45,153 nucleotides of DNA from a virus, in the IMG/VR virus record IMGVR_UViG_3300046517_000333, positions 1 through 45,153 of that record; one strand, given 5' to 3'. The notes below the pieces were generated by a model. That model did not search any database. It was not told the origin of the DNA and saw only the letters and a program-made list of their open reading frames with translations. The translations under genes were made by a program, and so were the position numbers. Positions 1-45,153 of the stretch are shown one piece after another (positions within the stretch are counted from its first letter, which is position 1; each line of letters opens with the position of its first letter).

Positions 1-127
1 CTGCACGGTCATGAACGACGAGCAGTTCAACGACTTTATGGGAGTGGCGACAGCATGAGCCTCGCAAAAACAATGAGCATGGGCGACCACGCGATCGACG
101 TCGGCATCGCCGAGATGGACCGCGAAG
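1..127. repeat. Left copy of 127-bp exact terminal repeat
   Basis: Bases 1-127 are identical to bases 45027-45153. The repeat runs through the end of one small gene and the start of the next with no break in reading frame, so joining the ends gives an intact operon. The length of 127 equals a common maximum k-mer of de Bruijn assemblers. I therefore read it as circular-contig overlap and not as a biological terminal repeat. The unique circle is 45,026 bp. Confidence 0.95.
2..58 (+). CDS. C-terminal fragment of first early gene (continues from the right end)
   Basis: This is the last 18 codons and stop of the 55-residue protein that starts at 44917. The frame is open from base 2 and stops with TGA overlapping the ATG of the next gene (ATGA). 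It is cut only by the linearisation of the circular map. See the entry at 44917-45084. Confidence 0.6.
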   Translation, partial: CTVMNDEQFNDFMGVATA

Positions 128-417
128 AGTCGCGGCAGGAGCGGATGAGGAATTACACGGTGCAGCGCGCGAACGAAGTGTTCGAGAAGCGCATTGCAAG
201 CATCAGCAGCGCTGATGTCGTCTTGGCGCTGGAGATCATGTCGACGCAGTCCCTGTCTGTCGTGAGGCTGATGGAGATTATCTTCTGCCGCGAAGACAGT
301 ACCGCGCAAGAGTTGCGCGAGATGGTCAAGGCCGCGCTCCTGAGAGACAGCATCGACATCGCGATCGCCGAATTCAAGGCGATGGAAGCAGAACCGCCGA
401 GCCGGGAGCGCCACTGA
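55..417 (+). CDS. Hypothetical early protein, 120 aa
   Basis: This is the second gene of the rightward early operon. Its ATG overlaps the stop of the preceding gene (ATGA), and its own TGA shares a base with the next ATG (TGATG), so it is translationally coupled on both sides. The product is predicted mostly helical, rich in Asp, Glu and Arg, with no signal peptide or membrane segment. I recognise no domain. Its place just after the antitermination-like leader is where phages put host-takeover or recombination-support genes, but nothing in the sequence assigns a role. The first 73 bases recur at the right end of the window because the map is circular. Confidence 0.75.
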   Translation: MSLAKTMSMGDHAIDVGIAEMDREESRQERMRNYTVQRANEVFEKRIASISSADVVLALEIMSTQSLSVVRLMEIIFCREDSTAQELREMVKAALLRDSIDIAIAEFKAMEAEPPSRERH

Positions 418-530
418 TGGATGCCACCGATCAAGAGCTCAACGACGTGCGCGCATTCCTCACCTACATGGCGATCTGCGGACTCGCAGTTCTTCTCGCC
501 GGCTTGACCATCACCATCCTTCGAGGCTGA
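417..530 (+). CDS. Single-pass membrane miniprotein, 37 aa
   Basis: The ATG at 417 shares its A with the preceding TGA, and the frame runs to TGA at 528-530. The short acidic N-terminus (about residues 1-16) is followed by one hydrophobic helix of about 18-20 residues (about 17-35) and a basic end. That is the shape of a small inner-membrane protein. I cannot name the family. Two such one-helix ORFs lie within 450 bp here (see 760-831), which supports a membrane role such as exclusion or inhibition. Support comes from spacing, coupling and the coherent hydrophobic block, not from homology. Confidence 0.55.
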   Translation: MDATDQELNDVRAFLTYMAICGLAVLLAGLTITILRG

Positions 531-532
531 CC

Positions 533-763
533 ATGAAACTTCTCCGCAAACTTTTTGCGCGCAACGACCGCCGCCGGGCGCGCGAATTCCTCCAGCACAT
601 CTGCGACGAGCGCGTCAAGGCACGCTGGGCGCTCGACGAGGCAAACCGCCGTGCGGACCGCGCGCTGCAGGATGCACAGGCGCTTGAGCGCGAGCAGTTC
701 CGCGAGGAGTTCTTCGGCAAGCGCGACCCGGTTCGGTCGGCTTTCGTCGGGAGGCAAGCATGA
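533..763 (+). CDS. Hypothetical highly charged helical protein, 76 aa
   Basis: The gene starts 2 bp after the preceding stop and ends overlapping the next ATG (ATGA at 760). The product is strongly basic at the N-terminus, then a long Arg/Glu/Ala-rich helix (about residues 8-65) typical of a small coiled coil. No signal peptide or membrane segment is visible. I recognise no family. Its tight packing between two one-helix membrane miniproteins suggests that the three are made together. Confidence 0.6.
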   Translation: MKLLRKLFARNDRRRAREFLQHICDERVKARWALDEANRRADRALQDAQALEREQFREEFFGKRDPVRSAFVGRQA

Positions 764-831
764 GCTTCGCAGTCATCTGGTTCCTGAGCGCGGTCTTCTT
801 CCTCGTCTTCATGCGCGGCGCCACGCGCTGA
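760..831 (+). CDS. Single-helix membrane miniprotein, 23 aa
   Basis: The ATG at 760 overlaps the upstream TGA. Almost the whole product is one hydrophobic stretch (residues 2-18) followed by a basic tail. This is too short for homology. The evidence is the overlap, a GGGAGG ribosome-binding site ending a few bases upstream, and clean membrane-helix composition. It could be a small accessory membrane peptide, or a chance ORF maintained only by coupling. Confidence 0.4.
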   Translation: MSFAVIWFLSAVFFLVFMRGATR

Positions 832-858
832 TCTCGGCACAAAACATCAAGGGAAATC

Positions 859-2220
859 GTGGAATCCAAAGAACTGACCGTCATCGAGCGCGCTGCTATC
901 GCGCTCGGCACGCCGGAGCATGAAAAGAAGTTGCGCGAACTGGTCACGCAGTCCGCATCGATCGTCGAGATCAAAAACCCCGATGCTCGCACGCAATGCC
1001 ACTCGGCGTACATGGCGCTGAAGAGCGCTCGGGTCGGAATCGAAAAGGCCGGCAAAGATGCGCGCGACGACGCGACGAAGTTCAGCAAGGCGGTTATCGC
1101 TGAAGTCGATCGCCTGACGTCGATCACGTCGCCGGAAGAAGCGCGGTTGCAGAGCCTGCGTGACGAGTGGGACGAAGCTCGGGAAGCCGAGAAGCGCGCT
1201 GTCAAGGAAGCAGAGGAGCGGCGCATCGCGGCCATCCAGTCGGCAATCAACGACATCCGCTCGACGCCGGTTGACTACGCCGGCCGGTCTTCTGACGAAA
1301 TCGACGACGCGATTGCTGGCCTGACGGGTGTCGCAATCACGCTCGATGTGTTCGGCGACCAGCTCGGCCACGCAGAAGTCGCGAAGACGGAGGCGCTAAA
1401 GAAGCTTGAGCAGATGCGTAAGGACGCCGTTTCGCACGAAGCCGAAGTGAAGCGGCTGGAAGCTGAGCGCGCAGAGCTCGCCCGCCTGCGTGCCGAGCAG
1501 GAAGAGCGCGAACGTCAGGCCCAAGCCGAGCGCATTGCGCGGGAAGCGAAGGAACGAGAAGCACGCCTTGCCGAAGAGGCCCGCATCCGCGAGGAGCGCA
1601 TCCAAGAAGAGGACCGAATCCGCCGGGAGCGGATCGAAGCGGAAGCCAAGCTTCGCGCCGAACGCGAAGCGCACGAAGCCGAAATGCAGGCGCAGCGTGA
1701 CGAGATCGCGCGGCAGCAGGCTGAGATTGCGGCCGAGCGGCGCAAGCAGGAAGAGGAAGCGGCGGCGAAGCGTCGGGCTGAAGAGGCAGAGCTGCTCGAG
1801 CTGCGTGAGGCACAAGAGAAAGCCGAGCGCGATGAACAGGAGCGCAAGCGCGCTGAAAACCGTGCCTTGATGCTGTCGCCGGAAGTGACAGGCGGTAACT
1901 GGCGCGTCGGCAAGCACAGCGGCTGCGTCGTAACGGATGCTCCGATTCCCGGTGCAGTCGGTTCTGGCCATACCGATGTCGAGTACTACGGCGGGAATCT
2001 CATTTGTGAAAGCGTGTATCGCCCCGCCGACGCGCGGCTGATCGCCGCAGCGCCACGCATGCACGCGTTGATTGCTCTGTTCGTTGAGACGATCACTGAT
2101 CCAAAGAACGCCGATCACACGCTGGGCGCGTACTCCCACGGCGCACGTATCGCCGACGCGAAAGAAATCCTTTCCGAACTTGACGCAGAGTTCGAGCAAC
2201 GAAAAGCAGTTCCCGCATAA
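859..2220 (+). CDS. Long coiled-coil protein upstream of RecT, with a C-terminal DARLIAAAP domain
   Basis: The gene has a GTG start at 859 after AAGGGA. Residues 1-110 are a mixed helical domain. About 110-340 is an almost unbroken Arg/Glu/Ala coiled coil. About 345-450 is a compact domain with a Trp-containing start and the motif DARLIAAAP. The same motif recurs in the short protein at 4053-4406, so this gene looks like a fusion of a coiled-coil scaffold with a separately circulating small phage domain. Proteins of this shape often sit beside RecT-type annealases in phages, and recT follows after 39 bp. A role in recombination is inferred from position only. The coding strand is GA-rich throughout the coil, which produces long false frames on the other strand. 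Confidence 0.8.
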   Translation: MESKELTVIERAAIALGTPEHEKKLRELVTQSASIVEIKNPDARTQCHSAYMALKSARVGIEKAGKDARDDATKFSKAVIAEVDRLTSITSPEEARLQSLRDEWDEAREAEKRAVKEAEERRIAAIQSAINDIRSTPVDYAGRSSDEIDDAIAGLTGVAITLDVFGDQLGHAEVAKTEALKKLEQMRKDAVSHEAEVKRLEAERAELARLRAEQEERERQAQAERIAREAKEREARLAEEARIREERIQEEDRIRRERIEAEAKLRAEREAHEAEMQAQRDEIARQQAEIAAERRKQEEEAAAKRRAEEAELLELREAQEKAERDEQERKRAENRALMLSPEVTGGNWRVGKHSGCVVTDAPIPGAVGSGHTDVEYYGGNLICESVYRPADARLIAAAPRMHALIALFVETITDPKNADHTLGAYSHGARIADAKEILSELDAEFEQRKAVPA

Positions 2221-2259
2221 ATCCGCAACGCCCCGCCTAGTCTGGGGCAAGGAAAACTA

Positions 2260-3078
2260 ATGACCACAGCACTCGCAACCCTCACTTCCAAGCTGGCCGC
2301 CCGCCTCGATATGGGCGACAGCTCCGGTTTGATGGAAACCCTCAAGGCGACGGCCTTCAAGGGCCAAGTAAGCGACGCGCAGATGACCGCGCTGATGATC
2401 GTCGCGAACCAGTACGGCCTCAACCCTTGGACGAAGGAAATCTACGCCTTCCCGGACAAGAACAACGGCATCGTCCCGGTCGTAGGTGTCGACGGATGGT
2501 CGCGGATCATCAACGAGAACGCACAGTTCGACGGCATGGACTTCGAGCAGGACGACGAGTCCTGCACTTGCATCATCTACCGGAAGGATCGGACGCGACC
2601 GGTGCGAATCACCGAATACATGAGCGAATGCAAGCGCGGCACCGGGCCATGGCAGTCGCATCCGAAGCGCATGTTGCGCCACAAAGCAATGATCCAGTGC
2701 GCGCGCCTCGCGTTCGGTTACGTCGGCATCTACGACCAGGACGAAGCGGAGCGCATCGTCGATATGGGAGTCGCGCAGGAGGTCAAGAAGAGCCCGACAG
2801 AGATCGCGCAGCGGGCGGCCGAGGCAGCGCGCCCCGAACGAACAGAGCGCCACGCGTCGATTATCGCGTCCCTCGAAACGGTGGCGAGAGAACTCGGATT
2901 CGAGCCTTTCAAGGAGGAGTGGTCGAAGCTGCCGAAGGACGACCGAGCGGCGATCGGTCTGCGCGAGCGCGATCGCATCGGAGCACTGGCCGGCCAGCCC
3001 GCGCCGGCCGCCACCATCGTCGACGCTGACGGCGTGATCGAGAACGGCGCGCGTCAGCCGGGAGCCGACGATGAGTGA
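2260..3078 (+). CDS. recT: RecT-family single-strand annealing protein
   Basis: The 272-residue product has the RecT/Bet-type core. It includes a YGLNPWTKEIYAFPDKN-type segment near residues 49-68, then VGVDGWSRIIN, and a Pro/Lys/Arg-rich WQSHPKRMLRHKAM stretch near residue 133. The family coats single-stranded DNA and anneals complementary strands, and it works with an exonuclease, which is encoded just downstream (3271-3951). The start is set by AAGGAAAA upstream of ATG 2260. A small GC hairpin (about 2229-2249) lies in the 39-bp gap before it. The C-terminal 60 residues are variable and acidic, as is usual. Probable role: phage recombination and repair or concatemer formation during replication. 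Confidence 0.92.
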   Translation: MTTALATLTSKLAARLDMGDSSGLMETLKATAFKGQVSDAQMTALMIVANQYGLNPWTKEIYAFPDKNNGIVPVVGVDGWSRIINENAQFDGMDFEQDDESCTCIIYRKDRTRPVRITEYMSECKRGTGPWQSHPKRMLRHKAMIQCARLAFGYVGIYDQDEAERIVDMGVAQEVKKSPTEIAQRAAEAARPERTERHASIIASLETVARELGFEPFKEEWSKLPKDDRAAIGLRERDRIGALAGQPAPAATIVDADGVIENGARQPGADDE

Positions 3079-3283
3079 TGCGATCGACGGATTCAAGGAC
3101 ATGAAGGAGCATAAAAAGGCACTTCGCGCCAAGTTCGGTGTGTCATGCCCCCGGTGCGCTCAGGTTCGACCGCGAGCAACAGCATCGCTTCTCCTCCCTC
3201 AGCAGCGTTGCCGCGTCGACGGTTATATCGATCCGCGGCCCGAACTCACTAACGAAGAATGGAGCAGCGCATGGCCGACGTGA
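3071..3283 (+). CDS. Small protein with one CxxC motif, 70 aa
   Basis: The ATG at 3071 lies inside the end of recT (8-bp overlap) and the gene runs 13 bp into the exonuclease. It carries one CPRC motif (about residues 26-29) followed by basic residues and a third Cys, so it may hold a small metal site, although a full Cys4 set is not visible. Its place between recT and the exonuclease suggests a recombination accessory or a cassette filler. No family recognised. Confidence 0.6.
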   Translation: MSDAIDGFKDMKEHKKALRAKFGVSCPRCAQVRPRATASLLLPQQRCRVDGYIDPRPELTNEEWSSAWPT

Positions 3284-3951
3284 TCGAACAACGCTCCGAC
3301 GAATGGCGCGTCGCTCGCGCCGGCAAGCTGACGGCGTCACGCTTCGTTGACGCCATCGCAATGTCGAAGGTCGAACCGGGCGACGTCTACAAGACGGGGC
3401 CGAGGAAGGGTCAGCCGAAGCCGCAAAAGTCGCTCGCGAATCGCGACAAGTACATGCGCGAGATTGTTTTTGAGCGAATGTCCGGCATCCCCCGCCATGA
3501 GATCAGCGGACACGCGCTGCGGTATGGGACGGAGGTCGAGCAGTTCGCGCGTGAGGCTTACGAGCTGCACACCGGGAACATCGCCGTCGAAGCGCAGTTC
3601 GTCTGCCACCCCGACTATCCGTTCATCGGCGCGTCGCCCGACTTCCTAGTCGATGACGACGGCGGTGGCGAAATGAAATGTCCGATGGATGAAGGCGTGC
3701 ACATCGGCACCTGGCTCGAAGGCGTGCCGCCCGATCACATTCCGCAAATCCAAGGCGGAATGCTCGTGACCGGGCGCAAGTGGTGGGACTTCGTTTCATA
3801 CGATCCGCGTCAGTGCGAAAAGCTGCGCCTGTACGTGCAGCGCATTGAGCGCGACGACACCTACATAAACGGCGTCCTCCTGCCCGGACTGCTCCAGTTC
3901 AACGCCGAGGTCGAACAGATGATCGCCGAGTTGAATCGTCGCGCTGCCTGA
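3271..3951 (+). CDS. YqaJ-like (lambda exonuclease type) viral recombinase/nuclease
   Basis: The 226-residue product opens with the family-typical QRSDEWRVARAGKLTASRF. It has a GxxLRYGTEVEQFAREAYE-type block (about 92-110) and the PD-(D/E)xK core: FIGASPDFLVDDDG (about 123-136) followed by GEMKCP (the ExK pair, about 138-143). A late IPQIQGGMLVTGRKWWDF stretch follows. Such enzymes resect double-stranded ends to give single strands for RecT. I chose ATG 3271 because GGAG sits 7 bases before it; an in-frame ATG at 3259 has a weaker site. It forms a two-component recombinase with recT. Confidence 0.9.
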   Translation: MADVIEQRSDEWRVARAGKLTASRFVDAIAMSKVEPGDVYKTGPRKGQPKPQKSLANRDKYMREIVFERMSGIPRHEISGHALRYGTEVEQFAREAYELHTGNIAVEAQFVCHPDYPFIGASPDFLVDDDGGGEMKCPMDEGVHIGTWLEGVPPDHIPQIQGGMLVTGRKWWDFVSYDPRQCEKLRLYVQRIERDDTYINGVLLPGLLQFNAEVEQMIAELNRRAA

Positions 3952-4052
3952 ATGCTACGGGGGAGCGGCCCGGCGCTCTAAATCCGGGACCTATTCCTAG
4001 ATGGCATTGCCGCAGCGCCATCAACTTAGATTCGAACAAGAACGAGGACAGC
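3952..4052 (+). other. Short intergenic spacer with two hairpins
   Basis: This is the largest gap within the early operon between 832 and 10199. It contains two small inverted repeats: CCCGG/CCGGG around 3969-3993, and GATGGC paired with GCCATC around 4001-4023. Neither is followed by a T run, so I do not call a terminator. A weak internal promoter cannot be excluded; I see no good -35/-10 pair. Confidence 0.35.
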
Positions 4053-4406
4053 ATGACCAAACATACGCCCGGCCCGTGGTCGATCTGGACGAGCAATTCA
4101 TTCCGCCGGATCGTCAGTGACGTCACACGTCGCGAGGTTCTTTGCGGGACCGTACAGCGAAGCGACGGCTGCCCTGACCTCTACTTCCCGAACGGCGGGC
4201 ACGAAGGCCCGGATGCTCGATTGATAACCGCCGCGCCCGATTTGCTCGAATTCGCGGAACTGGTTTTGCGCGGGATCGAGTCCGGCCACATCAAGGCCAA
4301 GCCGTTTCTCGATATGAGCGCTCTCGTCGGCGAAAGCATCCCGATGCGCACGATCGGCGACGCCGCGCGCGAGGTGATCGCCAAGGCAACCGGAGAGAAA
4401 GCATGA
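4053..4406 (+). CDS. Small phage domain protein (HTPGPW start, DARLITAAPDLL motif), 117 aa
   Basis: The ATG at 4053 follows an AGGA site (ACGAGGACAGC). The N-terminal HTPGPWSIW and the central PDARLITAAPDLLE are a recurrent pattern of small phage and prophage proteins of unknown function. The C-terminal half is helical. The DARLI(A/T)AAP motif is shared with the C-terminal domain of the coiled-coil protein at 859-2220, so the phage carries two copies of the domain, one free and one fused. The gene ends overlapping the next (ATGA). Confidence 0.75.
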   Translation: MTKHTPGPWSIWTSNSFRRIVSDVTRREVLCGTVQRSDGCPDLYFPNGGHEGPDARLITAAPDLLEFAELVLRGIESGHIKAKPFLDMSALVGESIPMRTIGDAAREVIAKATGEKA

Positions 4407-4594
4407 GCACGAACGATTGCGGTCCGCGCAAGCACGACTACGAGTTCAAGGGCAACAAGACGTTCAAGAGCATGACGATGAGCGCACGAGGGACGACGGT
4501 TCGCTTCTCACAGAACGCCGTCTATAAGTGCAGAACCTGCGGAAAAGTTCGTCGCGGCCCGGTCAAGGTCGGCGAAGCGAACGATAGCTTGTGA
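4403..4594 (+). CDS. Small zinc-ribbon-like protein, 63 aa
   Basis: The ATG overlaps the upstream stop by 4 bp. One clear C-x2-C knuckle (YKCRTCGKVRRG, about residues 41-52) and an N-terminal Cys/His pair could form a single zinc site. The rest is basic. Small proteins of this kind are common in phage early regions and may bind nucleic acid or a host protein. No specific family recognised. The stop overlaps the next GTG start. Confidence 0.65.
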   Translation: MSTNDCGPRKHDYEFKGNKTFKSMTMSARGTTVRFSQNAVYKCRTCGKVRRGPVKVGEANDSL

Positions 4595-4779
4595 TCCGCC
4601 ATCTCCACCCCTTCCGCGCGCTGCTCGACTCCCTAGAAGCCCTCGGCCGCGCGAAGGAACCGACGACCGCCCTGCTTCATCGAGCATGCGCTGCGTTTGT
4701 GGCGATGGTCGCGCAAGTCAGCGGAGAGCGCGTGACCGTGATGATTGGACAGGCTGTTATTGCACGAGGATCGAAATGA
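4591..4779 (+). CDS. Hypothetical protein, 62 aa, GTG start
   Basis: The GTG at 4591 overlaps the upstream TGA (GTGA), and the gene ends at 4779 overlapping the ATG at 4776. The product is helical with moderately hydrophobic patches and no metal or catalytic motif. The evidence is operon packing on both sides; function unknown. Confidence 0.55.
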   Translation: MIRHLHPFRALLDSLEALGRAKEPTTALLHRACAAFVAMVAQVSGERVTVMIGQAVIARGSK

Positions 4780-5468
4780 GCCGCCGACTTTGGACAGACG
4801 ACGAGATTGAGAAGTTGAAGCAGCAATACCCCGACCGCGAGACAGCCGTTATTGCACGGTCGCTTGGCCGCCCGATCCGTCCTGTTTATCAGAAGGCGGC
4901 AAGCCTCGGTCTCAGGAAGTCACCCGAGTTCCTGGCTTCAACCCACAGCGGCCGGATCCAGCGCGGACGCACCGACGCTCGCATGATGGCGACGCAATTC
5001 AAGAAGGGGCAGGAAGCGTGGAACAAGGGCGCCAAGGGCGTATGTGGGACGCATGAGAACTGCCGACGCACCCAGTTCAAAAAGGGGCACCCGCCAGAGT
5101 CGAAGGCGAACTACGTTCCGATTGGGACCGAGCGCCTGAGCAAGGACGGCTACCTCGAGCGGAAGGTGACCGACGATCCCAATCTCGTGCCGGCGCGGCG
5201 GTGGATCGGCGTCCACCGGCTCGTCTGGGAAGCCGCGCACGGGCCGATCCCACCGAGCCACGCCGTGTGCTTCCGCCCTGGCCGCCGCACCGCCGACGCC
5301 GCGCGCATCACGATTGACGCCCTTGAGCTCGTCAGTCGCGCGGAGCTCGCGCGGCGCAATCACCCGGTGACGCGCGATCCCGAACTGGCGAAGCTGGTTC
5401 AGTTGAAAGGCGCAATCACCCGTCAAATGAATCGCATCGCACGCGAGGCTAAGGAGAAACAGTCGTGA
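4776..5468 (+). CDS. HNH-type homing-endonuclease-like protein with altered catalytic residues, 230 aa
   Basis: The N-terminal 50 residues (WTDDEIEKLKQQYPDRET...) look like a helix-turn-helix of the kind used by phage HNH proteins to bind DNA. The middle has QFKKGQEAWNKG and QFKKGHPPESK repeats, typical NUMOD-like spacers. The C-terminal third matches the HNH_3 layout VHRLVWEAAHGPIP...IDALELVSRAELARRN. Where relatives usually have His in VVHF and Asn in DNLEL, this protein has Cys (AVCF) and Ala (DALEL). From memory of the family, that would cripple the active site. It may be a decaying homing nuclease or one kept as a DNA-binding protein. Both ends overlap neighbours by 4 bp. Confidence 0.75.
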   Translation: MSRRLWTDDEIEKLKQQYPDRETAVIARSLGRPIRPVYQKAASLGLRKSPEFLASTHSGRIQRGRTDARMMATQFKKGQEAWNKGAKGVCGTHENCRRTQFKKGHPPESKANYVPIGTERLSKDGYLERKVTDDPNLVPARRWIGVHRLVWEAAHGPIPPSHAVCFRPGRRTADAARITIDALELVSRAELARRNHPVTRDPELAKLVQLKGAITRQMNRIAREAKEKQS

Positions 5469-5731
5469 GCAACAACATCAGCACCGTTCGCAAGCACCTG
5501 CTGGACACCCTTGCGGATCTGCGCAACCGCGAAAACCCGATGGAAGTCGAGCGCGCCCGCGCGGTCGCGGACGTCGCTCGTGTCCTGGTCGACAGCGCGA
5601 AGGTCGAGGTCGATTTTATCAAGGCGTCCGGAGCGACCGGCTCTGACTTCATCCAGCCCGGCGACGGCGACGAGAAGCAGCCGCAGCTGCCGAACGGCAT
5701 CACCGGCATTCGTCGGCATCAAATCAAATGA
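5465..5731 (+). CDS. Hypothetical small helical protein, 88 aa, GTG start
   Basis: The GTG at 5465 overlaps the preceding TGA, and the stop overlaps ATG 5728. The first 60 residues are helical: a VRKHLLDTLADLRNRE block followed by ERARAVADVARVLVDSAKVEVDF. This resembles small phage proteins with two amphipathic helices, and the acidic tail ends in RRHQIK. Similar proteins occur beside HNH or replication genes in prophages, without known function. Confidence 0.65.
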   Translation: MSNNISTVRKHLLDTLADLRNRENPMEVERARAVADVARVLVDSAKVEVDFIKASGATGSDFIQPGDGDEKQPQLPNGITGIRRHQIK

Positions 5732-5907
5732 AGCCGCGCGCCCTACTGGACCGCGCTGCCGCGATCATCGAACGAGAGGCAGAGGGAATCCGAGCCGCGC
5801 ACGGCACCTTCGGTCGATGGGATGACTGCCGAGAGGCAAAGCGCGATCACGACGAAATGCTGCGCATCGCCGCGCAGCTTCGCCAGGCAGAAGCATTCGA
5901 CGCCTGA
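5728..5907 (+). CDS. Hypothetical small protein, 59 aa
   Basis: The ATG at 5728 overlaps the previous stop (ATGA) and the TGA ends at 5907. The sequence begins MKPRALLDRAAAIIEREAEGIR and continues as amphipathic helix with a WDDC element. No hydrophobic segment and no known domain. Support is from coupling and composition. Confidence 0.55.
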   Translation: MKPRALLDRAAAIIEREAEGIRAAHGTFGRWDDCREAKRDHDEMLRIAAQLRQAEAFDA

Positions 5908-5942
5908 TGGATTGGCGAAACACCTATTGCGAGAGAGAAAAA

Positions 5943-6518
5943 ATGAAACTGACAGCGAATGCAAAAGGCACGGACGCCGCCCGTCGCTACCTTTCGGAGA
6001 TGCTTCAAAAGGCCATCGGTGGCAACGACTTCGACGCCTACATCAAGAACGAACTAGCCGGCGATTTTGCGTGGAACCTCGTGAACACGCTTCTCGCTGC
6101 ATCTGTGTTTCCGGACGCGCCCAATCCGAGCGTTGAACCGGTGGCGAAGTATTTGGTTATCGCGATGGACGACGACCAGCGGGGACACCCGGTTTTCTGC
6201 GCCGACGAAAACGCCCTGCACAGCGCCGTGCGCGAGTGCATGTTTATGGAAGGCGTCGAGCTAGACCCCGAAGAGAACGAGCAGGTAGCCGGGACCGTGA
6301 GCGCACTGATCGAAGACGGCCATGTGAGTTTTGAAGGCGATCCGGGCATCCACCTGTACCACTTGCCCGAAGGCTACGCCGCCCCTCTCGCCCAGTCCGC
6401 AGAGCAAGACAGGATTGATGCGGAGCGGTGGCGCATGGCACGCAAGAAGCGATACATCAACCGCAGCGTCGATGAGCATGAAATCGACACGTTCATCGCC
6501 AAGGGAGCGAGCAAATGA
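5943..6518 (+). CDS. Hypothetical acidic early protein, 191 aa
   Basis: I place the start at ATG 5943, preceded by GAGAGAG at a good distance. An in-frame ATG at 5907 (TGATG overlap with the previous stop) would add 12 residues. The product is acidic, with an FDAYIKNELAGDFAWNL region and a hydrophilic C-terminus ending GASK. I recognise no domain. The last 18 bases (6501-6518) recur exactly at the end of the next gene. Confidence 0.7.
   Translation: MKLTANAKGTDAARRYLSEMLQKAIGGNDFDAYIKNELAGDFAWNLVNTLLAASVFPDAPNPSVEPVAKYLVIAMDDDQRGHPVFCADENALHSAVRECMFMEGVELDPEENEQVAGTVSALIEDGHVSFEGDPGIHLYHLPEGYAAPLAQSAEQDRIDAERWRMARKKRYINRSVDEHEIDTFIAKGASK
6501..6518 (+). repeat. 18-bp junction repeat, copy 1
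   Basis: AAGGGAGCGAGCAAATGA ends one gene and contains the ribosome-binding site and ATG of the next. The same 18 bases occur at 6740-6757 in the same role. It is a ready-made stop/start joint between cassette genes. Confidence 0.9.
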
Positions 6519-6757
6519 AGCTGACACCTTGGTTTCCCGCGAGAATCAAGCCTGCGCGCGTAGGCGTCTACGAGGTGTTACTCGAAGTTATTGAGGATCG
6601 ACTAGGCGGAACAGCGACAGAGCAGGGTTTCTGTTATTGGGGTGGCGATATGTGGGCGGTAATCAAATCTACGCCGGACGAAGCCTACACGAGACGCGTT
6701 ATGGTTGGTTCGCAGCATAAAGCATGGCGTGGTCTGGACAAGGGAGCGAGCAAATGA
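6515..6757 (+). CDS. Small phage protein (WFPxxxKPxRxGVYE type), 80 aa
   Basis: The ATG at 6515 overlaps the upstream stop. The N-terminus TPWFPARIKPARVGVYEV and the later WGGDMWAV are a pattern seen in many short proteins of Burkholderia-type phages and prophages; the function is unknown. The C-terminus ends GASK, like the preceding protein, because both genes end in the same 18-bp repeat. Codon use is less GC-rich here (6515-6900) than in neighbours, a hint of separate acquisition. Confidence 0.7.
   Translation: MKLTPWFPARIKPARVGVYEVLLEVIEDRLGGTATEQGFCYWGGDMWAVIKSTPDEAYTRRVMVGSQHKAWRGLDKGASK
6740..6757 (+). repeat. 18-bp junction repeat, copy 2
   Basis: This is the second exact copy of AAGGGAGCGAGCAAATGA, spanning the end of 6515-6757 and the start of the gene at 6754. 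The copies are 239 bp apart in direct orientation, so homologous exchange between them would delete exactly one gene. Confidence 0.9.
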
Positions 6758-7218
6758 CTGACGCCGAAATCGATCAACTTATTGTGGATTCGTGCCATAG
6801 CGATCCGCACATGTCCACGCCCGGCGAATATTGCTTGACCATTGCCGAGGTCCGAAAGATTCTCGAATCTCGCGTATTGGCGGAGAGGAAACAAGAGCCG
6901 AACTACCGCAAAGAACTGGCGGAAGCTATTGGCCTGCCAGACGTGACAATCGACGGTAAGCCGCGAGGGTTCTCGTGGTCGTACTTGATTGCCGTAGCTC
7001 GTGACTATGCGCGGGATGATGCCCACCCCACGCCGGATGATGCAATCAAGCAAGCCCTCGATGCGCTGAAGGCCGCGAAGCAGTTCATCGAAAACGGCGT
7101 GGAGTTCGGCTATATCCGCATGCCTGACGCCGACACGCCCGACACGGCGCATGACACGTTGCCGAAAATCAACGCAGCCATCGCAGCTATGAAAGAACAG
7201 AAGGAGAGCGGGGAATGA
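6754..7218 (+). CDS. Hypothetical early protein, 154 aa
   Basis: ATG 6754 lies in the second junction repeat, with GGGAGCGAG as ribosome-binding site. The product is soluble and mixed helical, with an MTDAEIDQLI start and a central YRKELAEAIGLPDVTIDGKP element. The C-terminal helix ends in KEQKESGE. It could be a modular phage accessory protein. I recognise no family. The stop overlaps the next ATG (ATGA). Confidence 0.65.
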   Translation: MTDAEIDQLIVDSCHSDPHMSTPGEYCLTIAEVRKILESRVLAERKQEPNYRKELAEAIGLPDVTIDGKPRGFSWSYLIAVARDYARDDAHPTPDDAIKQALDALKAAKQFIENGVEFGYIRMPDADTPDTAHDTLPKINAAIAAMKEQKESGE

Positions 7219-7832
7219 GCACGAGATCGAGCATCAAGTGGCGCGAGAAGACAGAGAGCCATCCCGGCTTCCATCTCTACGAAGACGCGCTCGACCGCGA
7301 GCCGGATGCGCCGGTCTATCTGGAACTGGACGGCATCGAAGCCAGTATGGAGACGGCGCGCGGTGGTGCGTCAGTCGTTCTCGTGCTTCAGCGTGAATTG
7401 GCGTGCGCTCTTGGCGTGCTACCCGCGAAGGCGCTGCAAGACGCGCAGAGCGATTCAACTGACAGACCCAAAGTCGGTCAGTCTCCCGACGCCCTCTACA
7501 CGATGGACCAGATGCGCGACTACGCGCAGAGCTTTCACCGTTCGCGGATGGAACACCTACGCCCGCGGTGGGTGCGCGTCGACGATCGATTGCCGGAGCG
7601 CGAACAGACCGTGCTCGTGTTCCGTCCCGATGCGCATCATCGTCCGGCGTGCGACCCGACCATCGATGTTCGGGAATACCTTGGAAATGGCAAGTTCCGA
7701 AGCAGCCACGAGGTAACACACTGGATGCCACTGCCAGCCGTGCCAACCCGAAACTCCGATGCGAGTTCTGCCGCGAAATCAGAGATTTGCGACGCGTCGA
7801 GCGTGGCGAGCAAAGAGGAGCCGACATCGTGA
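7215..7832 (+). CDS. Phage protein with C-terminal DUF551-like domain, 205 aa
   Basis: Residues about 117-175 contain WVRVDDRLPEREQTVLVF and end in THWMPLP, the hallmark layout of the DUF551 family (WI.V.ERLP...HWMPLP), a small phage domain of unknown function. The N-terminal 110 residues have a separate fold with ASVVLVLQRELACALG. The tail after residue 180 is Ser/Ala-rich and likely disordered. The gene overlaps both neighbours by 4 bp, and its TGA overlaps the next GTG. Confidence 0.75.
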   Translation: MSTRSSIKWREKTESHPGFHLYEDALDREPDAPVYLELDGIEASMETARGGASVVLVLQRELACALGVLPAKALQDAQSDSTDRPKVGQSPDALYTMDQMRDYAQSFHRSRMEHLRPRWVRVDDRLPEREQTVLVFRPDAHHRPACDPTIDVREYLGNGKFRSSHEVTHWMPLPAVPTRNSDASSAAKSEICDASSVASKEEPTS

Positions 7833-8011
7833 AGATCATCCGCCGGGGCCAAGTCCCCGACGAGCGCGTGTACCGCGCCATCTGCAATCGCTGCAAAACT
7901 GAAGTCGAGTTCGAGCAGCGCGAAGCGACCTATCACCCAGATCAGCACGATGGTGACTTCTTGTCGATCGCCTGCCCGGTCTGCAAGTCTCAAATCACGA
8001 AGGCAGCCTGA
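7829..8011 (+). CDS. Zinc-ribbon protein, 60 aa, GTG start
   Basis: The GTG at 7829 overlaps the upstream TGA. Two C-x2-C knuckles (CNRC at about 19-22, CPVC at about 49-52), 26 residues apart, form a complete Cys4 zinc ribbon. The spacing segment has YHPDQHDGDF. Such ribbons usually bind nucleic acid or protein. It is followed after 2 bp by the lipoprotein gene. Confidence 0.7.
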   Translation: MKIIRRGQVPDERVYRAICNRCKTEVEFEQREATYHPDQHDGDFLSIACPVCKSQITKAA

Positions 8012-8013
8012 CC

Positions 8014-8409
8014 ATGAAAAATAATCGAACCATCAGCCGTCTCGCAATCATCGCCGCGCTGGCTTGTGCTTCGCTCGCCGGCTGCAATGACGCCGACATC
8101 GCTTCGAGCAACCTGTCCAAGGCTGCCGACAACTTTCAGATCCAGCGCCGGATCGTGTTCTACAACACGCAGAGCGACACGGTCATGCTTACCATCGAGG
8201 GCTTGTGCTCGCTCGGCAATCAGGACAAGAACGGCGAGCTTTCGGTGGTATGCAAGACAGGTGCGAGCCGCTTCCACAAAGAATTCCTTGGCCTGTCGCG
8301 CAACGTCACGTACGTGGTCCAGCAGCTCGAAGACGCCGACGTGAGCGACTACCACTACAAGGTGGTCTGGAAGCCTGCGGCTCTCGTGCCGAACATCGAG
8401 ATCAAGTGA
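8014..8409 (+). CDS. Phage beta-sandwich-type lipoprotein, 131 aa
   Basis: The product has a basic N-terminus, a hydrophobic stretch and the lipobox ASLAGC, giving a mature lipid-anchored Cys at about residue 24. The mature part matches a widespread phage lipoprotein pattern: DADIASSNLSKAADNFQIQR, then RIVFYNTQSDTVMLTIEG, two further Cys likely disulfide-bonded, and YHYKVVWKP near the end. The function of this family is not established to my knowledge. Early expression of an envelope lipoprotein fits superinfection exclusion or envelope remodelling, which is an inference. The last TGA shares its A with the next ATG. Confidence 0.85.
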   Translation: MKNNRTISRLAIIAALACASLAGCNDADIASSNLSKAADNFQIQRRIVFYNTQSDTVMLTIEGLCSLGNQDKNGELSVVCKTGASRFHKEFLGLSRNVTYVVQQLEDADVSDYHYKVVWKPAALVPNIEIK

Positions 8410-8498
8410 TGTGCGCCCGCTGCGGCAGTCTGATGCTCGCAGAGCACGCCGGCGGATGGTGGCTCTGCATGGTGTGCGGGAACAACTGGAGGGAATGA
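8409..8498 (+). CDS. Zinc-knuckle miniprotein, 29 aa
   Basis: The ATG at 8409 overlaps the lipoprotein stop (TGATG). The product has two C-x2-C pairs (CARC at 2-5, CMVC at about 20-23) separated by 14 residues, enough for a minimal Cys4 zinc ribbon. It is too short for normal gene callers, but the exact Cys spacing in a 29-residue frame that ends just before the next gene's ribosome-binding site argues that it is real. Confidence 0.6.
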
Positions 8499-8499
8499 C

Positions 8500-8832
8500 G
8501 TGGAGAGAAAGGATGAGGCTCAGTTCTGGGAAGACGCTTTGTTGCGCGTCCTGCCCTTCGCAATGGGATGCCACGGGTGGAAATACGGTGGCGAGCTAAT
8601 CAACAACGTTGACCAGCGGGTGTCGCTCGCCGCTCGTATCGCCGACCGCGCCTTAGACAAGCGCCTCGATCGGTTTGGCGAGAAGCTGTATTGCTGCTCG
8701 TTTTGCGGCAAAAACAAGGACGAGGTCTTACAGCTCGTCGCGGGGCAAGACGACGCGATGATTTGCAACGAATGCATAGCCGTCGCGCAGGAAATCGTTA
8801 GCGCCACCGGCGGCAGCAAGAAGCCACTATGA
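8500..8832 (+). CDS. Orphan ClpX-type zinc-finger protein, 110 aa
   Basis: Residues about 65-105 carry [19 protein letters not shown], a short linker, then [12 protein letters not shown]. This is the C4 zinc-binding domain of the unfoldase ClpX (CSFCGK...ICDEC), in the same order and spacing, but with no AAA+ ATPase after it. In ClpX this domain dimerises and binds adaptors and some substrates. The N-terminal 60 residues are unrelated and helical. I use the GTG at 8500, which has GGAGGG 6 bases upstream. A free ClpX-like zinc domain could bind host ClpX or compete for its adaptors; this is inference. Confidence 0.8.
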
Positions 8833-8894
8833 CCAGCAACATCGAAGAAATCGTGCGGCGGAGCCGCGAGTATCTGGAGAACAACGATGAGTGA
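8829..8894 (+). CDS. Possible miniprotein, 21 aa
   Basis: ATG 8829 overlaps the previous stop (ATGA), and the frame ends at TGA 8892-8894, 8 bp inside the next gene. The 21 residues form one charged helix. It may be a real coupling peptide that carries ribosomes to the DUF4224 gene, whose start at 8887 would otherwise lie 54 bp from the previous stop. Confidence 0.35.
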
Positions 8895-9123
8895 CACCTT
8901 CCTCTCACCGGAAGAAGTCGCCGAGCTCACCGGCGTGAAGGTCGGTCGCCGCGGCAAAACGCGGGAAGAACTGCAGGCGGAGTGGCTGCGAGCATCGGGC
9001 ATTCCGTTTTGGACCAACGCCCGCGGACGCCCGATCATTGCGCGCGCCGCGATCGAAGGCCGCACCTCGCGCGAAGAACTGCCGAAAAAGAAATGGCAGC
9101 CTCGTTTGATGATTGCCGGATAA
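8887..9123 (+). CDS. DUF4224 protein, probable excisionase/integration cofactor, 78 aa
   Basis: The start FLSPEEVAELTGVKVGRRGKTREELQ and the later GIPFWTNARGRPIIARAAIEG match the DUF4224 family, a small winged-helix-like protein nearly always encoded directly upstream of a phage tyrosine integrase. The integrase starts 4 bp after its stop. By position and fold it is the best candidate for the directionality factor. Alternatively it may be a regulator of int. Confidence 0.8.
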   Translation: MSDTFLSPEEVAELTGVKVGRRGKTREELQAEWLRASGIPFWTNARGRPIIARAAIEGRTSREELPKKKWQPRLMIAG

Positions 9124-9127
9124 GGAT

Positions 9128-10198
9128 ATGGGCCGCAAGCCGACTCGAAATCACAATCTTCCGCCTGGCATGCGCGCGCGCCATCGCGGCAAGAGCACGT
9201 ACTACTACTACGACCACGGTGGGAGCCCGCGGAGGGAAGAGCCGCTCGGAAAGGACTTCATCCTCGCGGTGAAGCGATGGTCTGAGATCGAGCAGGCACA
9301 AGTGCCGAAGGGACTGGCGCCGACGTTGCGCGCCGCATTCGACACCTACATTCGCGACGTCGTCCCGCTCAAGGCGCCGTCGACGCAGCAAGCCAATCTC
9401 GTGCAGATCGGACTGCTCCTCGAGTTCTTTGGCGACGACGCACCCCTCGATGAGATCGAGCCGATGCACGTCAAGCAGTACATGCACTGGCGCTGCCGAA
9501 AGGCCATCGAGTGGTATGAAGCGAAGAAGCGCGCAATTCCTCCGCGCGCGGGCCAGGTGCGCGCCAACCGGGACGTCGAGGTGCTGTCCCACGCTTTCAA
9601 CCATTCGCGGGAGATCGGGCTCACCAAGGCCGCGAATCCGTGTCTGGGAATCAAGAAGTACGTGGAGTCCGGCCGCGACATTTACGTCGAGGATGAGATC
9701 TACTGGAAGGTGTACGACCAGGCGGACACCCCGACGCGCGATGCCATGGACCTCGCCTATCTCACCGGTCAGCGGCCGCAAGATACCCTGCTGCATGACG
9801 AGCGCGACATTCGTGACGGCTTCCTGCACATCCAACAGGGTAAGACGCAGAAGAAGCTCCGCATGGAGGTCACGGGCGAGCTCAAGACAGTGATCGACCG
9901 GATCCGCGCGCGCAAAGCCGGTCTGAAGGTCGTCAGCACGGCGATCATCGTGAATGAGCAGGGGCAGCGCATGACGCTTGACACGCTTCAGCGACGATTC
10001 CGCGACGCGCGACGCGCAGCCGGCGTCGCCGACAAGGATTTCCAATTCAGGGATCTGCGGGCGAAGGCGGGAACGGACAAGACCGACAGTTCCGGCGACA
10101 TTCGGCAGGCTCAGAAGCAGCTCGGCCACACGTCGGTCAGCATGACGGAGCACTATGTGCGCAACCGGCGCGGCGACAAAGTGAAGCCGACCCGCTGA
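9128..10198 (+). CDS. int: Tyrosine-family site-specific integrase
   Basis: The 356-residue product has a basic N-terminal arm-binding domain (RKPTRNHNLPPGMRARHRGKSTYYYYDHGG), a SAM-like core-binding domain (about 65-165) and a catalytic domain. The first catalytic Arg is in YLTGQRPQD, the HxxR-box Arg in FRDLRAKAG (the His position differs from the commonest form, as in other phage members), LGHT supplies the next His, and SVSMTEHYVR carries the tyrosine nucleophile. It recombines attP (10278-10345), just downstream, with the host selC tRNA. ATG 9128 is preferred. The TTG at 9113 is an in-frame alternative. The ribosome-binding site is close (AGGAT). Confidence 0.95.
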   Translation: MGRKPTRNHNLPPGMRARHRGKSTYYYYDHGGSPRREEPLGKDFILAVKRWSEIEQAQVPKGLAPTLRAAFDTYIRDVVPLKAPSTQQANLVQIGLLLEFFGDDAPLDEIEPMHVKQYMHWRCRKAIEWYEAKKRAIPPRAGQVRANRDVEVLSHAFNHSREIGLTKAANPCLGIKKYVESGRDIYVEDEIYWKVYDQADTPTRDAMDLAYLTGQRPQDTLLHDERDIRDGFLHIQQGKTQKKLRMEVTGELKTVIDRIRARKAGLKVVSTAIIVNEQGQRMTLDTLQRRFRDARRAAGVADKDFQFRDLRAKAGTDKTDSSGDIRQAQKQLGHTSVSMTEHYVRNRRGDKVKPTR

Positions 10199-10201
10199 AG
10201 A

Positions 10202-10232
10202 TTTTTGCGGAAATGAACGCTTTTTGCGGAAA
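10202..10232. promoter_or_regulatory. Two direct arm-type integrase sites (P side)
   Basis: TTTTTGCGGAAA occurs twice in direct orientation at 10202-10213 and 10221-10232, right after the integrase stop. The same core recurs beyond the attP core (10444-10456, and inverted as TTCCGCAA at 10387-10394). Repeats of one short motif on both sides of a crossover core are the standard layout of lambda-type arm sites bound by the integrase N-terminal domain. Confidence 0.75.
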
Positions 10233-10277
10233 TCGGGGCGCTGAGTTTTTGGGCAATCGCGACAGGCGAGAGCCTGA

Positions 10278-10345
10278 TGGCGGAAGGCAGCAGGAGTCGA
10301 ACCTACCTGGGAGTGTCTGACACCCCCAACTGGGTTTGAAGCCCA
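10278..10345 (-). other. attP core: 3' part of a selenocysteine tRNA (selC)
   Basis: Read on the minus strand, this stretch is the 3' part of tRNA-Sec. It starts in the anticodon arm with the UCA anticodon (10337-10339 on +), then the long variable arm GGGGGTGTC/GACACTCCC, the T-arm GGTTCGACTCC and an acceptor end CTGCCTTCCG-CCA. The 5' half is absent (bases beyond 10346 are not tRNA-like), so this is an attachment core and not a tRNA gene. Integration into the host selC would regenerate the gene with the phage copy. It lies 80 bp after int. Confidence 0.9.
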
Positions 10346-10386
10346 AACAATTTACCATTAAAAGCATAGCCTTAGCCTCGCTTTTA

Positions 10387-10456
10387 TTCCGCAACAAGTC
10401 GTTTTATGCTGCCCTGAGAAGGCCGTCCCGCTTGGATGTGATATTTTTTGCGGAAC
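10387..10456. promoter_or_regulatory. Arm-type integrase sites (P' side)
   Basis: TTCCGCAA (10387-10394, inverted) and TTTTTTGCGGAAC (10444-10456, direct) repeat the motif found left of the core. With the pair at 10202-10232 this gives four arm sites around the tRNA-derived core. The rest of the 329-bp gap (10199-10527) holds no gene. I see no clear terminator for the adhesin gene ending at 10528. Confidence 0.65.
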
Positions 10457-10527
10457 GGTTTAATGCTGAATTTTTGATGGCAGCTCTTCGTGATCGCTAG
10501 ATCGTGTGCGGGATCAGCCGCTTCGCG

Positions 10528-11586
10528 TCAATACGGGTTTGCGATGAAGTTCTTGAACGCCGTGAACCCTGCCCGCTTCGTGACGCCGTCTGCCTGATAA
10601 ATCCCCCAGTTTGACGTAGTCGTATCCGTGCCCTCGCCTGCCGGGTTCGGGAAGTGGGCATAGATGAAAGCACCCTGAATGTTGAAGGCGACCCGATTCG
10701 AGTACCACGTGTGGCACCACGTCGGAATGCTCGAGGACTGCGTGGTCTCGTCCATCGCCAGACCCCACTCGGTCACGAAGATGGCAGCGCCCGGCATCTG
10801 CTGGTTGTACTGCTGGAACACGTTCACGACATGGCCCGACTGTCCTGCTGAAGTCGGGTTGCCCATGTTCATGTACCAGTGCGAACCGGCGAGACCTTGC
10901 GGACGTGGCGTGCGCACCACGTTGCCGTTTCGGTCCGTCCCGTTGTGCAGCATCGATCCCATCACATAGCCGAACCCCGCGCCGGTAGCGAAGCCGCAGA
11001 TCGCGTCCGGGATGTTGACGCGGATGCCGTCTTCCATCCCCGCATTCCACCCGCAGAACGCTTCGATCTTCGTTGCGTCATAGTCCATCGGACGCGAGCC
11101 GTCGATGTACGTGCCATCGGCCACACCGTTAAGCGCCACCGTGCGAAGCGTCGGGCCGTTGCCGCCGTCAGTGCGGCAGTGGTAGTCCCGCTCGTTGGAA
11201 GTCTCGAAGTATTTGCAGTATCCGACCAGGTTGGCGCTGATTTGCTGGCCGATCGTCTTCGCCTTGCCATAGGCCGTCGCGAACGAGTCGGTGAGCGTGA
11301 TGTCCAGATCGATCACCACGAACGGCTCTACCCCTGCAGCTCGGAACGCGGAGAAGTACGGCTGATACGCCAGTGCGTCCGCCGCGCTGTTCAGGTTGGT
11401 CCGATACCAGCCGATGCCCAAGTCCCTAGCCGAATCCACATACGTCTGGACCGTCCAGTTCTGCGGGTAGTTGTTGACTGGTGCCGAGCCATTCCCATAC
11501 TTGATGTGAATGTTCGAGCCAAAAATCGACGCGACCTTTCGCACCGATTTCTTCCTAATCGGGAACGTATAGACGCGGTCGGTCAT
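10528..11586 (-). CDS. Clan-A glycoside-hydrolase-like tail-associated protein (candidate depolymerase), 352 aa
   Basis: The protein reads as a TIM-barrel hydrolase. Strand-like motifs include FVVIDLD (about 89-95), YFETSNERD (Asn131-Glu132, the NE acid/base pair of clan A), SHWYMN (about 235-240) and IFVTEWG (Glu273, candidate nucleophile). There is no signal peptide. It is the last gene of the leftward late operon and overlaps the stop of the glycine-rich fibre gene (ATGA), so it is made with virion parts and probably acts on capsule or exopolysaccharide at the cell surface. The substrate is not predictable. I start it at ATG 11586; an earlier frame start at 11613 lies inside the fibre gene. 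Confidence 0.75.
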   Translation of the reverse strand: MTDRVYTFPIRKKSVRKVASIFGSNIHIKYGNGSAPVNNYPQNWTVQTYVDSARDLGIGWYRTNLNSAADALAYQPYFSAFRAAGVEPFVVIDLDITLTDSFATAYGKAKTIGQQISANLVGYCKYFETSNERDYHCRTDGGNGPTLRTVALNGVADGTYIDGSRPMDYDATKIEAFCGWNAGMEDGIRVNIPDAICGFATGAGFGYVMGSMLHNGTDRNGNVVRTPRPQGLAGSHWYMNMGNPTSAGQSGHVVNVFQQYNQQMPGAAIFVTEWGLAMDETTQSSSIPTWCHTWYSNRVAFNIQGAFIYAHFPNPAGEGTDTTTSNWGIYQADGVTKRAGFTAFKNFIANPY

Positions 11587-13070
11587 TGGACGAGCACTCC
11601 CACAAGCGTCCACGTGCCGGTGGCAAGCGTGGCATCAGCAGTCGCGGGGCCTTGCAGCTTCAGAACGTCGCCAGCGGCATAGTACGCGTCGCTCGTCATG
11701 CTGAGCGTTGCCGTGGTCGCGCCTGCTGCGATCGTCGCGGTGGCAATGGCCGAACCGTTGCGATACAGCGTGTAGACCGTCTGCGCCGTCGCAGGAGTTG
11801 CGAAGACAACCGAAGATCCAGACAGTCCTGCCTTAAGAACGAAGGCTTGTCCGACGGAGAAAATCTGCGCGACTTCGTTGGGGAGGAGGCCCGCGATGCC
11901 GAGATAGAAGGTTGCTGTTCCTGTCGTCGTGTAGGTTGCAGACGTCGTGTACTTGAAGCGAACCTGACCGCCCTTCGACGTGCCTGACCCCTTGTTGTAT
12001 TGACCGGAGCCGCCCGCCCCGCCGGGGAAGCCACCGTTGCCCGCGTAGTTGAAGACCCCGCCCGCAGTATCCGAACAGCCGCCGCCACCGCCGCCGCCTT
12101 CCTGGTTGTCCGCACCATTGGTCGGCGCGACCGCGTTGTTGCTCAGATTCGGAAGCCCGCCAGCGCCACCGCCCGGGGCCGTTCCGCCCACTGCCGCGCC
12201 ATTGGTCTCCGATCCTTGCGCGCCGTTACCGCCATTTCCGGTGGGCGTTGCCGCCGATCCACCGCCGCCGCCCGAGGTGCCGCCGGCATCTGCGCCGCCA
12301 CCTGATCCACCCGAATACTTCACGTCGCCGATGCCGGCCGATGCTTGGCCGCCGAGAACGGCAGCCGTCGAGTTCTGAACGCCGCCCGAGCCACCCTTCG
12401 CCAAGCAGACTGACGCGCTCAGCACCCACGTGTCGCCGCCCGCAGCGCCGGCAGTGCTTGAGGAAGTCCCGCTCGCGCCGGGAGCGCCAATGTTGAAGTT
12501 GTAGACGTTGGTCCCGCCCGGCGTGAACGAAGGATTGTTCTTCGCCGAATAGGCGCCGCCACCGCCGCCGCTGCCCGGGCCGTAGCCGGGACCGCCTGCT
12601 GCGCCCCATGCTTCGGCTACAGCAAACGCAGTTGCCGTCGTGGGAAGCGAGAACGTGCCGGCGCCAGGCGTCGTGTAGACGACGAGGTTCTGCACCGTCG
12701 CCGTCACCGTGCCAGTCGTGCCTCCCGATCCGGCCGCGCCGTCGGCACCCTGATATGCCACGCTATAGGACGTGACGGTGCTCGAGTCGGTGAGAGTCAG
12801 CGTCGTGCGCGTCCAGAGGTTTTGCCCTTTAGTCACCGCCGGGATGGTCGGAACCCACGTTCCGGTCGGCGTGACCGTTCCCGATGCCGACGCCTGATAA
12901 GCGACGGCCGTCGACGCGATGCTGGTCGTCACGCCCGACTTGCTCACGTATGCGGCGAGCTGCGCCGCCGTCATTTTCTTCTCGACACCGCCTTGCGCTG
13001 CAAACAACACATCGGAATCCGAAATTGTTCCGGCCGAGTCGAAGTCTTTCAGCTGCTTTCCCGTAGCCAT
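11583..13070 (-). CDS. Glycine-rich tail fibre/adhesin, 495 aa
   Basis: The N-terminus (MATGKQLKDFDSAGTISDSD...FAAQGG) is like virion-attachment ends of phage fibres. About 155-375 is extremely Gly/Ser/Ala-rich, with repeated G(3-8) blocks separated by short loops, resembling the polyglycine-helix sandwich of T-even-like receptor adhesins. The C-terminal 100 residues are beta-rich. Loops between Gly runs are the expected host-range determinants. It is coupled to the hydrolase downstream. A long GC-rich shadow frame on the other strand comes from the Gly/Ala codons and is not a gene. Confidence 0.75.
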   Translation of the reverse strand: MATGKQLKDFDSAGTISDSDVLFAAQGGVEKKMTAAQLAAYVSKSGVTTSIASTAVAYQASASGTVTPTGTWVPTIPAVTKGQNLWTRTTLTLTDSSTVTSYSVAYQGADGAAGSGGTTGTVTATVQNLVVYTTPGAGTFSLPTTATAFAVAEAWGAAGGPGYGPGSGGGGGAYSAKNNPSFTPGGTNVYNFNIGAPGASGTSSSTAGAAGGDTWVLSASVCLAKGGSGGVQNSTAAVLGGQASAGIGDVKYSGGSGGGADAGGTSGGGGGSAATPTGNGGNGAQGSETNGAAVGGTAPGGGAGGLPNLSNNAVAPTNGADNQEGGGGGGGCSDTAGGVFNYAGNGGFPGGAGGSGQYNKGSGTSKGGQVRFKYTTSATYTTTGTATFYLGIAGLLPNEVAQIFSVGQAFVLKAGLSGSSVVFATPATAQTVYTLYRNGSAIATATIAAGATTATLSMTSDAYYAAGDVLKLQGPATADATLATGTWTLVGVLVQ

Positions 13071-13093
13071 GGTCTATGCCTAGAATGGAGAAT

Positions 13094-13110
13094 GCCCACT
13101 TCGCGTGGGC
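13094..13110. other. GC hairpin between fibre genes
   Basis: GCCCAC (13094-13099) pairs with GTGGGC (13105-13110) around a 5-base loop, in the 49-bp gap between the 165-aa protein gene and the fibre gene. It lacks a convincing T run on either strand, so it may be an mRNA-stabilising or weak attenuating hairpin and not a true terminator. Confidence 0.5.
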
Positions 13111-13119
13111 TTGGACTTG

Positions 13120-13617
13120 TTATCCAACGACTTCGACTGAATACCGCTCGAGGTTCATCTGGTCGGTCGCTGTGCCGACCTGCGCATAGAACTCGAGCAG
13201 CTGGTCCTGCGAGGTGTCGACGGCGAGCGTGACGAGCGGTGAACTGACGTTCCCGGGACTGGCTTGCGTCGAACCCTGCACCACTTGCGCGGTCAGAGAA
13301 TTGCGGTTCTGGATTTCGATCTCGACTTTGACCAGTGTGTTGGCCGTGAACCCCGCGGAATAGATCACGGTTCCGCCAAAGTAGACGCGCGCCGTCTTCG
13401 TGTTGGCGTTGTTCGGGAAGGAAAACAGCGCCACGACACGCAGCATGCTGTTTTTCCCCATCGTGCCGCCGGGGATCGTCACCTTCGCAACCTGGTTGTT
13501 GCCGGTGTTGAGGCCGTTCGGCGCCTGCGCGCCGCTGACGAATACCGTCTGCCTGCCGTTGACAGGCAACCCGGCGACGGCCGCCAAACGCGCGAACTCC
13601 GCATAGGTGAGGTTCAT
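13120..13617 (-). CDS. Beta-rich structural protein of the adhesin cassette, 165 aa
   Basis: I use ATG 13617, which overlaps the upstream stop (ATGA). The N-terminus (LTYAEFARLAAVAGLPVNGRQ) is a short helix. The rest is beta-strand-rich with a jelly-roll look (VAKVTIPGG, LRVVALFSF, ARVYFGGTVIYS). There is no signal peptide. It lies between lysis genes and the glycine-rich fibre, so a fibre or surface-appendage component is likely. I recognise no specific family. Confidence 0.65.
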   Translation of the reverse strand: MNLTYAEFARLAAVAGLPVNGRQTVFVSGAQAPNGLNTGNNQVAKVTIPGGTMGKNSMLRVVALFSFPNNANTKTARVYFGGTVIYSAGFTANTLVKVEIEIQNRNSLTAQVVQGSTQASPGNVSSPLVTLAVDTSQDQLLEFYAQVGTATDQMNLERYSVEVVG

Positions 13618-13817
13618 TGCTTCACCCACGCAGGATTGCCTGACGGTTTTTGGGCACCGTTGACAGTCGTGTACGCGTACGTCTTCACCCACGAACTTCC
13701 CCCGGCCGAGATCGTCTCGGTGGAGATGGTTCCGTCAGGGTTGAAGGCGTACGTCGACGGATAGGCATCCGTGTCGATGAAACCGGCCGGTACTGCGCTG
13801 GTGTAGATGATCGCCAT
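13614..13817 (-). CDS. Small structural-like protein, 67 aa
   Basis: The 67 residues start MAIIYTSAVPAGFIDTDAYPSTYAFNPDG, then beta-strand-like segments with many Thr, Ser and Tyr, ending NPAWVKQ. The style is that of small virion or fibre-base proteins. It is coupled by ATGA to the 165-aa protein and separated by 4 bp from Rz1. Function unknown. Confidence 0.55.
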   Translation of the reverse strand: MAIIYTSAVPAGFIDTDAYPSTYAFNPDGTISTETISAGGSSWVKTYAYTTVNGAQKPSGNPAWVKQ

Positions 13818-13821
13818 TTCT

Positions 13822-14034
13822 TCAGTCCTTCTTCGAGGGGCAATTTTTCAAGTACGCAAGGTCATGTGCGTAGATCTGCTGTTTCGTTTCATACGAGTCC
13901 GCGGCGCTCGCTGTGATCGGCTTGACCCAGTCGCAGGCCGTATCGATCACGCGAATGGATGGCTCAGGTGTCGGCGTCGTCGCGCATCCAGCGATTGCCA
14001 GTACGCAGCACGTAAGGATGGCCAGCCTCTTCAT
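13822..14034 (-). CDS. Rz1-like outer-membrane spanin lipoprotein, 70 aa
   Basis: The N-terminus MKRLAILTCCVLAIAGC ends in a lipobox with the acylated Cys at residue 17. A short Pro/Thr-containing periplasmic part follows. The length and the position directly after (4-bp overlap with) a membrane-anchored coiled-coil protein are those of the o-spanin in an Rz/Rz1 pair, which fuses inner and outer membranes in the last step of lysis. Confidence 0.85.
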   Translation of the reverse strand: MKRLAILTCCVLAIAGCATTPTPEPSIRVIDTACDWVKPITASAADSYETKQQIYAHDLAYLKNCPSKKD

Positions 14035-14333
14035 TTGTCGCTCCTGAGCGCACCGATGGCAGCGAGCTGTGCGTCGATGTCTTCTCGCGGCACAGCCGCA
14101 GCCTGCTGATCAGCCTGCTCGCGATTGACGACGGCCTGTTCTCCGGCCGCAGACGCCGCAGCGTTCGCTTGATCGACCTGGCTCTGCTTCGCTGCAACAG
14201 TTGCGGAAGCCCTTGCTTCGACTTTCGACGCCTGCTGATGACGAAAAAAGCCGAAGGCGAGACCTCCGGCTCCGAACAGTGCGCCGATGATGGCGCCAAG
14301 ATGCGCGACCAGAAACGTAACGATGAGAGTCAT
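14031..14333 (-). CDS. Rz-like inner-membrane spanin, 100 aa
   Basis: The N-terminal hydrophobic helix (residues 2-29, VTFLVAHLGAIIGALFGAGGLAFGFF) anchors the protein. The rest is a periplasmic helix rich in Ala, Gln and Glu. The gene overlaps the endolysin stop (ATGA) and the Rz1 start. This order, endolysin-Rz-Rz1, is the classical lysis arrangement. Confidence 0.75.
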   Translation of the reverse strand: MTLIVTFLVAHLGAIIGALFGAGGLAFGFFRHQQASKVEARASATVAAKQSQVDQANAAASAAGEQAVVNREQADQQAAAVPREDIDAQLAAIGALRSDK

Positions 14334-15001
14334 GCGGTCACTCCTAAAGCGATCTTGCAGGAGGCCCATAGCGCTTCTCGATCGGCGAGGCCGTTGATGC
14401 CGCCGTTGATCTTTCGCGTGAGCGTGGTGAAGTTCGAGACGTATGCGTTCAGGCCATGCGCGTACCAGAACCACGCAGCTGACATCGCGGCGTTGTCGGT
14501 GAGCTCGAGCAGAGACGGATTCGAGACGAAGTCGATACCGAGTCCCTTGCTGACGGCCGCATAGTTAGCGCGCCCCGTAATCTGGATGAGGCCGCGCCCG
14601 AGGAACCGCTTGCCGTCGCCGGGCTGGGTGTTACCGAGGTCGAGCCGTCCCTCGTACTTCGACTGCGCCGGCGTCGGCCCCCAGATCTCCCGCACGTACA
14701 CGAGCTTCCCCGACTCGTGCGCGACTTGCGCCAGAAACGCGGCGCGCTGCTCGGGCGTATCGATGGCGAAGCGGACCATTGCCTGTTCGAGAGGACCGGT
14801 CCAGACCATCGCTCGCGAGACCGGTATCGAAAGCGCGCTCGCAAGCGCCTCCGTCGTTAGCTTCCATGCGGGGGCGACGACCGGAGCCGCCGGCAGCGGG
14901 ACGGCCGGCATCGGCGGCGGATCGGCTTCAACCTCTGGCAACGTTGCTGGAGCGGGCGTCTGGCGCTTGAACAGCCCGAGGAGCGTGTCGATCCAGCTCA
15001 T
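14330..15001 (-). CDS. GH19 chitinase-fold endolysin, 223 aa
   Basis: The catalytic domain starts near residue 46. It contains FLAQVAHESGKL (Glu96, candidate acid) and PAQSKYEGRLDLGN (Glu117), then FLGRGLIQITGRANYAAV and a C-terminal helix, the standard phage GH19 lysozyme/chitinase pattern. It hydrolyses peptidoglycan glycan strands. Residues 16-45 form a proline-rich linker after a short amphipathic N-terminus; there is no true signal peptide, so release depends on the holin. It is coupled by ATGA to the holin upstream and Rz downstream. Confidence 0.9.
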   Translation of the reverse strand: MSWIDTLLGLFKRQTPAPATLPEVEADPPPMPAVPLPAAPVVAPAWKLTTEALASALSIPVSRAMVWTGPLEQAMVRFAIDTPEQRAAFLAQVAHESGKLVYVREIWGPTPAQSKYEGRLDLGNTQPGDGKRFLGRGLIQITGRANYAAVSKGLGIDFVSNPSLLELTDNAAMSAAWFWYAHGLNAYVSNFTTLTRKINGGINGLADREALWASCKIALGVTA

Positions 15002-15276
15002 TGCGATGCGGCCGGCGTCACCGGCTGAGGATTAGCCGCTGCCGTCTGTTCACGCAGCTCGTACTGCTTCACGATGCGCGCGAGCGGCACCGCAACCGAG
15101 CAGGCGATCGTGAGCAGGCCGAAGACGTTCTTCGGGACGAATGCCTGAATCATCGGCAACTGGTCTTGGAACTGCGCGAGCGCGCCGAACAACGTCGCCA
15201 GCATGCCGAAGCGCGAGGCCCACGACTTAAGCAGCACGGTGCGCGCTTTGCCGACCAGTTCGAAACGAATAGACAT
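14998..15276 (-). CDS. Putative holin, 92 aa
   Basis: The small protein has an amphipathic N-terminus and two hydrophobic segments (about 19-37 and 48-67), followed by a hydrophilic tail with KQYELREQTAA. It looks like the DUF7940-type holin family that sits directly before GH19 endolysins in Burkholderia-type phages. The stop overlaps the endolysin ATG. It would time lysis by permeabilising the inner membrane. Confidence 0.75.
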   Translation of the reverse strand: MSIRFELVGKARTVLLKSWASRFGMLATLFGALAQFQDQLPMIQAFVPKNVFGLLTIACSVAVPLARIVKQYELREQTAAANPQPVTPAASQ

Positions 15277-15326
15277 GACTTCTCCGCCGCGCAGGGCTGC
15301 GCGTCAAAAACAGGTTGAGGGTGCGA

Positions 15327-15890
15327 TTACCGGCGGCTGCCGGCCCAAGGTGTCGGCGGGACTGCTGCCGTCGGACGGGTTGCCGTTTCAAGCTTCTTGC
15401 CGACCGACTTCACGGCGCTTGCTGCCTCGTCGGCTTTGACGACTGCGACGTTGACCTTCTGGTCGACCTTCTCGACGGTCTGCTTAGCGTCAACGGCCGC
15501 TGCTGCTGCGACCTTCGATTGCTTCAGCATTGCCGCTGTCCGTTGATCGTTGATCTTTGCGCGGTCCCCGAGAAAGCGCAGCGTATATGCGGCGAGCTCG
15601 TGCGTCTCGTCCATCTGGATCTTCAGGTCGGCCAGCGACTGGGCGCTTTGCTGATTCAGCTGCTGAAGCTGCTGCACCTTGCCTTCGTATTCGGCGACGC
15701 AGGCGTTCCGGGTTTCAGCGCGGACTTCGGGGAATCGCTTGATGTAGCCTGCGCGCTCGTTGTTCCAGTTCGTTCGCTCGATCGACATGCCCCACTGGCC
15801 GATGAAGAAGCCGACGGCCGCGACGCCGAAGAGCCCGCACATGACGCAGATTCCGACCACCCACCAACGCCAATCACGAACTCGAGACAT
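15327..15890 (-). CDS. Membrane-anchored coiled-coil protein of the lysis region, 187 aa
   Basis: I use ATG 15890, inside the end of the previous gene. A cytoplasmic RVRDWRWW start is followed by a strong transmembrane helix (about 10-32), then a long coiled coil (about 40-165, with QQLQQLNQQS) and a Pro-rich end. This is an Rz-like topology, but a separate Rz/Rz1 pair already exists at 13822-14333. It may be a second spanin-like or lysis-control protein, or a virion or membrane protein. I cannot decide. Confidence 0.6.
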   Translation of the reverse strand: MSRVRDWRWWVVGICVMCGLFGVAAVGFFIGQWGMSIERTNWNNERAGYIKRFPEVRAETRNACVAEYEGKVQQLQQLNQQSAQSLADLKIQMDETHELAAYTLRFLGDRAKINDQRTAAMLKQSKVAAAAAVDAKQTVEKVDQKVNVAVVKADEAASAVKSVGKKLETATRPTAAVPPTPWAGSRR

Positions 15891-16293
15891 CTGTATCCCT
15901 CCCCTTGTCGACCGCCCGCTCAAGGCGCTCGATCCGTGTTTTCAGTTCAAGGACTTCCGCTTCTGCGCGCTGCGCGCGCCGGTTGGCTTCATCGGCCCGC
16001 TGCTCCGCAGATCGCATCAATTCTTCCGCTCTGTCGGCGCGTTGCACGGCAAGCAGCTCGCGTGCTTCGGCGCGGCCCGCTCGCTCCTCGGCAAGAGTCG
16101 CGAGACGCTCGAAGCGTGCGATCGCCTCCACCTGGCCGGCAGAGTCAGCTTTCGTGATCTGCGCCTCGCCCTCGCTCTCGGCTTGCCGACGCCGGTCGAT
16201 CTGCCGCCACATGCGGCCGCCGACCCAGAAAGTGGTGACGCTGCCGAGGGCAGTCACAATGGACTTGACCCCCTCGTTCCAGAATTCAGACAT
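15874..16293 (-). CDS. N-terminal membrane/coiled-coil protein, 139 aa (DUF2730-like style)
   Basis: Residues 8-29 (VKSIVTALGSVTTFWVGGRMW) form a moderately hydrophobic helix. From about 35 to the end is a charged coiled coil with many Arg, Ala and Glu. It is the first gene of the lysis cassette and overlaps the next by 17 bp. The shape recalls small phage proteins of the DUF2730 or holin-associated type; the exact family is uncertain. A minus-strand terminator-like hairpin lies 33 bp upstream. Confidence 0.55.
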   Translation of the reverse strand: MSEFWNEGVKSIVTALGSVTTFWVGGRMWRQIDRRRQAESEGEAQITKADSAGQVEAIARFERLATLAEERAGRAEARELLAVQRADRAEELMRSAEQRADEANRRAQRAEAEVLELKTRIERLERAVDKGRDTDVSSS

Positions 16294-16325
16294 CCGGCTC
16301 TACCTCGCGTATGCCGCTGTGGGCA

Positions 16326-16354
16326 ATAAAAAAGGCCGCTCTATCGGCGGCCTT
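16326..16354 (-). terminator. Intrinsic terminator, leftward transcripts
   Basis: AAGGCCGC (16332-16339) pairs with GCGGCCTT (16347-16354) around a 7-base loop. On the minus strand the stem is followed by TTTTTTATT. It would stop leftward transcription coming from the tail genes before the lysis cassette, unless the late complex is antiterminated. Only about 32 bp separate it from the first lysis gene. Confidence 0.8.
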
Positions 16355-16416
16355 AGAAAGAACGTGACTGCGGTTTTCAGCAACAGCCGGACTAGGGACG
16401 CTACCCGATCTGGATT

Positions 16417-16425
16417 TGCTATTAT
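16417..16425 (+). promoter_or_regulatory. Possible extended -10 promoter for the oxygenase gene
   Basis: TGCTATTAT (TG at 16417-16418, hexamer TATTAT 16420-16425) is a good extended -10 element in an AT-rich pocket that stands out from the surrounding GC-rich DNA. There is no strong -35. It lies 35 bp before the oxygenase ATG and points into the only + strand gene of the late region. Confidence 0.45.
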
Positions 16426-16460
16426 TTCGGCGTTTAAAAACTAAACTATGGCCTTTGCAG

Positions 16461-17204
16461 ATGAATGCATTCAACGTGAAGCATGTGTCCGAGGTTCTGG
16501 AATTGCGGGACGAGATCGTCAAAAACGTGAGGCAGAACGGGTATGCAGTGCTGCGTGGGCTTTTTGACCGCGATGAAATCGGCGCGTCCACGCGCGCCGT
16601 TTATCGGCATGCCAACAGCGCAACGCATCGGGCTTCATCAGGAGTTGCGCCTGCCGACATACGCGAAAACATGACGAAATGGTCTATCGGAGGAAATAGC
16701 ACGACGCAAACGGGCTTGCCTCGCTTCATGCTCACCGTCTATAACCCTCTGTGGCAGGCCGATGAATGGGGGCTGCGTGGCACGTTTGAGCGTGTGATCG
16801 CAATCCGCGACTCGTTAGCGGACCGCGATGTCCAAACCGACGAATCGCTCGCGCCGGACAGATACAACGGCTGCCGAGTTCAAATCTATCCATCAGGCGG
16901 CGGCTTCATGGGCTCCCATGTCGATTCGCGCGCCGTATCGAATTTGGCTCCTGAGAAACGTGAGACCTATATTCAGATGGTCTTGCTTATGACGGAACGA
17001 GGAACCGACTATCAACACGGCGGCGCTTTTGTGACGCTGAACGGCGAGGTAATCGATTCCGAAGCGAACGCCAAACTGGGCGACGTGCTCGTGTATGACG
17101 GAAACACAGATCACGGCGTTGCCGACATTGATCCATCGGTCTCATTCGACGCGAAGGACTTGCGAGGACGCGCCGTTGCCTTAGCTACCGTCTATACACG
17201 CTAG
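16461..17204 (+). CDS. 2-oxoglutarate/Fe(II)-dependent oxygenase-like protein (moron), 247 aa
   Basis: The double-stranded beta-helix signature is visible: GSHVDSR gives the His153-x-Asp155 pair, NTDHGV supplies His218 and RAVALATVY has Arg237 for 2-oxoglutarate. Strand motifs CRVQIYPSGGGFMG and GDVLVYDG fit the 2OG-FeII_Oxy_3-type fold. The reaction class is oxidative hydroxylation; the substrate cannot be read. It is the only rightward gene among late leftward ones, is less GC-rich than neighbours, has its own promoter-like element and sits between tail-fibre chaperone and lysis genes. All this fits a separately expressed moron. ATG 16461 is the first start that keeps the frame without running into the promoter. 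Confidence 0.8.
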   Translation: MNAFNVKHVSEVLELRDEIVKNVRQNGYAVLRGLFDRDEIGASTRAVYRHANSATHRASSGVAPADIRENMTKWSIGGNSTTQTGLPRFMLTVYNPLWQADEWGLRGTFERVIAIRDSLADRDVQTDESLAPDRYNGCRVQIYPSGGGFMGSHVDSRAVSNLAPEKRETYIQMVLLMTERGTDYQHGGAFVTLNGEVIDSEANAKLGDVLVYDGNTDHGVADIDPSVSFDAKDLRGRAVALATVYTR

Positions 17205-17220
17205 CGCACGACGCATGGAC

Positions 17221-17616
17221 TTACAGCGCTTGAGGCGCACTAGGCCATGCAGGGTCCCTCTGCGTGAGATCGACCCGATTGACAGCCACTCGATACTGCT
17301 TCCATTGCTTGAGCAAACTCGTTTCGGCGCTCGTTGCCTCGTCGAGATCGACGGCGTCTTGCAGTGGAGCAATCGAAAGCGCCGCACTCGCAAGCAAGCC
17401 ATCGCGGGTCGCAGTGTTCTGTGACACTGACCCTTTCGTCGGATCGTGAGCCGCGTACACTGCATTTACCCCGTCGATGACAGACTGCGGCGTATCATCG
17501 AAAAACTCGATTGTCCCGTCTGGAGACCACGTGAAGTGCTGACCAATGAGGCCGCCATAGGCCGCAAGTTCATCAGAGAACGAAGGCCCGATTTCTTTTT
17601 GATCCATGCCAATCAC
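17221..17616 (-). CDS. Tail-fibre assembly-like protein, 131 aa
   Basis: The gene directly follows the tail-fibre gene (4-bp overlap). The product has the general build of tail-fibre assembly proteins: an N-terminal FTWSPDGTIEFFDDTPQSVIDGVNAVYAAHD segment and a C-terminal KQWKQYRVAVNRVDLTQRDPAWPSAP, which matches the WK.YR..L..ID....P.WP.P ending of the family. It acts as a folding chaperone or capping protein for the fibre. Confidence 0.85.
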   Translation of the reverse strand: MIGMDQKEIGPSFSDELAAYGGLIGQHFTWSPDGTIEFFDDTPQSVIDGVNAVYAAHDPTKGSVSQNTATRDGLLASAALSIAPLQDAVDLDEATSAETSLLKQWKQYRVAVNRVDLTQRDPAWPSAPQAL

Positions 17617-18617
17617 CCGAAGATATTTACGGTGTTCTGAATATTGTTGACTGCCAACGTGCCGCCATTAGTACCTACGTTAGTCAGCAACGTGGAATAG
17701 TGGTAACCCTCGGACAATCCGCCTAATGCACCAGTCTGGGTGACAATTTGATTCCACGAGGGCTGCAGCACTACGCCATTGCCGGGTCCATATGGGGTTG
17801 AGCCATCCATGTAAAGCTGGAAGTTGAGAGTCGTCGCGCTCGGCGTTCCGCTGGTCTCCGTTCCGTATGAGCTCCAAGTGGCGATAGGAACGTCGTCAGA
17901 CCACGCCAAAAACTGGGTTCGTGCACTGGAAGTCAATTCGGCTGAAGCTGTGTTCGTAAAGCTGAACGGGCCAGCGATCGCATTCGTAGCAACGATCTTG
18001 CGTCGGTTGAACCAATTAAGACAGAACCGAGTTGCGATGGCATCGACGAACTGCGTGCTGGCGGTCGTGTACACCATGCCGACGAGCGTTTTAGTCGCGT
18101 CGCCATTCATTACTACAACGCCATTCGAGGCCGTCACGTAGCCGGTCGTCGACAGAGACAAAGCCGGCGTAGCGGTCGTGCCGCCGAGATAGACGTAATA
18201 CTTGGTCGACGCTGACAAACCGCTCGCCGTATAGGTAACGCCTGCGGTGGGGAGCTGCAGCGGAATGCCATTAACGATGACACTATTGCCGTTGTACGGC
18301 GACAGCAGTAGCGTTGTTGTGCTCGAGACGGAAAGTCGGCACTGGCCATGCGCGGCTGGAAGCGCGGCCTTCAAGTTGGCGAGCAGTGTTGCAGTTGTTC
18401 CGTCGTCTACTGCGTTCGATCCAGTTCGATCGGAGATGAATTGGGCCAGCACTGCGGCCATGATGCTTGACTGGCGCCACGTCTTATTCAGCGCCGCCGA
18501 CTGCGCGATGCCGGCGGAATACCCATTCGAGATGGCAGTCAGTGCCGCATAGGCAGACTGTGACAAGACGTTGGCGCCGCTGCCCACTGCAAACGGAAGG
18601 AAGTCATTCGTTGCCAT
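17613..18617 (-). CDS. Tail fibre protein, 334 aa
   Basis: The N-terminus (ATNDFLPFAVGSGANVLSQSAYAAL...GYSAGIAQSAALNKTWRQSS) is the recurring virion-binding start of myovirus tail fibres in Burkholderia-type phages. The rest is Thr/Ser/Gly-rich and beta-structured. The C-terminal 120 residues probably bind the receptor. The gene follows the DUF2612 baseplate gene and precedes the assembly chaperone. Confidence 0.85.
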   Translation of the reverse strand: MATNDFLPFAVGSGANVLSQSAYAALTAISNGYSAGIAQSAALNKTWRQSSIMAAVLAQFISDRTGSNAVDDGTTATLLANLKAALPAAHGQCRLSVSSTTTLLLSPYNGNSVIVNGIPLQLPTAGVTYTASGLSASTKYYVYLGGTTATPALSLSTTGYVTASNGVVVMNGDATKTLVGMVYTTASTQFVDAIATRFCLNWFNRRKIVATNAIAGPFSFTNTASAELTSSARTQFLAWSDDVPIATWSSYGTETSGTPSATTLNFQLYMDGSTPYGPGNGVVLQPSWNQIVTQTGALGGLSEGYHYSTLLTNVGTNGGTLAVNNIQNTVNIFG

Positions 18618-18632
18618 TGATGCTCCATATGG

Positions 18633-19418
18633 TCAAGCGGCGACGCCAAAGGCGCCAACGTCGAAACCGGAAATAAAATTGTTCTCTACGTCGAACCCGA
18701 ACAGTGGGCTCCCCGAGTTCGATGTCACGTAATAGCCGTTGATATGAACGGCCTCAGGCTTGAGTGGGATGTATCCACCGCGAAGCAACGCCAAGAAAAG
18801 CGTGCTCGGCACGTTCCCGGCGATGCCATAGGTGATCGACATGTCGCCGTTGTCTTGGATAAAGACATACGTCGCGTCCGCGCTTGCCTGCGGCACTTGC
18901 CCCGCAACAGCCACAAGCGATGAGGTCGTCGTATCGAAAGTGACGAGCTGAGAGCCGCCCGAAAGCTCGACGGTGAATCCGGTTACCTGGATGCTGGCGG
19001 CACCGAAAATGCCGTTCAGAATCGCCGCTGATGTGCCGAGTGTCCCGTCCCAATTGTTCGCGCCGATCTTTGCGCGTATCAGAAGCCGATACGTGTCATC
19101 GTCCAGCGAACTGAGGCCAGTGGTTGGATCGAACGGTCCTTGCCAGACGCCCTGATCGAAACCGAGATTCGCGGTGTCGAGCGAGAAATAGACGCCGGTA
19201 ATTGGGGTTTTCACATTGCGCGTTATGCCAACCCATTCGCCAACCGCGTCGAGCTGCACGCCTATCGCGTCGTCTAGGTCGAATTCAAACGGTATGCCGA
19301 TAACAGCGTTCTGCACGTCGACAAAGCATTGCGCAATCGCCGCAAGAGTTGCTACGAAGCGCGGCTTGTCGGCGTGCTCGCTTGTGATGAGCCCGGTGTA
19401 GTCGCTGACTTGCGCCAT
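18633..19418 (-). CDS. DUF2612 baseplate protein, 261 aa
   Basis: The features are DYTGLITSEHADKPRFVATLAAIAQ at the start, DAIGVQLDAVGEWVGITR in the first third, a DDDTYRLLIRAKIGANNWDGT block and a C-terminal FGFDVEN. These are the marks of DUF2612, the gpI/TmpB-like baseplate component encoded after baseplate J. It links the baseplate wedge to tail fibres. Confidence 0.85.
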   Translation of the reverse strand: MAQVSDYTGLITSEHADKPRFVATLAAIAQCFVDVQNAVIGIPFEFDLDDAIGVQLDAVGEWVGITRNVKTPITGVYFSLDTANLGFDQGVWQGPFDPTTGLSSLDDDTYRLLIRAKIGANNWDGTLGTSAAILNGIFGAASIQVTGFTVELSGGSQLVTFDTTTSSLVAVAGQVPQASADATYVFIQDNGDMSITYGIAGNVPSTLFLALLRGGYIPLKPEAVHINGYYVTSNSGSPLFGFDVENNFISGFDVGAFGVAA

Positions 19419-19419
19419 A

Positions 19420-20601
19420 TCAAGAAACCGTAAGGGTTACGCTCGCAGGCGTCGCCGTTGCCGACTGGTTGAAGGCAAGGGAGACGTCTGGCGTGCCGAC
19501 GCCGCCCGGCCCCGTCAATGTGAGCGACGTGATCTTGAACGTATTGCCGCCCGCCACATTCTTCGCCGCCGCGATGCACGAGTCCCACTCGACCGCGCCT
19601 GCTGAGCCTCCGCCGATTGCAACCGAGTTGATGTAATCGGAAATCGCCTGCTGGACCGCTGCGCCCGTCGCTGATGAATAGCCCGACAGCGCCTTCATGG
19701 ACACCGCGACTGTGATGGCCTGCGGAGTCGGCCGGAAGAAATTGATCGGGTGCGGGATTCCGTAGACGTCCGTCACCGTGACCGTCGTCGTACCGTATGT
19801 GCCTCCGCCCGGCGTCTTCTTGGCCGCGATGGCGTTGGCGATTGCCACAGCGTCGCCGCCCTCGACCACGAATGCAACCGTGTGCGCCTGGATGCCGTTC
19901 GTATCGGTAACGTTCGTATCGTTTTCGTATGCCGCGGTGCGCGTGACGCCGGGAACGCCTTCCACCGCACCGACCATGCCGTCGAGCACGGTGAGCGACG
20001 GCAGCGCCGTCGATGATGCCTGCCGCACACGGAGATCGGCGTCGGTCTCTACCGGATTTCCTTGCGCGGCGGCGCTTGCGTTCGTCACCGTCTGCCATCC
20101 GCGCGTGGGCGTCGATATTGTCGTGACCGTCCCGGCCGCCGCGCTGATCGCGCCAGGCTGCTCGCACGTCGCCGTAACGACGACTTGACCGCCAGCCGGG
20201 ATAGTCACCGAAGCGGGAAGATCCCACTTCACTTGATTCGTGTCTTGCACTACGCCGTTCGTGATCGTCGTACCGGCCACGCCCACAAGCGTCACGTCAA
20301 CGGTCGATGCGCTGGCGATCGCGCGCGCGATGCCGTTGATCTTCACAACGCTCGACAGGTTCGCACCCTGCGCCGTTGCTGGCGAAAATGCGTTATAGAC
20401 GGCAATCGCAGCGGCGTTCGCGTCGTTGATCGCGCTCGCAATGATCGCGATCCACTGCCCGTCCTTGCTGTCGCTTTCGAGATAGACGTCCGGCCCATAA
20501 ATCGCTTGGTACTGCGCTTTCAGGTAATCGAGCACGTCCGAATAGGTCGGCGCGGTGATCCCCGTCGCGCTGATAGTCGGCGCTGTCGTCGTGATGGTCA
20601 T
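19420..20601 (-). CDS. Baseplate J-like wedge protein, 393 aa
   Basis: This is a P2 gpJ/T4 gp6 family member. It has an N-terminal DVLDYLKAQYQAIYGPDVYLESDSKDGQWIAII stretch, then ADLRVRQASSTALPS (about 189-203), GVTRTAAYENDTNVTD and a C-terminal beta domain. It forms the wedge ring of the contractile-tail baseplate. It is encoded between the gp25-like and DUF2612 proteins, overlapping the former by 4 bp. Confidence 0.9.
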   Translation of the reverse strand: MTITTTAPTISATGITAPTYSDVLDYLKAQYQAIYGPDVYLESDSKDGQWIAIIASAINDANAAAIAVYNAFSPATAQGANLSSVVKINGIARAIASASTVDVTLVGVAGTTITNGVVQDTNQVKWDLPASVTIPAGGQVVVTATCEQPGAISAAAGTVTTISTPTRGWQTVTNASAAAQGNPVETDADLRVRQASSTALPSLTVLDGMVGAVEGVPGVTRTAAYENDTNVTDTNGIQAHTVAFVVEGGDAVAIANAIAAKKTPGGGTYGTTTVTVTDVYGIPHPINFFRPTPQAITVAVSMKALSGYSSATGAAVQQAISDYINSVAIGGGSAGAVEWDSCIAAAKNVAGGNTFKITSLTLTGPGGVGTPDVSLAFNQSATATPASVTLTVS

Positions 20602-20951
20602 AGGGTCGTCGCTATCGGCGTTTCGCCATACTGCGTATTGATCGTCGCCGTGATCGTCAGCGCGCGGCTGTTACCGTCGAACGAGCTCGAATAGTCGAGG
20701 ATCTCGTCGACGCCTTGTGTGTCGAGAATGCGCGCCTTGATGACAGAGTCGTATGCGTCCTTCGTGTACTTGCCTAGCACCTCAGTGCGCCACGGCGTGC
20801 CGTCGGTCGTGTCGAGGAACCATTCGCCTGTGTACAGGCCGAGGCGCGTCTTGACCGCCTGTGCGACTGCTTCCGGCTGGTCGCGGTAGAAGTCCGCGTC
20901 CTGATTGCCGAAGACGAAGTCGCCGCTGGCGTCTTCCTTCCGATAGCGCAT
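20598..20951 (-). CDS. Baseplate wedge protein, gp25/gpW-like, 117 aa
   Basis: The product has QAVKTRLGLYTGEWFLDTTDGTPWRTEVLGK followed by VIKARILDTQGVDEILDYSS, the typical pattern of the short gp25-like wedge protein in DUF3383-sheath myoviruses. It seeds sheath assembly on the baseplate. Its stop overlaps the baseplate J start. Confidence 0.85.
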   Translation of the reverse strand: MRYRKEDASGDFVFGNQDADFYRDQPEAVAQAVKTRLGLYTGEWFLDTTDGTPWRTEVLGKYTKDAYDSVIKARILDTQGVDEILDYSSSFDGNSRALTITATINTQYGETPIATTL

Positions 20952-20959
20952 GTGTTACC

Positions 20960-21700
20960 TCACTGCGGCGGGCCGCCTAAGCCAGAGCCGCCCGAATTGG
21001 TGTGCTGGTGCGAACTGTCGATCGCGTGGCCGTTCGACGTGATAGTGCCGACGAACTGAACTGCACCGTTGATGACTGACGCAACACCGCTCGAGATGCT
21101 CCCGGTCATGCCGGCCAACCACGACAGCAAGCCTTGGATGATGACCGTGCTGCTGAAATACGCCGGACCGTTCACATAGAAGCCGCCGGGCGCGGTGACC
21201 GTGACTTTCTTTGTGCTCGGGTTCAGGTCAATGTATGTCGTCCCGTCGTTGCTGCGTAACTGCGTGCTCGCTGTGCTCACGCCGCCGATCTTCGTGACTT
21301 GGGAGAAGAAACCGACGAACGCAAACCCGTCGCTGAGATCGTGCATGCGCGGCTCCATCGGAACCTGAACGCCGCCGGACTGCCACCACGCATCGATGCA
21401 GCGCGCCGCGAATACGACGAGGCATTCATCGCCCTTGGAAACCGGGAACGTCAGCGTGCAATTGCCACCTCGCGGGAAGTGCACCGGCACATCCACGAGC
21501 AGAGGCATATTGACAAACTGCGCCTTGCCATCGATGCCATTGACCACGCCCTTGATCGAAATCTGGACAGTGGCCGTGAGTGCTGCCGGGTCAAAGGACT
21601 CAATGAGACCGGGCATGGACGTCCAAAGCCCCGAGCGCATGCCCTCCATCGCGACGCGGAGCGCCTCCTCGGGGTCGTCGAAACGTTCACGGCTGTCCAT
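20960..21700 (-). CDS. Baseplate spike (gpV/Gp138-like) with HxH tip motif, 246 aa
   Basis: Residues 25-120 look like the OB-fold Gp138 N-terminal domain (MPGLIESFDPAALTATVQISIKG, then GDECLVVFAARCIDAWWQSGG). About 140-225 is a beta-helical shaft. The end HAIDSSHQHTNSGG holds the His-x-His motif that binds iron at the tip of many membrane-piercing phage spikes. It pierces the outer membrane upon contraction. It overlaps the hub protein upstream by 14 bp. Confidence 0.88.
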   Translation of the reverse strand: MDSRERFDDPEEALRVAMEGMRSGLWTSMPGLIESFDPAALTATVQISIKGVVNGIDGKAQFVNMPLLVDVPVHFPRGGNCTLTFPVSKGDECLVVFAARCIDAWWQSGGVQVPMEPRMHDLSDGFAFVGFFSQVTKIGGVSTASTQLRSNDGTTYIDLNPSTKKVTVTAPGGFYVNGPAYFSSTVIIQGLLSWLAGMTGSISSGVASVINGAVQFVGTITSNGHAIDSSHQHTNSGGSGLGGPPQ

Positions 21701-22616
21701 TGACCACTGCGTTCGTGTAAGTCGAGGTGAGCGGCGCGGTGCCGTTGACGGCCGCGCAGATCATCTCGGAGTAGAAGTTCGTCCCGCGCGTGTCGCCCGT
21801 TTGGCTGACCGCGTAGACCTTGTAAAACCCATCCGCATCGAGGCTCGGATAGTTGTTGATCGCGGTGTAATCCGCGCCGAACTGCGCCTGCTGAATGCTT
21901 GCGTTGTCGAGTTGCAGGCGACGCCCCGGCTGAATGTTCGGATTCAGCAAGCTACGCACGACGATGCCGTCGACGGTCTGCGTCGGGATGCCGATCATTC
22001 CGGTCTGCGCGGTCAGCACGATCGCGTCACCAGGCATGACCGCATCGGTCGGCACTATGTGCAGCTGGCCGTCCTGCACCGTCCATTGCGAACCGGCCGC
22101 GCCAGCCAGCGCGCGCATGTTGTCTCGCGTCATGCCGAATAGCACCTTGCCACGCGGGAGCGCCTTGTCCGAGAACTCAGGCGTATATCCGGCTTTCACG
22201 CCGTAGCTCGCCATCGTCTGGAGCAGTGCCTTGTGATAGTCGGTTTGCGTCCATCCGGCCGCGAGCGTCGTATTCACGACTGCCCAGTTGTAAGCCTCGT
22301 CGCTGTCAGCCGCGAGGATGTCGACGAACGTGTCCGTCGCGCTCTCGCGGCCCTTGCGCATCTGCTTGATCGTTCCGCCGAAGATCTGTCCGTAGCTGCC
22401 GTCGTATCCGGCCTGCAGGAAGACCGCCGTGAACTCGTTTCGAATCGTGTTCGCAGTGGCGTCGCTGACGTTATAGATGCGGATGTTCGCGTGCTTCGGC
22501 GTCTGCACCGTCGCACTCCACACCGAAAATCGGATGTGCAGGTCGGAGAGATCGAGCCCGTTGCCCGCCGAGTCGCCGACGATCAGACTGACGCGACGCA
22601 GATATTGCTGGGCCAT
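21687..22616 (-). CDS. Baseplate hub protein (gp44/gpD-like), 309 aa
   Basis: The product is beta-rich with LRRVSLIVGDSAGNGLDLSDLHIRFSV, an IRIYNVSDATANTIRNEFT block and GMIGIPTQTVDGIVVRSLLNPNIQPGRR, as in hub proteins next to spikes in DUF3383-type phages. It forms the trimeric hub to which the spike attaches. Order here: Dit-like protein, plug, hub, spike. Confidence 0.8.
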   Translation of the reverse strand: MAQQYLRRVSLIVGDSAGNGLDLSDLHIRFSVWSATVQTPKHANIRIYNVSDATANTIRNEFTAVFLQAGYDGSYGQIFGGTIKQMRKGRESATDTFVDILAADSDEAYNWAVVNTTLAAGWTQTDYHKALLQTMASYGVKAGYTPEFSDKALPRGKVLFGMTRDNMRALAGAAGSQWTVQDGQLHIVPTDAVMPGDAIVLTAQTGMIGIPTQTVDGIVVRSLLNPNIQPGRRLQLDNASIQQAQFGADYTAINNYPSLDADGFYKVYAVSQTGDTRGTNFYSEMICAAVNGTAPLTSTYTNAVVNGQP

Positions 22617-22619
22617 AGA

Positions 22620-22931
22620 TCACGATGTCACGAAGTAGAGGTGAGACGTTGAGCCGATGTTGTCGTAGGTCGGCACTGCCGCGGCGTCGCCGTCGGTCTG
22701 CACCCACAATTCGCCGCCGAGGCCGAGGTAGGCATACTGCTCGAGCAGGTCGGCCCCCGTTACGAGCGGGATGCCGTTCACGATGCCATTGCCGTCCGCG
22801 TCGGCGATGTCGAGAAACCAGCCGCCTTGCGGCGCCGCGCGCCAGATAAGTGTCATCTGGTACTGGACGCCGGAGAGCGTGATCTGGAACGTCTGCGACG
22901 CGCTGCTAAGCGGAATCTCGAATATCGCCAT
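22620..22931 (-). CDS. Baseplate plug-like protein (DUF6983 type), 103 aa
   Basis: The short beta protein includes QTFQITLSGVQYQMTLIWRA, GGWFLDIADADGNGIVNGIPLVTGADLL and YLGLGGELWV. This pattern is typical of the small Pam3 gp18/plug domain that closes the tube at the baseplate. It overlaps the preceding gene by 1 bp (TGATG). Confidence 0.78.
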   Translation of the reverse strand: MAIFEIPLSSASQTFQITLSGVQYQMTLIWRAAPQGGWFLDIADADGNGIVNGIPLVTGADLLEQYAYLGLGGELWVQTDGDAAAVPTYDNIGSTSHLYFVTS

Positions 22932-23530
22932 CAGAAACCTATTGCGGATGAGATTGCCGTTTTTGCCCGGTACAGCAAGCTGGCATTCGACTGTTGCGGC
23001 TGCTTCGTGCCAGTATTCTCGACAGCCGCCGTTTCTTCCGGCGACGCCTGATTCTCAGCCGGCTGCAGCGAGGTCACGCGCGTTTCAACGATGATGACCT
23101 CGCGCAGCGTCGCCGACACCGAGAGCACGTTTTCATTCGCTGCGTCCGTCGTAACGGCCAGCGTCTTGATCAGCATGTTCTGGTATTGACGTTTCCCCGT
23201 CACCAGATCGAACGGCACGCGCGACGCCTGAATCTGCAGAAGCTGGTTGTATATCGTCTTCGGATCGCCGCCGCCACCGGTGAAGCTCAGCAGGCCACCG
23301 CTCTCGCCGAAGCCGTACCGGACCGTCACCTGTGCCGGATTCTTGAAGGCGTGGTCGGTTATGGCCGCGCCTTGCTCGACCGGATGGTCGGTGACCGTCA
23401 ACTCATCGACATGCGACTCGTCGACGACCACGCTCGGGATGATCCCGGCGATTGACCGGCCCTGCCGAAACAGGACCGTCTGAAGCACGTTCACGCCACC
23501 GATGATCGCGGTATTGCTCAGAATGCTCAT
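22931..23530 (-). CDS. Dit-like tail/baseplate protein, 199 aa
   Basis: The core (residues 30-140) includes DHPVEQGAAITDHAFKNPAQVTVRYG, then YNQLLQIQASRVPFDLVTGKRQYQNMLIK and ENVLSVSATLREVIIV, characteristic of the Dit-like N-terminal domain found in DUF3383-sheath myoviruses after the tape measure. The C-terminal 50 residues are a hydrophilic tail. It probably builds the first baseplate ring at the end of the tube. Confidence 0.82.
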   Translation of the reverse strand: MSILSNTAIIGGVNVLQTVLFRQGRSIAGIIPSVVVDESHVDELTVTDHPVEQGAAITDHAFKNPAQVTVRYGFGESGGLLSFTGGGGDPKTIYNQLLQIQASRVPFDLVTGKRQYQNMLIKTLAVTTDAANENVLSVSATLREVIIVETRVTSLQPAENQASPEETAAVENTGTKQPQQSNASLLYRAKTAISSAIGF

Positions 23531-25383
23531 TGCACCGCGCTCCTCATGTTGCGCACGATTCGCTGGTTCACGCCGTCCTGCTGTGCCGCCACCGCGCGAC
23601 CGGTCTCGTCAGCGCTTCCAGACGAAGCAACGTGGATCGTCGTGCTCTGGCTGATGGTGACCGGCGCCGCCGGAGCGCCCGCCGCGCGCGCGCCGGATGC
23701 CGCTGCGATCTGCTCGGCGCTGTACGGGTTGCGCCCGTTCTCGACCTTGATGATGGCACCCATGATGCCTTGCAGCACCGTCGGGTCATTCAGGTTGAGC
23801 TTCGCGTTCGCATCAACGCCGAGGCTGCTGGCCACAGTGTTCGTGTAGCCGGGCGTGTTGTTCTCGATTGATGGCGCGTAGGTCGAGATGATCGCGCGGA
23901 CCGTGTCGATGCCGCGCTGCCCATACCGGCGCAACTGCGACGCGAGCGCTGCAAGCCCTTGTTCCGCAGTCTGAAAGCGCGCGAAACGTGGTTTTGCATG
24001 TTCCTCGAGCGTCGCGCCTTCTTGGCCCCGATACTCGAGGTTGCCCGGGTTGTTGTTGCGGATGCCGCGCGGCGCCGAAGAACTCGGAACCTCGACAATC
24101 TGGCCTTCGTCCTGATAGCCCGTAGCTGACAAGTCCGCGAGGCGCTTCTGCGCGCTAGGCGTGAGCTTGACGCCTCCCTCGCTCTTTACGGCGTCAACGT
24201 CAGCCTGGACAAATCCGCCGCCGACGTCGCTCGCACTGAGCGCGCCCTTAACTTCTTCCCAGTCGCCGGGGAGCGCCGACCAGCGGCCGGCCCACGCATC
24301 CTGCACCAGCTTGCCCAGGCCGCGCAGCGCATGCCCTAGCTTGCTCAGCCCGAATAGCGCCTTGCCGATCTGCTCTTCCCATATCGACCAGTCGATGAGC
24401 GACTTGCCGCCTTCCTTCCACGTCTTGTAATCGTCGTACAGCGCGAGGAGAGCAGTGCCGAGCAGCGTCAAACGACCGAGCGGCGTCGCGAGAAAAACCG
24501 CATTCAGGACTTTCCAGCCGGCGGCCAGCAGCGCCAGGCTGGCGACGACCTTCTTCGTGCTGTCGTCGAGCGAATTCCAGAAGTCGACCAGCGTTTCGAT
24601 GACCTGCATCGCGCGCAGGGACATCTCCGACACGATGTCGGCCAGCCAGATGATTCCCTTCGTGACCTTTTCGATGACCTCGGCGATCTTTCCAAAGTTG
24701 TCGACCAGCCCCTCGCGGAAGCGCCGGATGGACGCCGTGAGCTGCTCGCTCAATGACGCCGAAATCTTCTGCCCGAGGATCGCGAATGCCGACCCAAGCG
24801 TGCGCGTCTGAACCATGAATTCATGGCTCTTCTTGCTCGCATCGCCGAGATCGAGCCCGGCCTTCGCGAGCATGTCGCGATAGTCGTTACCGAAGTCGCC
24901 AAGCCCTTGACGCAGGGCCATCAACGTCTTTTCGTCGATCCCCAGCGCCTGCGCGTAGGCATTCGCGCGGTAATACGGCATCTGCGCGAACTGCTTGCCA
25001 AGATCCCGAAGGATGTCCGACGTGTCGCGCAGCTGCCCGTTCGCGTTCTGCGTCTGGACGCCGAGGCTTTGAATCAAGCCGCTTGCGCCCGGACTGTTGC
25101 GCATGAAGCGCGCGAGGTTCTCGATGGTCTCCAGCGCGGCGCCCGCGGTCGAACCCATTTGTCCGATCGCAAAGCCGAATGCGCGGATGTTTTCCGCCGA
25201 TGCCTTCGTGCGCTGGGAGGCGAAGTACAGGCGCTCGAGGTTGTCCTCGATTGCCGTGACGCTCGCCAGCACGGCCGACGATGCCGCTGTGATGCCCTTG
25301 ACGAAGGATTCGAGACCGACCTTGTCGATCTTGAACCCGAGCGAAACGAGAAATTCCTTGATCAGTTCGGTTTCAGCGGCCAT
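23527..25383 (-). CDS. Tape measure protein with a C-terminal muramidase-like domain, 618 aa
   Basis: The N-terminal third is helical (LKEFLVSLGFKIDKVG start). About 265-330 contains hydrophobic helices, and the middle is Trp/Lys-rich. Residues about 430-560 read GIRNNNPGNLEYRG...PRFARFQTAEQGLAALASQLRRYG and TYAPSIENNTPGYTNTVASSLG, a known structural-peptidase/lysozyme-like module of phage virion proteins that opens the cell wall during entry. At 618 residues it is short, implying a short tail by the usual length rule. Its start overlaps the small DUF6889-like gene. Confidence 0.88.
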   Translation of the reverse strand: MAAETELIKEFLVSLGFKIDKVGLESFVKGITAASSAVLASVTAIEDNLERLYFASQRTKASAENIRAFGFAIGQMGSTAGAALETIENLARFMRNSPGASGLIQSLGVQTQNANGQLRDTSDILRDLGKQFAQMPYYRANAYAQALGIDEKTLMALRQGLGDFGNDYRDMLAKAGLDLGDASKKSHEFMVQTRTLGSAFAILGQKISASLSEQLTASIRRFREGLVDNFGKIAEVIEKVTKGIIWLADIVSEMSLRAMQVIETLVDFWNSLDDSTKKVVASLALLAAGWKVLNAVFLATPLGRLTLLGTALLALYDDYKTWKEGGKSLIDWSIWEEQIGKALFGLSKLGHALRGLGKLVQDAWAGRWSALPGDWEEVKGALSASDVGGGFVQADVDAVKSEGGVKLTPSAQKRLADLSATGYQDEGQIVEVPSSSAPRGIRNNNPGNLEYRGQEGATLEEHAKPRFARFQTAEQGLAALASQLRRYGQRGIDTVRAIISTYAPSIENNTPGYTNTVASSLGVDANAKLNLNDPTVLQGIMGAIIKVENGRNPYSAEQIAAASGARAAGAPAAPVTISQSTTIHVASSGSADETGRAVAAQQDGVNQRIVRNMRSAVQ

Positions 25384-25552
25384 CTCTATTCTCGTTCAGA
25401 GCCTGTGCTTTCTGCCGATTGATCTCGACGACATCAAGCGCTTCATTCATGCGCGCAATGTCGTGCAGGCCGATTTTGCCGGACAGCATGCTCTCGTACA
25501 GGCACATACCGCGCACGCACGGGCGCATGACCCAGTCCTCACCATCGGCCAT
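25373..25552 (-). CDS. Second tail-assembly chaperone ORF (DUF6889-like), 59 aa
   Basis: ATG 25552 to TGA 25373-25375. The protein has EDWVMRPCVRGMCLYESMLSGKIGLHDIARMNEALDV, matching the small DUF6889 pattern found between the tail chaperone and the tape measure in such phages. Its frame is -1 relative to the upstream chaperone and stays open back across that gene's stop, so a lambda G-GT-like frameshift fusion is possible, though the slippery sequence (TCCTTTTA) is poor. Confidence 0.75.
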   Translation of the reverse strand: MADGEDWVMRPCVRGMCLYESMLSGKIGLHDIARMNEALDVVEINRQKAQALNENRDGR

Positions 25553-25563
25553 AGCAGCCCACG

Positions 25564-26001
25564 TTATGCCGCTGCCGGACTGTTCGCCGTCTGCTTCGCG
25601 AGCAGTCCGGAGATAAAAGGACCGATGTTGTCCCAGATGACCTTCATGGCAATCTGGGTCATGACAGGCAGCTCGATGTCGTCGAACATCAGCGCGCCGT
25701 TACGCCAGACATGCACCCAGTCCTTTCCCTGCTTGCGCTGGACGACCGCGAGGCAGTTGCTGAAGATGTACTCGACGTCCTGCTCGGACATATCCGAGAG
25801 CACATCGGCCACCGGCTGCAGCGCCTGCGCGATGACGCCGATGTCATCGACGCCCAGTTCTTTCTGGCGCTGTGCGATCGAGCCGAACGCCGGCAGCAGC
25901 TTCGGCACCAGAGGCGCGATCTTGCGCGACACGTGCAATTGCTTGAACGTGTCGAGCTTGCCGCTGCGGTACTGAACGCCGTCGATTTCGAATTCGACCA
26001 T
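25564..26001 (-). CDS. Tail assembly chaperone, 145 aa
   Basis: The product begins MVEFEIDGVQYRSGKLDTFKQ and continues HVSRKIAPLVPKLLPAFG; later it has MSEQDVEYIFSNCLAVVQRK. This is the standard pattern of the DUF3383-myovirus tail chaperone located between tube and tape measure. The ATG at 26001 shares a base with the stop of the tube gene (TAATG). It binds the tape measure before tube assembly. Confidence 0.82.
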   Translation of the reverse strand: MVEFEIDGVQYRSGKLDTFKQLHVSRKIAPLVPKLLPAFGSIAQRQKELGVDDIGVIAQALQPVADVLSDMSEQDVEYIFSNCLAVVQRKQGKDWVHVWRNGALMFDDIELPVMTQIAMKVIWDNIGPFISGLLAKQTANSPAAA

Positions 26002-26441
26002 TAGTACGCCCCGAGTTCGGTGTCGATCTTGACGACGTCGAACACCCATTCGACGACGTTGCCGTCCTTCGCGTAGCCCAGATCGGGAATCTTCTTAAAC
26101 GCGGCCGCGCGACCGGTCGTGACATCACCGGATGCCGAGTTCGTCACGGTGATGACGTTTTGCCCCCAGAGCGCCGAGCTCAACGACTGTGCAGTTGCGA
26201 GAGCCATCAGCTTCTGATTGATCGGTGCCGTCTTCAGATAGCGCAGCGTGATTGTTCCGGAGTTGTCAGCATGCAAGCTGTGCATGCCTTCGCCGCCCGC
26301 ACCGATCGTCATCGTGTTCTTGTCGCCGGCGCGCTGAATCGTGATGCCTTCCTCGGCGTTCGCTTGGCCGTAGCCGAGCTGAAAGGCGCCGCCCGGCCCA
26401 ATGATCGAAGCCTGGACATCCATGAAGCTATACGTTGCCAT
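26001..26441 (-). CDS. Tail tube protein (DUF3277), 146 aa
   Basis: The start MATYSFMDVQASIIGPGGAFQLGYG and the GITIQRAGDKNTMTIGAGGEGMHSLHADNSGTITLRYLKTAP region are the clear signature of DUF3277, the tube protein paired with DUF3383 sheaths. It polymerises into the inner tube. It follows the sheath gene by 12 bp. Confidence 0.92.
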   Translation of the reverse strand: MATYSFMDVQASIIGPGGAFQLGYGQANAEEGITIQRAGDKNTMTIGAGGEGMHSLHADNSGTITLRYLKTAPINQKLMALATAQSLSSALWGQNVITVTNSASGDVTTGRAAAFKKIPDLGYAKDGNVVEWVFDVVKIDTELGAY

Positions 26442-26453
26442 TCAGGGCTCCGA

Positions 26454-27935
26454 TTATCGATTGACGTTGATGATGACGTTGGCCGAATGCACGGCACCCG
26501 CCAGCTTGATCGCACATTGATTCGTGACCGCCTTGCGCGCCTCGCGATCCGCTTGCGACTGGCTCGACACCGGCGGCGTATAGACGTAGTAGCCCTTGCC
26601 CAGCACGTCGCCCTGCGTCAGCGCGCCGAAGCCCGGCGAGTTCCACACGCCAGGTGCGATCAGGCCATTTGCCACACCCTGCGCGAGCCGCGCGCTAATG
26701 GTCGTCGCGATCAGGTTCGCGCCCGCGTCCGTCTGCGGCACCTTCGTCGGACTCGTGTAGAGCAGGTTGTACACCGCCGTCTGCACGTCGTTTTGCAGAT
26801 AGTCCAGACCGTGCACCTCGTCGAAGAACGAGCCGTCGGTCATCTGGCCTTCCTGAATGATGGCTGTCGAGTTGTTGTAGTTCACGAAGACATTGCACTT
26901 CTTCGCCTTCAGCGTGGCCGCCTGCGTCTCGGTCAGCGTTTCCGCCGTGATGCCGGGCTCCTGCTTGAACTTCAACGTGATGGTCGTGCGGTTGCCGGTG
27001 AAATCCACCGTGAACGCACGTCCGTACATCGACGTGACCGCGTATGGGCTGGACGTCGAATACTGGGTGAAGGTGCGACGATACTTGGCCGCCGACAGCA
27101 CGTAGGCGAGATCGGTCGTCGACGTCGGGTCGAGCGTGGCCGATGCCTGCGTAGTGATGCCGAAGATACGCGAGGGGCTGGCTGCCTCGATGAACGCGGC
27201 GACCGCGATCTGATCCGCATCGGTCAGGCCGATTGCCGCGATGGCAAGGCCGTACCAGTCGGTCGAGATGTTCGCCATCTGCGTGACAGCGGACAGCAGC
27301 GTCTCCGCGGGAATGCCCGGCACAGGAGCCGACGCGCCGGAAGCAGCGGTCAGGCCGAGCAGCGTCGAAACGTCCGTGCCGGTGCCTGCCGATGCGTAGC
27401 TGACGGTGGACGTCGCGCCGGTCGTCTTGCTGATGATGTCGAAGCGCTGGTTATTCGCGCCCCAGATCACGTTCGCCGTCGTCAGCGCGGTCGCGATGAT
27501 CGCAGCGACTGCGTTCAGGTTCGCCGCGCCGGAGAAGTTCAGGCCGGTGATGTTCTTGACCGTGCCGTCGATCGTGATATTGAAGCCGCCGTTGGTGATC
27601 GCCTGGAAGTTCGCGATTGCCTGCTGCGACGTCGAAAGACGCGCGCCGTGCAGAACGCCGGACGATGCCGTCTGCGCCCACCGGCCGAGGTAGAGCAGCG
27701 CCGGCTGCGGCGACTGCGAGAAGAAGTTGACCGCCGCGAGATACTCGGGCGCGGTCGTGCCGAAATCGTTCGCCACCGCCGAAAGCGTCGTGTACGAACG
27801 GATGCGCTCGTTCGTGTCGATGACCGACGACGAACCGAGCACCAGCAGCGCGCCGAAGTTCCGGACAGCGGCCGCGGTCGGCGTCATGACGATCGACACG
27901 TTGACGACGTCGCTAACGGAAAGTCCTTGGGACAT
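26454..27935 (-). CDS. Tail sheath protein (DUF3383), 493 aa
   Basis: The start SDVVNVSIVMTPTAAAVRNFGALLVLGSSSVID, the YFSQSPQPALLYLGRW-like region, and the C-terminal VNYNNSTAIIQEGQMTDGSFFDEVHGLDYLQNDVQTAVYNLLYTS plus KGYYVYTPPVSSQSQADREARKA match DUF3383 contractile sheath proteins. Its presence defines the virion as a myovirus. Full length for the family. Confidence 0.95.
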   Translation of the reverse strand: MSQGLSVSDVVNVSIVMTPTAAAVRNFGALLVLGSSSVIDTNERIRSYTTLSAVANDFGTTAPEYLAAVNFFSQSPQPALLYLGRWAQTASSGVLHGARLSTSQQAIANFQAITNGGFNITIDGTVKNITGLNFSGAANLNAVAAIIATALTTANVIWGANNQRFDIISKTTGATSTVSYASAGTGTDVSTLLGLTAASGASAPVPGIPAETLLSAVTQMANISTDWYGLAIAAIGLTDADQIAVAAFIEAASPSRIFGITTQASATLDPTSTTDLAYVLSAAKYRRTFTQYSTSSPYAVTSMYGRAFTVDFTGNRTTITLKFKQEPGITAETLTETQAATLKAKKCNVFVNYNNSTAIIQEGQMTDGSFFDEVHGLDYLQNDVQTAVYNLLYTSPTKVPQTDAGANLIATTISARLAQGVANGLIAPGVWNSPGFGALTQGDVLGKGYYVYTPPVSSQSQADREARKAVTNQCAIKLAGAVHSANVIINVNR

Positions 27936-27956
27936 GAATATTTCTCCGCGATCCGG

Positions 27957-28592
27957 TTAAGGGTTGTCGCTGTGATAGTCGACATCAGCCGACAAAAGGT
28001 TCAGAACTGCATACGTGCGCGTGACCTTGCGCCGGAAGTGCAGCGTCAGGTCGTAGCGACGAATCCACTGCTCATTGACAAGATCCGGAGCCGCGCGCAC
28101 GTCGCTCGTGCCGGTGAATGCCATGTCGAGCGCTTTTATCTGCTCGTTGTTCTGCGGGACATACAGCCCGTCGACGAGTTGATGCGCGAAGCCCTTTGCG
28201 TTCGGTCCGTAGAACGAACACAGGACCTCGATGTCTTCGTGCCGAAGCATCACGTCTCGGCCGTTCGGGTTTACCGCATCAGCGGCCGATCCGTCCGAGG
28301 TCGTCACTGCGTTTCCGTCACTCGTCACGACGTCTTGCAGATACGACGATTGGTGCGTGATCGCCGGGCCAGCGTCCATCGTTTGGCTCGACACGCTCAG
28401 CGCGCACCAGTTGACGCTCGCCTCCGGCTGCTTTGGCACGACCGGTTGCCAGCGCGGACGCACAAGCGAGCCGGGAATTCCGGTGATGCCCGCGACCATC
28501 GTCTGGAAGATGGCGTCGAGCGCCGCGTCTTCCGGAGGTGGTCGCGCGTCTGCCGGCGCTAGATAGCCGCCGGTCGAAGAATCGTTCGCCAT
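27957..28592 (-). CDS. Neck/tail terminator protein (LIC_12616-like), 211 aa
   Basis: I start at ATG 28592, just after the stop of the preceding gene (28598). Longer frames upstream lie inside that gene. The core has FQTMVAGITGIPGSLVRPRWQPVVPKQP and VLCSFYGPNAKGFAHQLVDGLYVPQN, typical of the phage neck terminator gp12-like family encoded directly before the sheath. It caps the tail and joins it to the head. Confidence 0.8.
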   Translation of the reverse strand: MANDSSTGGYLAPADARPPPEDAALDAIFQTMVAGITGIPGSLVRPRWQPVVPKQPEASVNWCALSVSSQTMDAGPAITHQSSYLQDVVTSDGNAVTTSDGSAADAVNPNGRDVMLRHEDIEVLCSFYGPNAKGFAHQLVDGLYVPQNNEQIKALDMAFTGTSDVRAAPDLVNEQWIRRYDLTLHFRRKVTRTYAVLNLLSADVDYHSDNP

Positions 28593-28597
28593 GTGAA

Positions 28598-28969
28598 TCA
28601 GCCCGATAGAGGCAAGAGGTCGCAGCTCGCGCAGACAAAGCCCGCGCCATACGTCGAATAATCGTTCACGCTGGTCACGATGTACTCGCTGCCGTTCCAC
28701 ACCACATGATCCGAGTCAACTCCATTCGGGCCGCCGTTGGTTAGGCGGAACACCGTGTGGACGAGAATCGAACCTGAGACGTGAGAACCAGCGGCAAGCC
28801 TCGCGAGCTCAACGCCGCGATCAGCCGTTACGACGCCGACAAACGGGACAGACTGCGTCGCGTTCGTCGCAATGCCATCGCTCCCTACGGTCTGCGTCTG
28901 GCGAATGCAGACGAGCGAATCCGCGAAGTCCGGATCGAACAGGACGTCGCTGACATCGAGTAGGGGCAT
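28598..28969 (-). CDS. Head-closure/neck protein, 123 aa
   Basis: The start MPLLDVSDVLFDPDFADSLVCIRQTQTVG and end GFVCASCDLLPLSG, with ILVHTVFRLTNGG in the middle, fit the small head-tail joining protein usually found between the HK97 gp10-like gene and the neck terminator in these phages. Beta-rich, cytoplasmic. Identification is mostly by order and style. Confidence 0.7.
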   Translation of the reverse strand: MPLLDVSDVLFDPDFADSLVCIRQTQTVGSDGIATNATQSVPFVGVVTADRGVELARLAAGSHVSGSILVHTVFRLTNGGPNGVDSDHVVWNGSEYIVTSVNDYSTYGAGFVCASCDLLPLSG

Positions 28970-28971
28970 GG

Positions 28972-29451
28972 CTATTTCTTACGGATGACGTACGTGATCG
29001 AATTGCGAAGCTGCCCGGTGTCGACGAGCGTGTTCGTGCGCGTGACGCCGCGCGCCGCGCGCGCCGCAAGGGTGCGCTCGGATAGCTTCGGCTGGATGTT
29101 GCTGTTGATCTTCGCGCGCGCGGAGTTCTGGCCCATCATGCCGGCCGCGTGCAACTGCCGCTCAGCCTGCGAGAGATCGCCCGCCAGCGCGCGCTGCGCG
29201 GCCACCTTCAGCCGATCAGCCGCCGGCTTCTGGATGTCGCGCACACCAGGGATCAGGAACGGCCGCGCCGGGATGTTATTCGCCGGTGAGCCGAATTCCT
29301 GCACGTAGCCGATCAGCGCATTCGTTGCGGGATCTCCCGACTGCCGCTCGGTGCTACTGTCCGGCACGCCGATCAGCACATCCTTTGCGCCGAGCTCGTT
29401 GATGGCCTTGATGACGTCGGCCATCCGGTCCGCTGTGATCTTGACTGGCAT
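28972..29451 (-). CDS. HK97 gp10-like head-tail joining protein, 159 aa
   Basis: The features are KDVLIGVPDSSTERQSGDPATNALIGYVQEFGSPANNIPARPFLIPGV, then QKPAADRLKVAAQRAL, a pattern of the HK97 gp10/virion morphogenesis family (VGVP...YVHEFG....PPRPFL.PG). It helps connect the tail terminator and head completion proteins. Confidence 0.85.
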   Translation of the reverse strand: MPVKITADRMADVIKAINELGAKDVLIGVPDSSTERQSGDPATNALIGYVQEFGSPANNIPARPFLIPGVRDIQKPAADRLKVAAQRALAGDLSQAERQLHAAGMMGQNSARAKINSNIQPKLSERTLAARAARGVTRTNTLVDTGQLRNSITYVIRKK

Positions 29452-29454
29452 GGT

Positions 29455-29838
29455 TCAAAGCTGAACGCCGCCGGCCCCGAACATGCGGGCCATGCTCAGA
29501 TAACGAATGCCGTACCCGGTCATGTTAAAGAACGCCTCGCCTTCGTACATCGTCGCCGCTGTGTTGTAGCTGACGCTGACCTTGTCGACGCTCTTCGATG
29601 CAACCGGACCCGAGATACCGCCGCCAGAACCGCCGGCCGCGCCCGCCGTCGCATCGCGCGAGGCGATGGTCAGGTGGTGCGCCGTCAAAAGCTCGATGCC
29701 GATGTCCGTCAGTTCTTCCCAGCGCGCGCTATTGACGAGCGAAGTCGAGACCTTCAGCCAGAGATTGACCATCGAGTCAGGATACTTCGTCGTGTTGGCG
29801 AACTCCGGGAAGTCTGCGCGGAACTGATCGGGTGTCAT
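29455..29838 (-). CDS. Head completion protein (DUF4054), 127 aa
   Basis: The N-terminal DQFRADFPEFANTTKYPDSMVNLWL and the helix ELLTAHHLTIASRDA are characteristic of DUF4054, an adaptor that binds the portal. A Gly/Ser-rich loop follows, then a VDKVSVSYNTAATMYEGEAFFNMTGYG C-terminus. The ATG overlaps the stop of the next upstream gene (TAATG). Confidence 0.88.
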   Translation of the reverse strand: MTPDQFRADFPEFANTTKYPDSMVNLWLKVSTSLVNSARWEELTDIGIELLTAHHLTIASRDATAGAAGGSGGGISGPVASKSVDKVSVSYNTAATMYEGEAFFNMTGYGIRYLSMARMFGAGGVQL

Positions 29839-30077
29839 TAGCCTTTCGTCGGTGCGCGGACGGTTTCGCCCGCTTTGGTGGCGGCTTCTGCTTGCTTCTG
29901 CGCTTCCGCAGCAGCGGCTTCGTTCGTCGCGGCTTCTTCCGCCGCCTCATCACAGTGCGCCTTCGCGAACCAGTGATCGGCGTCCGCCTTTTCCAGCGTG
30001 TCGCCGACGACGTAATCCTTCGTCGAGCCGTCGTCGCGTGTCAAGGTGAAAGCCTTCTTGACGGTGCTCTTTGCCAT
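29838..30077 (-). CDS. Small protein after the capsid gene, 79 aa
   Basis: Residues 1-42 (KAFTLTRDDGSTKDYVVGDTLEKADADHWFAKAHC) form a compact domain like other small phage proteins placed directly after the major capsid gene. The rest is an Ala/Glu-rich helix and tail. It may be a minor capsid or adaptor part. Function unknown. Confidence 0.65.
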   Translation of the reverse strand: MAKSTVKKAFTLTRDDGSTKDYVVGDTLEKADADHWFAKAHCDEAAEEAATNEAAAAEAQKQAEAATKAGETVRAPTKG

Positions 30078-30087
30078 GGCTGCCTCC

Positions 30088-31110
30088 TTAGATGCCGTCG
30101 CGGTATGCGATCAGTTCCGGATACACGATTTCCACGGCGCCGAGGCGGCCGTAGTACGCGACGTACTGGTGAATGCCGCGGAACTGCAGCGGCGTGCGTT
30201 GCAGCGGCACCAGCGGGAAGCGAACCTTGTCGCGCTGCTTCGTGTACGCCACCATGCGGCGCGTGCCGCCGACGCCAGCCGTTTCCAGCCACTTCACCGG
30301 CAGGATTTCGAGCGGCGTGCCGTTGTTCGCCATCGCGATCGAGTTCGCCTTCAGGAACTCGAGGATGCTGACGTTGCCAGCCGTGCTGACCTTCGTCGAC
30401 ACCAGGTTCGCGAATGCGGTCGGCGGAACGAGCAGGCGCGTCGGCACGTAAGAGTATCCGGAAGCAGCCCATGCGCCGGACAGCGTCGAGTTGACGTCGG
30501 CCAGAATTTCGTCGGGCGTCTTGCTGGCCCACAGCGGGGAGCCCTGCGCGCCATTCGGGACGTTCGTCGGCGCGACGAGCGGCGAATTGAGCAGGCCATA
30601 CTGACCGAGGCCAGCGTCGCCCATGTACACCTGTTCGTCGACGTCGAAGTTGTACTTCCAGTTCATCGCCGTGACTTTGTCGGTGTCGATCGGGCGGCCG
30701 ACTTGCATCGACGACGCCAGCTCGAACATCGACCAGCCGAGCTCCATACCCCACGGAGTGACGGGGGTCGGCACTTTGGCGTTATCCACGCCGACGCCGG
30801 TGAGCGCGGTGGTCGTCTTGCCGACCCACGACTTCTTCGAGACGGCGGTGCCGTCCGGAGCCGCGAATTCGGTGCGCGTGAACGACGAGAAGTCGTCGGC
30901 CAGCGTGATGTCTTCGCGCAGGTCGATGTCGCGCGACCACGTGAACGAGGCGAGCGGCGCGTGCAGCGTCGGGTCGAGACGCTCCAGTTCGCCGACCAGA
31001 AATGCGCCGGCGCTGTCGACAGTCGCAGCGTCGAAGGTCTGCATCGCGCTGTCCATCGTGCGAGCGCGGATGATCGCCGGAGCACCAGCGATAACGAGTT
31101 GCTTGGTCAT
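30088..31110 (-). CDS. Major capsid protein (DUF2184), 340 aa
   Basis: The pattern DPTLHAPLASFTWSRDIDLREDITLADDFSSFTRTEF, then MELGWSMFELASSMQVGRPIDTDKVTAMNWKYNFDVDEQVYMGD and a C-terminal LQFRGIHQYVAYYGRLGAVEIVYPELIAYRDGI is that of the DUF2184 capsid family, an HK97-fold subunit. It follows the decoration protein and the protease-scaffold. Confidence 0.92.
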   Translation of the reverse strand: MTKQLVIAGAPAIIRARTMDSAMQTFDAATVDSAGAFLVGELERLDPTLHAPLASFTWSRDIDLREDITLADDFSSFTRTEFAAPDGTAVSKKSWVGKTTTALTGVGVDNAKVPTPVTPWGMELGWSMFELASSMQVGRPIDTDKVTAMNWKYNFDVDEQVYMGDAGLGQYGLLNSPLVAPTNVPNGAQGSPLWASKTPDEILADVNSTLSGAWAASGYSYVPTRLLVPPTAFANLVSTKVSTAGNVSILEFLKANSIAMANNGTPLEILPVKWLETAGVGGTRRMVAYTKQRDKVRFPLVPLQRTPLQFRGIHQYVAYYGRLGAVEIVYPELIAYRDGI

Positions 31111-31124
31111 GTGCTGATTGCCCC

Positions 31125-31616
31125 TTAGATGTTGTAGGCGATTTCGACGTTGCCGGAAGCGTCCGGCGCGCTCATGAACTGAGCATTCGCGACGATCACG
31201 GTGTTGGTGCCATCTGCTGCGGCTTCGATGCCGCCGATGACCTTGGCGCCCGATGGGGCTGCGACGCGCGCATAGACCACGCCACCGAATGCGGCGGTGC
31301 CTGCGTTGACCTTCACGGACATATAGCCGCGGCGAAGGACGTCGCCGGTGCCGGACGTCGGCGGGGTCGTCGAGCCGACGATCGGCGCGATGTTCTGGCC
31401 TTGGAACGGGAACGGGCGCACGAGGAAGCCGTACACCACGCTCGCGGCGTCGCCGGTTGCCAGCGGTTGAATCTTGCCGTTGACCATCTTGATGGGGATG
31501 CCGAACGCCGTCGGGGGCGTCGTGCTGTCGATGATCTGGGGTTCCGTGTCGCTCGGGTCAACGCGGGTGATCATGCCTGCGAAGCCGCTGGGCAGGCGAT
31601 AGAGGTATGCGGTCAT
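31125..31616 (-). CDS. Head decoration/cement protein, 163 aa
   Basis: The beta-rich protein includes GMITRVDPSDTEPQIIDSTTPPTAFGIPIKM and a central VLRRGYMSVKVNAGTAAFGGVVYARV. It has the length and position (between scaffold-protease and capsid) of the structural cement proteins of these phages. It likely trimerises on the capsid surface. Confidence 0.82.
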   Translation of the reverse strand: MTAYLYRLPSGFAGMITRVDPSDTEPQIIDSTTPPTAFGIPIKMVNGKIQPLATGDAASVVYGFLVRPFPFQGQNIAPIVGSTTPPTSGTGDVLRRGYMSVKVNAGTAAFGGVVYARVAAPSGAKVIGGIEAAADGTNTVIVANAQFMSAPDASGNVEIAYNI

Positions 31617-31630
31617 GTCCTAAAGGCTCC

Positions 31631-32914
31631 TTATTTGGAGTGGACCGCGCCGGCCCACATCTTGTCTGCGTTTTGCTGCATCGTGCGAATGGAATCGGTG
31701 ACGCTCATCTTGCCCACGGGCTTGAGGTCAACGGTCGTACCCTTGCCGCCGCTCGCGTTGTTGCGCGCGCGCATGGCTTCGGCTGCGCTGGTGAAGATCG
31801 CGTTGACTGCCACCGGCGGCATCTTCTCGAAATCGACGGTACCGGCGCCGACGAACGGTGCGAGCACTGCCTTGCCGTCGTCCGTCTTGTGGGCGGCGGC
31901 GAGCGCGCGGCGCTGGCAGCCACACAGGTGAGCGGCGGTGTCTTTCGTGCTGGCCTTCGCGTCGAGCGTCGGCAGGCGCAGGCCCGGGGCGAGGATCTCG
32001 GCACGTGCGGGGATGAGTGCCGCGCTGTCGCCGGTATAGATCAGGACGTCTTCTTCGGACAGAACGCCGTTCTTCGCAGCCTCGGCAGCCGCCGCGACTT
32101 CGTCGTCCGTCTTCTTCTTTTCCTTCTCTTCCTCGGACTCTTCGTCGTCGGCCTTCGCCTTCTTCAGCTCCTGCAGCTCCTCATCCATCGTGGTGAGCTT
32201 TTTCAGGATCAGAGCGAGAGCGTCGCCGGTCTTCGCCTTTTCCTTCTCTTCGGCTTCTTCCTTTTCCTTCTTCAGCCGCGCTTCCTTCTCGGCCTCGGTC
32301 TCGGTTTCCGCTTCCGCATCTTTCACGAGAGCCTTGAGGCTATCGAGCCAGCTTTGCTTCTTTGCAAGGTTCGGCATAACCGTATCCTCATCTCCAATTT
32401 CGCAGCGCGGACCGCATCGGCCGCGGGGAACCAGCGCCACATGGTTGACTAAAATTCCGCGCTGAACCCCGCGGCCGGGTGAAACCTGTTGATAGTCGGC
32501 GTCATAGCCGAGAGAAACCTGTTCGACGCCATCCTTCAGGACCGCATCGATGCCTTCCTGCGTCGTGATCATCAGATCGGCGAGCATCAGGTCTGCGTCG
32601 AGTCCGTCGCCGCGCCGCACGTTGACCATCATTCCGGCGGACAACGTCTTGAAATTGGCGGGCGTAACGAACTGAGACGGGTGATTGACCGTGACCGGCT
32701 TGCCTTCGCAACTCGCCATCGTGTCCGGGTGAAACACCTCGGTCGCGTCGCGCGTGATGTGAATGAGGCCGTCTGGGCCGGGCTCAATCGGCACTTCGCC
32801 GGGCGCGTACGTCATGTCGCCAGTGCGCGCGACAGGAACGTCTTTGCAGACGAGATACCCCTCCGGCGTCATGGAGCGTTTCGGCCCGAGCTGCTGTGTG
32901 GCGTAGAACTTCAT
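31631..32914 (-). CDS. Prohead protease-scaffold fusion (DUF2213), 427 aa
   Basis: Residues 1-175 form the DUF2213 protease-like domain (TPEGYLVCKDVPVARTGDMTYAPGEVP, VFHPDTMASCEGKPVTVNHPSQFV, VEQVSLGYDADYQ, NHVALVPRGRCGPRCEIGD). Residues about 195-285 are a long Glu/Lys-rich coiled coil of scaffold type, and about 290-427 is a C-terminal capsid-binding domain. The His in VNHPS is a candidate catalytic residue. It assembles and then digests the prohead core. Confidence 0.88.
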   Translation of the reverse strand: MKFYATQQLGPKRSMTPEGYLVCKDVPVARTGDMTYAPGEVPIEPGPDGLIHITRDATEVFHPDTMASCEGKPVTVNHPSQFVTPANFKTLSAGMMVNVRRGDGLDADLMLADLMITTQEGIDAVLKDGVEQVSLGYDADYQQVSPGRGVQRGILVNHVALVPRGRCGPRCEIGDEDTVMPNLAKKQSWLDSLKALVKDAEAETETEAEKEARLKKEKEEAEEKEKAKTGDALALILKKLTTMDEELQELKKAKADDEESEEEKEKKKTDDEVAAAAEAAKNGVLSEEDVLIYTGDSAALIPARAEILAPGLRLPTLDAKASTKDTAAHLCGCQRRALAAAHKTDDGKAVLAPFVGAGTVDFEKMPPVAVNAIFTSAAEAMRARNNASGGKGTTVDLKPVGKMSVTDSIRTMQQNADKMWAGAVHSK

Positions 32915-32915
32915 G

Positions 32916-33677
32916 TCATGCGTCCGGGATTACCGGCTCGGGATAGCACCGGCAGTTGTATATCTGCCCCGCGTGCGTCACCGTGCCGTCTGATAGCTTC
33001 GGAGGCGTGTCCCAGCGGACATACTTGCCCTCCATCTCTTTGTGCGAGTGGCGAACGTCTGAGTCTTTCGACGTGCGCCAGATATAACCGTCGCTGCCGA
33101 GATGCACGGCGCGCGCTTCAGTCAGCTTCGAGGCTGTTCGCGCGACTTCCGTGCGCGCGATGAGATTGGCGCGGCCCATACTGACCTCGCCAGACCGGGC
33201 GATTTCCTTCGCGATCTCTTTCGCGCGCGTGCCGTCTTCGATGCCGGCCAGCGTCAGGGCATGCACGCGCTTGGCGGCCTCGAGCGGCAGGCTCTTAATG
33301 AGCGTCACCTGTTCGGCCAGCAGCGCCTGCATGAGCTCGCCGGTCGGGGCAGAGCGGATCTCCTCGCGCAGCGCGCGCGACATCTCATTGGCATGGGCAA
33401 ACCACGCTTGCTCGTCGCGGGCATTCACCTCGCCGAGCATCTTCGAAGCCGTCGCCGTGGCCCAAGGGATGAGCACCTCGGCGTACTTCGCCAGCAGATC
33501 GCTGATAGTCGGGACCGACGCCGGATCACCAGGGGGGAAGCCGTCGATGATCATGCCAACCTGCTGCGCGACCTTGCGCAACTGGCCGGCGTACGTCAGT
33601 TCAACCCGCCGCGTTTTGATCGCTTCCCGGTTCCGGTTGCGTTTCCGCTCCCGGTCCGTTGTTCGTTTCCTCAGCAT
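32916..33677 (-). CDS. Head morphogenesis protein (Mu F/SPP1 gp7-like), 253 aa
   Basis: The C-terminal part has ANLIARTEVARTASKLTEARAVHLGSDGYIWRTSKDSDVRHSHKEMEGKYVRWDTPP and ends IYNCRCYPEP, the diagnostic pattern of the Mu gpF-like minor head domain. The N-terminal half is helical. It starts inside the portal gene (77-bp overlap). It is thought to sit in the capsid and aid assembly or DNA ejection. Confidence 0.9.
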   Translation of the reverse strand: MLRKRTTDRERKRNRNREAIKTRRVELTYAGQLRKVAQQVGMIIDGFPPGDPASVPTISDLLAKYAEVLIPWATATASKMLGEVNARDEQAWFAHANEMSRALREEIRSAPTGELMQALLAEQVTLIKSLPLEAAKRVHALTLAGIEDGTRAKEIAKEIARSGEVSMGRANLIARTEVARTASKLTEARAVHLGSDGYIWRTSKDSDVRHSHKEMEGKYVRWDTPPKLSDGTVTHAGQIYNCRCYPEPVIPDA

Positions 33678-35064
33678 TGGGCATGTCCAAAACAGGCGGC
33701 GGATCGTTCTCCGCTTCCGCGATCATCTCGTCGGTGATGTTGCTGAAGATGCCGGTCGCGTGGCTGGAGCCGCGCAGTTCCTTCATGGCCGTGGCGCGGT
33801 CGATCGCCTGCAGGTCATAAGCTTTCGTGACTGCATCCGCTACCGTGCTCGCGACGGTTGCCTTCTCCGTGTCCGACATCTGCTCGAGCGAGCGGAACTC
33901 GTGCGCCAGATCCTCGGGCGGCTCGCTGCCGAGCTCCGAGCGCCACGTCAGATCGAGGATCACGTCGAACGGGCTGCGAAGGCGGCGCTCCTGCTGCTGC
34001 TTGATGTTGTCGTGGTACATCGCCAGATCGGATTCGCCGGTGGCATTCAAGCCGGCAGGCGACTGCCCAAAGAGGCGAACGAGCGGAATCTGAAGCGCGC
34101 CGGACAACTGCTGTCCGAACTGCAGGAGCACGTTGTCCAGACCGGAAAACGTGAACTGGTGCGTGCCGAAATCGTCTTCCGCGTCGATCAGCGTCAGACC
34201 TTCATTCGACTGGAAGCGCCGGATGAAATCGACGTTGCGCAGCAGCGCGCGCTCGGCCGGGCCGCCGGAGGCGAGGATCTCTCGCAAGCCCTTGACCTTC
34301 AGCGTGCGCAGATGCGCCTTGTACACGAGCTGCGCGACGCCCATCGTCGTGCTGTCGAACGCAACCAGCCGGTCGTACAAACGCTCGATGACCGATTGCC
34401 CCCAGCCTTGCTCGCTGAAGCGCTGCTGATACGGCAGGTCGACGCCATCGATACGCACGACGCGCGAATAGTGGATGACCTTGCCGTCGAGCGGCGTCTG
34501 GCTGGTCATCACCGTGTAGTTCAGCGGCTCGCCGAAATGCGGCCCGAAATCGGATACCTGCTCGGTCAGAGACGGCTGGCACATCCAGCGGTCGAGGACA
34601 TAGATGCCCTTGAACTGCCCCTTGCCGACCGTCTCCGGACGCAAAGGAGTCGCCATGTTCTGGCCGTCGATCAGCAGCACGCCGAGCGCGCCACCATACA
34701 GGCGGCCCCACTTGATCGTGTCTGCGAGTTTGTCCCAGATGCCCAGACGTTGAAGCGCCTTGTACATCCGCTCCTTGTCGTCCGGGTCGACCTCGTCGCC
34801 GGTGATTTCAATCCCGGCGCGCGTCATATCCTCAGCGACGACGTCCACCGCCTGCCCGACGACCCAAGACGAGCGATACATCGCTTCGAGCTTGATGCGG
34901 TTGCGGCTGATGAAGTCGAACTGATACGTCGAATTGCTGGACTGGTTGTCCGTGCCGACGCCGACGCGAGCCGCGAAGTTCGCGAAGCTATCTTCCGCGC
35001 GCCAGCGGCCGGCTGACTCCGCAGGCTTTGCAGCAGCGGTTGAATTTGCTCGCTTTCGTGTCAT
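33601..35064 (-). CDS. Portal protein (DUF1073), 487 aa
   Basis: The region FDFISRNRIKLEAMYRSSWVVGQAVDVVAEDMTRAGIEI, then TIKWGRLYGGALGVLLIDGQN and KGIYVLDRWMCQPSLT matches the DUF1073 portal family. Its dodecamer forms the packaging channel. Some relatives carry an Acb1 (anti-CBASS phosphodiesterase) domain at the C-terminus; here the tail is a disordered Asn/Pro/Glu-rich stretch without it. I start at ATG 35064, 8 bp after the terminase stop; GTG 35094 would overlap terminase. Confidence 0.92.
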   Translation of the reverse strand: MTRKRANSTAAAKPAESAGRWRAEDSFANFAARVGVGTDNQSSNSTYQFDFISRNRIKLEAMYRSSWVVGQAVDVVAEDMTRAGIEITGDEVDPDDKERMYKALQRLGIWDKLADTIKWGRLYGGALGVLLIDGQNMATPLRPETVGKGQFKGIYVLDRWMCQPSLTEQVSDFGPHFGEPLNYTVMTSQTPLDGKVIHYSRVVRIDGVDLPYQQRFSEQGWGQSVIERLYDRLVAFDSTTMGVAQLVYKAHLRTLKVKGLREILASGGPAERALLRNVDFIRRFQSNEGLTLIDAEDDFGTHQFTFSGLDNVLLQFGQQLSGALQIPLVRLFGQSPAGLNATGESDLAMYHDNIKQQQERRLRSPFDVILDLTWRSELGSEPPEDLAHEFRSLEQMSDTEKATVASTVADAVTKAYDLQAIDRATAMKELRGSSHATGIFSNITDEMIAEAENDPPPVLDMPNAEETNNGPGAETQPEPGSDQNAAG

Positions 35065-35072
35065 CTGAATGT

Positions 35073-36464
35073 CTAGTCGGCTAGGCTGGCCCACACGTCA
35101 AGCGCGCGCGCACCGGGCGCGAAGCACATGACGAAGGCGTCTGCGAGGTTCGGCGAGGCAACATCACGCTTGGCGAGATCCTTTTTGCTCTCGACCTTGA
35201 CCCGACCGTTCTGGTCGTAGTCGCGCTTCGGCGTCGACAGTTCGTCGATCAGCCGGTCAAGATGCGGTGTGTCGCTGGAAATGCTGATGAGCTGGTCGTC
35301 CGCGAACTTCTCGCCGCGGCGCACAGCGTTAAACGTGTTTCGGAAGCGGTCAGCCAGCATCCACCAGGCTTGCGCCTTGATGTTCGAGAACATGTCCTTG
35401 TTCGTGATGTGCGGCTGGTACTTCCGGTCCGGCTCCCATACCTGAGCGCCGGCATTGAACTTGTCGTAATTCACTTCGGCGATCTCGCCTGCAGCGCGGC
35501 GTTCTTCATTGATCTCGCCGAATTTCGCGCCGCAGCCTGCACCCACGCCAATCGAGTCGTAGGTAATAGACGCGCCGCGCGATGCCGCTGCGGAGTAGGT
35601 GCGCGAGCAGCTTTTCAGCAGTTCGTCCTCGCCGGCCTTCCATTCGTCGAGCCAGCTGACGACCGAGCCGTGCGCATAGACTGCCGCGCACTTGTCAGAG
35701 CCGCTGTCGGCAACGTCGAAGCCGATGCGCTTAGCGCCTGACGCCTCGAAGCCCAACTGAATATGAGCGTCGATCGCGGCCATGATCCACGAGCGCTTAA
35801 TGATCGAGTCATCGTCATCGTCGCGCGGCACACCTAGATAGATGTGCTCGTAGGTCTCGAAATCCTCTGCCTTCGCCGCCTCGATGATCTCCAACATGGT
35901 GTCGGAGAGAAACGGGTTCTCGGTGTAATTGATCTGCCGCACGACAGTGCGTGGCGGCGGATTTGTCACGAACCGCTTGTAGACGAAGTCCGTCGACAGG
36001 CGAGGGTTGAAAATGATCCAGAACTGAGAGCCGGACTTGCGCAGCGTCGGATTCAGAACTTCCCACTGCTCCTCGGTGAGGTTGTGCGCCTCTTCAATCC
36101 AGCAAACGTCGATGCCTTCAAGCGACTTGATTTCGTCGATCGAGCGCCACAGACCGTAAAACAGGAACTCGCTTCCGGTCGCGCGATTGATGATCTTGTC
36201 GCGCTGGATGTCGAACCGATGCGACAGGCCGAACCGCTCAATCTGGATCTTCAGCAGCGAATAGACCGACTCAGCGATCTTGTTTTGGAACTGCCGCGCG
36301 CAGAGAAAGCGGATCGAGTATGTGTTCGCGAGGAAGACCGCAAACCCCGCCGCATCCCATGACTTCGACGAAGCCCGGCCGCCGTGCAGCACGCGATTGC
36401 GCGCCGATTGCTTCCAGAAGCCTCGCAGCGCCGGGTTAAGCGTCGCCCTCTTCGACATCTCCAT
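35073..36464 (-). CDS. terL: Terminase large subunit
   Basis: The 463-residue product has the ATPase Walker A GGRASSKS (28-35) and Walker B/catalytic Glu in IDVCWIEEAHNL. The nuclease domain has GFDVADSGSDKCA and, at the end, NLADAFVMCFAP (the last acidic residue). This is the PBSX/terminase_3 type. It cuts and pumps phage DNA into the prohead. It overlaps the small subunit by 29 bp. Confidence 0.95.
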   Translation of the reverse strand: MEMSKRATLNPALRGFWKQSARNRVLHGGRASSKSWDAAGFAVFLANTYSIRFLCARQFQNKIAESVYSLLKIQIERFGLSHRFDIQRDKIINRATGSEFLFYGLWRSIDEIKSLEGIDVCWIEEAHNLTEEQWEVLNPTLRKSGSQFWIIFNPRLSTDFVYKRFVTNPPPRTVVRQINYTENPFLSDTMLEIIEAAKAEDFETYEHIYLGVPRDDDDDSIIKRSWIMAAIDAHIQLGFEASGAKRIGFDVADSGSDKCAAVYAHGSVVSWLDEWKAGEDELLKSCSRTYSAAASRGASITYDSIGVGAGCGAKFGEINEERRAAGEIAEVNYDKFNAGAQVWEPDRKYQPHITNKDMFSNIKAQAWWMLADRFRNTFNAVRRGEKFADDQLISISSDTPHLDRLIDELSTPKRDYDQNGRVKVESKKDLAKRDVASPNLADAFVMCFAPGARALDVWASLAD

Positions 36465-37065
36465 AGAAGTGATCCAGCCCGACGGGCGTTTCGTTTGCGC
36501 CGCCCTCTGCTGCCGCGTTAATGCCGTATGCCTCGCGCTCCAATCCGACCAGCGTCTTGAGCGTGTCGGAGAGCGCCTTCATGTTCGATACGCGGCCGGA
36601 CATCGAGATCGCCTTCTGATACAGGTCGTTCCGCTTGTCCTGGCCTTTGTCGTCCGGCGCGCGGAGGATTTCTCCGAGTTGCTCGAACAACTCCATGTTG
36701 CCGGTGACCGATTCAAGCTCGGCCAGCAGCGCCATCGCAAGGTTGCGAGAGCGCGAGATGTCTTTGCGGTGCGCCAGGCGAATACCGGCGATGACTTCCG
36801 CGTTCGCATCGATGATTGCCAGATCGGAAACCGTGGTTTCCATGGCAACCGACTTGGCAACTTCGCGCTTGGCAACCAGCGCCTCAGCCTTGTCCTGTAT
36901 GCGTTTGCTCAGATCGCGCACCCAGCCTTCGGCCTTCGCGCGCTTCTGGATTGCTGTATGCGAGATGCCCTGAGAAGCAGCGATTTCCCTTACCGACAAC
37001 ACGCCGGCCCGGTAATCGCCTTCGATGCGCTCCCAGTCCGGCGCGGCTTTCTTTGGCTGCGCCAT
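36436..37065 (-). CDS. terS: Terminase small subunit
   Basis: The 209-residue product has an N-terminal helix-turn-helix (IEGDYRAGVLSVREIAASQGISHTAIQKRAKAEGW, about 14-48), then long helices for oligomerisation. It lies directly before terL. It recognises the packaging site; the pac/cos location cannot be seen from the sequence. Confidence 0.9.
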   Translation of the reverse strand: MAQPKKAAPDWERIEGDYRAGVLSVREIAASQGISHTAIQKRAKAEGWVRDLSKRIQDKAEALVAKREVAKSVAMETTVSDLAIIDANAEVIAGIRLAHRKDISRSRNLAMALLAELESVTGNMELFEQLGEILRAPDDKGQDKRNDLYQKAISMSGRVSNMKALSDTLKTLVGLEREAYGINAAAEGGANETPVGLDHFYGDVEEGDA

Positions 37066-37072
37066 GATTCCC

Positions 37073-37267
37073 TCAGTACGTTTCGATGCGCTTCGCGAGC
37101 GCCTTCGAATACAGGCGCATCCACTTCAATTGATCGACCATCCAGTACCGCTCGGCCGATTTGACCTTGTTCGCTTCCGGCGAGTTGAGGAAAGAGCCCA
37201 ACTCCAGAATCTTCTGGTCCACGGCGGCCTTCTCGTCCATGACACTTTTCTGATACGGCAGCATCAT
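37073..37267 (-). CDS. Acb2/Tad1-type hairpin protein (candidate cyclic-nucleotide sponge), 64 aa
   Basis: The short two-helix protein has the layout PYQKSVMDEKAAVDQKILELGSFL, loop, then WMVDQLKWMRLYSKALAKRI. As I recall the family, this is the pattern of the Acb2/Tad1 hairpin domain (QxRVxxEKxxLDxKxxxLxxFI ... QLxxMxxYxxxLxxRI). Characterised members bind CBASS or Thoeris signal nucleotides and silence those defences. It lies just before the terminase genes and just after a leftward terminator. I use ATG 37267 because GAGAG sits 8 bases upstream; GTG 37276 is an alternative. Assignment is by pattern only. Confidence 0.72.
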   Translation of the reverse strand: MMLPYQKSVMDEKAAVDQKILELGSFLNSPEANKVKSAERYWMVDQLKWMRLYSKALAKRIETY

Positions 37268-37280
37268 GGCGGTCACTCTC

Positions 37281-37320
37281 GAAAAAGAAACGCCCGCGAC
37301 ACGAGGAGAGCCGCGGGCGT
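37281..37320 (-). terminator. Hairpin with T run, leftward
   Basis: ACGCCCGCG (37290-37298) pairs with CGCGGGCGT (37312-37320) over a 13-base loop. On the minus strand the stem runs into TTTCTTTTTC. It lies between the two small late genes and the Acb2-like gene, so it could limit expression of the packaging genes until antitermination. Confidence 0.75.
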
Positions 37321-37355
37321 GAACCCCACACAGGAGGCTGAAGGAGACACCGGTT

Positions 37356-37562
37356 TTAGAAGAGAGACTTGATCCGGTTGAAAATCATGACGATCTCTGC
37401 ATCCGCGTGCGCACCGAAGCGGATGAGATGCCCGAACAATTCCTCCATGAGAACATGTCCGGGATGACCTGGTCGGTGCGGTGGAGGAGCGCAGACCTGC
37501 GGCTCCTCGGTCACGGTGCCGGAAATGGCCTTCAGTGGCCGATAGGTTTCCGGCATGGACAT
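37356..37562 (-). CDS. Hypothetical late protein, 68 aa
   Basis: ATG 37562 shares a base with the upstream TGA (TGATG) and GGAG is in place. The product has MSMPETYRPLKAISG, a Pro/His-rich middle (CAPPPHRPGHPGH) and a C-terminal helix LMEELFGHLIRFGAHADAEIVMIFNR. No domain recognised. Confidence 0.6.
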   Translation of the reverse strand: MSMPETYRPLKAISGTVTEEPQVCAPPPHRPGHPGHVLMEELFGHLIRFGAHADAEIVMIFNRIKSLF

Positions 37563-37915
37563 CACTCCGGCGTGACGGTCGCGCTGAGCGATGCGAGCGG
37601 GATGTACGTGGCGTTCGACGGCTGGCTGCCGTCGCCTTGGCCCGGATCGGCCGGCACTTCGTTGCCGTCGACGAACGTGGTCGACACAGCATCGCCCAGC
37701 ACTGCGCCCGCCGTATCGAGCAGTTGCGCGGTTGCCTTGAACGTGCCGTCGGCGAGGCCGGAGAACGATGCGGAGTTGCCGTTGACGTCTTGCGTCTGCA
37801 CGATCGCGCCATTGGCGTCGACGATCGAGAAGCGGGTTGCGCCCGAGCCGAGGCCGGTCGGCGATGCGACAGGTTCGTTGCCCGAGGTGACGGTGAGGTC
37901 TACGCGGTAGGTCAT
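37562..37915 (-). CDS. Small beta-rich late protein, 117 aa
   Basis: I use ATG 37915 with GGAG 6 bases upstream. The sequence is all-beta (YRVDLTVTSG, FKATAQLLDTAGAVLG, SLSATVTPE), like a single Ig-like or carbohydrate-binding-like domain. It is the first gene of the late transcript, directly after the terminator region. It might decorate the virion, or be unrelated to it. Confidence 0.6.
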   Translation of the reverse strand: MTYRVDLTVTSGNEPVASPTGLGSGATRFSIVDANGAIVQTQDVNGNSASFSGLADGTFKATAQLLDTAGAVLGDAVSTTFVDGNEVPADPGQGDGSQPSNATYIPLASLSATVTPE

Positions 37916-37931
37916 TTGATGCTCCAGAAAC

Positions 37932-37954
37932 GAAAACGCCCGCGGCATGCGGGC
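37932..37954 (-). terminator. Intrinsic terminator, leftward
   Basis: GCCCGC (37938-37943) and GCGGGC (37949-37954) form a stem with a 5-base loop. The minus strand continues as GTTTTCG. It lies directly upstream of the 117-aa gene, so leftward transcripts must pass it to reach the late genes. Confidence 0.7.
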
Positions 37955-38163
37955 TGGGATGGCGAGAGCGGCCGGTGCCGATCTCCGGCTTGCTGGCTGC
38001 TGCGCGCGCGTTGTTCTTTCGCTCTCACGACTGGCGAGTCACTATCAGGGAGACTTCTGCCTGTCTTACTGCGCTGCTGCCCGACCGAGCGGGACGAGTC
38101 TTACGCGGATCATCGAGGCCTTGCTCGTCTATGACGGGAGCAAATCGCCATGCGTGAGAACGC

Positions 38164-38189
38164 AAAAAAGCCCGCTCAGTGGCGGGCTT
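38164..38189 (-). terminator. Strong intrinsic terminator at the end of the early-left operon
   Basis: AAGCCCGC (38168-38175) pairs with GCGGGCTT (38182-38189) around 6 bases. On the minus strand the stem is followed by TTTTTTGC. It lies 72 bp after the last gene of the early-left operon and is the best terminator in this area. Confidence 0.88.
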
Positions 38190-38260
38190 CGGAGACGACT
38201 TTGCCTCCCAACCGGGAAGCGAAAGCTCACGCGCTAGGCGGATTCAGTCATCTGGCGCGA

Positions 38261-38689
38261 TTATAAGAATGTTTCCAGCGGTTTACAAGCATCCGTCCGA
38301 AGAATTTTCACGAAATCTGACGCGCGGATGCGCGCGATGCTCTGAGCGAGTGATTTTTCCGACTCCGCGAGCACCAGGCTAAAGTGCCGACCACGCAGCA
38401 CGGCGCCGTGGCTCTTCCGAAGCCGGGTCTGGACCTGCTCCGGCGACATACGCCAGACGTAGGTGTACTTCAGCACCCACTTGTGCACGTGATTCGGCAT
38501 CGCCGCCCACGCGGCCTCGACCAGCCATCCGTCCCGCTCCTCCGGCTTGATGACAACCGGCACGTTGGTCGCGTCACGCAGCGCGACATAGAGCCGCGCC
38601 CACTGCGCGCAGACACCGTCCTGAAACTTTGGCATGCGCACAGTGCGCCCCCAGTTGTCGAGCCGCTGCTCAAGAGTGTCGAAGTTCAT
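38261..38689 (-). CDS. Candidate late-gene regulator (Q position), 142 aa
   Basis: I start at ATG 38689 (ATGA overlap with the previous gene). The product has LEQRLDNWGRTVRMPK, then EAAWAAMPNHVHKWVLKYTYVWRMSPEQVQTRLRKSHGAVLRGR, the layout of small phage antitermination/late-activator proteins with a sigma-region-4-like helix-turn-helix. It is the last early-left gene and lies right before the terminators guarding the late operon, the position of lambda Q. Function is inferred from pattern and place. Confidence 0.65.
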   Translation of the reverse strand: MNFDTLEQRLDNWGRTVRMPKFQDGVCAQWARLYVALRDATNVPVVIKPEERDGWLVEAAWAAMPNHVHKWVLKYTYVWRMSPEQVQTRLRKSHGAVLRGRHFSLVLAESEKSLAQSIARIRASDFVKILRTDACKPLETFL

Positions 38690-38883
38690 AGCGCTCCTGT
38701 GTCGTAATTTTTGCATCTGCGGCTTTTCCAGTCGTCCTGCCAGTGCTTCGCGCGGTCCCGCTTGCACGCCATGTAGCTGACGTCGAAGAGGCGCTGCTCG
38801 ATGAAGTGAACGCAGCCGCGGCACGTGCGCGCCTCGCGTTCCTCGAGGATGACTGCTGGGTCTCGATAGTCGCCGCGCCTCAA
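38686..38883 (-). CDS. Small Cys-rich nin-region protein, 65 aa
   Basis: Four Cys residues are spaced C-x2-C, then single Cys at about 44 and 58 (CRGCVHFIEQRLFDVSYMACKRDRA), suggesting one zinc site. It is coupled by 4-bp overlaps to the DUF1364 and Q-position genes. Similar short proteins occur in nin-like regions; function unknown. Confidence 0.7.
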   Translation of the reverse strand: MRRGDYRDPAVILEEREARTCRGCVHFIEQRLFDVSYMACKRDRAKHWQDDWKSRRCKNYDTGAL

Positions 38884-39194
38884 TTCACCACCTCCAGCTT
38901 TCCGGATTCCATCAGCGCGACGTAGGTCTTCGCGATCACCTCATCCTCAAATGCGCGCCGCTCGGACTTCGTCATCTTCCCGCCCTGGTCGAGCATCGAA
39001 TGGCACGCGACGCACAGCGCGGCGATGCGCGCGTCGCTCGCCTTAATCGCCCCGCCCTTCCCGTAATTGCCATGCGCGGCCTGCGTCGAAAGCTCCAGCC
39101 CGCAGTTCACGCACGGCAGCGTGGCCACGGCGCGGCGCAGCTTCTCGCTGCGGAACGTCTTCGGCTTCGGGATACCGATCAGGCGGGCGGTCAT
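38880..39194 (-). CDS. DUF1364 / HNH-type nuclease-domain protein, 104 aa
   Basis: The product has EKLRRAVATLPCVNCG, QAAHGNYGKGGAIKASDARIAALCVACHSMLDQG, which gives a Cys2...Cys2 zinc scaffold with an AAH and a CxxCH element, as in DUF1364 phage proteins with an HNH-like fold. They are encoded next to NinB in many lambdoid phages and are thought to process DNA junctions, though the activity is not well defined. Confidence 0.8.
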   Translation of the reverse strand: MTARLIGIPKPKTFRSEKLRRAVATLPCVNCGLELSTQAAHGNYGKGGAIKASDARIAALCVACHSMLDQGGKMTKSERRAFEDEVIAKTYVALMESGKLEVVN

Positions 39195-39610
39195 CGATCG
39201 AACTCCACGCCGAGCTCGCCCGAGCCATACGCCTGAACCTGCTCGATGAACTCGGAGAACTCACCGACACTCATCTGGGTCGTCGACTTGCGCCGCGTGA
39301 CGATCTCGCCGTCGGGCAGCACCAGCTCGTCGAGCACGCCGAACTTGCGCGCGAAGAACTCGTGCCACGCGTCCTTATCGAACTGGCGGCCGTCGACCCA
39401 TGCCTTTTCAGCGATCTGCTTCAGGATGCCACCCCAATAGAAGCGGTTCTGCTGCGCGTTACGCTGCTTTTCTTCGGCCGTGACGATTACGCGGAGCGGC
39501 TCGCCGCGTTCGGCATAGGCTCCACAGTTCGCTTTCAGGAACGCCACGAGGTGATGCCCGACGCCGGGCGTGTGCATAAGGAACTCGCGGTAGAGGATCG
39601 GAGTCGTCAT
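39191..39610 (-). CDS. ninB: NinB-like recombination protein
   Basis: The 139-residue product reads RVIVTAEEKQRNAQQNRFYWGGILKQIAEKAWVDGRQFDKDAWHEFFARKFG, then IVTRRKSTTQMSVGEFSEFIEQVQAYGSGELGVEF, the diagnostic NinB (Orf) pattern. NinB binds single-stranded DNA and assists recombination mediator functions. I use ATG 39610; longer upstream frames lie in other genes. It is coupled by ATGA on both sides. Confidence 0.92.
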   Translation of the reverse strand: MTTPILYREFLMHTPGVGHHLVAFLKANCGAYAERGEPLRVIVTAEEKQRNAQQNRFYWGGILKQIAEKAWVDGRQFDKDAWHEFFARKFGVLDELVLPDGEIVTRRKSTTQMSVGEFSEFIEQVQAYGSGELGVEFDR

Positions 39611-39696
39611 TTCGTCACCGGCGCCGGTTGCTTGGTCCAATCCCGGCGCTTCACGCCGGTGGCCGCGAAATACGGATCGAAATCTGCGGGGAGCAT
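39607..39696 (-). CDS. Small ORF upstream of ninB, 29 aa
   Basis: ATG 39696 shares a base with the preceding TAA (TAATG), and its TGA overlaps the ninB ATG (ATGA). The short protein reads MLPADFDPYFAATGVKRRDW and ends PAPVTK. The perfect coupling on both sides indicates that the frame is translated. Confidence 0.55.
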   Translation of the reverse strand: MLPADFDPYFAATGVKRRDWTKQPAPVTK

Positions 39697-40166
39697 TACG
39701 CAGCCTCCTTGAAAGCGTGTCCTTCGTCGATTCGGCGGTGAACCTCGGCCAGCGCGTCGAGTACGACCTTTTTCGTCGCCACGTGCATCTGCTCGTCGTG
39801 CAACGCGATGGCGTCGCGCACGTCGTTGAACGCGTCGCCATCGAATCCCCACTTGCCGCACTTGCGAGCCCGGTCGCGCGCACGGACGGCGCCGGCCAGA
39901 GCGGCATTTACGGTTGGCATAAGCGCCGCGCCGTATCCGCGCTCGGACAGCACCAGCGTGATGTTCAGCGCGCACACCACCGTCGACCAATGCTCTTCGG
40001 TGCCGCGGCCTTTCAGCATCTCGTCGAGCGCGACGTGGTATGCGATGCCGAGATCGGTGGTCTGGCTCTTGTCCATCGGCGTGCGGCGCTCCAGCACATC
40101 AATGCTGCTCGTGCGGCTGATCACACGCGGGCGGTACTGCTTCCTCGGTTTCTTGTTGCCGGCCAT
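39696..40166 (-). CDS. Hypothetical replication-region protein, 156 aa
   Basis: I use ATG 40166 (TGATG with the resolvase stop). The basic N-terminus (AGNKKPRKQYRPRV) is followed by helical segments including LGIAYHVALDEMLKGRGTEEHWSTVVCALNITLVLSERG and ALHDEQMHVATKKVVLDALAEVHRR. This is a recurrent protein of Burkholderia-type prophages next to RuvC-like and NinB genes. Function unknown. Confidence 0.7.
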   Translation of the reverse strand: MAGNKKPRKQYRPRVISRTSSIDVLERRTPMDKSQTTDLGIAYHVALDEMLKGRGTEEHWSTVVCALNITLVLSERGYGAALMPTVNAALAGAVRARDRARKCGKWGFDGDAFNDVRDAIALHDEQMHVATKKVVLDALAEVHRRIDEGHAFKEAA

Positions 40167-40630
40167 CACATGGCTCCTCGTTGTGTTGCCGTGACTGCTA
40201 CGGCTAATGCCGACCACGCGTGCGACGCGACGCCATACAGCGGGCCGGGTTCTTTTTTTGTGCCGACTTGCGGTGTCTTTCCGCCGCCGGTGCGCGGGAA
40301 CATGTCGAGCAGCGCCTGGCGGATGTTCGGGTCTTTGGCTTGCGGCGAGCCGCACAGGTGCAGCTTCACGTCGCGGCGGTAAATCATCCTGACAGCCGCC
40401 GGATCGCGTGATGCCTGCACAAATCGGCCGATCCAGACGCACGTCTCGAATACTTCTCGGCCTACTGCCATGCCGTAGCTCGCGATCATTTCGATGGCGA
40501 TCTCGAATGGCCAGTCGTCGACCATGTCGATGATCTCGGCGTTGTCGGCCACACCAGAACGCTGCACCTTTCCATCGACGAAGAAGCAGAAACCGCTTTC
40601 CGAAGTGCCAGGATCGATGGCAAGAATCAC
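40166..40630 (-). CDS. RuvC-like Holliday-junction resolvase, 154 aa
   Basis: The RNase H-like core is clear: MILAIDPGTSESGFCFF gives the first Asp (residue 6), IAIEMIAS the Glu, and the C-terminal ASHAWSALAVAVT the helix with the last metal ligand position (His where many have Asp, as in some phage and thermophile RuvCs). It would resolve branched DNA during replication and recombination. It overlaps neighbours by 1-4 bp. Confidence 0.85.
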   Translation of the reverse strand: MILAIDPGTSESGFCFFVDGKVQRSGVADNAEIIDMVDDWPFEIAIEMIASYGMAVGREVFETCVWIGRFVQASRDPAAVRMIYRRDVKLHLCGSPQAKDPNIRQALLDMFPRTGGGKTPQVGTKKEPGPLYGVASHAWSALAVAVTATQRGAM

Positions 40631-41241
40631 GCGGCCACCTCGTTACGCTTGTTGATGACCGACCGGCGAATGGCAGCGAATTCGTCGTTTCGGTTAGCCG
40701 CCTGGATGCCCGCACCGGACAGGACGGCATCCTCTGCGTGACGCAGTACTTCAGGAGGAAGTGACGAGCCGTTGCGCGCGTGCCCGGTTTTGACCATCTC
40801 AAACGCCCAGCCGACCGCGCCCACGTTCAGGCTGCTTGCACGGCGCGCGGCGCGCTGGATCTGCGGCAGGTTCTCGCCGATCGTTTCGGCCGATGCGCGC
40901 ACGCCATCCGGAAGCTGCGGAGCCGCCGAGGCTGCGTTCTCGATCCGAGCCTGCTTGCAGTGCGCGATGAATTCGGGAAGCGTCGGAGCCTTGACGATCG
41001 CGGTCAGGTTGTCGCTGCCTGCCTTGAGTTGCGCCTTCGACAGCTTGGCGAGTTCGACCGCCCACGCCTTCTGGACCTCGACCGGATTCGTGCCGCGCCA
41101 AGCATCGGCAAACCGGGCGCCGTAGAACGCGCTCATCTTCGAGAACAGGACTTCGATCCACTTGCGCGGCAGCGCGTTTTCGGGCCAGTCGTCACGAGAG
41201 TCGGGTTGCTGCAACGTCGACAATTCGGTCATCTGATTCAT
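40627..41241 (-). CDS. Replication protein P-like helicase loader, 204 aa
   Basis: The product has RKWIEVLFSKMSAFYGARFADAWRGTNPVEVQKAWAVELAKLSKAQLKAG followed by APTLPEFIAHC, the usual pattern of lambda P-like replication proteins (fMxxxYGxxWxxxxG......W...L...S...I..GL......PP.LPEF). The remainder is helical. It would bring host DnaB to the origin made by the O-like protein. It overlaps the O-like gene by 50 bp. Confidence 0.78.
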   Translation of the reverse strand: MNQMTELSTLQQPDSRDDWPENALPRKWIEVLFSKMSAFYGARFADAWRGTNPVEVQKAWAVELAKLSKAQLKAGSDNLTAIVKAPTLPEFIAHCKQARIENAASAAPQLPDGVRASAETIGENLPQIQRAARRASSLNVGAVGWAFEMVKTGHARNGSSLPPEVLRHAEDAVLSGAGIQAANRNDEFAAIRRSVINKRNEVAA

Positions 41242-42055
41242 TTCGTCGGCTCCGGCCGGTCAGTGCTGCGATGGTTTCTGCGCGTTCGTCGTGGTAGCTG
41301 CGGTGCTGCTGAGGTCGAGATCGGCCGACAGGAGGCGGCCGGGACGCGTCAGCCGTCCACCGCTGCGCGATCGCCACCACGAACCCAGCCTTGATGCGCC
41401 CAACGGGATCGGCTGCTTTCGCTTCGGCGCATGCAGCCTCGATCGTTTCGACGGTGATGCCCGCCTCTGCTGCGGCAACGATGCGGGGGTCGCCGGGCTG
41501 TGCCTCGATGGAGTTCCGACGCATTGCAGCGGATAGGTCGGACGGTCGGACGCTTGCGCGAGTCTCACCACCTACGTCTGCCCTTTCCCCTATGTTTTTC
41601 TCTTCTTCTCTTCTCTTCTCTTCTCTAGGCGTCACAGCGCGTTCTTCTGCGTCACACTGCGTCACAGATGCGTCACCGCGCGTCACAGATTTCTCAGAAG
41701 CCTTTCGTTCCCGATAAGCGCGCGTCCGCTCTGCGCTTGAGTCTTCGCGTTTCGGCTGACGCTTGTCCCAGCTAGCGATTCGACCGTCGACGATCAGCCC
41801 CTTCAGGACGAAAGCATCGAGGATTCGCGAGCACGTACCGTCATCCACATCGAGCAGCGCGTCATGTGCGTCACAGTCGAAACCTGTGACGTCACCGCGC
41901 GTCACAGACGCGTCACCATCTGTCACATTGCTTGCGCGCTCGAGAATCGCCACCCAGACAGTGATGACGGACGTGAATGAGCAACCGGACTTACGGGCAA
42001 CCCAACGAAACTTCGGGTCGGTCAACGTGCCGTGCCACCAACGGAACCAGTCCAT
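41192..42055 (-). CDS. Replication initiator O-like protein with intragenic origin, 287 aa
   Basis: The N-terminal 100 residues (MDWFRWWHGTLTDPKFRWVARKSG...VWVAILERAS...FVLKGLIVDGRIASWDKRQPKRED) form a winged-helix domain of phage replisome organisers. The middle has the repeated peptide VTRGDASVT, encoded by iteron clusters at 41859-41926 and 41629-41686, followed by a Glu/Arg-rich tract. The C-terminus binds the loader by analogy. As in lambda O, the gene appears to contain its own origin. It follows the preceding stop by 2 bp. Confidence 0.82.
   Translation of the reverse strand: MDWFRWWHGTLTDPKFRWVARKSGCSFTSVITVWVAILERASNVTDGDASVTRGDVTGFDCDAHDALLDVDDGTCSRILDAFVLKGLIVDGRIASWDKRQPKREDSSAERTRAYRERKASEKSVTRGDASVTQCDAEERAVTPREEKRREEEKNIGERADVGGETRASVRPSDLSAAMRRNSIEAQPGDPRIVAAAEAGITVETIEAACAEAKAADPVGRIKAGFVVAIAQRWTADASRPPPVGRSRPQQHRSYHDERAETIAALTGRSRRNESDDRIVDVAATRLS
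41581..41628. other. Pyrimidine tract beside iterons
   Basis: On the + strand this is almost only C and T, with CTTCT/CTCTT repeats, over about 45 bases, directly next to the inner iteron cluster. It encodes the Glu/Arg-rich linker (REEKRREEEK). In replication origins such strand-asymmetric, easily distorted tracts often serve as unwinding elements, so it is a candidate for that here. Confidence 0.55.
41629..41686. repeat. Origin iterons, inner cluster (5 x GCGTCAC)
   Basis: GCGTCAC starts at 41629, 41649, 41659, 41670 and 41680. The steps are 20, 10, 11 and 10 bases, that is, in phase with the DNA helix, so bound initiators would sit on one face. All lie inside the O-like gene and encode part of the VT-rich peptide repeat. 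Confidence 0.85.
41859..41926. repeat. Origin iterons, outer cluster
   Basis: The same heptamer occurs at 41868, 41899 and 41910. Variants are GCGTCAT at 41859, ACGTCAC within the palindrome GTGACGTCAC (41886-41895), and TGTCAC at 41921. Most steps are again 9-11 or about 21 bases. About 170 bp separate it from the inner cluster. Confidence 0.75.
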
Positions 42056-42057
42056 GA

Positions 42058-42360
42058 TTAAGCCTTCGGCAATCCGAGCAGTTCTTGGCTCTTGCCGGTT
42101 GCGACGTCGCGCACGGTGCCGCGCTTCTGAAGCCGACTGGCGTCCAGAAGAGCACGAACACGTCCGCAGACGCTCGAGAGTTTGAGATTGGTGCGCGCGG
42201 CGATTTGCTCGCGCGTGAGAAGCGTTTCCTTGCCGTCGAAGCAGTCCATCACCATCTGCTGCGTGGTGCTGAGCTGCTTGACCGTCAGCGAATGAAACGA
42301 CGCATGCTGGGTATCAGACACGCGTCGACCCGAGATCGGGCTGTGAAAATCATGTTCCAT
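42058..42360 (-). CDS. Small helix-turn-helix protein, 100 aa
   Basis: The sequence TTQQMVMDCFDGKETLLTREQIAARTNLKLSSVCGRVRALLDASRLQKRGTVRDVATGKSQELLGLP forms a winged helix like a small MarR or ROK-style regulator. It lies just before the O-like gene in the early-left operon. It may regulate replication or transcription; the family is not resolved. The start is ATG 42360. Confidence 0.72.
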   Translation of the reverse strand: MEHDFHSPISGRRVSDTQHASFHSLTVKQLSTTQQMVMDCFDGKETLLTREQIAARTNLKLSSVCGRVRALLDASRLQKRGTVRDVATGKSQELLGLPKA

Positions 42361-42442
42361 CTGGGCTCCCAGTGAGGAGAACTAAATCGGTGCAGAAGAA
42401 AGCTCGCGACGAACTTGCTTGTGTATCGACTCTTCCCAGCAT
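42350..42442 (-). CDS. Possible small ORF, 30 aa
   Basis: ATG 42442 shares a base with the preceding TAA, and the TGA lies 11 bp inside the next gene. The product has no recognisable feature. It is listed because it continues the unbroken chain of stop-start overlaps from the cro region to the O gene. Confidence 0.25.
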   Translation of the reverse strand: MLGRVDTQASSSRAFFCTDLVLLTGSPDGT

Positions 42443-42492
42443 TACCGGCCTCGTACCGGTCCTTCTCGTCCGCCAGTGGTCTGGCGAGTCAT
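42442..42492 (-). CDS. Possible leader-type miniORF, 16 aa
   Basis: ATG 42492 overlaps the stop of the gene at 42489-42686 (ATGA), and it ends TAATG onto the following small frame. It is basic and Gly-rich. It may act only to pass ribosomes along. Low certainty. Confidence 0.2.
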   Translation of the reverse strand: MTRQTTGGREGPVRGR

Positions 42493-42686
42493 TTATCCCG
42501 GCGATTCCCTATGTGGGTCGCGTAAAAAGCGACTACTTCGGGGTGAAGCGCACCGTAGACCGATCGCAAAACGTGATAACCAACATATTTCTGGAACGAA
42601 ACGCCGAGTCGAAGCGATTCCGCGACCAATTCCGCTGCTTCTGGAACGGGAAGCTCCGCTGCGAGATGCGTTTTTCCGTCGCTCAT
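42489..42686 (-). CDS. Hypothetical early-left protein, 65 aa
   Basis: ATG 42686 overlaps the previous stop (ATGA). The sequence starts MSDGKTHLAAELPVPEAAELVAESLRLGVSFQKYVGYHVLRSVYG, a helical protein. Its place corresponds to the cII-O interval in lambda. No domain recognised. Confidence 0.65.
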   Translation of the reverse strand: MSDGKTHLAAELPVPEAAELVAESLRLGVSFQKYVGYHVLRSVYGALHPEVVAFYATHIGNRRDK

Positions 42687-42907
42687 GCGTGCACCGCGCT
42701 CCCAGACTGGGACGGTTCGACACTGACGCCGATCAGGTTTGCGGGCAAAGTGCCAACTGTGCCGAAGAGAAACAGCTTCGTGATTCGAGCAAGCGCAGCG
42801 GAATCGCTGTCGATGCCGTAGAGCGCCTTGAAGGTCTGCATGCCGTCGTACACGGCATCCTCCAAGCGCGTCTTTACTTCGTTGCGGAACTCTGCTTTTC
42901 GGGACAT
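42683..42907 (-). CDS. Hypothetical protein in cII position, 74 aa
   Basis: AAAGGAGAAG precedes ATG 42907. The sequence begins MSRKAEFRNEVKTRLEDAVYDGMQTFKALYGIDSDSAALARI, then a hydrophobic KLFLFGTVGTLPANLIG. It is helical with no clear helix-turn-helix, so I do not call it CII despite its place after cro. Common in Burkholderia-type prophages; function unknown. Confidence 0.7.
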   Translation of the reverse strand: MSRKAEFRNEVKTRLEDAVYDGMQTFKALYGIDSDSAALARITKLFLFGTVGTLPANLIGVSVEPSQSGSAVHA

Positions 42908-42986
42908 GCCTTTCTTCTCCTTTAAAAGAACAATGATGAAGCTGACGCAAAAACGGGTGCGGCAAAAAATGATCGAAGGTCGTCGG

Positions 42987-43187
42987 CTACGACGTGACCC
43001 GGTCCGTCAGAAAAATGTCGGGGTACTCGAGCTTGACGGCGGGAGGGATGCCGCGCTCCTTCCAGTTGTGGACGCGCTGAACACCGCCTCGGGAGTCGTA
43101 CCCAAGCAGCTTGGCGAGCTGAGCGGCACCACCGAGCTCATTGATGAGTCGTCGGTCTGCCTCGATAGTGAGAGTTTTCTTGTCCAT
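42987..43187 (-). CDS. cro: Cro-like (YdaS-type) helix-turn-helix regulator
   Basis: The 66-residue product has INELGGAAQLAKLLGYDSRGGVQRVHNWKERGIPPAVKLEYPDIF, the typical Cro/YdaS helix-turn-helix with an IPP turn. It is divergent to the CI-like gene across 81 bp that contain the operators. The ATG (43187) lies only 6 bp after the predicted -10 hexamer, so the transcript should start at or beside the start codon and be leaderless. Expected role: shut down the repressor promoter during lytic growth. Confidence 0.85.
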   Translation of the reverse strand: MDKKTLTIEADRRLINELGGAAQLAKLLGYDSRGGVQRVHNWKERGIPPAVKLEYPDIFLTDRVTS

Positions 43188-43190
43188 GCC

Positions 43191-43236
43191 TCATTAAACA
43201 CCACGTTTAAACAAAAGTCAAACGCTTTGTTGAACA
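43191..43236 (-). promoter_or_regulatory. Leftward early promoter (pR-like) with two operators
   Basis: On the minus strand, -35 TTGACT (43216-43221), a 17-bp spacer and -10 TTTAAT (43193-43198). Two operator-like inverted repeats overlap it: TTAAAC-N5-GTTTAA at 43194-43210 and TCAAAC-N5-GTTGAA at 43218-43234. The centres are 24 bp apart. The same module occurs at 44505-44546 for the rightward operon. Confidence 0.88.
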
Positions 43237-43268
43237 ACGAAGTGTTTAAATGCGCGAACATCACGCGC

Positions 43269-44048
43269 ATGCACGAGACTATGAAACGGCTATATGAGGC
43301 GGCCGAAACGCTTCATGGCATAACGGGGCAGTCCGCCGTTGCCAATTTCCTGAACGAGTCTCCGCAGTTGCTTAACAACTGGGAGCGAAGAGGCATTTCC
43401 AAGAGTGGCGCGTTCAAGGTTGCGCATGCCATCGGCTGCAGCGTGATCTGGCTGGTGTCTGGCGCAGGGAGGATGGCTGACACTGTTAATCCGCACTTTG
43501 CGGCGGGCTTCGCAGCCTCTGCCGAGATGGACGAGGAGGACAGCGACAACGAGACAACGGATGTCTCAAAATCGAACGAAAATGCGAAAAAAAATTCCTC
43601 AGCACCTTACGAATCTATCCGTTATTCTGTAGACAAGACTCGCTTCCGCCGTGTTTTCGTAGTAGGAAAGGCGCAAGGGGGGATGCCTGAAAGAATATGG
43701 ACAGATGGGGATTACCCGGTGGGTGCTACCGACAAATATGCCGAGATTGCGACGAGCGATCCGCACGCATTCCTAACGCCGATCGTCGGCCATTCAATGG
43801 CCCCGCGCTACAACCCTGGCGAGTTCGCCCTAGTGGAGCCTGCGACCGAGCCTGAGCTGGAAGATGACGTGCTCGTTCGCCTCACGACAGGCGAGACGAT
43901 GCTGAAGAGGCTCCTTGCACGTCGAGGCGGGATTCGCCTCGGCAGTTACAACGAGCCCGACGTGCGCACTTACCAGCCCGAAGAGATCACCTGGATGTAT
44001 TACGTCGCGCACCCTGTCCCGGCGCGCAAGATCAAGCAGCGCATATGA
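43269..44048 (+). CDS. cI: CI-like repressor with S24 self-cleavage domain
   Basis: The 259-residue product has an N-terminal helix-turn-helix (ITGQSAVANFLNESPQLLNNWERRG, about 18-42), a linker, and a C-terminal LexA/CI peptidase with GHSMAPRYNPGEF (Ser176) and ETMLKRLL (Lys213). The usual Ala-Gly cleavage pair is not obvious; AQGG at about 135-138 is the closest. It would hold both early promoters silent and respond to RecA. ATG 43269 is used; ATG 43281 is also possible. It overlaps the following secreted-protein gene by 4 bp. Confidence 0.92.
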   Translation: MHETMKRLYEAAETLHGITGQSAVANFLNESPQLLNNWERRGISKSGAFKVAHAIGCSVIWLVSGAGRMADTVNPHFAAGFAASAEMDEEDSDNETTDVSKSNENAKKNSSAPYESIRYSVDKTRFRRVFVVGKAQGGMPERIWTDGDYPVGATDKYAEIATSDPHAFLTPIVGHSMAPRYNPGEFALVEPATEPELEDDVLVRLTTGETMLKRLLARRGGIRLGSYNEPDVRTYQPEEITWMYYVAHPVPARKIKQRI

Positions 44049-44407
44049 GCCCCCTATCGTCCCGGATCGGAGCTGCGCTGCTGGTCGCCGTGACGATGGC
44101 GCCGGCCTACGCAACGGCACAGAAGTCCATGAGCGATCAGGAAATCGCGTCGATCATGGGGCTCTGGCAGAAGCGTTGCCGTGATTACGCAGTCGGAGAA
44201 AGCCAGCCGTCGCTGGAGAAGCGTTGCGTCAACATGGTTCTCGGCGACGTAGCTGATGTGGATCGCCTGCAACAGGACAGCACCGTCACCGACGAGATGT
44301 GGAACCTGTGCAAGATCGAGAGCGGCTTCACCCGAACGCAAGACTTCCACGAGTGGGCCGCCTGCATGCGCGTCGCCAAGACGCGCCCCTGGCTCCGAGC
44401 GCAGTAA
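44045..44407 (+). CDS. Secreted protein co-expressed with the repressor, 120 aa
   Basis: ATG 44045 overlaps the CI stop (ATGA). A clear signal peptide (SRIGAALLVAVTMAPAYATA, cleavage after about residue 25) precedes a 95-residue helical, acidic domain with four Cys (two disulfides likely). The gene is followed at once by a terminator. Being in the repressor transcript, it should be made in the prophage state, as for lysogenic-conversion or exclusion proteins. I do not recognise the family. Confidence 0.8.
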   Translation: MSPLSSRIGAALLVAVTMAPAYATAQKSMSDQEIASIMGLWQKRCRDYAVGESQPSLEKRCVNMVLGDVADVDRLQQDSTVTDEMWNLCKIESGFTRTQDFHEWAACMRVAKTRPWLRAQ

Positions 44408-44421
44408 CCACCCTCCTCCAA

Positions 44422-44446
44422 CCCGCCGCCCGGCGGGTTTTCTTTT
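44422..44446 (+). terminator. Intrinsic terminator of the repressor operon
   Basis: CCCGCC (44422-44427) pairs with GGCGGG (44432-44437) around 4 bases, followed by TTTTCTTTT. It ends the cI transcript 15 bp after the secreted-protein gene. Confidence 0.92.
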
Positions 44447-44504
44447 GCCGTCGCCGCTTCGCCACGCGAAAAAGTGTCGCGCCTCTAAAAAATTTTGCCC
44501 AAAT

Positions 44505-44546
44505 CTAAACAAAGCGTTTGACACGTGTTTAAACGTCGTGTTTAAT
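44505..44546 (+). promoter_or_regulatory. Rightward early promoter (pL-like) with two operators
   Basis: -35 TTGACA (44518-44523), a 17-bp spacer and -10 TTTAAT (44541-44546). Operators: CTAAAC-N5-GTTTGA (44505-44521) and TTAAAC-N5-GTTTAA (44529-44545), with centres 24 bp apart. Sequence, spacing and operator arrangement repeat those of the leftward promoter in mirror orientation. It should drive the early operon that runs through the window junction to int. Confidence 0.9.
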
Positions 44547-44554
44547 ACAACCAT

Positions 44555-44598
44555 GCGCTGAACGAACAGCGCAACGCCGAAACCGGCGACGCTCTTTA
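44555..44598 (+). promoter_or_regulatory. put/nut-like leader element: two stem-loops and boxA
   Basis: The transcript is expected to start near 44553. GCGCTG/CAGCGC (44555-44560 with 44567-44572) and CGCCG/CGGCG (44575-44579 with 44584-44588) form two adjacent hairpins, 2 bases apart. CGCTCTTTA (44590-44598) matches the boxA consensus. Two 5' stem-loops recall HK022 put RNA; the boxA recalls nut sites. No N-like gene was recognised. Confidence 0.65.
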
Positions 44599-44791
44599 AA
44601 CATGACAAGTGATAAACAGGCGTGTAATCGCCCTGCCCATGGCCCGGACGGCAGAAAGTAAAAGTCTCGGAAATGGCGGCCAGATGAGCTGCTACCGAAA
44701 GGCGCCCAGCGAACAGTGGCGAGGTAACTGACGCAAACAGCACGGACCCGGAGCCGACCAGATCGGGAGTAGCCGGGTTCTGCGTGACAGT
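44599..44791 (+). other. Untranslated, probably structured leader
   Basis: About 190 bases without a credible gene, between the boxA and the attenuator. It has many short GC inverted repeats (for example GGCGGCC, CCGGAGCC, GGGAGTAGCCGGG). It could be a structured 5' leader or a processed small RNA. I see no tRNA or known riboswitch core. Confidence 0.45.
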
Positions 44792-44834
44792 GGACTGATG
44801 AATGACCGTTCGGGGAGCGGTCATTTCTTAGTCC
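44792..44834 (+). terminator. Leader attenuator/terminator
   Basis: AATGACCG (44801-44808) pairs with CGGTCATT (44818-44825), followed by TCTT (T-rich run TTTCTT overlaps the stem end). An outer GGACT/AGTCC (44792-44796 with 44830-44834) can extend the stem. It sits 82 bp before the first early gene, so early expression needs readthrough. Confidence 0.7.
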
Positions 44835-44916
44835 ATTGAGATGAGTACTACTAAAAACGTTGGTTTATCAAGGCGCATCCGCTGGGTGCTCCATGACAAG
44901 ACAACGAGGTGACTAG

Positions 44917-45084
44917 ATGACCCTTGCATCAATTGGCTTTCGATTTCTCGTGTGCCCGTCACGCATAAGGGGCGAATGGCACCACCCGAGCGGAGTAGTC
45001 ACCCTTTTGACCGCCGGGTGGATCGACTGCACGGTCATGAACGACGAGCAGTTCAACGACTTTATGGGAGTGGCGACAGCATGA
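44917..45084 (+). CDS. First gene of the rightward early operon, 55 aa
   Basis: ATG 44917 with GAGGTGA just upstream. The product begins MTLASIGFRFLVCPSR, continues WHHPSGVVTLLTAGWIDC and ends MNDEQFNDFMGVATA. It is short and mostly beta. Its TGA overlaps the ATG of the next gene (the same as base 55). It could be the position of an N-like antiterminator, but it lacks the Arg-rich motif. Its last 18 codons are duplicated at the left end of the window. Confidence 0.65.
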   Translation: MTLASIGFRFLVCPSRIRGEWHHPSGVVTLLTAGWIDCTVMNDEQFNDFMGVATA

Positions 45085-45153
45085 GCCTCGCAAAAACAAT
45101 GAGCATGGGCGACCACGCGATCGACGTCGGCATCGCCGAGATGGACCGCGAAG
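45027..45153. repeat. Right copy of 127-bp exact terminal repeat
   Basis: This stretch is identical to bases 1-127. It is the overlap that closes the circle; see the entry at 1-127. Confidence 0.95.
45081..45153 (+). CDS. N-terminal fragment of the 120-aa early gene (continues at base 55)
   Basis: These are the first 24 codons of the gene fully present at 55-417, duplicated by the contig overlap. It is not a separate gene. Confidence 0.75.
   Translation, partial: MSLAKTMSMGDHAIDVGIAEMDRE

Follow-up and report, generated by a model that had tools for sequence, protein, structure and literature searches.

We asked what is encoded by the small gene that lies directly ahead of the terminase genes in a virus record of 45,153 bases, the whole of which was analysed and is called the window here. 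A sequence-only reading had described a 64-residue, two-helix protein placed between a terminator and the terminase, in a phage with a DUF1073 portal, and had assigned its residue pattern to Acb2/Tad1, whose characterized members sequester cyclic nucleotide signals. The open reading frame, its placement and the portal were all found as described (Table 1). The gene runs on the minus strand from an ATG at 37267 to a TGA at 37075–37073, and a Shine–Dalgarno-like GAGAG can be read in the sequence at 37280–37276, 8 nt 5′ of the ATG; an alternative GTG start at 37276 would add three residues, giving a protein of 67 amino acids. The terminator-like repeat lies just upstream of the gene (37318–37292; an overlapping hit was weak), and terS begins after a gap of 7 nt on the downstream side, followed by terL and then the portal. 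We found no Acb1 domain on the window's own DUF1073 portal and, besides the hairpin protein, no recognized sponge in the window.

Table 1 Features around the hairpin gene, in window coordinates
Feature	Position	Strand	Basis
PF21825 helical-hairpin protein, 64 aa	37073..37267 (CDS including stop codon)	minus	PF21825 and PHROG 774 matches, AlphaFold2 model, Shine–Dalgarno-like site
Terminator-like inverted repeat, GC, T-rich tail	37292..37318 (arms 37292–37298 and 37312–37318)	minus	Sequence
Terminase small subunit, terS	36436..37065	minus	phrog_1206, E = 1e-72
Terminase large subunit, terL	35073..36464	minus	PF04466, E = 1e-36
Portal, DUF1073 family	33601..35094	minus	PF06381, E = 9e-113

Family membership and predicted fold

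Among Pfam families the protein matched PF21825 alone (crAss001_48 related; E = 5e-12, with 46 bits where the cut-off is 24.8), and its best PHROG was 774, which is annotated without a function (E = 1.5e-12). Both stretches of the quoted pattern occur literally in the protein, as EKAAVDQKILELGSF and QLKWMRLYSKALAKRI. Judged by the PF21825 and PHROG 774 E values the pattern is more than chance, but it marks PF21825, a family separate from Acb2/Tad1. In an alignment of 60 sequences of the protein's family, with the window protein as one row, Q9, V12, E15, K16, L26, F29, Q49, M53, L60 and R63 are invariant, and all are present in the window protein. Y56 and S57 are near-invariant, as is R11, which is serine in the window protein, and conservation in helix 2 lies on one face (42-46-49-53-56-60-63-67). 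Family members begin with M-x-P-[HYF]-Q, compatible with a start of the window protein at the ATG at 37267 or at 37264. The family PF21825 (PHROG 774), T4 DenB.1 among its members, shares with the window protein a significant match over the whole length and the same hairpin model; the window protein is nevertheless a divergent member, with about 43% identity at best among the homologues found. A query of viral contigs with the single protein recovered no relative, and PADLOC and NCBIfam gave no match.

We tested membership of Acb2/Tad1 with the profile search that the sequence-only reading had named as its check. PF24729 (Acb2_Tad1_hairpin) did not match the window protein at E ≤ 10, nor anything else in the record, whereas T4 Vs.4, a genuine Acb2, was recognized with 71 bits and did not match PF21825. 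The conserved motifs of our PF21825 alignment differ from those of an alignment of 35 Acb2 sequences: the Acb2 motifs GYRDLSQEEI...N..K, Q.GFM...R.VAQP and GKTDLQxGFM are absent from the window protein. An hhalign comparison of the two profiles returned a probability of 0.7%, and 13 and 18 of 44 reversed and rotated nulls (global and local) scored equally high against Acb2. In searches of PDB sequences, the Acb2-alignment profile retrieved the Acb2 crystal structures, whereas the PF21825 family profile found no convincing chain and the single protein likewise nothing useful.

The predicted structure agrees with the two-helix architecture proposed earlier. AlphaFold2, given the 60-sequence alignment and a single chain, predicted a helical hairpin with helices at residues 7–30 and 40–65, joined through a short helix at 33–37 (mean pLDDT 94.9). 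Its best matches in BFVD were small phage proteins of E. phage IME11 and crAss001 (TM 0.92–0.94). Against PDB folds nothing scored below E = 0.001, and the 50 matches listed of 188 comprised only non-specific helical hairpins and no Acb2 chain, whereas a control Acb2 model built in the same way matched 8h2x (E = 2.3e-4) and 7uq2 (0.14). Because two-helix hairpins are generic in shape, the fold search counts against Acb2 yet identifies no function. The invariant polar residues (Q9, E15, K16, Q49 and R63), together with Y56 and S57, suit a common interface or pocket, to judge from their conservation. Like the window protein, Acb2 (T4 Vs.4) is a small phage helical hairpin, and helix 1 of the window hairpin does begin with an aromatic residue and a lysine close to its start, as in a true Acb2/Tad1 sponge might; with profile, motif and fold similarity all absent and the controls positive, such an identity is scarcely credible. 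We conclude that the window protein is outside Acb2 and Tad1 by every test made.

Fusions and exchanges of PF21825

We collected at least 80 viral loci with PF21825 from one scan and 12 bacterial contigs from another. The family occurs in T4, in Ackermannviridae and in phages of Fusobacterium and Stenotrophomonas; the T4 member is DenB.1, a hypothetical protein encoded between rIIB and denB (1244–1438 of locus L414, corresponding to T4 167743–167937). Most PF21825 open reading frames are short and apparently stand-alone, with 50 or more residues ahead of the domain in only 22 of 81. Some, however, are joined to other domains, and one such N-terminal domain, identified as phrog_872, was used as a query (76 residues from L100, containing no hairpin sequence), for which 80 loci were fetched. 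Among 75 distinct proteins with the phrog_872 domain, 42 carried a Tad2-like domain (PF11195), 25 PF21825 and 2 Acb4 (PF13876); these are best-scoring matches to one query, related sequences included, and not unbiased frequencies. The same caution applies to the 80 stop-to-stop open reading frames with the domain, where the counts were 46, 26 and 6, respectively; within this set the Tad2-like domain and PF21825 were never found together, and PF21825 and PF13876 coincided in 4. Outside it, one open reading frame (L250, 2050–3114), directly after an acb2 gene, joins PF21825 to phrog_872 and Tad2-like domains. Behind the phrog_872 domain PF21825 and Tad2-like domains replace one another; by Pfam they are unrelated, and Tad2 is an alpha/beta protein that assembles as a tetramer (PMC12043709). 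By eye, a second N-terminal module, KGEHYPCKPDIF, is joined to PF21825 in two loci (L333 and L340) and to Tad2-like sequence in two others (L367 and L395).

PF21825 was also fused on one open reading frame with Acb4, in 8 of 67 PF21825 open reading frames and additionally in L302 and L325; among the 12 bacterial loci the two were fused in one and adjacent in a second. Acb4 differs from the window hairpin in having a dsRBD-like alpha-beta fold and forming a tetramer. It is a verified sponge family, all eight homologues tested having bound 3′3′-cGAMP (PMC11722364). Further fusion partners of PF21825 are a MazG-like enzyme (L169) and an ABC-type ATPase (L137).

Gene neighbours and the position upstream of terS

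Genes for acb2 adjoin PF21825 genes in L095, L186, L188/L189, L254 and L275, with Pfam confirmation in L095 and L254. Conversely, among 80 loci centred on acb2, a PF21825 open reading frame lay within 2 kb in 4 (two of them, L188 and L189, being near duplicates) and a Tad2-like one in 3. PF21825 genes also stand beside nrdA-nrdB-glutaredoxin in Klebsiella phage PWKp5; in Shigella phage vB_SdyM_006 the neighbour is the anaerobic NTP reductase.

Gene content upstream of terS varies among relatives of the window. In two loci whose TerS is 67% identical (L013 and L014, tallied as one because they are identical in this region) the gene in this position encodes an Acb2 homologue (PF24729, E = 3e-14). 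None of the 80 TerS-related loci fetched contains a PF21825 copy, upstream of terS or elsewhere in the locus, the window alone having one in that position; one of these phages (G010) has a PF21825 copy elsewhere in its genome. Several other proteins were seen in the same position: by eye, those of L008, L031, L034, L035 and L047 resemble metallophosphoesterases and others are HNH-like or tail-fibre-like, while L018, L025, L038 and L068 share another small, probably helical protein (LVDGLERFVGNIRVLSADARAHLDAKFDRLRxLxP), whose L038 copy has no Pfam match. A related phage encodes a Tad2-like protein about 4 kb downstream of terS (L073, 10729–10974).

A possible role in counter-defence

We propose, with a probability of about 0.5, that the window protein is an accessory counter-defence factor acting as a nucleotide sponge. 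The gene would be a stand-alone PF21825 member occupying a variable slot just upstream of terS, and its small helical hairpin would assemble into an oligomer that sequesters a nucleotide-type immune signal from host CBASS, Thoeris or a comparable defence; we infer the ligand, the oligomer and the role in infection. Counter-defence is the best reading because fusions, domain swaps and neighbouring genes link PF21825 to three verified sponge families (Tad2, Acb4 and Acb2), and domain and gene context make a sponge the most likely reading of PF21825. For the family as a whole we suggest, more tentatively, an additional class of viral nucleotide sponge, T4 DenB.1 included, that is unlike Acb2, Tad1, Tad2 and Acb4 and is shuffled with known sponges in modular phage proteins. 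The earlier idea of an anti-defence sponge is wrong on the family; its function is independently favoured by the Tad2-like swaps, the Acb4 fusions, the acb2 adjacency and the acb2 homologue upstream of terS in relatives. Counted against a sponge are the MazG-like and ABC-type ATPase fusions and the ribonucleotide reductase gene neighbours, which fit a general adaptor or a role in nucleotide metabolism, as well as the window's lack of another recognized sponge, the confinement of PF21825 upstream of terS to the window and the divergent sequence.

The main rival holds that PF21825 is an oligomerization or adaptor hairpin that multimerizes its fusion partners, stand-alone copies binding and modulating such partners. 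Partners as unrelated as Acb4, a MazG-like enzyme, an ABC ATPase, phrog_872 and others would suit this, as would the single conserved face of helix 2; we consider it unlikely, since PF21825 takes the place of a functional domain, the Tad2-like one, in phrog_872 proteins, and most of its open reading frames appear to stand alone. Small phage proteins often block defence proteins, and the hairpin might counter defence by binding such a protein instead of its signal. The Tad2-like swap, the Acb4 fusion and the acb2 neighbours are equally compatible with this, but the recurrent partners of PF21825 are specifically nucleotide sponges, and we think it rather improbable. An accessory factor for ribonucleotide reductase or MazG would account for the reductase neighbours in the Klebsiella and Shigella phages and for the MazG-like fusion in a Stenotrophomonas phage; the T4 copy, between rIIB and denB, fits it poorly, and its chances are slim. 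Slimmer still are those of a terminase packaging cofactor. The gene is probably co-transcribed with terS, lying directly upstream of it, yet unrelated genes fill this slot in relatives, PF21825 is missing from it in all 80 TerS-related loci, and in T4 and other phages PF21825 is far from the terminase; we reject a packaging role because the position is so variable.

Counter-defence by a nucleotide sponge would give a function to a widespread phage family that has none assigned and is represented in the model phage T4. The Tad2-like swaps and Acb4 fusions yield a specific and cheap prediction, that PF21825 hairpins disarm nucleotide-based immunity; if it is true, phages build counter-defence proteins from interchangeable sponge modules and the uncharacterized T4 gene denB.1 gains a function. 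We found no mention of PF21825 or crAss001_48 in a literature search that missed most subscription papers and preprints. Because of this incompleteness, and because a 2025 preprint reportedly describes further sponge families, named Sequestin and Lockin, to which some T4 proteins belong, the functional link between PF21825 and sponges may already be known.

Elsewhere in the window, ARAGORN called a tRNA-SeC with anticodon tca on the minus strand (10282–10374), which may be a false positive.
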